A stretch of DNA of 32,808 bases from Marinobacter sp. (GTDB taxonomy: Bacteria > Pseudomonadota > Gammaproteobacteria > Pseudomonadales > Oleiphilaceae). A model generated the notes under the pieces. That model was not told where the DNA came from, searched no databases, and was given only the letters and a program-made list of their open reading frames with translations. The position numbers were made by a program, and so were the translations under genes. Location of the stretch: NCBI GenBank assembly GCA_018066865.1, contig JAGPVT010000165.1, positions 1 through 32,808 of the forward strand, in the 5' to 3' direction. Below are positions 1-32,808 of the stretch, piece by piece (position 1 is the stretch's first letter; each line of letters begins with the position of its first letter).

Positions 1-207
1 GGTTACAACCTTGCCACTCTCATCTTTAATTGTGCCTGCGTTGATAAAAGCCCTGGGGTGCCCCAGGTTATCCGAGCGTTGTAGACGCACGTTTGCAGTT
101 TCGTGTGCGCAAATGGGCGCGCCGTGGGCCCCGAAAGGTGCTGAGCTGGGTGAAAAGGGCAGGTTGCTTGCGTGAGCCTTCTGGCTCTGGGTTGTGGAGT
201 CCTTCAT
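1..207 (-). CDS. Unidentified protein, N-terminal 69 residues, cut by left edge
   Basis: An uninterrupted reading frame starts at ATG 207-205 and runs off the left edge. It is the first ATG after an in-frame TGA upstream. The visible protein begins MKDSTTQSQKAHASNLPF and later reads ICAHETANVRLQRSDN and GHPRAFINAGTIKDESGK. The GHPRAF segment followed by a short variable loop vaguely recalls small zinc-finger (CHCC-type) proteins, but the cysteine pair that would decide this lies outside the window and the spacing of the first Cys is longer than usual. The only nearby purine run (AAGGA) sits further upstream than ideal. I do not recognise the family with confidence. It points the same way as uvrD and lies about 200 bp downstream of it. 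Confidence 0.5.
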   Translation of the reverse strand, partial: MKDSTTQSQKAHASNLPFSPSSAPFGAHGAPICAHETANVRLQRSDNLGHPRAFINAGTIKDESGKVVT

Positions 208-313
208 GGCTACTTCATCTATCCTTAGATGACCAAAAATGCAGAGTGATAGTAGCCGAACGCGGAAACACTGTCACCCGCCTGGCTTCTCAGAACCATT
301 GCTCAGAAATGGG

Positions 314-341
314 GTACTGAAAAAGGAGTACTGAAAAAAAG
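314..341. repeat. 14-bp imperfect tandem direct repeat
   Basis: GTACTGAAAAAGGA at 314-327 is followed at once by GTACTGAAAAAAAG at 328-341. It lies in the 207-bp gap between the left-edge gene and the end of uvrD. The rest of that gap (208-414) shows no hairpin with a T tract and no other gene I can support. The repeat may be regulatory or chance. Confidence 0.45.
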
Positions 342-414
342 AGATGGATGAGCTTTTTGGTCAGACTCGCCGGGATAGCATCTGGCTCAAAACACTTCTG
401 CCACCTCCGAAACC

Positions 415-2580
415 CTAGCAGGCCTCCAGAGGCGCATAGGCCAGCACTAACCACTTGGCACCTTCATCAAAGTTTACCTGCACCCGCGTGTGATGCCCGC
501 TGCCTTCGGCATTCAGAACAACACCTTCCCCAAACTTTGGATGCCGAACCCGCTGCCCCAGGCTGAAACCGGACTGCTTTGCTGAGTCCTGACTGAACAA
601 ACCTTCGTTTGGCCGCTGGGCCATCGCCGGGCGGGTTACCGTATTGCGTAAGCGCACTTCCTGCAGGCAGTCGCTGGGGATCTCCCGCACAAACCGTGAG
701 AGCGCGTGGAACTTCTCCTGTCCATACAGTCGGCGGGACTCGGCGTAAGTAATCACCAGCTTTTTCATGGCCCGAGTGATGCCCACATAGGCCAGCCGCC
801 GTTCTTCCTCCATTCGCCCTGGCTCTTCCAGAGACATACTGTGGGGGAATAGCCCCTCTTCCACGCCGGCCAGAAACACCAGCGGGAACTCCAGGCCTTT
901 GGCGGAGTGCAAGGTCATCAGCTGTACGCTGTCTTCGTGATCTCCGGCCTGGGATTCGCCGGCATCCAATGCTGCCTGGGCAATAAATTCCGAGAGCGGA
1001 TCAACGCCTTCTTCCACTTGAAAGTCTGCAAGAGCGTTAACCAGCTCCTCCAGGTTCTCAACCTTGGCCTGTGCTTTTTCGCCCTTTTCGCTGGCGTGGT
1101 AGTCCTTCAGGCCGCTGGCTTCGATCGTTTCCTTCATAAGGCCGTGGAGCGACGCGTCTTCGGCTATGGCGGACAATTCTTCAATGATATCGATAAATTT
1201 TTGCAGGCCGGTTTTCGCCCGGCCTTTCACCTGCCCGGCCTCCAGCAAACGCTCGGCTGACTCCCACAGGGACACGCTCTGGTTGCTTGCGTATTCACGC
1301 AGCTCCGCCAGGCTTTTGGCCCCGATACCCCGGGTCGGCACGTTCACCACCCGTTCGAAAGCGGCATCATCACGGCGATAATGCACCAGCCGCAGATAAG
1401 CCAACGCATTGCGGATTTCCTGGCGATCATAAAAGCGCAGGCCGCCATAGACCCGATAAGGAATACCCTGGCGCATTAGCGACTCTTCCAGCACCCGGGA
1501 CTGGGCGTTGGAGCGGTACAGGATGGCGGACTCGCTGCGCAGATTGCCCTCATCAACCCAGCTGGAGATGCTGTCAGCGATGTAGTTGGCTTCATCCTGC
1601 TCGTTGAATGCGGCATACAGGCTGATGGGCTCGCCTTCCACGCCATCCGTCCAGAGTTCCTTGCCCAGCCGGCCCTGGTTGTTGGCAATTACGGAGTTGG
1701 CGGCTTTCAGAATCAGCTGTGTGGAACGGTAGTTCTGCTCCAGTCGCACCAGCCGGGCGTTGGGAAAGTCACGCTGGTACTGCTGGATGTTCTCGATTTT
1801 TGCGCCACGCCAGCCGTAGATGGACTGGTCGTCATCGCCCACCACCGTCAGCGGAACACGGTTACTGGCCAACACCTGCAGCCAGGCGTACTGGATGGTG
1901 TTGGTATCCTGAAACTCGTCCACCAGAATATGCTGAAACCGCTGTTGGTAATGGGCCAGCAGCTCCGGCCGATGTAGCCACAATTCGTGGGAGCGCAGCA
2001 GCAACTCGCCAAAATCCACCAATCCGCTCTGTTGGCACAGCTGCTCGTAGCGGCGGTACACCTTCAGCATGGTGGAGGTGAAGTGATCCCCAGGGTTTTC
2101 CTGAATGTGGTCGGCCCGCAAGCCTTCGTCTTTCTGGCTACTGATAAACCACTGGGCTTGCCTGGGTGGGAATTGGCTCTCATCAATCTGCGCCTCCCGC
2201 ATCACCCGTTTGACCATGCGGAGCTGGTCGTCGCTGTCCAGCACCTGAAAATTCTCCGGTAGCCCGGCATCCTTCCAGTGCGCCCTAAGCAGCCGGTGGG
2301 CAATGCCGTGGAATGTGCCAAACCAAAGGCCGCGCGAGGGAATGTTCATCATCTCTTCGATGCGGTAACGCATCTCTTTAGCGGCCTTGTTGGTAAAGGT
2401 GACCGCCAGAATCCCTGTAGGCGGAACCCGATCCACCTGCATCAGCCAGGCTATCCGGTGCACCAGCACCCGGGTTTTACCACTGCCGGCACCGGCCAGC
2501 ACCAGCAGATGGTCGTTCTGTGCCGTAACCGCCTCACGCTGGGCATCATTCAGGGAATCAATAATGTGGGAGACATCCAT
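415..2580 (-). CDS. uvrD: DNA helicase II UvrD (superfamily 1, 3'-5')
   Basis: UvrD unwinds DNA in nucleotide excision repair (after UvrABC incision) and in mismatch repair, and removes blocking protein or polymerase complexes. The 721-residue protein matches the usual UvrD length and carries the full SF1A set: Q-motif Gln14, Walker A GAGSGKT (residues 30-36), motif II VDEFQDTN, motif III GDDDQSIYGWRGA, motif IV LEQNYRST, motif V TLHSAKGLEFPLVF and motif VI RRLAYVGITRA. The C-terminus (VRHPKFGEGVVLN onwards) is the Tudor-like domain that in E. coli UvrD contacts RNA polymerase. I start at ATG 2580-2578 because E. coli UvrD also begins MDVS; an in-frame GTG three codons upstream (2589) is possible and neither has a strong ribosome site. 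It is a single gene separated from gabD by a terminator. Confidence 0.97.
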   Translation of the reverse strand: MDVSHIIDSLNDAQREAVTAQNDHLLVLAGAGSGKTRVLVHRIAWLMQVDRVPPTGILAVTFTNKAAKEMRYRIEEMMNIPSRGLWFGTFHGIAHRLLRAHWKDAGLPENFQVLDSDDQLRMVKRVMREAQIDESQFPPRQAQWFISSQKDEGLRADHIQENPGDHFTSTMLKVYRRYEQLCQQSGLVDFGELLLRSHELWLHRPELLAHYQQRFQHILVDEFQDTNTIQYAWLQVLASNRVPLTVVGDDDQSIYGWRGAKIENIQQYQRDFPNARLVRLEQNYRSTQLILKAANSVIANNQGRLGKELWTDGVEGEPISLYAAFNEQDEANYIADSISSWVDEGNLRSESAILYRSNAQSRVLEESLMRQGIPYRVYGGLRFYDRQEIRNALAYLRLVHYRRDDAAFERVVNVPTRGIGAKSLAELREYASNQSVSLWESAERLLEAGQVKGRAKTGLQKFIDIIEELSAIAEDASLHGLMKETIEASGLKDYHASEKGEKAQAKVENLEELVNALADFQVEEGVDPLSEFIAQAALDAGESQAGDHEDSVQLMTLHSAKGLEFPLVFLAGVEEGLFPHSMSLEEPGRMEEERRLAYVGITRAMKKLVITYAESRRLYGQEKFHALSRFVREIPSDCLQEVRLRNTVTRPAMAQRPNEGLFSQDSAKQSGFSLGQRVRHPKFGEGVVLNAEGSGHHTRVQVNFDEGAKWLVLAYAPLEAC

Positions 2581-2663
2581 AGGGAACACTTTCGCTACTG
2601 GTTAAATGAACAGGTCGGAAGTATATCAGCTGTGATGGGCGCCTGCTTTCCTGCCCTGAAAAC

Positions 2664-2693
2664 AAAGAAGGCGAGCCGTGGCTCGCCTTCTTT
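2664..2693 (-). terminator. Rho-independent terminator downstream of gabD
   Basis: AAAGAAGGCGAGCC (2664-2677) and GGCTCGCCTTCTTT (2680-2693) form a 14-bp perfect inverted repeat, GC-rich in the centre and A/T at the ends. Read on the minus strand the hairpin follows the gabD stop codon by about 18 nt and ends in a T-rich run, so it should end gabD transcription before uvrD. Confidence 0.85.
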
Positions 2694-2711
2694 TCCAGCA
2701 CATCGAAGAGA

Positions 2712-4166
2712 TCAGAACCCGCGAGGCACCGTCTGCGCTTCAACAAACTCGAACAACCCCTCATGTCCGCCTTCGCGACCTGTGCCGGAAGCTTTCATAC
2801 CGCCAAACGGCGCTTCAGGCGTAGGCCCTGTGCCCGTATTCCAGCCTACATGGCCAAACCTGAGGCCGGCAGCAACCCGCTGGGCGCGCTCTGCATCCGC
2901 AGTGAACACGTAGGAGGCCAGGCCAAATTCGGTATCGTTGCCGGCGTCGATAACTTCGTCTTCCGTTTGAAAGCTTGCCATCGGAACCAGCGGCCCGAAG
3001 GTTTCTTCCCGATAGCAGCACATCTCCCTCGTGACGCCGGAGACTACCGTCGGCGGGAAGAACAGATGGCCGTCGCCCAGATCACCAGGCTGCTTACCAG
3101 CGACCAGTGACGCGCCCTTTTCAAGAGCATCTTCCAGGTGGCGTTTTACCTTGTCGAAGCCTGCTTTGTTGATCAGCGGCCCAATGTCGACATCGCCTGC
3201 AATACCATCACCCACGGTCATTTTATTCACGCGCTCTGCGAGCTTTTTGCCAAAGGCATCCATCACCTTTTCGTGAACAAAGACCCGGTTTGCACAGACA
3301 CAGGTCTGCCCGCCACCACGAAACTTGTTGGCTATCAGGTTATCGGCGGCAGCGTCCAGATCGGCGTCGTCAAACACGATAAACGGTGCATTGCCACCCA
3401 GCTCCAGGGCCAGTTTCTTGATCTGATCTGCAGTATCCACAACCAACTTGCGGCCCACTTCAGTGGAGCCGGTAAAGCTCAGCATGGGCACATCCGGGCT
3501 TTCACACAACACCTTGCCGATCACGCTGGCTTTGCCCATGACCAGGTTCACCATGCCATCTGGCAGATCCACGTACTTATCCATGAGCTTGAACAACGCA
3601 ATCATGGTCAACGGCGTTTCGCTGGCCGGCTTGATCACAGAAGGGCAGCCCGCTGCCAGGGCGGCAGAGAGCTTTTTGGCGATCATGCCAATGGGGAAGT
3701 TCCAGGGCGTGATCAGCGCGGTAACACCGACGGGGCGGTAGTGCACGGTCCAGCTGCAATCCTTGGGAGTTTCCGGAAGCGTGTGAGCATCCAGTGCCTG
3801 AATATGCTTGGAGCAGTAATCAAAAAATCCGGCAGCGTAATCCACCTCGCCCTGAGCTTCATTCAGCGGCTTGCCATGTTCCAGACAAAGAATTCGACCG
3901 ACTTCTTCCTTGTTTTCCCTGAGCGCATCGCGGATATCTTCCAGCCATTTTCTACGGGTTTCGATGGAGTAGGGGTTTGTCAGGCGAAGCGCAGACTTAC
4001 CTGCCTCGACTGCCGCTTTCACTTCGCTTTCAGGCATGGAGGCAACCTGTGCAATCACCTCACCCGTTGCCGGGTTGTAAACATCAAAGGTGTTGCCCTG
4101 TTCGTTGTCAGTCCAGCGACCGCCGATGTAGCCAGTCAGCTTTTCCAGCAGTGGTGACTCGATCAT
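2712..4166 (-). CDS. gabD: Succinate-semialdehyde dehydrogenase (NAD(P)+), GabD type
   Basis: It oxidises succinate semialdehyde to succinate in the cytoplasm, the last step of GABA and putrescine catabolism. The 484-residue protein has standard aldehyde dehydrogenase architecture: cofactor-binding segment TPWNFPIGM (153-161), conserved lysine in SVIKPASETP (Lys179), general base Glu255 in LELGGNAPF, and catalytic Cys289 in GGGQTCVCANR. The second Cys two residues later is typical of GabD, where it can form a redox-sensitive disulfide. Length and N-terminus match E. coli GabD (482 aa). The ATG at 4166 has AGGAG five bases upstream (4172-4176). It is divergent from the amidohydrolase gene and has its own terminator at 2664-2693, so it is probably monocistronic. 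Exact substrate within the family (succinate versus glutarate semialdehyde) is inferred. Confidence 0.92.
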   Translation of the reverse strand: MIESPLLEKLTGYIGGRWTDNEQGNTFDVYNPATGEVIAQVASMPESEVKAAVEAGKSALRLTNPYSIETRRKWLEDIRDALRENKEEVGRILCLEHGKPLNEAQGEVDYAAGFFDYCSKHIQALDAHTLPETPKDCSWTVHYRPVGVTALITPWNFPIGMIAKKLSAALAAGCPSVIKPASETPLTMIALFKLMDKYVDLPDGMVNLVMGKASVIGKVLCESPDVPMLSFTGSTEVGRKLVVDTADQIKKLALELGGNAPFIVFDDADLDAAADNLIANKFRGGGQTCVCANRVFVHEKVMDAFGKKLAERVNKMTVGDGIAGDVDIGPLINKAGFDKVKRHLEDALEKGASLVAGKQPGDLGDGHLFFPPTVVSGVTREMCCYREETFGPLVPMASFQTEDEVIDAGNDTEFGLASYVFTADAERAQRVAAGLRFGHVGWNTGTGPTPEAPFGGMKASGTGREGGHEGLFEFVEAQTVPRGF

Positions 4167-4190
4167 TTCGGCTCCTGTTATGTCAGTAAT

Positions 4191-4208
4191 TGCACCTGTG
4201 ACGGTGCA
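4191..4208. promoter_or_regulatory. Dyad 1 upstream of gabD (possible operator)
   Basis: TGCACC-TGTGAC-GGTGCA is a perfect 6-6-6 inverted repeat lying 24 bp upstream of the gabD start codon, where it would fall in the gabD promoter or leader. Its form suits a dimeric repressor. No regulator gene is present nearby, so its identity is unknown. Confidence 0.4.
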
Positions 4209-4261
4209 CGGTTGCGTCGTTTGAATCAGTCTTCCATAGTGGATGCTGAATCTCTACCTGT

Positions 4262-4281
4262 AAAGTCGATAGACCGACTTT
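4262..4281. promoter_or_regulatory. Dyad 2 upstream of amidohydrolase gene (possible operator)
   Basis: AAAGTCG-ATAGAC-CGACTTT is a perfect 7-6-7 inverted repeat. Its right edge touches a possible -35 element (TTGATC, 4281-4286) of the plus-strand promoter. The position suits an operator or an activator site acting on the divergent gene, and it differs in sequence from the dyad near gabD. Confidence 0.45.
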
Positions 4282-4308
4282 TGATCATCCTCTGTCTGTG
4301 CCTATGCT
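4281..4308 (+). promoter_or_regulatory. Possible sigma-70 promoter for the amidohydrolase gene
   Basis: TTGATC (4281-4286) and TATGCT (4303-4308) are spaced by 16 bp and lie 50 bp before the chosen ATG at 4358. The match to consensus is moderate, so this is a candidate only. Confidence 0.3.
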
Positions 4309-4357
4309 CGAAGACAGTGCCTATATCAATAGAACCGGAAATCCAGGAGTTCGGATA

Positions 4358-5371
4358 ATGAAAGCATATTTCCATCCCGCGCAAGATAAGCACTCGCCCC
4401 GAACCTATTTCACCAGGGGCCAGATGCGTCAGCCCCAGGAGGTACCAGATCGCACCAATGAGATGCTGGAAGGCCTGAAAGAAATGGGCATACCAGTGCT
4501 GCAGCCTTCCGATCATGGTGCGGGCCCGATTTCCAAGGTGCACGACCTGGGGTATCTGCGCTTTCTCGAATCCGCCCACCGCCGCTGGATGAAAATGGAC
4601 GACTGGGGAGAGGAAGTGATGTCCAATATTTTTGTCCGTTCCCCGAATCACCTGACAGGCATTCTTGCAGAAGCGGCCCGATACCAGGCTGACGGCAGCT
4701 GTCCCATTGGTGAGCACACATGGCACGCGGCTTATTGGTCGGCCCAGACCGCACTCGGTGCTGCCGATGCAGTGATGGCAGGCGATCGCACAGCCTACGC
4801 TGTCTGCCGGCCACCGGGGCACCACGCACGTAAGGATGCCGCCGGTGGTTTCTGCTATCTCAACAATGCTGCCATCGCAGCGGAGCATATGAAATCCCGG
4901 TTCCCCCGGCTGGTCATTCTTGACACCGATATGCATCACGGCCAGGGCATTCAGGAAATTTTCTACGATCGCAGTGATGTGCTCTACATATCCATTCACG
5001 GCGACCCGACCAACTTCTATCCCGTCGTTACCGGCTTCGAAGATGAACGCGGCGAGGGCGAGGGTTACGGCTACAACATCAACATGCCAATGCCGCACGG
5101 CTCATCTGAAAGTGATTTTTTCGAGAAGTTGGACGAAGCCATGGCGGCCATCCGGTTGTTTCAACCTGATGCACTGATTCTGACTCTGGGCTTTGATATC
5201 TATAAAGACGATCCCCAGGCCAAAGTATCGGTAAGTTCGGAAGGATTTTGCCGGCTCAGCACCCACATGCGCCAGCTTGGTCTGCCCACGCTGGTCGTTC
5301 AGGAGGGTGGCTACGATCTGGACACCCTGAGTGAGAACGTTCAGCAGTTCTTCAAAGGGCTGGCCGGCTGA
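4358..5371 (+). CDS. Histone deacetylase-family amidohydrolase (acetylpolyamine amidohydrolase-like)
   Basis: A zinc-dependent deacetylase of the arginase/deacetylase fold; bacterial members of this type deacetylate acetylpolyamines or related amides. The 337-residue protein shows PPGHHA (catalytic His155/His156), GFCYLNNAA, DTDMHHGQG with metal ligands Asp191 and His193, third ligand Asp280 in LGFD, and active-site Tyr319 in QEGGYD. The start MKAYFHP at 4358 has AGGAG at 4345-4349; an in-frame ATG at 4298 would add 20 residues with no family resemblance. It is divergent from gabD, and together they fit polyamine breakdown: deacetylation of acetylputrescine, transamination or oxidation elsewhere, then succinate-semialdehyde oxidation. 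The long N-terminal part (first ~115 residues) matches the polyamine-deacetylase side of the family better than AcuC. A protein deacetylase role cannot be excluded. Confidence 0.85.
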   Translation: MKAYFHPAQDKHSPRTYFTRGQMRQPQEVPDRTNEMLEGLKEMGIPVLQPSDHGAGPISKVHDLGYLRFLESAHRRWMKMDDWGEEVMSNIFVRSPNHLTGILAEAARYQADGSCPIGEHTWHAAYWSAQTALGAADAVMAGDRTAYAVCRPPGHHARKDAAGGFCYLNNAAIAAEHMKSRFPRLVILDTDMHHGQGIQEIFYDRSDVLYISIHGDPTNFYPVVTGFEDERGEGEGYGYNINMPMPHGSSESDFFEKLDEAMAAIRLFQPDALILTLGFDIYKDDPQAKVSVSSEGFCRLSTHMRQLGLPTLVVQEGGYDLDTLSENVQQFFKGLAG

Positions 5372-5375
5372 GGCA

Positions 5376-6830
5376 TCACAGGGCGGGCGCGTAAACCCTG
5401 ATGTTTTCGTGCCCTTCAGCCTTCAGGTGGACGGCATGCATGCGGCTCATGGTACCGCGATCACAATACAGCAGATACTGGCGATTGGCCGGAAGCTCTC
5501 CGATGTGGCGATTCAACTCGTAGAACGGAATCTTCAGAATCTCGTTACCGGTTAGCTGCAGAGGAGATTGCTCGCCTTCCGCCGGATGGCGCACATCGAT
5601 AATAATATCGCTGACGGCGGGCGTTTTTACCAGATCGACCTCTTCGGGCGTCGTAATGGTGTTCAGCAGCTCACTGACCGGTGTATCTTCACGAGCCTCA
5701 ATGGCGCGAGCAAGAATCAGGGGATCCATTGCCGCCTCATCAGCCTCCACCCGGCTCAGTTGAGCTCGAGTGGTCGGTTTTTGGGATATCACACCACAAT
5801 ACTCTGGCATATTTCGGGCATAAGGCTCTGTGCCGATGTCGCGGGCAATGCCAATAATGGTTTCCTTGTCCATGGCAATCAGGGGTCGCAGAACCACCTC
5901 ATCGCTGGCCCGATCCACCACGTTCAGGTTGGTCAGGGTCTGGCTCGACACCTGGCCCGCAGCATCTCCGGTTACCAGAGCAACCGCGTTGTTGTTCCGG
6001 GCAATCTCACTGGCCGCCTTCAGCATCTGCCGCTTGAGCACCACACCCCAGTGCCGGTGACCGACCGATCGCATGATTTCTTCTACCACACCGTCAAAGG
6101 GCACAGAGATAAACTTGGCGCTGTGAGAAGCACCGTAGCGCTCCCACAGATAGTGAACCACCTGCCGCACACCCACCTCGTGCGCCACGCCACCCAGGTT
6201 GAAAAACACGAAGTGACTGCGCAGGCCCCGGCGCAACATCAGGTACGCCGCTACCGACGAATCATACCCGCCGGACATCAGCGACATTACGTTCTCGACA
6301 CTGCCCAGCGGATAGCCGCCCAGGCCTCGATGTCTGCGCCGGGCAATGTGGAACTGATCACCCCGCACCTCAATGCGCACCTCCACCTCAGGTGACCTCA
6401 AATCAACACGGGCATCGGAAGCAGCCTGCATCAGCGCGCTTCCTGTCAGACGCTCAAGATCAATGGAGCGAAAATCGTGTTCACCATGGCGTCTGACCCG
6501 AACCGCAAAGCTTTTCCTGTCAAGGCGGCCGGCAAAGGCTGCAACTGCTTTCTGAACAGTGTCATCAAGGCTGACAAACGGAAACGCCGCAATCTCCTGA
6601 ATAGTGGAAATACCGGGAATACGCAAAAGCACCTCGAGCACCGGGCCGGCCAGGCTCCTGTCGTCGGGAACATCCACGTCCACTCTGTCCCAACTGCCTT
6701 CCACTAAAATATCGTGATCCAGTTGCGCCAGAAGTTTCCGGACGTTCTGGCGCAGGTGACGCATCTGGCGCCGACGAACAGGCTTGCTCTTGATGGCGAC
6801 TTCCGGGGCGGGACGAATAAGCAGTTTCAT
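5376..6830 (-). CDS. thiI: tRNA 4-thiouridine synthase / thiamine sulfur carrier enzyme ThiI
   Basis: ThiI uses persulfide sulfur from IscS to make 4-thiouridine at tRNA position 8, and can supply sulfur for the thiazole of thiamine. The 484-residue protein has an N-terminal ferredoxin-like/THUMP region (to about 165), the PP-loop ATP pyrophosphatase motif SGGYDS (186-191), the conserved cysteine Cys345 in MPEYCGVISQKP, and a C-terminal rhodanese domain with Cys456 in LLYCDRGTMSR. These cysteines correspond to Cys344 and Cys456 of E. coli ThiI, so the long rhodanese-containing form is intact. The ATG at 6830 lacks a clear ribosome site. Its stop codon lies four bases from the stop of the convergent amidohydrolase gene, with no obvious terminator between them. 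Confidence 0.96.
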   Translation of the reverse strand: MKLLIRPAPEVAIKSKPVRRRQMRHLRQNVRKLLAQLDHDILVEGSWDRVDVDVPDDRSLAGPVLEVLLRIPGISTIQEIAAFPFVSLDDTVQKAVAAFAGRLDRKSFAVRVRRHGEHDFRSIDLERLTGSALMQAASDARVDLRSPEVEVRIEVRGDQFHIARRRHRGLGGYPLGSVENVMSLMSGGYDSSVAAYLMLRRGLRSHFVFFNLGGVAHEVGVRQVVHYLWERYGASHSAKFISVPFDGVVEEIMRSVGHRHWGVVLKRQMLKAASEIARNNNAVALVTGDAAGQVSSQTLTNLNVVDRASDEVVLRPLIAMDKETIIGIARDIGTEPYARNMPEYCGVISQKPTTRAQLSRVEADEAAMDPLILARAIEAREDTPVSELLNTITTPEEVDLVKTPAVSDIIIDVRHPAEGEQSPLQLTGNEILKIPFYELNRHIGELPANRQYLLYCDRGTMSRMHAVHLKAEGHENIRVYAPAL

Positions 6831-6877
6831 AAATCGGCATTTGGTCGGATAGTGTATGATTTGAAAGATGCTTAGTG

Positions 6878-6893
6878 TAGCGCTTTGGCGCTA
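6878..6893 (+). promoter_or_regulatory. Small hairpin in ppnN leader
   Basis: TAGCGC-TTTG-GCGCTA forms a perfect 6-bp stem with a four-base loop, 47 bp before the ppnN ATG in the thiI-ppnN divergent gap. It could be a leader hairpin or an operator; the function is unknown. Confidence 0.3.
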
Positions 6894-6940
6894 TGCCTCA
6901 AAATCGGGTATTACCGCAACACTCAGGAGTTTCTCTCTTC

Positions 6941-8323
6941 ATGACCGAACCCACCATCAATGCTCTTGTCTCACCTGAGGGCAGCCTGGAAATACTATCC
7001 AATCACGAAGTTAACCTGCTCAAAGACAGAAGCGAAGGCGGTTTGTACCGGCTGTTCCGGCAATGCGCTCTGGCCGTTCTGAATACCGGTGTCGTGACCG
7101 ATGACTGCCAGGACCTGATGGAAGCCCATGCGGATTTCGATATACGCCTGATACCACAGCCCAGAGGCCTGAAGCTGGAGCTGATCAATGCGCCAGCGCA
7201 CGCGTTTGTGGATGACGAGATGCTGCGCGCTATTCGTGAGCATCTGTTCTCGGTTCTGCGGGATATTGTTTATACCCACTCCACGCCGCAATTTGCCCGG
7301 ATTCTGAAAAGTAATGAGCCGGATGACCTTACCAACATGGTATTTCACATTCTGCGTAATGCCCGGGTGTTGCAGCCCGGTCGCCAGCCTGACCTGATTG
7401 TGTGCTGGGGCGGGCATTCCATCAGTCATGAGGAATACCAGTACAGCAAGGAAGTTGGCCACCAGCTTGGCCTGCGGGAATTGAGCATTTGCACGGGTTG
7501 CGGGCCAGGTGCCATGAAGGGCCCGATGAAAGGCGCTACTATCGCCCACGCCAAGCAGCGGATTAAAAATGGCCGCTACATCGGCATCACCGAACCGGGC
7601 ATCATCGGCGCTGAAGCACCCAACCCCATTGTGAACGAACTGGTCATCATGCCGGATATCGAAAAACGCCTGGAAGCCTTTGTACGCTGCGGTCATGGCG
7701 TTGTAGTCTTCCCTGGCGGCGTAGGCACCGCCGAGGAAATCCTCTATCTACTCGGCATACTTTTACACCCGGACAACGCTGACCTGCCCTTCCCTGTCGT
7801 CTTCACCGGCAGGCCGGAAAATGCCGAATATTTCGAGATGATCGACAAATTCATCCGCAATGCTCTCGGAGATGACGCTGCCAGCAAATACGAGATCATC
7901 ATCGATGATCCCGTGCGGGTCGCTCAGGCCATGAAAAAGGGCATGAAGGAGGTTGAGACCTTCCGTCGTGCCATGCAGGATGCTTATTACTTCAACTGGA
8001 TGCTGAAGATCGACCCGGTATTCCAGCTACCATTCGAGCCTGACCACGAGAACATGCTCGCCCTGGAATTACATCGTGATCAACCGGCGCACCTGATTGC
8101 CGCTAATCTGAGGAAGGCATTCAGTGGCATTGTGGCCGGAAACGTAAAGGAAGGGGGTATCCGAAAAGTGCAGGAGAAAGGGCCTTTTGAGATTGCAGGA
8201 GACCCGACCCTGATCAAGCCTCTGGAGGCCATGCTGGAGCAGTTTGTCGCCCAGAACCGCATGAAGTTACCGGGAACATCGGCTTATCGTCCAAGCTACT
8301 GCATCAGCAGCACAGCAGCCTGA
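6941..8323 (+). CDS. ppnN: Pyrimidine/purine nucleotide 5'-monophosphate nucleosidase PpnN
   Basis: PpnN (formerly YgdH) cleaves the N-glycosidic bond of nucleoside monophosphates, giving base and ribose-5-phosphate; in E. coli it is stimulated by (p)ppGpp. The 460-residue protein aligns along its whole length with E. coli PpnN (454 aa): an N-terminal PpnN-specific domain, then the LOG-like core with CWGGHSI, CTGCGPGAMKGPMKGA, and the nucleotide-monophosphate binding motif PGGVGTAEE, and a C-terminal domain ending near FVAQNRMKLPG. I chose ATG 6941 (MTEPTINALVSPEGS) because it aligns with the E. coli N-terminus; an AGGAG lies 11 bases upstream, slightly far. An upstream in-frame ATG at 6893 sits inside the leader hairpin and is less likely. 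The gene stands alone, divergent from thiI and convergent with the cytochrome gene. Confidence 0.95.
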   Translation: MTEPTINALVSPEGSLEILSNHEVNLLKDRSEGGLYRLFRQCALAVLNTGVVTDDCQDLMEAHADFDIRLIPQPRGLKLELINAPAHAFVDDEMLRAIREHLFSVLRDIVYTHSTPQFARILKSNEPDDLTNMVFHILRNARVLQPGRQPDLIVCWGGHSISHEEYQYSKEVGHQLGLRELSICTGCGPGAMKGPMKGATIAHAKQRIKNGRYIGITEPGIIGAEAPNPIVNELVIMPDIEKRLEAFVRCGHGVVVFPGGVGTAEEILYLLGILLHPDNADLPFPVVFTGRPENAEYFEMIDKFIRNALGDDAASKYEIIIDDPVRVAQAMKKGMKEVETFRRAMQDAYYFNWMLKIDPVFQLPFEPDHENMLALELHRDQPAHLIAANLRKAFSGIVAGNVKEGGIRKVQEKGPFEIAGDPTLIKPLEAMLEQFVAQNRMKLPGTSAYRPSYCISSTAA

Positions 8324-8333
8324 ACTGCTGTGC
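8310..8333. other. Hairpin spanning the ppnN stop codon
   Basis: GCACAGCAG (8310-8318) and CTGCTGTGC (8325-8333) form a 9-bp perfect stem with a six-base loop containing most of the ppnN TGA (8321-8323). It lies 14 bp from the end of the convergent cytochrome gene. No T tract follows on either strand, so it is not a classic terminator, but it may help end or stabilise both transcripts. Confidence 0.5.
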
Positions 8334-8346
8334 TTGCACGTAGCGC

Positions 8347-8682
8347 TTACTTGCCGCCCGCTGGCAAGCTTGCAAAGTAGGCTGCCAGATTGGCGATATC
8401 CTCATCGCTCAGCGCGGCTGCCTGGCCCTGCATGATGGCCGCCTGGCCGCCATTGCGCTGCTTGTTTTTGTAGGCGTTCAGCGCAGAAACAAGATACTGC
8501 TCATGCTGACCCGCCAGATTCGGGTACATCGGAATCTGGGCAACCCCGTTCTGACCGTGGCAAGCAGCGCAAACGGCTGCTTTTGCCTTGCCGGCTGCCG
8601 CATCACCGGCAGCAGAAGATACTGCCGGAACTGCAGCACTCAGTGCAAAAAGCCCTGCAACAACATAGTGTTTAAGTTTCAT
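8347..8682 (-). CDS. Small periplasmic c-type cytochrome (class I, c553/c5-like)
   Basis: A 111-residue monoheme cytochrome carrying electrons in the periplasm. Residues 1-24 are a Sec signal peptide (KLKH, then a hydrophobic core, cleavage near VSSA-AG). Heme attachment motif CAACH is at 38-42 and the likely distal ligand is Met84 in AAIMQGQA. The segment [19 protein letters not shown] and the C-terminal helix [16 protein letters not shown] are typical of the single-domain relatives of cytochrome c4/c553 that feed terminal oxidases. ATG 8682 has AGAGG about nine bases upstream. It is divergent from the crotonase gene with a 219-bp gap that should hold both promoters. The redox partner cannot be read from context. 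Confidence 0.9.
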
Positions 8683-8849
8683 TATGATTAGCCTCTCATC
8701 ATCGTTTCAATTTATTCAAACCGGCATTCAGAACCGGACAGGAACTGGCAGAAACTTATATCACAGCCATGCCAGAGAGCAAATGCCATAGATCAATGCG
8801 CCTGATTCGACGTTCGTCCTCTTCAACTCTCTATCCGTTAAGAAGATAG

Positions 8850-8867
8850 TACGAACAAAATTTCGTA
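8850..8867. promoter_or_regulatory. Dyad upstream of the crotonase gene (possible operator)
   Basis: TACGAA-CAAAAT-TTCGTA is a perfect 6-6-6 inverted repeat 34 bp before the crotonase ATG, in the gap shared with the cytochrome gene. Its size suits a TetR- or MarR-type regulator, a class that often controls acyl-CoA catabolic genes, but no regulator gene is adjacent. Confidence 0.35.
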
Positions 8868-8901
8868 TCAAAGATTATTTTCACGTCCGGAGACACCAAT
8901 A

Positions 8902-10017
8902 ATGTCTGTAGAGGTTCAGGAACTCCCCTGTCGCGAAGGCCATATCGGCTTATTGACTCTGAATTCCCCCGCGACACTGAATGCACTCTCCGAGAGGATG
9001 ATTATCACTATCAGGGACAGCCTCGAACGCTGGGCTGCCGATGATCGCATCTGTGTTGTGATCCTCCGGGGAGCCGGAGAAAAGGGCTTTTGCGCGGGCG
9101 GCGACATCCGGGACCTGTACCTGGCCTTGACCAGCCCCGAAAAGAACCCGGAGAACCCCGAAGAAGCATTCAGTGTTTTCAGCCACGAGTACGAACTGGA
9201 CTACACCCTGCACCGGTTTCCCAAACCCGTTGTTGGTATCGGGCATGGAATTATTATGGGTGGAGGTCTGGGCCTGTTTTCCGCCTGCCGCTTCCGGCTA
9301 CTAACACCAGACGCCACTCTGGCCATGCCAGAGATCGCCATTGGCCTGTTTCCGGACGTTGGCTCAAGCTGGTTTCTGAACCGCCTGCCTGGGCGCCTGG
9401 GGTTGTTTATGGGCCTGACCGGCGCACGCCTGAACACGACCGACGCGCTGCGCGTGGGGCTGGCGGATATGGCCCTGCCAACCAGTGATCACCAAGGCCT
9501 TTTGTCGCGGCTGCAGGAAGAACGCTGGAGCGGTCAAAGAGCAGCCGACGACAGCCGCCTGTTCCGCTTACTTAATCAGTTTGAGTCTCAGGATTATCGC
9601 GCATTGCCCGCCAGCCACCTGGAGTTGCACGAACGGGATATTTCAAGGCTGTGTGCCGGCGCCAGCTTGCCAGAGATCGTCGATCAACTACTGACGGCTC
9701 GTGTGGACAGCGAGTGGTGGAACACCTGCATGAAAACGCTAAAAGGGGGCTGCCCGGTATCGGCATGGCTGATCTGGCACCAGCTCAAGAAGGCCCAGCA
9801 AATGTCATTGAAAGATGTGTTCCGGATGGAACTGGCTATGGTCTGGGAATGCGCCCGCAGACCCGATCTGACCGAGGGTATCCGGGCCCGGCTGATTGAT
9901 CGCGACCAAGACCCGAAGTGGTCTTTCGCCCGCCTCGAGGATGTACCGGAAGCGATTATTGACGCCCACTTCCTGCCCGTGTGGAACGATCAAACGGACC
10001 CCATGCAGCTGGAATAA
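8902..10017 (+). CDS. Enoyl-CoA hydratase/isomerase family, 3-hydroxyisobutyryl-CoA hydrolase-like
   Basis: A crotonase-fold acyl-CoA enzyme; the best match in type is 3-hydroxyisobutyryl-CoA hydrolase of valine catabolism. The 371 residues fit that subgroup, which is about 100 residues longer than ordinary enoyl-CoA hydratases. Visible motifs are the oxyanion-hole segments FCAGGD (63-68) and IIMGGGLGLF (117-126), and MPEIAIGLFPDVGSSWFL, where Glu144 and Asp152 correspond to the catalytic Glu and Asp of the hydrolase subgroup. The C-terminal extension (about 240-371) is also typical. GGAGA at 8889-8893 precedes ATG 8902 by eight bases. No other branched-chain catabolic gene is next to it, so the substrate remains inferred from the family. 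Confidence 0.82.
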   Translation: MSVEVQELPCREGHIGLLTLNSPATLNALSERMIITIRDSLERWAADDRICVVILRGAGEKGFCAGGDIRDLYLALTSPEKNPENPEEAFSVFSHEYELDYTLHRFPKPVVGIGHGIIMGGGLGLFSACRFRLLTPDATLAMPEIAIGLFPDVGSSWFLNRLPGRLGLFMGLTGARLNTTDALRVGLADMALPTSDHQGLLSRLQEERWSGQRAADDSRLFRLLNQFESQDYRALPASHLELHERDISRLCAGASLPEIVDQLLTARVDSEWWNTCMKTLKGGCPVSAWLIWHQLKKAQQMSLKDVFRMELAMVWECARRPDLTEGIRARLIDRDQDPKWSFARLEDVPEAIIDAHFLPVWNDQTDPMQLE

Positions 10018-10032
10018 CAAAGAGCAGGCAAC

Positions 10033-10286
10033 CTTTCTAAAGTTCAGCCCGGCCTGTACCAGCAACATCTCCAGATCCCGATGATTGTTGGCACGGGCGA
10101 CATCCAGAGCAGTTGCACCATCGTCAGAGCGGAAACCTGCACCCGCAGCGTTCACTCTGGCGCCCGCTGATCCAGGTTGGCCGGGAGCTCTGTGGAAGCA
10201 CACCCGGGAAACACAGCAAAAGCTGACACGAGTAGCAGCGCGGATAGCAGAATAGAGTGCGGGTAGAAGCCGGTTCCCTTGGCCAT
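10033..10286 (-). pseudogene. Remnant of an ankyrin-repeat lipoprotein gene (internal deletion plus frameshift)
   Basis: Two fragments of one gene survive. The 5' fragment starts at ATG 10286-10284 and encodes a lipoprotein signal peptide (MAKGTGFYPHS, hydrophobic stretch ILLSALLLVSAFAVF, lipobox PGC) followed by about 15 residues to a TGA at 10154-10152. Just before that stop, in another frame (10164-10033), the sequence reads as the end of an ankyrin array: GARVNAAG, DDGATALDVARANNHRDLEM and LLVQAG. Periplasmic ankyrin proteins normally carry several repeats between the signal and the last one; here barely one is left and the frames disagree, so the centre was lost. The 3' end runs into the antisense of the crotonase gene with no natural stop nearby, suggesting it is also missing. 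Non-functional unless recoded. Confidence 0.75.
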
Positions 10287-10356
10287 AACGAACAGTCTCT
10301 GTCAGGTAAGTGGAGTCTATTCTGAGCAGATGGCCTTCACAATTAAATCGAGCGGG

Positions 10357-12513
10357 TCACATCTCCGGCCCGTTTTGCAGAAGATCCCGGACAACACCGC
10401 GCAAACGGTCCTCGCCATCACGCTGGCCAACGCACAGCCCCTCTCTTTGCAGCTCGGGCCAATTCCAGCCCTGCAACACGGCACGGCACCAGACTATCGC
10501 CTCTCCATGCTCGCGAAGCCAGCTCATAACGCCGGGCACCTGACTCAGATCCCGCAGTACCGGCAGCATCAGTCGAAAACCCCGGTGGCCGCCACCAAAG
10601 TTCTGAAGATCCCGGATATCCGCTGCATCTGGCGGGGCCCCTGATGACAGATCCGATGTCATACTCATTAACAGTTCGGGCTCCAGATCTCTCCAGTTCA
10701 GTGGCACAAGAGCCAGCCAGTGCCTCGCCAGCCGCGCCTGTATCTGCGAAACCAGAGACTTTCCTCCTGCACTGTGGGCAAGGACCATCTGTACCGGATA
10801 TTCCCCGCTGGTGGCTTCCTGCTGCAGCCCGATACGCACAAACACCAACCTGCAAGATGCCCAGAAAGCGTAAAGATCAGAACTGCCGCCAAAACTGGTG
10901 CCCGTAAAGTCCAGCCCCTCCTGTTCCCCAAAGGCAGTCGCAGCAGCAACCAGGCTGCACCCAATGCCTGAGCGCCTGGCGTGCGCTGTAACCGCAATCC
11001 GGATAATCCTCAAACCGCGCTGACTGGCTGCTTCCGGAAAACCGCTGTGGCTGGCAAGAGACTGGGGCAAAAGGTGGCCACGAACCCGGCGCTTGCCGCT
11101 GGCCACCTGTTCTGCCAACTCACTGCTTAGCCCGCCCTCTACGGCGCCCCAGAGCACTCCAACGGTTTCGCCGTTTATGAGGGCGCGCCAACTTCTCGCT
11201 GAAGGATCATCCATCCATTGCCGAAGGTCGGCCGGTGTTGTCCGGTAATGCGCGTTTACCAACAGGCCGAATGCATCAGCAAGTTCCGCCTCCGAAGCCT
11301 GGGCAGGCCGCCAGGGTTCGATCACGACTTCGGACGCCCCGGTTTTCGGCAACTCAACCGGGTCATGATCGGCACCCAGCAGAAACAGATCCGATATCAA
11401 AGGTTCCAGTGGATCTCCTTCGGCCCAGCGTACCGGTTGGGAAAGCGTTTGTGCCTGCCACTGCGGCGTTGCCTGGTCGAGAATCTGGCGGAAGCGAATG
11501 GCAAACCCACGCCCGGCACCTTCATAACCATGCACCGTTGATACAAAAGTCACCCGTGGCCAGCCCAGAAGAACACGTTTCAGCAGGGAGACCGGAATAG
11601 CCGCCGCTTCGTCCACCAGGACCACCTCAGCCTCCGGTTTTTCCCGCAGCAGATCCCGGACCGGTAAAAAACGCAGTAGCGCACCAGAGGCTGTTTCTAT
11701 CCGGTCGTTACCCGTTTTCAGCACCTCGTCACCAAGGCTTTCCAGAGCATGCGTGAACAAGGCGCTTACATTTTCTCTTGAGGGCGCAGTTACCAGAATC
11801 TGCCTGCGGCCCCGTTGCAGCAATCGGGCGGCAGCCATGCCCAGCGCAGCAGACTTACCCCGCCCCCGATCCGCCGTCACCACCAATGGCCGCCGCCGGC
11901 GCCCCAGCCCGAACGCCACAAGTTTACGAATCAAATTCTGCTGATCGGGCGTTGTGGCGACCCTGAACTCAGTGGTTGGCGAAGGTAATTCCGGAAGGGT
12001 CAGTGCCTCTGGCGAGCCAGGACGCACCCGGATTACCGAAGAATCTGCTGCCAGAATACCCGCCATGCGTTCAGCGAAAGGATGAGCCTGACCATGATCC
12101 AGACCGGCTCTTGCGTAATCCGGATCAGCAAAATGCCCCCACTCTTCCCGTGAAGGCATCAGCCAGAACAACAACCCACCCGATTTCAGCGTGCCCGAAA
12201 GCGCCGCAAAAGCATCCGGCGGATTACCCCTCCAGCCATCCCATACAATCAGCGGTGTTTCACGACCCAGCCACTGCCGAGCCTTCGCCGGTTCAATGTT
12301 GATGAGGCGAGTGTCCGGAGCATCACCAGCCTCTCCAACCCAGAGCCCACCTTCCAACGCGATAGCTGGAAGAAGCCCTTGCAGCCACTGCATAGAGAGA
12401 TCACGTGCGCCTTCCAGCAACACCAATCGCCGTTCTCCGACAGCCTCAAGGCCAGATTGCAGTGAGCGCCAGGCATCGACATCCGGCGCCTGCGTTACTG
12501 TTCCAGAGCTCAT
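10357..12513 (-). CDS. tmcA: tRNA(Met) cytidine acetyltransferase TmcA
   Basis: TmcA acetylates the wobble cytidine (C34) of elongator tRNA-Met using acetyl-CoA and ATP/GTP hydrolysis, which prevents misreading of AUA codons. The 718-residue protein has the expected order: N-terminal DUF1726-like domain (about 1-180), a RecD-like helicase/ATPase module with Walker A ADRGRGKS (214-221) and Walker B VLVDEAAAIP (Asp301/Glu302), then a GNAT acetyltransferase domain with IIRIAVTAHARRSGIGCSLV and a C-terminal tRNA-binding tail. It is somewhat longer than E. coli TmcA (671 aa). The ATG at 12513 overlaps the stop of the upstream DUF2237 gene (TAATG), with only a weak ribosome site, so translation is probably coupled. 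Confidence 0.94.
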   Translation of the reverse strand: MSSGTVTQAPDVDAWRSLQSGLEAVGERRLVLLEGARDLSMQWLQGLLPAIALEGGLWVGEAGDAPDTRLINIEPAKARQWLGRETPLIVWDGWRGNPPDAFAALSGTLKSGGLLFWLMPSREEWGHFADPDYARAGLDHGQAHPFAERMAGILAADSSVIRVRPGSPEALTLPELPSPTTEFRVATTPDQQNLIRKLVAFGLGRRRRPLVVTADRGRGKSAALGMAAARLLQRGRRQILVTAPSRENVSALFTHALESLGDEVLKTGNDRIETASGALLRFLPVRDLLREKPEAEVVLVDEAAAIPVSLLKRVLLGWPRVTFVSTVHGYEGAGRGFAIRFRQILDQATPQWQAQTLSQPVRWAEGDPLEPLISDLFLLGADHDPVELPKTGASEVVIEPWRPAQASEAELADAFGLLVNAHYRTTPADLRQWMDDPSARSWRALINGETVGVLWGAVEGGLSSELAEQVASGKRRVRGHLLPQSLASHSGFPEAASQRGLRIIRIAVTAHARRSGIGCSLVAAATAFGEQEGLDFTGTSFGGSSDLYAFWASCRLVFVRIGLQQEATSGEYPVQMVLAHSAGGKSLVSQIQARLARHWLALVPLNWRDLEPELLMSMTSDLSSGAPPDAADIRDLQNFGGGHRGFRLMLPVLRDLSQVPGVMSWLREHGEAIVWCRAVLQGWNWPELQREGLCVGQRDGEDRLRGVVRDLLQNGPEM

Positions 12514-12890
12514 TAACTTAGATCTACACCGTGGGCTTTCAGATTTTCAAGAGCACAATGCTCCAGTGCCGCCTGATGCGTGGCACGCAGCCGCACTCTG
12601 GGCGCGCTGCCCGCTTCAAAAGCTTCATGCCAACGAGCAGCACACAGGCACCAGTTGTCTCCGGCTTTCAAGCCCGGGAATCCGAAAGCCGGCACGGGCG
12701 TGCTCAAATCATTACCGCGGGCTTTGGAGAACTCCAAAAACTCGTCGGTCATCACCACGCATACGGTATGCGACCCATGATCATCCGGCCCCGTATTGCA
12801 GCAGCCATCGCGATAGAACCCGGTTTCGGGGTCAGTGCCGCAAGTTTCCAGCTTTTCACCTAGCACATTTATTGATTTTTCAGTTTGCAT
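12513..12890 (-). CDS. DUF2237 family protein, unknown function
   Basis: A 125-residue cytoplasmic protein that matches the DUF2237 pattern along its length: NVLGEKLETCGTDPETGFYR, DGCCNTGPDDHGSHTVCVVM, FLEFSKARGNDLSTP, FGFPGLKAGDNWCLCAARW and a final ATHQAALEHCALENLK. It is rich in conserved cysteines (CC at the DGCCNTGP motif, CLC in the NWCLCAARW motif), which suggests metal or cofactor binding, but no role is established that I know of. It ends in TAATG with tmcA downstream, forming a two-gene unit. The ATG at 12890 has only a weak purine-rich upstream region (AGAG). Confidence 0.88.
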   Translation of the reverse strand: MQTEKSINVLGEKLETCGTDPETGFYRDGCCNTGPDDHGSHTVCVVMTDEFLEFSKARGNDLSTPVPAFGFPGLKAGDNWCLCAARWHEAFEAGSAPRVRLRATHQAALEHCALENLKAHGVDLS

Positions 12891-12920
12891 ATCTATTATC
12901 TCTGACTTTGAGAGTTAGCA

Positions 12921-13021
12921 ACGAGGCAGAACCTTCTCCAAAATACGCTGTAAATACATCCATGTACGCTCGGCTCCGCCATCCATGGCTCCGCACGATT
13001 TTGGAGAAGGTTCTGCCTCGT
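12921..13021. repeat. Long inverted repeat (24-bp perfect arms, 53-bp loop)
   Basis: The left arm at 12921-12944 (ACGAGGCAGAACCTTCTCCA then AAAT) is an exact reverse complement of the right arm at 12998-13021. The 53-bp loop holds small palindromes (TACATCCATGTA at 12955-12966, CCATCCATGG at 12979-12988) and repeated words (CATCCATG at 12957 and 12980, GGCTCCGC at 12972 and 12987). It occupies most of the gap between the divergent DUF2237 and helicase genes. It looks like a mobile-type palindromic intergenic element rather than a terminator, since there are no T tracts and no gene ends here. Confidence 0.8.
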
Positions 13022-13115
13022 CGCTCTCCAACTAATGAGGTGGATTCGCTAAATCAATCAATCATGTTAACGGCACAGGTACCCGCGCTACCAGTTGGCC
13101 AGTACAATAGCATCT

Positions 13116-15407
13116 ATGCCAACCCATACCCCCGAATCCCCCGCCCTGGATCTGCCTGATTTTCTCACCGACGAGCAGCGGGCGATCATTACCGCCGGCT
13201 ACGAGCACTCGGTGATCACCGCCGTGGCAGGCAGCGGCAAAACCTCCACGCTGGCCTGGCGCATTCGCTACCTGCTGCAACAGGGCCATGACCCGAGTCG
13301 CATGCTGGTGCTTATGTTCAACCGCAGTGCCCGGGTAGATTTCGAGCGCAAGCTGCAACAGGTTTGTCACCAGAGCGGAATGGCGCTGCCAGAGATACGC
13401 ACCTATCACGCCATGGGGTTACGACTGTACAAACGGTTTGTGCGGGAAGGCTACCTGCCGGGGTTCTCCGAGAAAATCCTGACCGAACAGGAAATCAGTT
13501 TTCAGGCCTGGCTGTTAACGCGGCGGCTGGCGCCGGAAGATCTGGCGGATGAGATCCGGCGCAACAAGAAAGATTTTGTAGAAACAGCAACCGGGTTTAT
13601 CGATCTGGTGAAAACCACCCTGTCACCGGCCGAGATCGTATTCGAAGAACTGGGCTTCTCAGACAAACACCGCTACCTGATTGACCTGTTTCATAGCTTT
13701 GAGCAGTGGCGTAAAGGGCAAAGCCGGATCAGCTTTGCCGACATGCTGTACGAACCGGTGATGGCGATACACCAGAACCCGCCGCTGCAGCGCCTGGTGA
13801 GTAACAAAATGGATCTGATTCTGGTGGATGAGTACCAGGACACCAACGAGATTCAGCATCTTCTGCTGCGCTATGTTGCTGGCGACCGGGCACGGGTAAC
13901 GGTGGTGGGGGATCCGGATCAGACCATTTACGAATTCCGGGGCGCGAAACCGGAGTTTATTCTCAAACGCTTCAGCGACGAATTTGAAAGCCCTCTGGAA
14001 CAGACGCTGAGCTTCACCTTCCGCTATGGCCACCGCGTGGCTCTGCTGGCCAACCACCTGATCTGCCACAACACCGGGCGCAAGGATGTTCTGTGTCACT
14101 CCCACCCTTCCACCCCGGCCACGGAAATCACCCTGCACCGGGCTGAGAACGACGCCGATGCCACACTGCACATTCTCGAACAGGAAACGGAAGGCTCTCT
14201 TCAGGAAACGCTGGTGGATACGGCGATCCTGTTCCGGGTCTGGAGCCAGAGCGTGCCCATTGAGCTCAAGTTGCTGGCACGGCAGATCCCCTATCGCATC
14301 GACGCTGGCAAAGGCGCCTTGTTCAGTCGTGAAGTGCAGGCCATTACTGCTCTGTTGAAAGTTGTTTCCGGAACGCTGGAAAAACTGCCCGAGGAAGACC
14401 GGCTGGATCTGGCACGACAGCTTTTACGCTTCCCGCATGTGGGTCTCAAAGAGGCGGAACTGGAGCAGTTGGCGAGATTTCTTGCAGGGTTTGCCAGTGG
14501 CTGGCATGAGCGCCTGTTGGCACTGGATTTCGGGGCACTGGCGCCCATGGCAGCGCGCAAGTTGCGCAAGCTGGGTGAGGTTCTGGAACAATTGCGCGGC
14601 TATTCGGGCTCCGTTGCCGGGCTGATCACGGTCTATGCGGAGCACACAGGTCTCTATGAAGGTGTTCGCAGCCTTGCGCTGACCCATGACAGCGCGGAGG
14701 AACGCATTGATACCATTCACGGCTTCCGCGAATATCTGAAAGGTCTGGATGTTGGTGCCAAAGACGCCCTTGCCCACCTCAAAGCACTGCGGCAGCAGGC
14801 CAGCGAGAAACAGGCGGGCGGGGGTGTTTTACTCTCCACCATTCATCGCACAAAGGGGCTGGAGTGGCCAAGAGTGATCATACCGGGGCTACAGGAAAAA
14901 TATCTGCCCCACAGCCCGAAGCCTCAGGACGATGCCCGGGCGTCTCTGGAAAGCGAACGCAGGCTGTTGTACGTCGCCATGACCCGAACCCGGCAAACGC
15001 TGCACTTGATTACCCGGCCGGTTAGTAAACAGCCGCACCTGGATGGCGATCAAGGGCCCAGTCGCTTTGTCGAAGAATGCTGCTTTGACTTGGCCAGTGA
15101 TTTCGGGCGTTGGCTAGATGAGCGGCCACCGGATACAAACCGGTCACTGAAGCTGGCAGCGCAGCTAACGCCTGTCAGCTTAAGGTACGCAGCGCGGGAA
15201 GGCGTCACCCTGGAAGGCGAGGTTCAGGCAAGTGACAGCAGCACTGCGCTTCTGTGGCACCAGCCGCGTCTCAATCACGCCATTTTCGGAACAGGGACAG
15301 TGGTCGCAGAAGACGAAAGTTCATTCGAGGTGCACTTTGGCAGCGGCGAAAAACTCAATTTCAGCAAAAAAAGCGCGCACCTTTATTTCAGCGTTCCGCG
15401 TCATTAA
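13116..15407 (+). CDS. UvrD/Rep-family ATP-dependent DNA helicase (second copy type)
   Basis: A superfamily 1A helicase, distinct from the uvrD at the left of the window. The 763-residue protein has Walker A AVAGSGKTST (Lys42), motif II LVDEYQDTNEIQ, motif III VVGDPDQTIYEFRGAK, motif IV LSFTFRYGHRVALL, motif V STIHRTKGLEWPRVIIPGL and motif VI SERRLLYVAMTRTRQTL. The C-terminal tail (FGTGTVVAEDESSFEVHFG) resembles the UvrD Tudor-like end. Motif details (EFRGAK instead of GWRGA; FTFRYGH instead of NYRST) set it apart from UvrD, Rep and RecB. I chose ATG 13116; an in-frame TTG lies 21 bases upstream (13095). Neither has a ribosome site, and TACAAT at 13103-13108 lies just before the ATG, so a leaderless transcript is conceivable. 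Role inferred: DNA repair or replication restart. Confidence 0.88.
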   Translation: MPTHTPESPALDLPDFLTDEQRAIITAGYEHSVITAVAGSGKTSTLAWRIRYLLQQGHDPSRMLVLMFNRSARVDFERKLQQVCHQSGMALPEIRTYHAMGLRLYKRFVREGYLPGFSEKILTEQEISFQAWLLTRRLAPEDLADEIRRNKKDFVETATGFIDLVKTTLSPAEIVFEELGFSDKHRYLIDLFHSFEQWRKGQSRISFADMLYEPVMAIHQNPPLQRLVSNKMDLILVDEYQDTNEIQHLLLRYVAGDRARVTVVGDPDQTIYEFRGAKPEFILKRFSDEFESPLEQTLSFTFRYGHRVALLANHLICHNTGRKDVLCHSHPSTPATEITLHRAENDADATLHILEQETEGSLQETLVDTAILFRVWSQSVPIELKLLARQIPYRIDAGKGALFSREVQAITALLKVVSGTLEKLPEEDRLDLARQLLRFPHVGLKEAELEQLARFLAGFASGWHERLLALDFGALAPMAARKLRKLGEVLEQLRGYSGSVAGLITVYAEHTGLYEGVRSLALTHDSAEERIDTIHGFREYLKGLDVGAKDALAHLKALRQQASEKQAGGGVLLSTIHRTKGLEWPRVIIPGLQEKYLPHSPKPQDDARASLESERRLLYVAMTRTRQTLHLITRPVSKQPHLDGDQGPSRFVEECCFDLASDFGRWLDERPPDTNRSLKLAAQLTPVSLRYAAREGVTLEGEVQASDSSTALLWHQPRLNHAIFGTGTVVAEDESSFEVHFGSGEKLNFSKKSAHLYFSVPRH

Positions 15408-15585
15408 GACGTAGATGCAGGTGGCAAATGCCTCAGCAACAAGTATATTTCATGATGTGACATTTATTATCGATTCTTTGTTTTTTGTAATCCTTTAGCT
15501 TGGATTGCACGTAAGTGTCTCTCTAATCACTTAATAAATAAATTACCAAGCAGTTTTACAACGACAATCGAACAGGAGGTTCTGC

Positions 15586-16794
15586 ATGAACATCATGCGT
15601 CCGATCGCGATGGCCGCCATCGCCAGTACTTTTGCGGCTCCAGCCTTGGCCGATCGCCAGGAAACGGTTTACATCAACCCTTTCGCCGCCTACCAGCTTT
15701 TTGACGATGATCGTGACCTGAGTGAGACAGGAACGTTTGGCGTTGGCCTGGAATATCGGTTCAAACCAAACTGGGCAATTGAAGCCTTGTTTTCCCGGGC
15801 CGATGCCGACCGCAAATACAACGTCCCGGGATCGTCAGAGTTTGAAGAAATCCGCGTAGACGGCATCTACTACTTCGCGCCTCAGGATAAACCTTGGAAC
15901 CCTTACGTTTCGCTAGGTGCCGGCTATGCTGACTTTGATGGAGACGGCGCCACCAGCGTACGCACCGCCGGTACCAACCACGATGAAACCCGAGTCAACG
16001 TGGGTACCGGTTTCCGTTACAATGTAAGCGACACCATATCCTTGCGTGGTGACCTGCGCGAATTCCACGGCATCGACGAAAGCACCTTTGATACCCAGGT
16101 TTCTCTTGGCATCAGCGTTGCCTTTAACCGCACAGTCGGTAGCGCAGCACCCATGCGCCCGGCAGATACAGATGGGGACGGCGTACCGGATTCCCGCGAC
16201 CAATGCCCGGGCACAACTGCTGGCGCATCGGTGGACAGCACTGGCTGTGAGCCGGATGCAGATGGCGATGGCGTAGCGGATGTACGTGATGCGTGCCCCG
16301 ACACTCCCCGCGGAGCTGAGGTAGACAGCCGCGGCTGCGAACTCGACAGCGATAACGACGGTGTCGTCAACAGCCAGGACCTGTGCCCGAACACCGCCGC
16401 AGGTGCGGAAGTCGATGACACAGGCTGCGAAGGTATTACCGAGACCATCGATACCTTCGCTATTGAGGTTCAGTTCCCAACGAATAGCTCGGTGATAGGC
16501 CACGCCTTCGATGATGAAATCCGCCGTGTTGCAGATGCACTTAACGACAACCCGGGAACCGTTGTGGAAATTGCCGGCCATGCCGACAACACTGGGAAGG
16601 CGAGCTACAACGAGCTCCTGTCACACCGTCGTGCCGAAGCTGTAGCAGCACGCCTGACTGGCCCACTGGGTGTAGACCCTGCAAAAGTGAGCGCCAAAGG
16701 CTATGGTGAGTCAGAGCCGGTTGCCTCCAACGACACTGCTGCGGGTCGTGCCGAGAACCGTCGGGTTGAAGCCCGTATTCAGGTTCTTCGTTAA
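15586..16794 (+). CDS. OmpA/OprF-family outer membrane protein with three TSP3-like repeats
   Basis: A structural outer-membrane protein linking the outer membrane to peptidoglycan. The 402 residues comprise a signal peptide (1-22, cleavage after ALA), an eight-strand beta-barrel domain (about 25-182), three 30-residue calcium-binding thrombospondin type-3-like repeats (194-283) and a C-terminal OmpA peptidoglycan-binding domain (about 288-402) with GHADNTG (Asp334) and LSHRRAEAV (Arg349), the pair that holds diaminopimelate. AGGAGG (15574-15579) lies six bases before the ATG, the strongest ribosome site in the window, fitting high expression. The 178-bp upstream gap is AT-rich and probably holds the promoter, but I could not fix its boxes. 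A strong terminator follows at 16831-16859, so it is monocistronic. Confidence 0.93.
   Translation: MNIMRPIAMAAIASTFAAPALADRQETVYINPFAAYQLFDDDRDLSETGTFGVGLEYRFKPNWAIEALFSRADADRKYNVPGSSEFEEIRVDGIYYFAPQDKPWNPYVSLGAGYADFDGDGATSVRTAGTNHDETRVNVGTGFRYNVSDTISLRGDLREFHGIDESTFDTQVSLGISVAFNRTVGSAAPMRPADTDGDGVPDSRDQCPGTTAGASVDSTGCEPDADGDGVADVRDACPDTPRGAEVDSRGCELDSDNDGVVNSQDLCPNTAAGAEVDDTGCEGITETIDTFAIEVQFPTNSSVIGHAFDDEIRRVADALNDNPGTVVEIAGHADNTGKASYNELLSHRRAEAVAARLTGPLGVDPAKVSAKGYGESEPVASNDTAAGRAENRRVEARIQVLR
16165..16434 (+). repeat. Three tandem 90-bp repeats coding TSP3-type modules
   Basis: Residues 194-223, 224-253 and 254-283 of the OmpA-family protein are 30-residue units of the form DxDxDGVxxxxDxCPxTxxGAxVDxxGCE. 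Each has an Asp-rich calcium loop and a Cys pair 13-14 residues apart, probably a disulfide. The units are well diverged at the DNA level. Confidence 0.85.
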
Positions 16795-16830
16795 TACAGC
16801 CTGAGCGAATACAGAAGTAAGTGAAGTCAG

Positions 16831-16859
16831 GAAAGGCGCCCGAGGGCGCCTTTCTTTTT
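16831..16859 (+). terminator. Rho-independent terminator of the OmpA-family gene
   Basis: GAAAGGCGCCC (16831-16841) and GGGCGCCTTTC (16844-16854) form an 11-bp perfect stem followed by TTTTT (16855-16859). It lies 36 bp after the stop codon on the plus strand. Confidence 0.93.
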
Positions 16860-16896
16860 GGTAGTTTCCGCGGGCGTAGAGAGTGGGGAGCAGTCC

Positions 16897-17388
16897 ATGC
16901 TGAGATTATTGATAAGCCTGGCGTTTCTACTCGCGTTCACAGCCTCCGTGCAGGCTCAGGTGTTCCGCTGTATTGATGCAGAGAACAACACGGTTTTCTC
17001 CGATTCACCTTGTGGCGAAGATGCCGAAGCCATTCAGCTCAGGGATAATTACATCGGAGGCCGTTTCAATCAGAATCTGCCAGCCCCGAAAGCGGCTGAA
17101 CCAGAGCCTCAAGAAAAGGCTAAAAACACCTCTGACAACGAGTCCAAAGCGGCAACCTGTCGCTTTATCAACTCAACGGATCTGCGCCGACACCTGATTC
17201 GGGAACAGGTTGTAGAAGGCATGACCCGGGAACATGTGCGTCGTGCCTTCGGCAACCCACCGGAAACTTACGGCGGCCCCCAGGAAGTCTGGATTTATCA
17301 GACCCGGTATTACGGTGCACTTTACGAACTGACCTATGTCTACTTCAAAGACGGCTGTGTCGAGCGCGTGGAGTACCGCAAACCCTGA
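16897..17388 (+). CDS. Exported DUF4124 protein with BamE/SmpA-like C-terminus
   Basis: A 163-residue secreted or periplasmic protein. Residues 1-21 are a signal peptide (LRLLISLAFLLAFTASVQAQ). Next comes the DUF4124 signature VFRCIDAENNTVFSDSPCGE, then a charged Pro/Glu/Lys linker. The C-terminal half (LIREQVVEGMTREHVRRAFG, then EVWIYQTRYY and YVYFKDGCVERVEYRK) has the GMT-x-x-x-V-x-x-x-x-G-x-P pattern of BamE/SmpA-like domains. I start at ATG 16897 because GGGGAG (16885-16890) lies six bases upstream and the signal peptide begins there; an earlier in-frame start would lie inside the terminator. Function unknown; outer-membrane or cell-envelope work is inferred. Its last 44 bp overlap the convergent methyltransferase gene. 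Confidence 0.83.
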   Translation: MLRLLISLAFLLAFTASVQAQVFRCIDAENNTVFSDSPCGEDAEAIQLRDNYIGGRFNQNLPAPKAAEPEPQEKAKNTSDNESKAATCRFINSTDLRRHLIREQVVEGMTREHVRRAFGNPPETYGGPQEVWIYQTRYYGALYELTYVYFKDGCVERVEYRKP

Positions 17389-18601
17389 CCGCGTCCAGCA
17401 ACAGATTCCTGGGCGTCAGTGAGCGGGCGCAAAAATGGCCAAGCCGCACCCTGTAACCCTGCTCTTCAAGAAAAACGGCGTAGTCCAGAGCCACCCAAAG
17501 CTCTAACGGCCGGCGAAACACATGCCGGATGAGCTCATAGCGACGAACTTCAGCGTGACGCTGCATGCCGTGGGCAAGCCAGTAATCAAAATCGGTGTTT
17601 TCAGGCAAGCGAAGCTGCTTTTTGTCGGCAGCCCAATGGCAGAAGGCGGAAAACCCCCTTGAAATCAGGCGTGGAGAGCACGAAGGCAGCTGCAGATAGT
17701 GATCAGCGCCCCGAACGGCACGTTGCAAGCCATCAAAGCCCAGGCGCCACTGGTTGAGCGTGCTGGTCTGCTCTCGCACTCTGGCGGGCGCCGTGACAGT
17801 TTCCCGCACAGCAAGACGCAGATCCCTGCTGTGCAGCATCAATCTGTTGTCATAGGCCGTTGCACGCTCTGAGAGCGCCTTATAGATGCCATCCTTGGTC
17901 TTGTGATAACAACAGGGTGAAATACTCAGCCGTGGCAACGCAGTAGCAGCGCCTCGCCTCAGCAATTGCCGGTGAAGATCACCGCAGGCATGCAGGGCCA
18001 AGCCATGAGCGCCGCTTGGCAAGGGCAGGTTCTGCGCCATCACATCCTGGCAGTGGATCTGAACGGCGTCTCCAAGGTGCGTCGCGAGCCGGTTGCCGCT
18101 GATCACCAGCTCCGGGTTCCATTCATAGCCCTCAACGCGCTTCTGGCTCTGGGCAGCAAGCGTTCGCGACAAATGCCCCTTACCGCTACACCAATCAAGG
18201 ATGGGGTGCTGTAGCGGTTCAAGCGCCGCAGCAAAGGCACCCGCCTGCTCCCGCTTACGCCCAGGCATGTCTGGTGCGCGGACTTCTGGGAGCGTCGCTG
18301 CCATGACATCCGCCAGCCCGGGTGACAGCTCAGGCAGACCAATCAATCGATTATACAGGGCCAGTTCCGGAAGGTATCGGGCCGCATGTTTTGCCAGCAC
18401 GCCGGGCGCATCGGCCAGCTCATCACACTCAGCATCGGTGAATTCTGTCACCATGCGCGCCAGCCCTGGACAGGTTTGAACCCACGCTGGTCGTGGTTCT
18501 GTAAACGGTGCGGGCTGCCAGATGGGCTGATGCTGCAGCAACCAGTCGTTGAGCGTTTGCCAGCGCGAGTAATAAGATTCGGCTGGCTGGCGAGCACTCA
18601 C
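17345..18601 (-). CDS. SAM-dependent methyltransferase of the METTL25/RRNAD1-like type
   Basis: A cytoplasmic class I methyltransferase of about 418 residues. The SAM-binding core begins at LDWCSGKGHLSRTLA (motif I, with WCSGKG), followed by VEGYEWNPELV, LALHACGDLHRQLL and SISPCCYHK. These HACGD and SPCCYHK motifs are shared with the METTL25/RRNAD1-like group and related RNA methyltransferase-like proteins; the substrate is unknown. An N-terminal region of roughly 120 residues and a long C-terminal region have no motif I recognise. I chose GTG 18601-18599, which overlaps the dadA stop as GTGA, suggesting coupled translation; a TTG at 18637 would extend it into dadA. The 3' end overlaps the convergent DUF4124 gene by 44 bp. 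Confidence 0.75.
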   Translation of the reverse strand: MSARQPAESYYSRWQTLNDWLLQHQPIWQPAPFTEPRPAWVQTCPGLARMVTEFTDAECDELADAPGVLAKHAARYLPELALYNRLIGLPELSPGLADVMAATLPEVRAPDMPGRKREQAGAFAAALEPLQHPILDWCSGKGHLSRTLAAQSQKRVEGYEWNPELVISGNRLATHLGDAVQIHCQDVMAQNLPLPSGAHGLALHACGDLHRQLLRRGAATALPRLSISPCCYHKTKDGIYKALSERATAYDNRLMLHSRDLRLAVRETVTAPARVREQTSTLNQWRLGFDGLQRAVRGADHYLQLPSCSPRLISRGFSAFCHWAADKKQLRLPENTDFDYWLAHGMQRHAEVRRYELIRHVFRRPLELWVALDYAVFLEEQGYRVRLGHFCARSLTPRNLLLDAVRVCGTPRARHSRL

Positions 18602-19869
18602 TCCTGATAGCGCCCCGGGCGGAAGGCATCCAGGCAAACCGCAGGTTCTTCACCGTCAATCACCTGCGCGATCACATCCGCACTGCCCGCTGAGAAGGTC
18701 CAGCCGAAGGTACCGTGACCAGTATTGAGATAAAGATTGTTGCGCGGCCCGCGCCCGATGATGGCAGGGCCATCCGGCGTCATGGGGCGAAAGCCGGTCC
18801 AGGTTTCCGCGGCACTCAGGTCTGCACAACCCGGGTAGCGGGATTCAACGGATTTCCAGATGGTGGCAATACGCGCTTCGGGAATATCACGGTTGAAATC
18901 GGCCAGCTCCACAAAACCGGTGGAGCGCAAACGATCACCCAGGCGCGTCGACACAACTTTGTAATTGTCGTCGTGGATCGTGGAAACCGGCGCCTTTTCC
19001 GGGTTTTTCAGTGGCACAGTAATGCTGTAGCCCTTGACCGGGTATATCGGCAGTTTAAGGCCCAGAGGTCGAACCAGCTCCGGAGACCAGCAGCCGGCGC
19101 TGATCACAAAGGCGTCAGCAGCAAGGGTTTCCTGCTGGCCGTTTTCGTTGCGCAGTATCACCGATTCGACAGTCTGGCTGTTGGCCTTCAGCCGCTCAAC
19201 CTGAACGCCGTAACGGAACTGAACGCCTTTGTCTTCGCAAGCCTTGGCAAGCTCCCGGGAAAACAGGTGGCAGTCGCCGGTGCCATCGGTGTCGTAACTC
19301 AAGGCGCCATACAACGGGCCGTTGCGGGCCATGCCTGGCTCTGCCTCGTATACCTGTTCAGGAGTCAGCAGCCTGGAGGCGATGCCCATTTCGTTCAATA
19401 GCCGCTGCGTGCCCCGGTAAACTTCCAGCTCGTCAGGCGTGCTGGCAAGTTGCAACAAGCCGCGGTGGCCGCCATCAAACGCAAGACTCAATTCCTCTTC
19501 CAGTTTCAGAAAGCGCTCACGGCTATGAATGCCGAGGCGAAGCATGGCGCGCTTGTTAAAGCCGAACAGGCCAGGCGACCAGGCATAGCGCAGCGTCGAA
19601 AACATGAACTGCACGGCATCCAGCGAAGGCGGCATACGCAGTTTCAGGGGGCCATCCTGTTTGAACAGCCAAGGCAGTGCCTTGAACACCATGCTCGGGT
19701 CTGCCCAGGGGTAAACCACTCCGTATGAACGCTGGGCAGCGTTGCCCTTGCTGGTCTCATTGCCGGCTATGCTGTGACGTTCAAGCACCGTCACCTGGTG
19801 ACCACGACGGCTCAATTCAAAGGCTGTGGTTACACCCACAACGCCACCACCAATAACGACAACGTGCAT
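18598..19869 (-). CDS. dadA: D-amino acid dehydrogenase, DadA
   Basis: A FAD-dependent membrane-associated enzyme that oxidises D-amino acids (chiefly D-alanine) to 2-oxo acids and passes electrons to the quinone pool. The 423-residue protein matches DadA length. It has the FAD-binding GGGVVG (7-12) at the N-terminus with Glu30 in VLERH, the DadA signature GNAAQRSYGVVYPWADP, the substrate-domain segment PVKGYSITVPL, and the C-terminal FAD motif GFRPMTPDGPAIIG with NLYLNTGHGTFGWTFSAGSA. GGAGG lies five bases before ATG 19869. It is followed by the overlapping methyltransferase gene. No alanine racemase (dadX) or Lrp-type regulator is adjacent, unlike in enterics and Pseudomonas. Confidence 0.93.
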   Translation of the reverse strand: MHVVVIGGGVVGVTTAFELSRRGHQVTVLERHSIAGNETSKGNAAQRSYGVVYPWADPSMVFKALPWLFKQDGPLKLRMPPSLDAVQFMFSTLRYAWSPGLFGFNKRAMLRLGIHSRERFLKLEEELSLAFDGGHRGLLQLASTPDELEVYRGTQRLLNEMGIASRLLTPEQVYEAEPGMARNGPLYGALSYDTDGTGDCHLFSRELAKACEDKGVQFRYGVQVERLKANSQTVESVILRNENGQQETLAADAFVISAGCWSPELVRPLGLKLPIYPVKGYSITVPLKNPEKAPVSTIHDDNYKVVSTRLGDRLRSTGFVELADFNRDIPEARIATIWKSVESRYPGCADLSAAETWTGFRPMTPDGPAIIGRGPRNNLYLNTGHGTFGWTFSAGSADVIAQVIDGEEPAVCLDAFRPGRYQE

Positions 19870-20048
19870 CTACACCTCCATCCCGAATTAAACGTGAGCC
19901 GCGACATTCATCAAGGAAACCCCTTACTGACGAATGTAGGCCAATAAACGGACAGCTGGTAAGCTTGTCCTCTCGAGCCTAAGCGTAGCAGCCAAACTAA
20001 AGAGTAGCAGCAGAACTACCCGCCTATATCGGAGCCTAGCACCTGCCC

Positions 20049-20858
20049 ATGAGTAAAAAACGTCGCGAGATTCCCGTATTCGATCACCCGATCATAGAAA
20101 CTCACTGTCACCTGGACTACCTCAAGGAACGGCCCCTGGAGGAAACCCTGAAGCAGACACAGAAGGTGAACATTGAGCGGGTGATTACCATCGCGGTCGC
20201 ACCAGGCAATCTGGCGCAGGTACGTGAACTCAGCACAAAGGCTCCGTGGCTCTACGGAACCCAAGGCATCCACCCGCACGAGGCGGAGAGTTACAGCGAC
20301 ACCGTTGAAGCTGAAATTCGCGCTCACGCCCGGGCCGACAAGATCGTTGCGGTGGGCGAGATCGGGCTGGATTATTACTACGACAACGCAGATCGCGCCA
20401 TTCAACGCGAGGTATTCCGGCGCCAGCTTCAGATTGCCTGTGACAGCGACCGCCCGGTGGTTATCCATAGCCGTGATGCAGACGAGGATACCATCGCCAT
20501 ACTCAAAGAGTTCGAGCAGTCCCTCAATCGCCGTGGCGTGATTCACAGCTTCACGTCGGGCCCGGGGCTTGCAAGATATGCACTGGATCAGGGCTGGAAT
20601 CTCGGCTTTAATGGCATTACCACCTTCAACAAGGCGGAAAACGTGCGGGATATTGTTCGTATGGCTCCCATCAGCCAGATTCTTCTGGAGACAGACGCCC
20701 CGTTTCTCACCCCCGTGCCCTATCGTGGCCGCGAAAATGCGCCTTTCTACTTGCCATTTGTAGCGGAAAAGATTGCCGAGGTGAAAGAACTGCCACTGGA
20801 GGACGTGATTGTCCAAACCTACAACAACAGCCTGAAAACGTTTTTCCCCATGCAATGA
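20049..20858 (+). CDS. TatD-family metal-dependent hydrolase (putative deoxyribonuclease)
   Basis: TatD proteins are TIM-barrel amidohydrolase-fold nucleases, several of which act as 3'-5' exonucleases on DNA or RNA. The 269-residue protein carries the metal ligands in order: HxH at His19/His21 (ETHCHLD), Glu104 in GEIGLDYYY, His140 in VVIHSRDAD, His166 in IHSFTSG and Asp216 in LLETDAPFLTPVP. This is the full active-site set. The N-terminus is about ten residues longer than in typical TatD. The ATG at 20049 has no close ribosome site (GGAG lies about 16 bases upstream). The stop overlaps the next start as ATGA, so it is coupled to the HD-GYP gene, an unusual partner. Which TatD subgroup (TatD, YcfH, YjjV) is unresolved. 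Confidence 0.9.
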   Translation: MSKKRREIPVFDHPIIETHCHLDYLKERPLEETLKQTQKVNIERVITIAVAPGNLAQVRELSTKAPWLYGTQGIHPHEAESYSDTVEAEIRAHARADKIVAVGEIGLDYYYDNADRAIQREVFRRQLQIACDSDRPVVIHSRDADEDTIAILKEFEQSLNRRGVIHSFTSGPGLARYALDQGWNLGFNGITTFNKAENVRDIVRMAPISQILLETDAPFLTPVPYRGRENAPFYLPFVAEKIAEVKELPLEDVIVQTYNNSLKTFFPMQ

Positions 20859-22063
20859 TCAAACGCATCCCCATATCCGCCCTCAAGGTCGGCATGTATA
20901 TCACCGACCTCAACAACGACTGGATTCCCCATAATACCCAGCGCAGGTGCGGTATTATCAAACGCGAGGAAACCCTCGAAAAAATCCGCAAGATGGGCGT
21001 GCAGTTTGTCTATATTGATGCCCGAAAGGGTACGGACACTCAGGATTCAGAAACTGCCGCAGAAGTGGAAGCACGTAACGAAGAGGCTCTGCAAAAAGCC
21101 GGGGAGCAAAAGCCCGGCGTTGTACCAAGGGTTTCTCTTTGTGAGGAAATGACAACAGCGCTGGGGATTCATTCAGAGGCACAGGAACTGGTTGGCAGCT
21201 TTATGAACAGTGCCAAAATTGGCGCCTCCATCGATATAGCGCCAATCCACAAGCTTGCCGACGAACTGCAGAGCTCGGTAGCGCGCAATGCCAATGCGCT
21301 GGGCTGCCTGGGCCGTATTCGCGAAAAAGACAACTACCTGCTCGAGCACTCGGTAAACCTGAGTGTTCTGATGTCCCTGTTCGGGCAGTATCTCGAGCTG
21401 CCTGCCGACGTTATGCACCAAACCGTTGTGGGCGCCCTGCTTCACGACCTTGGCAAAATACTGACCCCCGATGAGGTGTTGCACAAGCCCGGGCGCCTGT
21501 CATCAGAAGAGTTTGAGGTCATGAAACTTCATGCCCGGCATTCCCGCGATATTCTGGCTGCAACCGAAGGCATCGGCGAACTCACGGTGATCACCGCAGC
21601 CCAGCACCACGAGCGCATGGATGGCACCGGCTACCCGGAGGGTCTCAAAGGCGAGGAGATTTCTGTTTACGGTCGCATGGTCGCCATTACCGATGTGTAC
21701 GATGCGATTACCGCCGACCGTGTTTATCACCGGGGCATGACGCCCACCCAGGGCCTCAAGAAGCTTCTGGAATGGAGCGGGAGTCACCTGGACCCGGCAC
21801 TGGTGAAGCAGTTCATCCGTTGTATCGGCTTGTACCCGGTGGGATCACTAATTCTGCTCGACAGCGGGCGACTCGGTGTTGTGATTGAAATCAACGAGGC
21901 GGATCAACGATTGCCGGTTGTACGAGTGATGTACCACACGAAATTCCGGATGCCGATTGCCATAACAACCATCGATCTTTCACAAGCGGGTAATCAGGAT
22001 CGCATTTTGCGTGCCGTCGACCCCGATGAGTATAAAATTGACGTACGAAAGTTCCTTTCCTGA
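20855..22063 (+). CDS. DUF3391 + HD-GYP cyclic-di-GMP phosphodiesterase
   Basis: A predicted hydrolase of the second messenger c-di-GMP (to pGpG or GMP). The 402-residue cytoplasmic protein has an N-terminal DUF3391 domain (1-~60, starting IPISALKVGMYITDL), a linker rich in Glu/Ala, and an HD-GYP domain (about 150-330). Metal-binding residues are present: LLHDLGK (His197, Asp198, Lys201), His226 in LHARHS, HHERMDGTGYP (251-261, including the GYP triplet) and Asp280 in AITDVYDAITADR. All key residues are intact, so activity is expected. A C-terminal segment (YPVGSLILLDSGRLGVV) is typical of this DUF3391 group. It starts inside the tatD stop (ATGA) with no ribosome site of its own. No receiver domain is present, so its input is unclear. 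Confidence 0.92.
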   Translation: MIKRIPISALKVGMYITDLNNDWIPHNTQRRCGIIKREETLEKIRKMGVQFVYIDARKGTDTQDSETAAEVEARNEEALQKAGEQKPGVVPRVSLCEEMTTALGIHSEAQELVGSFMNSAKIGASIDIAPIHKLADELQSSVARNANALGCLGRIREKDNYLLEHSVNLSVLMSLFGQYLELPADVMHQTVVGALLHDLGKILTPDEVLHKPGRLSSEEFEVMKLHARHSRDILAATEGIGELTVITAAQHHERMDGTGYPEGLKGEEISVYGRMVAITDVYDAITADRVYHRGMTPTQGLKKLLEWSGSHLDPALVKQFIRCIGLYPVGSLILLDSGRLGVVIEINEADQRLPVVRVMYHTKFRMPIAITTIDLSQAGNQDRILRAVDPDEYKIDVRKFLS

Positions 22064-22069
22064 GCCTGT

Positions 22070-22981
22070 TCAGCCGAGAGACAGAAAAACACCCATAAAA
22101 ACCGGCGACAGAAAAGACAGCAGAAAGCCTGAAGCAATTGCGACCGGCACACAGCTCAGCCCTCCGTTACTGCGGATCACAGGAAGAGTGAAGTCCATGG
22201 AAGTGGCTCCGCCATAACCGATAGCCATGGCAGGTCGGCTGCCAATAACCAGCGGAATGATGGCCAGCGCAATAATCTCGCGCAGCACATCGTTGAGAAA
22301 TGCCACACCGCCCCAAGCAGGACCAAGGGCTTCCCCAATCACAATTCCGGAGAGCGAGTACCAGCCAAATCCGGAGGCCAGGGCGAGTACGTCGTGCCAA
22401 GGCAGGCCCAGCACAGGAATCAGCAGCACACCCGCCAGCAAAGAGCTGAGCACAAGCACCACCGCAATGCCTAACCCCTGAGTGTTCATCAGCAGTTTGC
22501 GCAGGGAAAGCCCTGCATTACGCAATTGCAGGCCAATCAGAAACAACAGCAGCATCAGAGACCAGGTGGCCAGCTGCTCCGCTTGTGGCAGTTTTGGTAG
22601 CAGAAAATAGCCCGATAACACGCCTGCCAGCACTGCAATCAGAGGCTTAAGCGCGGCCATGAACAGACGCACGTAACCAGCGCCTGCCGAGTCAGTATCC
22701 CTGGGTTCAGGACTCATTGGCTTCCACCGGTGAAGCAACCACAGCCCGGTCATATTGGCCACGAACAGAACCACGACAAGAGCAGTCATCTGGCCCGCCA
22801 TGGTTCCAAGCTGGCTCGTCAACCCCTCCATCTGACCCAGGCCAAAGCCCAGCAGCGCCAGAATGAAATACACCAATGCTTCAACGGAATAGTGAATAGC
22901 CGTCATCAGCCGGCGATTTTTCAGCGACAGGGCAAAGCCCAGAAACAACGGCGCAAGAATCAGCAAGGCACCTGTCAGCAT
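22070..22981 (-). CDS. lysO: L-lysine exporter, LysO family
   Basis: An inner-membrane protein that exports L-lysine (and analogues such as thialysine) in E. coli, formerly YbjE. The 303-residue protein is strongly hydrophobic, with about eight to nine membrane segments, and matches E. coli LysO (299 aa) through LLLFLIGLQLRNAGLSL, ASGFGWYSLSGIVIGEALGP, FLNDVLREIIALAIIP and GGATSMDFTLPVI. The segment linking the two halves (residues about 85-110) is less conserved. The ATG at 22981 overlaps the TGA of the upstream DUF2288 gene by one base; a TTG one codon upstream is also possible. The gene ends six bases from the convergent HD-GYP gene. Substrate inferred from family; no lysine-responsive leader is visible because it is internal to an operon. 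Confidence 0.88.
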   Translation of the reverse strand: MLTGALLILAPLFLGFALSLKNRRLMTAIHYSVEALVYFILALLGFGLGQMEGLTSQLGTMAGQMTALVVVLFVANMTGLWLLHRWKPMSPEPRDTDSAGAGYVRLFMAALKPLIAVLAGVLSGYFLLPKLPQAEQLATWSLMLLLFLIGLQLRNAGLSLRKLLMNTQGLGIAVVLVLSSLLAGVLLIPVLGLPWHDVLALASGFGWYSLSGIVIGEALGPAWGGVAFLNDVLREIIALAIIPLVIGSRPAMAIGYGGATSMDFTLPVIRSNGGLSCVPVAIASGFLLSFLSPVFMGVFLSLG

Positions 22982-23301
22982 CAATGCACCGACGCGTCAG
23001 AACGATCCTGAACCAGCACCCAGGGCGCTATAACCACGGCCCAGAGTTCTGTATTGCGATCGTACCAGGCGCGGGCCAGCTCGGGTGAAACGTCCCCTAC
23101 GTCGCCAGCAGTGAGCCATTGCTCAAAGAGCGCACGGTTATCTGCCACCAAGTCGCAGGCCACATCCAGCAGGTCCAGGTTGGAGCCCACACGCACCACC
23201 TGCCCTCGGGCATAATAGGTTTGAAGCTCGTGCCAGCGTATACGGGAGGTTTCCAGGTTGAGCCTGGCTTTGGTTTCATCGTTATTGCGGGAGGACGACA
23301 T
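22981..23301 (-). CDS. DUF2288 family protein, unknown function
   Basis: A 106-residue small acidic cytoplasmic protein recognised by ETSRIRWHELQTYYARGQVV followed by LDLLDVACDLVADN and a C-terminal ELWAVVIAPWVLVQ, the DUF2288 pattern. It has no signal peptide, membrane segment or catalytic motif that I recognise. AAAGG lies five bases before ATG 23301. It sits 41 bp after the stand-alone receiver gene on the same strand and overlaps lysO by one base, so it may be the fourth gene of a run that begins with the GGDEF protein. Function unknown. Confidence 0.8.
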   Translation of the reverse strand: MSSSRNNDETKARLNLETSRIRWHELQTYYARGQVVRVGSNLDLLDVACDLVADNRALFEQWLTAGDVGDVSPELARAWYDRNTELWAVVIAPWVLVQDRSDASVH

Positions 23302-23342
23302 GACAGCCTTTTCAGATAATGACAGTAAAAACCGGCAAGAGC

Positions 23343-23744
23343 TTAACCGATTGCACAGGCCTCATTCCAGATGTCCTTTATCTGATCAGCCAGTGTGAGC
23401 GGATCAAACGGCTTGGGAATAACACCCGCGGCACCCTGTGCAAGATAACTTTGAACTTCGTCACTCTGCACCTTCGCGGTCATGAACACCGCCGGTGTCG
23501 CGGCATAGTCCGGCAAAAGCCGGATAGCTTTCAGGGTCGCCGGGCCATCCATGCCCGGCATCATGACATCCAGAACAATAAGCTGGGGCTCGCACTGGTC
23601 AATCTGTTCCAGCGCATGCTGCCCCGACTCACAGGCTGTCAGTTCAAACCCGCCAATCGCTTCCAGAGCAAGCTCCGCTACTGTGCGGATATCCGGCTCA
23701 TCCTCAATCATCAGAATCCGCTTAAGGCTTTTGTCTGGCATCAT
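23343..23744 (-). CDS. Stand-alone response regulator receiver protein
   Basis: A 133-residue CheY-like receiver with no output domain. Acidic residues in LMIEDEPD (Glu14, Asp15), phosphoacceptor Asp59 in LIVLDVMMPGMDG, Thr89 in VFMTAKV and Lys111 in VIPKPFDPLTL are all present, so it should be phosphorylated. The ATG at 23744 starts MMPDKSLKRIL; the codon next to it (23741) and an ATG five codons earlier (23759) are alternatives. The start region overlaps the end of the receiver-HDOD gene by about 20 bp, which indicates coupled expression. It may act as a shuttle or sink in a phosphorelay with the neighbouring kinases. Confidence 0.85.
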   Translation of the reverse strand: MMPDKSLKRILMIEDEPDIRTVAELALEAIGGFELTACESGQHALEQIDQCEPQLIVLDVMMPGMDGPATLKAIRLLPDYAATPAVFMTAKVQSDEVQSYLAQGAAGVIPKPFDPLTLADQIKDIWNEACAIG

Positions 23745-24888
23745 CCTGGCCCCGTTCATCGTGTTCAATCCCCAGTCTTCGCAATAATGTGCGGCACTCC
23801 GGGCTTTCGGCATGCTCCGCCGCCATCAACGCAGCCGCTCGCATAACCAGTTTTGATCGGCTGACGTTGCTTCTGCTCAAAACGTACACGGCACCAATTA
23901 ATTCTCTGAGATCCAGCGGCAAACGCCATTGCACCTTGATGCGATTGCCCAGCTTTTCGGCCCAGTAAGTAATGGCAGAGTCGATCTGCTCAAATTCCGG
24001 CGGCTCACCACTCTCGTCATACTGGTTCTGCAACACTTTCAGGGCCGCCAACTCACCGGCCCTACTCAGCAGCCCTGCGGTGTAGTATAACGTGGGGGTT
24101 TCTCCCACCTTTTTTGCCAGCGTGTGCGCTGCCTCAGCAACTCTCAGCGCCTGTTCCTGCTCAAGACGGGCGCGCTCAGCCAGGCGCGGGCCGGTCAGCT
24201 TACCGGCAATATCCAGCGATAATGCAAGCGCCTGGTTCAAGGCCATGGCAACGCCAATCGTGCTGATCGCCTCTCTGGGAGTTTTTACCGACGTGCCGGA
24301 ACGCCGGAATGACGCGCTGTTGGCCACATCCAGCATCTTTGCACTCAGGGCAGGTTCCTGCTTCCATTGTTCTGCAAGTGTGGCGGCGTCCAGTTCGTCG
24401 AGCCTGTCCATGAGGGCCAGTACTTCAGCGGTGTCAATCTGACCTGGCAACTGAATCGCAGAGTTACAGGCGGCCTCCATTTTCTCATTCAGAGTGCTCC
24501 CCCCTTTTTCTTTTCCTTTTACAATCAAAGCCGGCATCAGCTCTGTCAGCCGTTTGTGCACTGCGTCTACCTGGAAAGGCTTGCTTATATAACCGCTAAT
24601 CCCCAGGTGAGCTGCTGACAGGATGGATTCACGGTCAGCGCGACCGCTGATTATGAGAACAGGAATGTCAGCACTGGTTCGTCTGACCTCACGAATCAAA
24701 TCCAGCCCGGAGCCGTCCGGCAAATTCCAGTCGGTAATGACCAAGTCTGCCGGCTGTTGCTGCCAGCTATAGAGCGCAGGCTTCAGCATGTCAAAAAGAC
24801 CGATTTTGGCGCCCGGGCAGGCGCTCGCCACGATGGTCCCAAGCAAATCCCCGATCATCTCATCATCGTCGAGAATCAATACATGCAT
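23722..24888 (-). CDS. Response regulator with HDOD output domain
   Basis: A 388-residue protein. The N-terminal receiver (1-~118) has LILDDDEM, phosphoacceptor Asp53 in LVITDWNLPDGSG, Ser81 in LIISGRAD and Lys103 in YISKPFQVD. The HDOD domain follows (about 150-330), beginning near LPGQIDTAEVLALMDRLDEL and continuing with LSAKMLDVANSASFRRSG and PREAISTIGVAMALNQALAL. HDOD is related to HD phosphohydrolases but lacks their metal-binding residues; HDOD proteins act in signalling, often through protein contacts. I chose ATG 24888 (MHVLILDDDE) with GAGAG seven bases upstream; an open frame extends further into the preceding gene without receiver homology. It lies 28 bp after the GGDEF gene and overlaps the next receiver gene. 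Confidence 0.88.
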   Translation of the reverse strand: MHVLILDDDEMIGDLLGTIVASACPGAKIGLFDMLKPALYSWQQQPADLVITDWNLPDGSGLDLIREVRRTSADIPVLIISGRADRESILSAAHLGISGYISKPFQVDAVHKRLTELMPALIVKGKEKGGSTLNEKMEAACNSAIQLPGQIDTAEVLALMDRLDELDAATLAEQWKQEPALSAKMLDVANSASFRRSGTSVKTPREAISTIGVAMALNQALALSLDIAGKLTGPRLAERARLEQEQALRVAEAAHTLAKKVGETPTLYYTAGLLSRAGELAALKVLQNQYDESGEPPEFEQIDSAITYWAEKLGNRIKVQWRLPLDLRELIGAVYVLSRSNVSRSKLVMRAAALMAAEHAESPECRTLLRRLGIEHDERGQDDARQKP

Positions 24889-24916
24889 CTCGGCACTCTC
24901 GAATCGCAATAAACTC

Positions 24917-26575
24917 TCACGGTTGATCTCCTGAAGCCACAGTAACGCCGTTGCGCCCCGCGCGTTTGCGCCGGTATAGCGCCCGGTCTGCAGCATCAAT
25001 AGCCTGGTCACCGGACCCATAAGCAGTTAATACGGCAACACCGGCGCTAAAGGTCACTGAAAACTCCTCGTTGCCTCCGTTAAACACCAGGCGGGCAAAA
25101 TCCCGACTCAACGCTTCAAGTACCTCAACGGCTTTCTCCAGCGAGCACTCGGGTAACACGATAACGAATTCCTCACCACCATAGCGGCCGATAATGTCCG
25201 TGTTGCGCAACCGATGGCGCAGCAGGTTGGACAAGGCCTTAATGACCATGTCGCCTGTCCCGTGGCCGTAGGAGTCGTTGACCCGTTTGAAGTGATCCAG
25301 ATCCAGCATGGCGACAACAGAATCATGCCCGGTACGGGTACAACGCGCGTATTCCCGGTTCAGCTCTGCTTTGGCGAGAGCGTGCTTCAGCAAGCCGGTA
25401 AGGCTGTCGAGCGATACCAGCTTGCCAAGCTGTCTGGCGCGGTAGCATCGAATCCTCGCCGTGCGCAGCAAAAACTCATCGGATACCGGCTTGGTCACAA
25501 AATCATCACCGCCACGAGCAAGTACATCCAATTGCAGATCGCGATCTTCTTCAGACGAAAAGAAGATGATGGGCAGGCTGAGCCACTCGGCCTGAAACCG
25601 CAACATCCGGGCCAGAACCGGGCCATCGTAATGTCCCATCTGCACATCCATGAGCAGAATGTCCGGCCGGAACTCGGACAATTCCGACAGCAGGCGCGAT
25701 GGGTCATCAAGTGCCCGCACCTGCAAACCGCCACTGGTAAGAACCACCCGGTAGTGTTCCAGCAGCTCTCTATCATCGTCTACAATCATCACCCGACCGG
25801 TGAGCGTTGCCAGCCCCTCAGCCAGGAGTTGCTCTATACGGTCTGCAAGGGCGGGAATATCCTGAGGCTCATCAATACAGGCATCGACGCCCAGGCAGGC
25901 CAACTGGTAACGGGTCGTAAAGTCGTGGGCCTCGCTGAAGCAAATCACCGGAATGCTGCGAAGCTTGGACAACCAGTGAACCTCATCATCCCGGAGCAGC
26001 CTATCCCTGATCATGACGAGATCAATCTCGTCCATACTATCTGGCCACTGCTCGCCACTACTTAGACTGTGCACCTGGTAGTCATACAGTGCCAAGCCCT
26101 GCGATATCAGCTCCTTACGCTGTTGATCAGGCTCCAGAATCAACAAGACAGACTGATTTCCGGCCTCTACTGGTCTCGGCTTGTGCCACCCGGTTGATAC
26201 CGGTTCGGCCACACCCAACAGGCTGCCAAGACCAGCAATGTCGTTTTCATAGCCGTTCGCCAGCAACTGCTTTAATTGAAGCCGGATACGCTCGCTGTCG
26301 ACCCCTTCCGTTATCTGATCTGCCAGAGGCTTTATAACAATCTCGAGTTTTCTGGCCTGCTCGCCAAGCTGGGTAAAACCCAAAGTGCCAGCCGAGCCCG
26401 CCAGCCTGTGTAAAAGCTGATAGACAGAGATCAGCTCTTCGGTGGCTTCCGGATACCTGGATGCGTTAAAAATACTGGCGACCAAGCCCTCAATTTCACG
26501 TATCGTTTTATCGCGAAAGCGATTACGAAGCGTCTCCAGTTTTCTGCGCACCTCGGAAGAAGGGCTTTGAGGCAT
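24917..26575 (-). CDS. Hpt - pseudo-receiver - receiver - GGDEF diguanylate cyclase
   Basis: A 552-residue signalling protein predicted to make c-di-GMP. Order: Hpt domain (about 15-120) with phosphoryl His56 in LLHRLAGSAGTLGF; a degenerate receiver (about 141-255), where the usual Lys motif is DEPQD and the phospho-site region reads VMIRDRL; an intact receiver (about 261-380) with VDDD, Asp310 in LLMDVQMGHYDG and Lys362 in VTKPV; and a GGDEF domain (about 388-545) with active-site GGEEF (466-470) and an inhibitory I-site RNTD (457-460) five residues upstream. No membrane segment. ATG 26575 is preceded by AAGAG. It is the first gene of the minus-strand run and is divergent from the kinase genes. 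Phosphate could move kinase to receiver, receiver to Hpt, and Hpt to the small receivers. Confidence 0.92.
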   Translation of the reverse strand: MPQSPSSEVRRKLETLRNRFRDKTIREIEGLVASIFNASRYPEATEELISVYQLLHRLAGSAGTLGFTQLGEQARKLEIVIKPLADQITEGVDSERIRLQLKQLLANGYENDIAGLGSLLGVAEPVSTGWHKPRPVEAGNQSVLLILEPDQQRKELISQGLALYDYQVHSLSSGEQWPDSMDEIDLVMIRDRLLRDDEVHWLSKLRSIPVICFSEAHDFTTRYQLACLGVDACIDEPQDIPALADRIEQLLAEGLATLTGRVMIVDDDRELLEHYRVVLTSGGLQVRALDDPSRLLSELSEFRPDILLMDVQMGHYDGPVLARMLRFQAEWLSLPIIFFSSEEDRDLQLDVLARGGDDFVTKPVSDEFLLRTARIRCYRARQLGKLVSLDSLTGLLKHALAKAELNREYARCTRTGHDSVVAMLDLDHFKRVNDSYGHGTGDMVIKALSNLLRHRLRNTDIIGRYGGEEFVIVLPECSLEKAVEVLEALSRDFARLVFNGGNEEFSVTFSAGVAVLTAYGSGDQAIDAADRALYRRKRAGRNGVTVASGDQP

Positions 26576-26666
26576 AAATGCTCTTACTGATTATCGCGCG
26601 CAAACGCTGTGAATTCTGATTCAATTACTGTTCAATCAAAGCAAGTTTTTCGGCAAATAGCCAGAC

Positions 26667-26671
26667 AGGAG
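26667..26671 (+). promoter_or_regulatory. Ribosome binding site supporting a TTG start for the first kinase
   Basis: AGGAG at 26667-26671 is six bases before TTG 26678-26680, in frame with the kinase. The alternative upstream GTG at 26609 has no purine-rich site. This site decides the start chosen here. Confidence 0.6.
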
Positions 26672-26677
26672 CACGTT

Positions 26678-28465
26678 TTGAGTTATCTATCTCTCGGCAC
26701 CCGCCTTGCTGTGATCGTACTGTTTGGCAGTCTGGCAACCTTGGGCTCAATTATCTACGCCGCATACGATGCGTTACTGGAGGACTTTGCAACGAATCTG
26801 TCCCTGCAACAGGCGAACGAAGCAGCCTACATCTCCAGCCTGGTCAGCCAGGATCTTGAGCTTCGTACCAGTGTGATGGCTCAGTTTACCGCCATGCTAA
26901 GCCACGATGGCCAACTGTTGCCTCAGGCACAACTTACAGATCTCCTGAAAAAACAGCAAAAACTCAAAAAGCTGTTTCCCCACAGCCTGACGGTTCTGAC
27001 TGCAAACGCTACACTGATTGCTGAAAACATTTTTGTTCCTGGCAGAGTCGGCACCTATTATGCCGACCGACCCCACTGGAAAAAGGCTATTGAAACTCGT
27101 CGCCCCGTAATCAGTCGCCCCCTTATAGGCCGAACAACGGGCATACCCTTGATGGTTTTTATTGCACCAATCGAGGGTAATAACGGAGAGCTCCTGGGTT
27201 TCCTCAGCGGCACCCTGAAAATGGATCAGTCGCTTCTGATACCGGAACACGTGCGAAAAAATGCCAGTAACAATGCTGTTTTCCTGGTGGTAGACACAGG
27301 TAACTTCCTGTTTGTAGAAGGCTCTGGTGAAGGCAACGCTATCGAGAGTCTTCCCGATCCCGGGGATAATTTACTGATTGATGCCGCCTTATCCGGTATC
27401 CGTTTTGGTGAGGTTGAGGCCGCCTCAGGTGAAACGCTGATCTATGCAACAAGCCATCTGCAACGCCTTGGGTGGTTGTTTATTCGTGCCGTTCCCAAGT
27501 CACTTGCTACGGCTCCCGCACAAGAGGCCTTCAGCCGATTTTTTCTGATCAGTATAGGATTGACCTTCGGCATATTACTGCTGACGTACATGGCACTCCG
27601 CTCGACGACCGCGTCCCTCACACAGATGACCCGTCGTATACGCTCCATGATCCGGAAGCCGGAATCATCGAGCCGCCTCAAAGAACAGGGTGCACCAGAG
27701 GTACGCGATTTGGCACAGGCATTCAATCAATTGATGGATGAACGCGATGCCAACAACCAACTCAAAGACAATTTTGTGTCCAATGTCAGCCATGAGTTGC
27801 GAACACCACTGACCTCAATAAATGGCGCTTTGCGGCTGCTTCAATCCGGCACAACAGGCGAACTTCCAGAACGAGCCAGGGAGATGACAGCATTAGCTTT
27901 GCGCAACGGCGAACGCCTGCAATTGCTCATCAGCGACATGCTCGATTTCAACAAACTCGCCAGCGGTAAAATGCGCCTTAGTTTTCAGCCTGAAAATCTG
28001 CAGCAACTGCTCGCCGAAACCGTCAGCGGCAACGAAACAATGGCGCGGGAGTTCGGCGTCAGGCTCGCCGCTCCGGACACACCCGCGATAACTTTGCAGA
28101 CCGACGGTCACAGGTTGCGGCAAATCCTCGATAATTTCGTCAGCAATGCCATCAAGTTTTCACCGAAGCAGGGCCTGGTGACACTTCATGCTGAACAAAC
28201 CGATCAAAGCCGGCTGCGAATCACCGTCAGCGACCAGGGCAAAGGCGTACCTGAAGGATTTCAGAGCCAGCTTTTCGAACGTTTTTCCCAGGCAGAAACA
28301 GGTACGACGCGCGCAACCAATGGCACTGGCCTTGGCCTTGCGATCAGCCGCCAGCTTGCAGGTCTGCTAAACGGGAATGTCGGCTTCTACAATAACAGTG
28401 GAGCACATTTTTGGGTTGAGCTGCCTATGGACAGCATCGCTTTGCCGGAGGCCCCATCATCATGA
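26678..28465 (+). CDS. Membrane sensor histidine kinase with extracytoplasmic sensor
   Basis: A 595-residue inner-membrane kinase. Using the TTG start: membrane segment 1 (about 8-28), a periplasmic dCache-like sensor (about 30-285) containing PGRVGTYYADRPHWKKA and RPVISRPLIGRTTGIPLMVF, membrane segment 2 (about 287-307), a HAMP-like linker (about 310-355), HisKA with phospho-His372 in FVSNVSHELRTPLTSI, and HATPase_c with the N box (ILDNFVSNAIKFS), VSDQGKGVP and GTGLGLAISRQL. No receiver or Hpt is attached. The PHWKKA and GRTTGIP segments are common in Cache sensors of small organic ligands. A GTG at 26609 would add 23 hydrophilic residues ahead of the first membrane helix. The stop overlaps the next kinase start (ATGA). 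Ligand unknown. Confidence 0.88.
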   Translation: MSYLSLGTRLAVIVLFGSLATLGSIIYAAYDALLEDFATNLSLQQANEAAYISSLVSQDLELRTSVMAQFTAMLSHDGQLLPQAQLTDLLKKQQKLKKLFPHSLTVLTANATLIAENIFVPGRVGTYYADRPHWKKAIETRRPVISRPLIGRTTGIPLMVFIAPIEGNNGELLGFLSGTLKMDQSLLIPEHVRKNASNNAVFLVVDTGNFLFVEGSGEGNAIESLPDPGDNLLIDAALSGIRFGEVEAASGETLIYATSHLQRLGWLFIRAVPKSLATAPAQEAFSRFFLISIGLTFGILLLTYMALRSTTASLTQMTRRIRSMIRKPESSSRLKEQGAPEVRDLAQAFNQLMDERDANNQLKDNFVSNVSHELRTPLTSINGALRLLQSGTTGELPERAREMTALALRNGERLQLLISDMLDFNKLASGKMRLSFQPENLQQLLAETVSGNETMAREFGVRLAAPDTPAITLQTDGHRLRQILDNFVSNAIKFSPKQGLVTLHAEQTDQSRLRITVSDQGKGVPEGFQSQLFERFSQAETGTTRATNGTGLGLAISRQLAGLLNGNVGFYNNSGAHFWVELPMDSIALPEAPSS

Positions 28466-30459
28466 GTGCACCTGAATTTCCATCCAATGAAAGGGCAAGA
28501 CAAACGGCGCTGGACCAACTGCGAATTCTCGACACCCACCCTGAAGTGCGCTTTGACCGGCTGACCCGAATGGCCGCCCGGCTACTGGACGTACCAATAG
28601 CCCTTATTTCATTGATAGACCGCGACCGGCAGTGGTTCAAATCCTGTGTCGGGCTTGATGTCAGCGAAACCCCTAGAAGCATTTCTTTCTGCGGCCACGC
28701 CATTTTCGGCAGGCAGCCGCTGGTGGTTGAGGATGCGCGCGAAGATGAACGCTTCCGCGACAACCCGCTAGTAACCAGCGACCCGAACATCCGCTTCTAT
28801 GCCGGTACGCCTCTTCACAGTGCGGATGGTCATGCCCTCGGCACTCTGTGCGTCATTGACCGGAAACCGCGAAAACTAAACGAAGAAGATCTCCAGTGCC
28901 TACGCGATATCGCAGATTGTGTCGAGGAGCAGATCAGCGCCCGCGAACTGGCGATTCACTACCGGGAACAGGAGCTGGAACATAAGAATGAATCCCTGGT
29001 AATGCTAAAACAGCTTGCTGATCTGGCACCCGGCAGCCTTTATCAGTTCCGCCGTTATCCGGATGGGCGTATGAGCTTTCCTTTCAGCAGTAAGGGGATT
29101 GAGCGCACGCTTGGTGTCACCCAAAGGCAGGCCCGGGATGATGCGGCAGCTCTGTTCAAGATGATCCATCCAGATGACCTGCACGCCGTAAAAGCTTCGA
29201 TTGATGAGTCTGCAAGTCAGCTGAGCACTTGGTCGATCCAGTTCCGGTTACGCGGGCAAGAGCGCCGCTGGCGCTGGATTGAAGGCCGCTCAACGCCACA
29301 GAAACTTTCTGACGGCAGCATTATCTGGCATGGCTACCTTGAGGATATTGATGACAAAAAAAAGGCACTGCTAGGTTTGCAGGAAAGCGAACTGCAGCTT
29401 CGTCGCCTGTTTGAACTTGCGCCCACTGGCATCCTTCTTTCGGACTACCGGACGTCGGCAATCATCGATGTGAACGCAGCCATGCTCAAATCGACCGGTT
29501 ACAGCAAGGATGAGTTCCTGAAGCTGGACTACCGAAAACTGCTTGATCCCGACCACGTATCACGGCGCACTGAGGCTTTGGATCAGTTAAGGCAGACGGG
29601 GTATTTCGGCCCCGTCGAGCAAAACGTGATCGATCGTGAGGGAGTCATGTTCCCCGTTATTATTCACAGTATGCTGATACGTGACCCCTCCGGGCGCAAA
29701 TTACTTTGGGTTCTGATGGAGGATATTTCTGAACGCAAAAAGATCGAACGCATGAAAAACCAGTTCGTTTCTACCGTCAGCCATGAGCTACGCACACCGC
29801 TTACTTCCATTACGGGCGCTATTGGTCTGCTGGCCGCCGGCGCCGCCGGAGCACTTCCCTCGAAAGCTCAGGATATGATGACAATCGCTAAACGCAATGC
29901 CCAGCAATTGGCTACGTTGATCAATGACCTGCTGGATATGGAAAAGCTGGTAGAAGGCAAACTGGACATCAATCTGGAGCGACAGCCTTTACAGCCCTTG
30001 CTTGAACAGGCGGTAGCTACAAACCAGTCTTACGGCGCGCAGCGCAAAATCATCATTAATTCGGCGCCCGACATCCTCGAAACCGAGGTATTTGTAGACG
30101 GCCAGCGGCTATTACAGGCGCTGAACAACCTGATATCCAATGCTATAAAGTTCTCGCCAGACAACGGTCGTGTCCACTTGTCCACCCGCCATGAGTTATC
30201 AGAAGGGAAACCAACCGTCATTATCGGCGTGGAAGACAGCGGACAGGGTGTTCCGGCCGCCTTTCGGGATCAGATCTTTCAGCGTTTTGCCCAGGCAGAC
30301 AGTTCTGACACCCGCAGCCAGGGTGGAACCGGTCTTGGGCTCGCCATAACGCGAGAATTGACTACGGCGATGGGGGGCGAAGTGGGTTTCGAGTCTTTGC
30401 CCGGCCAGGGCGCCACCTTCTGGATACGTCTGCCTGTGTCAGGCGACGATAAGCCATAG
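28462..30459 (+). CDS. Cytoplasmic GAF-PAS-PAS sensor histidine kinase
   Basis: A 665-residue soluble kinase. Domains: GAF (about 15-165), with the familiar FDRLTRMAARLLDVPIALIS and GTLCVIDRKPR; a first PAS (about 185-300) ending RWIEGRSTP and YLEDIDDKKKA; a second PAS (about 313-425) ending LMEDISERKK; HisKA with phospho-His441 in FVSTVSHELRTPLTSI; HATPase_c with ALNNLISNAIKFS, EDSGQGVP and GTGLGLAITREL. The kinase core is strikingly like that of the preceding kinase (FVSxVSHELRTPLTSIxGA, then LPxxAxxM, RNxxxL and LIxDxLD), so the two are paralogs with different sensors. ATG 28462 overlaps the previous stop (ATGA), with GGAGG about ten bases upstream. No receiver is attached. A terminator follows at 30461-30489. 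Confidence 0.93.
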   Translation: MSAPEFPSNERARQTALDQLRILDTHPEVRFDRLTRMAARLLDVPIALISLIDRDRQWFKSCVGLDVSETPRSISFCGHAIFGRQPLVVEDAREDERFRDNPLVTSDPNIRFYAGTPLHSADGHALGTLCVIDRKPRKLNEEDLQCLRDIADCVEEQISARELAIHYREQELEHKNESLVMLKQLADLAPGSLYQFRRYPDGRMSFPFSSKGIERTLGVTQRQARDDAAALFKMIHPDDLHAVKASIDESASQLSTWSIQFRLRGQERRWRWIEGRSTPQKLSDGSIIWHGYLEDIDDKKKALLGLQESELQLRRLFELAPTGILLSDYRTSAIIDVNAAMLKSTGYSKDEFLKLDYRKLLDPDHVSRRTEALDQLRQTGYFGPVEQNVIDREGVMFPVIIHSMLIRDPSGRKLLWVLMEDISERKKIERMKNQFVSTVSHELRTPLTSITGAIGLLAAGAAGALPSKAQDMMTIAKRNAQQLATLINDLLDMEKLVEGKLDINLERQPLQPLLEQAVATNQSYGAQRKIIINSAPDILETEVFVDGQRLLQALNNLISNAIKFSPDNGRVHLSTRHELSEGKPTVIIGVEDSGQGVPAAFRDQIFQRFAQADSSDTRSQGGTGLGLAITRELTTAMGGEVGFESLPGQGATFWIRLPVSGDDKP

Positions 30460-30460
30460 A

Positions 30461-30489
30461 AAAAGGCAGCCTTTAACGGGCTGCCTTTT
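30461..30489. terminator. Bidirectional Rho-independent terminator between the kinase and acnA
   Basis: AAAAGGCAGCC (30461-30471) and GGCTGCCTTTT (30479-30489) form an 11-bp perfect stem with a seven-base loop. It starts two bases after the kinase stop and lies 28 bp beyond the acnA stop on the other strand. A/T runs on both sides allow it to work in both directions. Confidence 0.9.
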
Positions 30490-30516
30490 GGGGTGTGAAC
30501 CAGAAAAGCAATTGGT

Positions 30517-32808
30517 TCAGGCAGACTTGAGCATCTCACGCACCACATAGTGCAGGATGCCACCGTGAACGAAATACACTGCCTCATTCGCAGTATCGAT
30601 CCGCGACTTCAGATCACAGGTTGCAGTGGAGCCGTCCTTGTAGGTTACCGTCATGGTCAACGTCTGACCCGACGTAATCTCACCAGACAACCCGCTGATG
30701 CTAATGGTTTCCTCACCGGTCAGCTTGAGGCTCTTACGATCCGTGCCTTCCGGGAACTGCAGTGGCATAACGCCCATGCCGATCAGGTTGGAACGGTGAA
30801 TTCTCTCGTAAGACTCTGCCACCACCGCACGAACGCCCAGCAGCCGTGTACCCTTGGCGGCCCAATCGCGACTTGAGCCGGTTCCATACTCCTTGCCGGC
30901 AATCACCACAAGCGGTGTGCCCTGTTCCTGGTACTTCATGGCGGCATCGTAAACCGGCATTTGCTCCCCGGTGGGCACAAACTTCGTGAAACCACCTTCA
31001 ACGCCATCCAGCATTTCATTACGGATGCGCACGTTGGCAAAGGTGCCGCGCATCATCACCTCATGGTTACCCCGGCGGGAGCCGTAAGAGTTGAAGTTTT
31101 TTGGCTCAACCCCGTGCTTCTGCAGGTACTTGCCAGCGGGACTGTCGGCGCTGAACGAGCCGGCGGGGGAAATGTGATCGGTGGTTACCGAATCTCCCAG
31201 CAGAGCCAGAATATTCGCGTCATGGATATCTTCCACCGGCTCAGGTTCCGGCCCCATGCCCTCGAAGAACGGCGGGTGCTGGATATAGGTGGAATCTTCT
31301 GACCACTTGTACACCTTGGTTTCCGGCACTTCTATGGCTTGCCAGGTGGCATCGCCATCGAACACCGCGGCGTATTCGGTTCGGAACATATCAGTTTTGA
31401 CTTTTTCCACAGCCTCGGCCACTTCCTGCTGGCTGGGCCACAAGTCTTTCAGATACACCGGTTTGCCATCCTGGTCTTTGCCCAATGGATCTTCCTGCAG
31501 ATTCAACCGCACGTTTCCGGCCAATGCAAAGGCTACAACCAGAGGCGGCGATGCCAGCCAGTTGGTTTTCACCAACGGGTGTATACGCCCCTCAAAGTTA
31601 CGGTTGCCAGACAGCACCGAGGCTACCGTTATATCGCCATCAGCAATGGCTTTTTCAACCGCATCTGGCAGCGGACCTGAGTTGCCGATACAGGTTGTGC
31701 AGCCGTAACCTACCAGGTCGAAACCCAGCTTGTTCAGGTCGTCCTGGAAGCCACCTGCGTTGAGATACTCCGTTACCACCTTTGAGCCAGGCGCCAGTGA
31801 GGTTTTTACCCAGGGCTTGGTTTTCAAACCTTTAGCCACCGCTTTCCGGGCTACCAGGCCGGCAGCCATCATCACGCTGGGATTGGACGTGTTGGTGCAC
31901 GACGTGATAGCGGCAATCACTACCGCGCCCGGATCAAGACGTGTCTGCTCACCGTTCATTTTCAGCGGCTGACTCGACGGGTGGTGGTAGCTATCATCCA
32001 CACCCACCGCTGTCTGGCCACCTTCTGATTCCAGATTGCTTTCACGGTTGTCAGCCGCCTCCGGCACGCCTTCGGCCGTCGACATCAACAGCTCAAACGT
32101 TGATTTCATGTTCTTCAGCGCCACCCGATCCTGCGGCCGCTTCGGCCCGGCCATGCTGGCTTCCACTTCGCCCATGTCGAGCTCGAGAGTGGCCGTGTAT
32201 ACCGGCTCATGACCGGGCTCACGCCATAGCCCCTGGGCTTTGGCATAGGCTTCAACCAGTTCTACCTGCTCGTCGTCGCGACCGGTCAAACGCAGGTATT
32301 TGAGGGTTTGCTCGTCCACCGGGAAAAAGCCGCACGTTGCGCCATATTCCGGAGACATGTTGGCGATAGTGGCACGGTCTGCCACTGGCATGTCTTTTAG
32401 GCCGTCGCCATAGAATTCAACAAACTTGCCAACCACGCCTTTGTTGCGAAGCATTTCGGTAACGGTCAGCACCAGATCTGTGGCAGTGATGCCTTCACGC
32501 AGTTTACCGCTAACCTTGAAGCCCACCACTTCCGGTATCAGCATGGATACCGGCTGTCCAAGCATGGCCGCTTCGGCTTCGATACCGCCGACACCCCAGC
32601 CAAGAATGCCCAAGCCGTTAATCATGGTGGTGTGGGAGTCGGTACCCACCAGCGTGTCCGGATAGGCAATGGTTTTATCGCCCTGCTTTTTGTGCCACAC
32701 GGTTTTACCAAGATACTCCAGGTTTACCTGGTGGCAGATACCCGTTCCTGGCGGTACCACGCGAAAGTTATCAAAGGCTTGCTGGCCCCAACGCAGGAAT
32801 TCATAGCG
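30517..32808 (-). CDS. acnA: Aconitate hydratase A, missing its N-terminus at the window edge
   Basis: AcnA isomerises citrate to isocitrate in the TCA and glyoxylate cycles, and the apo-form can bind mRNA. 763 residues are visible, beginning [15 protein letters not shown] and continuing to the stop at 30517; about 150 N-terminal residues lie beyond the right edge. The frame is open to the last base, so the GTG at 32760 is an internal Val codon and not the start. Cluster-ligand cysteines are in [11 protein letters not shown] and [12 protein letters not shown]; other AcnA segments are [47 protein letters not shown] and [16 protein letters not shown]. The linker near visible residues 240-290 (before [14 protein letters not shown]) differs from E. 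coli AcnA, as is common between genera. Strongly AcnA (IRP-like), not AcnB. It ends at the shared terminator. Confidence 0.97.

Follow-up and report, generated by a model that had tools for sequence, protein, structure and literature searches.

The gene for a protein made of a receiver domain alone (REC-only) and the gene for a diguanylate cyclase with the domain order Hpt-pseudoREC-REC-GGDEF form, as judged by sequence comparison, an inseparable pair in Marinobacter, and the five genes of the locus that contains them are not equal partners. The kinases of the locus probably feed a phosphorelay that passes from the REC-only protein to the Hpt domain and on to the second receiver of the cyclase (REC2), switching on c-di-GMP synthesis; we hold this reading with a confidence modestly above even.

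Organization of the locus

The locus lies in a 32,808-nucleotide stretch of DNA from Marinobacter sp. (contig JAGPVT010000165.1), here called the window. Its features are listed in Table 1. A Pfam scan bore out the domains, order and strands given by an earlier sequence-only reading and, as that reading had claimed, found no DNA-binding domain in any of 8 window proteins. The genes for the two histidine kinases, HK1 and HK2, overlap by ATGA. Among 77 relatives, the distance from the cyclase match to the HK1 match ranges from 34 to 802 bp, with a median of 104. A promoter scan found 3 candidates (4.6 expected), and a terminator scan 12 (9.0 expected).

Table 1. Features of the locus and its flanks, with the positions of key residues
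Feature	Position	Strand	Domains (Pfam) and remarks	Key residues (approximate position)
HD-GYP gene	20855..22063	+	DUF3391 + HD_5/HD; overlaps tatD end; neighbour	
lysO	22070..22984	-	Lys_export; downstream neighbour	
DUF2288 gene	22981..23301	-	DUF2288; downstream neighbour	
REC-only protein	23343..23741	-	Response_reg alone; 132 aa from start used here; proposed phosphate carrier	Asp58 phospho-site (23568-23570); Val107 (23421-23423)
REC-HDOD regulator	23722..24888	-	Response_reg + HDOD; proposed accessory branch	Asp53 (24730-24732)
Hpt-pseudoREC-REC-GGDEF diguanylate cyclase	24917..26575	-	Hpt + Response_reg + GGDEF; 552 aa	Hpt His56 phospho-site (26408-26410); REC2 acceptor Asp310 (25646-25648)
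Gap between divergent starts (as called) of cyclase and HK1 genes	26576..26608	.	33 bp	
HK1 kinase	26609..28465	+	weak dCache + HAMP, HisKA, HATPase_c; without REC	His395 (27791-27793)
HK2 kinase	28462..30459	+	GAF-PAS-PAS-HisKA-HATPase_c; without REC	His441 (29782-29784)

Distribution and co-inheritance in Marinobacter

The cyclase is found in 89 of 124 Marinobacter genomes, a set delimited manually near E 1e-71 since matches beyond that point look like a REC-GGDEF paralogue. REC-only is found in 92; both are present in 89 genomes and neither in 32 (phi 0.94), so that all 89 genomes with the cyclase have REC-only, against 3 of the 35 without it. The corresponding phi values are 0.82 for HK1 and 0.68 for REC-HDOD. 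Three genomes count against strict pairing: G255 has REC, REC-HDOD and a hybrid kinase without the Hpt-cyclase, while G300 and G345 retain shortened RECs.

Of 85 fetched Marinobacter loci, 67 retain the divergent gene order, which argues that the arrangement is not due to chance; these loci were fetched by their cyclase match, and counts on them are conditional on the cyclase. A kinase stands directly before REC in 4 Marinobacter loci. The sequence-only reading would have been refuted by kinases and regulators at separate loci; in Marinobacter this was not the case, and a single co-conserved locus recurs in much of the genus. The reading's expectation that five genes would be co-conserved held for the divergent order; it did not hold for REC-HDOD, which is separable, nor for the kinases, as a locus carries 1 to 4 kinase ORFs, two being the number in the lineage of the window. 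On a tree of AcnA with 85 rows, the 11 sampled relay-minus loci require 6 changes, of which at least 5 fall on starred branches (one locus, L207, is relay-minus for its lysO locus only, its genome G337 having a relay of another type, L209). The relay thus appears to have been lost or gained several times in Marinobacter.

The Hpt-fused cyclase

The residues H56, D310, GGEE and RxxD are invariant across 55 aligned cyclase homologues. Among the relatives, M. adhaerens has a cyclase with 73% identity to that of the window. Among 87 Marinobacter rows, the Hpt histidine is present in 82 of 82 non-gap rows, while the REC2 aspartate and a phenylalanine at the aromatic switch of REC2 are each present in 86 of 86. 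The GGEEF active site and the RxxD I-site are intact in 84-85 of 85 non-gap rows, and the predicted output is c-di-GMP, in line with the earlier claim. The Hpt motif reads HRLAG and not HxxKG, which counts against a relay. Residues 11-120 form a helical bundle in the AlphaFold model (pLDDT 90 or more). The pseudo-receiver was missed by Pfam and has no phosphorylation Asp, the position being Arg in 42, Ser in 12 and Asp in only 3 of the 87 rows; in the model, its strands and helices alternate as in a receiver, and both cyclase receivers are receiver-like.

PleD of Caulobacter (REC-pseudoREC-GGDEF) is the top sequence match among solved structures, for the REC-GGDEF part only, and also the top Foldseek match to the model (E 4.5e-26), at a global TM of only about 0.3. 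Both proteins carry a receiver and a pseudo-receiver ahead of GGDEF, here with intact active-site and I-site motifs. PleD, however, has REC first, pseudoREC second and nothing in front, whereas here the pseudoREC precedes the REC and an Hpt is fused to the front.

The kinases

As the sequence-only reading had proposed, HK1 and HK2 combine near-parallel cores with different sensors. When HK2 was searched against its own genome, the core of HK1 came out at 194.6 bits (44%), ahead of the next kinase core at 127.8 bits, and no other kinase of the genome is closer to either of the two. The dCache_1 match of HK1 (31 bits) falls under the 45-bit cut-off, as does its HAMP match under its own; the HK1 model has a pTM of 0.46, and its Foldseek matches are dominated by the kinase core and gave no lead on the ligand of the sensor. 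The phospho-histidine is kept in 77 of 77 rows for HK1 and 59 of 59 for HK2.

In the fetched Marinobacter loci, 181 kinases are of dCache or GAF type, and all of them are without a REC; outside this set are 14 further kinase domains with neither sensor type, 2 of which have one. Counted by neighbourhood, in the 79 of 85 loci that entered the count, 183 of 184 kinase ORFs near the cyclase are without REC. The four receiver-contact residues are T, S, G and A in both HK1 and HK2, and the positions hold T, S, G and A/S in 181, 175, 176 and 180 of the 181 kinases. This set occurs in none of 26 other kinases examined from the same genome (29 of its 38 HisKA places were aligned, and 26 had the His and were not HK1 or HK2). 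The shared contact residues may stem from common descent.

The REC-only protein

REC-only looks like a phosphate carrier. In the Marinobacter rows, D58, T88 and V107 are each found in 86 of 86 and K110 in 85 of 85 non-gap rows, Val107 replacing the aromatic switch. The Asp/Thr(Ser)/Lys set is kept and the beta5 switch is not, as in intermediary receivers (Rec_inter), for which a varied switch residue is consistent with lost allosteric output (PMC9981736, section 11); the criterion was proposed there for CckA-type receivers and not as a general test. A count across the fetched loci took in 501 of 582 receiver domains, namely those in which both the Asp and the Lys site are intact. Among them, an aromatic switch (Tyr/Phe/Trp/His) occurs in 0 of 117 REC-only orthologues and in 379 of the 384 other receivers, 4 of these 379 having His. 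This statistic is partly circular since the orthologues were picked with a model of Marinobacter RECs, all Val; offsetting this, scoring draws on the full domain, and the aromatic residue is missing from distant copies too, which have Val, Leu or Ala. Assignment of REC-only to the FATGUY single-domain receivers (MrrA, SdrG) was ruled out, as it reads F-[M/I]-T-A-[K/R] in 86 of 86 rows.

In 69 of 69 genomes, REC-only surpasses the full-length cyclase, REC-HDOD and HK1 proteins in conservation, and its predicted contact face hardly varies (mean entropy 0.23, compared with 1.08 at its other positions). As support for the relay, this conservation weakens once single domains are compared: the medians for REC2 (60.3%) and GGDEF (61.2%) are on a par with that for REC-only (59.7%). 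REC2 and REC-HDOD also have conserved contact faces (0.37 vs 1.20 and 0.61 vs 1.42, respectively).

Hpt-cyclase loci at other sites

Apart from the lysO site of Marinobacter, the Hpt-cyclase is found at 34 distinct loci, 31 of them outside the genus. These were counted from 36, L023 being a duplicate and L035, which carries a REC orthologue and a hybrid kinase, not being recognised by the model. A REC orthologue lies within 4.5 kb and on the cyclase strand in 25 of the 34 (23 of the 31 outside the genus). Four of the other 9 have another REC. L191 was scored as REC-minus because the count was centred on another cyclase in that stretch, although a REC is present there. The pair occurs together with kinases in Stutzerimonas and in one locus each of Desulfobotulus, an Acidobacteria MAG and Phormidium. 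Six Stutzerimonas loci have the order kinase-REC-kinase-REC-Hpt-cyclase, both kinases being without a receiver in L029 (Pfam; the single locus checked). Counting against the proposed relay, a hybrid kinase lies 3' of the cyclase in 5 of these 6 loci, and the hybrid kinases of some non-Marinobacter loci could feed the Hpt directly. A plasmid search gave 4 records with distant matches.

A proposed phosphorelay and its alternatives

In known relays, an Hpt receives its phosphate from a receiver aspartate. Because the Hpt needs such a donor and the dCache/GAF kinases of the locus are without REC, we infer that REC-only is the donor; the four phospho-sites stand in the domains appropriate to a His-Asp-His-Asp relay, whose direction and order we likewise infer from sequence. 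Phosphate would pass from the kinase histidines of HK1 and HK2 to the aspartate of REC-only, from there to the Hpt histidine at the front of the cyclase, and then to the REC2 aspartate, turning on c-di-GMP synthesis. Activation would involve a PleD-like pairing of the pseudo-receiver with REC2, the I-site would mediate c-di-GMP feedback, and REC-HDOD may take phosphate in a side branch and modulate the output. REC-only would in effect correspond to the receiver of a hybrid kinase that has become a protein of its own, and would be a common entry for all kinases of the locus, so that different signals could act on a single lifestyle switch.

The kinases might instead phosphorylate REC2 (and REC-HDOD) directly, with REC-only draining phosphate and the Hpt serving reverse transfer. 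In agreement with this, REC2 and REC-HDOD retain their active sites in full as well as their switch residues, and their contact faces are conserved; an output switch would be equally dispensable in a phosphate sink, and LovR with LovK offers a precedent for a sink with a phosphotransfer kinase (PMC5964349). On this view, however, a sink would accompany the Hpt-cyclase in 89 of 89 genomes, and in Stutzerimonas two receiver-less kinases are each followed by a REC, an arrangement that speaks for delivery more than for draining; we regard this wiring as unlikely.

The sequence-only reading had the two kinases acting on three parallel regulators, with REC-HDOD a full output and HD-GYP the opposing enzyme. 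The genes do adjoin in the window and in the 67 loci of conserved order, and a second REC-HDOD family adjoins GGDEF genes (L200-L202). REC-HDOD itself keeps its aromatic switch (Tyr100; Y/F in 77 of 77 non-gap Marinobacter rows). Nevertheless, it falls below threshold in 7 of the 89 cyclase-positive genomes (one of which, G307, has pieces), is kept in 9 genomes without the cyclase, and occurs in only 2 of the 34 loci away from the lysO site; it was rejected as a core relay member, being separable from the cyclase and rare elsewhere. (G019 was scored as positive although its copy sits elsewhere, its lysO locus being without REC-HDOD.) HD-GYP is commoner with the cyclase (75 of 89 genomes) than without (12 of 35; phi 0.49), and in the fetched stretches it occurs in 72 of 85 relay loci but in only 3 of the 11 relay-minus ones (L204, L207 and L208). 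It is missing from 14 of the 89 cyclase genomes; the association is only loose and does not support a dedicated opposing enzyme, although HD-GYP may still play such a part. With REC-only having no output switch, and being carrier-like and co-inherited with the Hpt-cyclase, three parallel outputs are improbable. DUF2288 and lysO, listed by the same reading after the regulators, look like neighbours and were rejected as relay parts, lysO being present in 121 of 124 genomes.

REC-only might also be a CheY- or DivK-like output, binding some other protein and unconnected with the Hpt. This is quite improbable: REC-only terminal regulators such as CpdR exist (PMC9981736), but the aromatic switch is lost in 117 of 117, and REC is co-inherited or linked with the Hpt protein, also outside the genus.

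Relation to known systems

The phosphorelay favoured here can be likened to a PleD with an Hpt joined to it and a hub of the MrrA/Spo0F type as its source of phosphate. PleD itself differs in that it is described as phosphorylated by partner sensor kinases (PMC12632262). Spo0F is like REC-only in being a stand-alone intermediary receiver (PMC9981736). Its output is sporulation, not c-di-GMP, and its system is not known to have an Hpt fused to an enzyme. MrrA of Caulobacter is a single-domain receiver served by at least six kinases, which passes phosphate to a protein that acts as a histidine phosphotransferase; its output, in contrast to the cyclase and linked genes here, is PhyR and the general stress response (PMC5964349), and it has the FATGUY motif (PMC9981736) that REC-only does not. 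The CdgK-CdgS system of Anabaena is also proposed to be a His-Asp-His-Asp relay ending in a REC-GGDEF cyclase, but with REC and Hpt within one hybrid kinase (PMC9927289). Here, with REC as a separate protein and the Hpt carried by the cyclase, both could be shared by several kinases. In HnoK-HnoB-HnoD of Shewanella, one kinase controls a c-di-GMP enzyme and HnoD fine-tunes activity, making HnoD a possible model for REC-HDOD by analogy; the output there is a phosphodiesterase and transfer is direct, the available text of PMC8846402 mentioning neither an Hpt nor a REC-only protein. No description of the locus, or of an Hpt-REC-REC-GGDEF cyclase with a REC-only partner, was found in the open-licence PMC literature, which is weak evidence of absence as subscription papers and preprints lie outside that scope; the available parts of PMC8547461, PMC11481889, PMC10333796 and PMC4618731 do not describe the locus.

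Implications

The pair may represent an undescribed class of c-di-GMP input module with members in at least four phyla, a single-domain receiver without the switch and an Hpt-fused PleD-like cyclase together acting as a universal socket; we put this at slightly below an even chance. If true, kinases that fit the near-invariant receiver would be gained or dropped, leaving the input to evolve freely while the output stays fixed. The design offers a directly testable account of how several signals could be brought together on one diguanylate cyclase with no need for hybrid kinases. A REC-only protein without an aromatic switch beside an Hpt-enzyme is a possible sequence mark that could separate relay carriers from output receivers, a sorting left to future work in PMC9981736. 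For Marinobacter, the presence of the cyclase in 89 of 124 genomes indicates a widespread c-di-GMP input.

Organization of the locus

All of the domains named in the sequence-only reading are found at the locus (see the table below). The cyclase comprises, in order, an Hpt domain, a degenerate receiver, a normal receiver (REC2) and an intact GGEEF domain with an I-site. In the AlphaFold model of the cyclase (mean pLDDT 86.6, pTM 0.67) the Hpt domain is a helical bundle. PleD is the nearest solved relative of the cyclase, both by sequence (REC-GGDEF part) and by Foldseek. The sensor of HK1 gives a weak Cache match and that of HK2 is GAF-PAS-PAS (Pfam), while the cores of the two are mutually the closest kinases within the genome. 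The divergent starts, as called, are just 33 bp apart (26576-26608), and one of them may lie further inside its gene.

Coordinates of the relay genes and their neighbors in the window
Feature	Position	Strand
HD-GYP gene	20855..22063	+
lysO/DUF2288	22070..23301	-
REC (REC-only protein)	23343..23741	-
REC-HDOD	23722..24888	-
Cyclase (Hpt-pseudoREC-REC-GGDEF)	24917..26575	-
HK1	26609..28465	+
HK2	28462..30459	+

The divergent order described from the sequence (kinase-kinase, cyclase, REC-HDOD, REC) recurs in 67 (57+6+3+1) of 85 fetched Marinobacter loci; among these, the stretch lacks acnA in three and lysO in one. REC is present in 84 of the 85, the sole exception (L186) stopping at a contig edge. 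REC-HDOD is missing from six further loci, HK1 is without a visible HK2 in four, and in four a kinase on the regulator strand immediately precedes REC. Kinase ORFs within 7.5 kb, a tally that split genes would raise, number one in 8, two in 38, three in 32 and four in 1 of 79 loci. In one locus (L104, genome G248) the cyclase gene is broken into two open frames.

Distribution

Across 124 Marinobacter genomes, whose relatedness means that counts are not independent, the cyclase (presence set by a hand cut near E 1e-71) was found in 89, REC in 92, HK1 in 81, REC-HDOD in 91, HD-GYP in 87 and lysO in 121. REC occurs in all 89 cyclase-positive genomes and in 3 of 35 cyclase-negative ones: G255 (with REC-HDOD and a hybrid kinase), G300 (partial) and G345. 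The G345 locus (L208) is visibly decayed: HK1 and HK2 are each broken or cut, neither the cyclase nor REC-HDOD remains, and REC is shortened. Phi against the cyclase is 0.94 for REC, 0.82 for HK1 and 0.68 for REC-HDOD. In a rapidly built AcnA tree (85 rows), the 11 sampled relay-less loci do not group together; placing them takes 6 changes, of which at least 5 fall on starred branches, so relay presence has changed repeatedly.

Away from the Marinobacter lysO site, we collected 34 distinct Hpt-cyclase loci, 31 outside the genus and 3 in Marinobacter genomes. A REC orthologue lies within 4.5 kb on the cyclase strand in 25 (within 120 bp in 14) and was not found nearby in 9; a kinase is present at 28, and REC-HDOD at only 2 (Oceanisphaera and Oceanimonas records). 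By record title, REC-positive loci include Stutzerimonas, Cellvibrio and, as single loci, Desulfobotulus, an Acidobacteria MAG and Phormidium, the last with a lower-scoring REC after the cyclase. Six Stutzerimonas loci have two kinases, a REC after each, then the cyclase, with a hybrid kinase downstream in five; Pfam found no receiver domain in two kinases of one Stutzerimonas locus (L029).

The Oceanisphaera and Oceanimonas loci (L017, L020) contain the section of the Marinobacter locus that runs from kinase through cyclase and REC-HDOD to REC, reflecting transfer or misassigned sequence. A contig labeled as a Robiginitomaculum MAG (L016) has acnA (68%), kinases and cyclase arranged as in Marinobacter and may be a binning error. 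A different relay type, with REC, Hpt-cyclase, GAF kinase and hybrid kinase near one another, occurs elsewhere in three Marinobacter genomes (L191, L209, L210).

REC as a proposed phosphate carrier

Phosphorylation of an Hpt domain requires an Asp donor. All 181 dCache- or GAF-type kinases of the Marinobacter loci lack a receiver, and REC keeps its active site with Val, in 86 of 86 Marinobacter rows, at the Tyr/Phe position of output-driving receivers. Over the fetched loci, none of 117 REC orthologues, chosen by a model trained on Marinobacter RECs, has Tyr, Phe, Trp or His there; of the 384 other receivers encoded there, 379 have an aromatic residue or His (4 being His), including 39 of 39 at own-genome loci. 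Together, the donor requirement, the receiver-less kinases and the absent aromatic switch argue for REC as the carrier. The locus kinases further support this by sharing four receiver-contact residues (T in 181, S in 175, G in 176 and A/S in 180 of 181 rows), a set seen in none of 26 other own-genome kinases; the position numbers of these contacts, and of the Spo0F-like face of REC, follow the literature. That predicted partner face is nearly invariant. REC is more conserved than whole cyclase, REC-HDOD or HK1 in 69 of 69 genomes, a weak argument because the REC2 and GGDEF domains alone equal it. Section 11 of PMC9981736 treats variability at the switch position as consistent with an intermediary receiver having lost its allosteric output.

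A possible REC-HDOD branch

REC-HDOD keeps its phospho-site in 75 of 76 non-gap rows, and also its switch. Nine cyclase-less genomes have it near acnA and lysO, which suggests that REC-HDOD was there first and was later recruited to the circuit. By analogy with HnoD, as outlined in part of PMC8846402, we would guess that it is a modulator. Extracts on other HDOD proteins of pseudomonads, PSPTO_4229 (PMC11813219) and SadB (PMC8262913), report effects on motility or biofilm. Second REC-HDOD copies in G019, G261 and G296 (L200-L202), a separate family in Marinobacter, adjoin a REC-GGDEF or GGDEF gene, and so the REC-HDOD/cyclase pairing exists at another locus too.

Proposed relay

The sequences make it somewhat probable that the locus is a relay running from kinase through REC and Hpt to REC2, with a predicted cyclase output. 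Phosphate would pass from kinase His to REC Asp, Hpt His and REC2 Asp; REC2 and the pseudo-receiver may act as in PleD, and c-di-GMP could slow its own synthesis via the I-site. For PleD, the relevant extract of PMC12632262 describes phosphorylation altering receiver-pseudoreceiver contacts, leading to dimerization. The sequence-only reading, taken as two kinases signaling in parallel to the three regulators, had HD-GYP as a possible opposing enzyme. HD-GYP is indeed associated with the cyclase, if loosely (phi 0.49), and we consider that scheme improbable. As a description of the locus, a relay with a receiver hub that feeds a PleD-like cyclase fused to an Hpt fits better than two kinases facing three outputs. 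The locus is a real, conserved and coherent signaling module.
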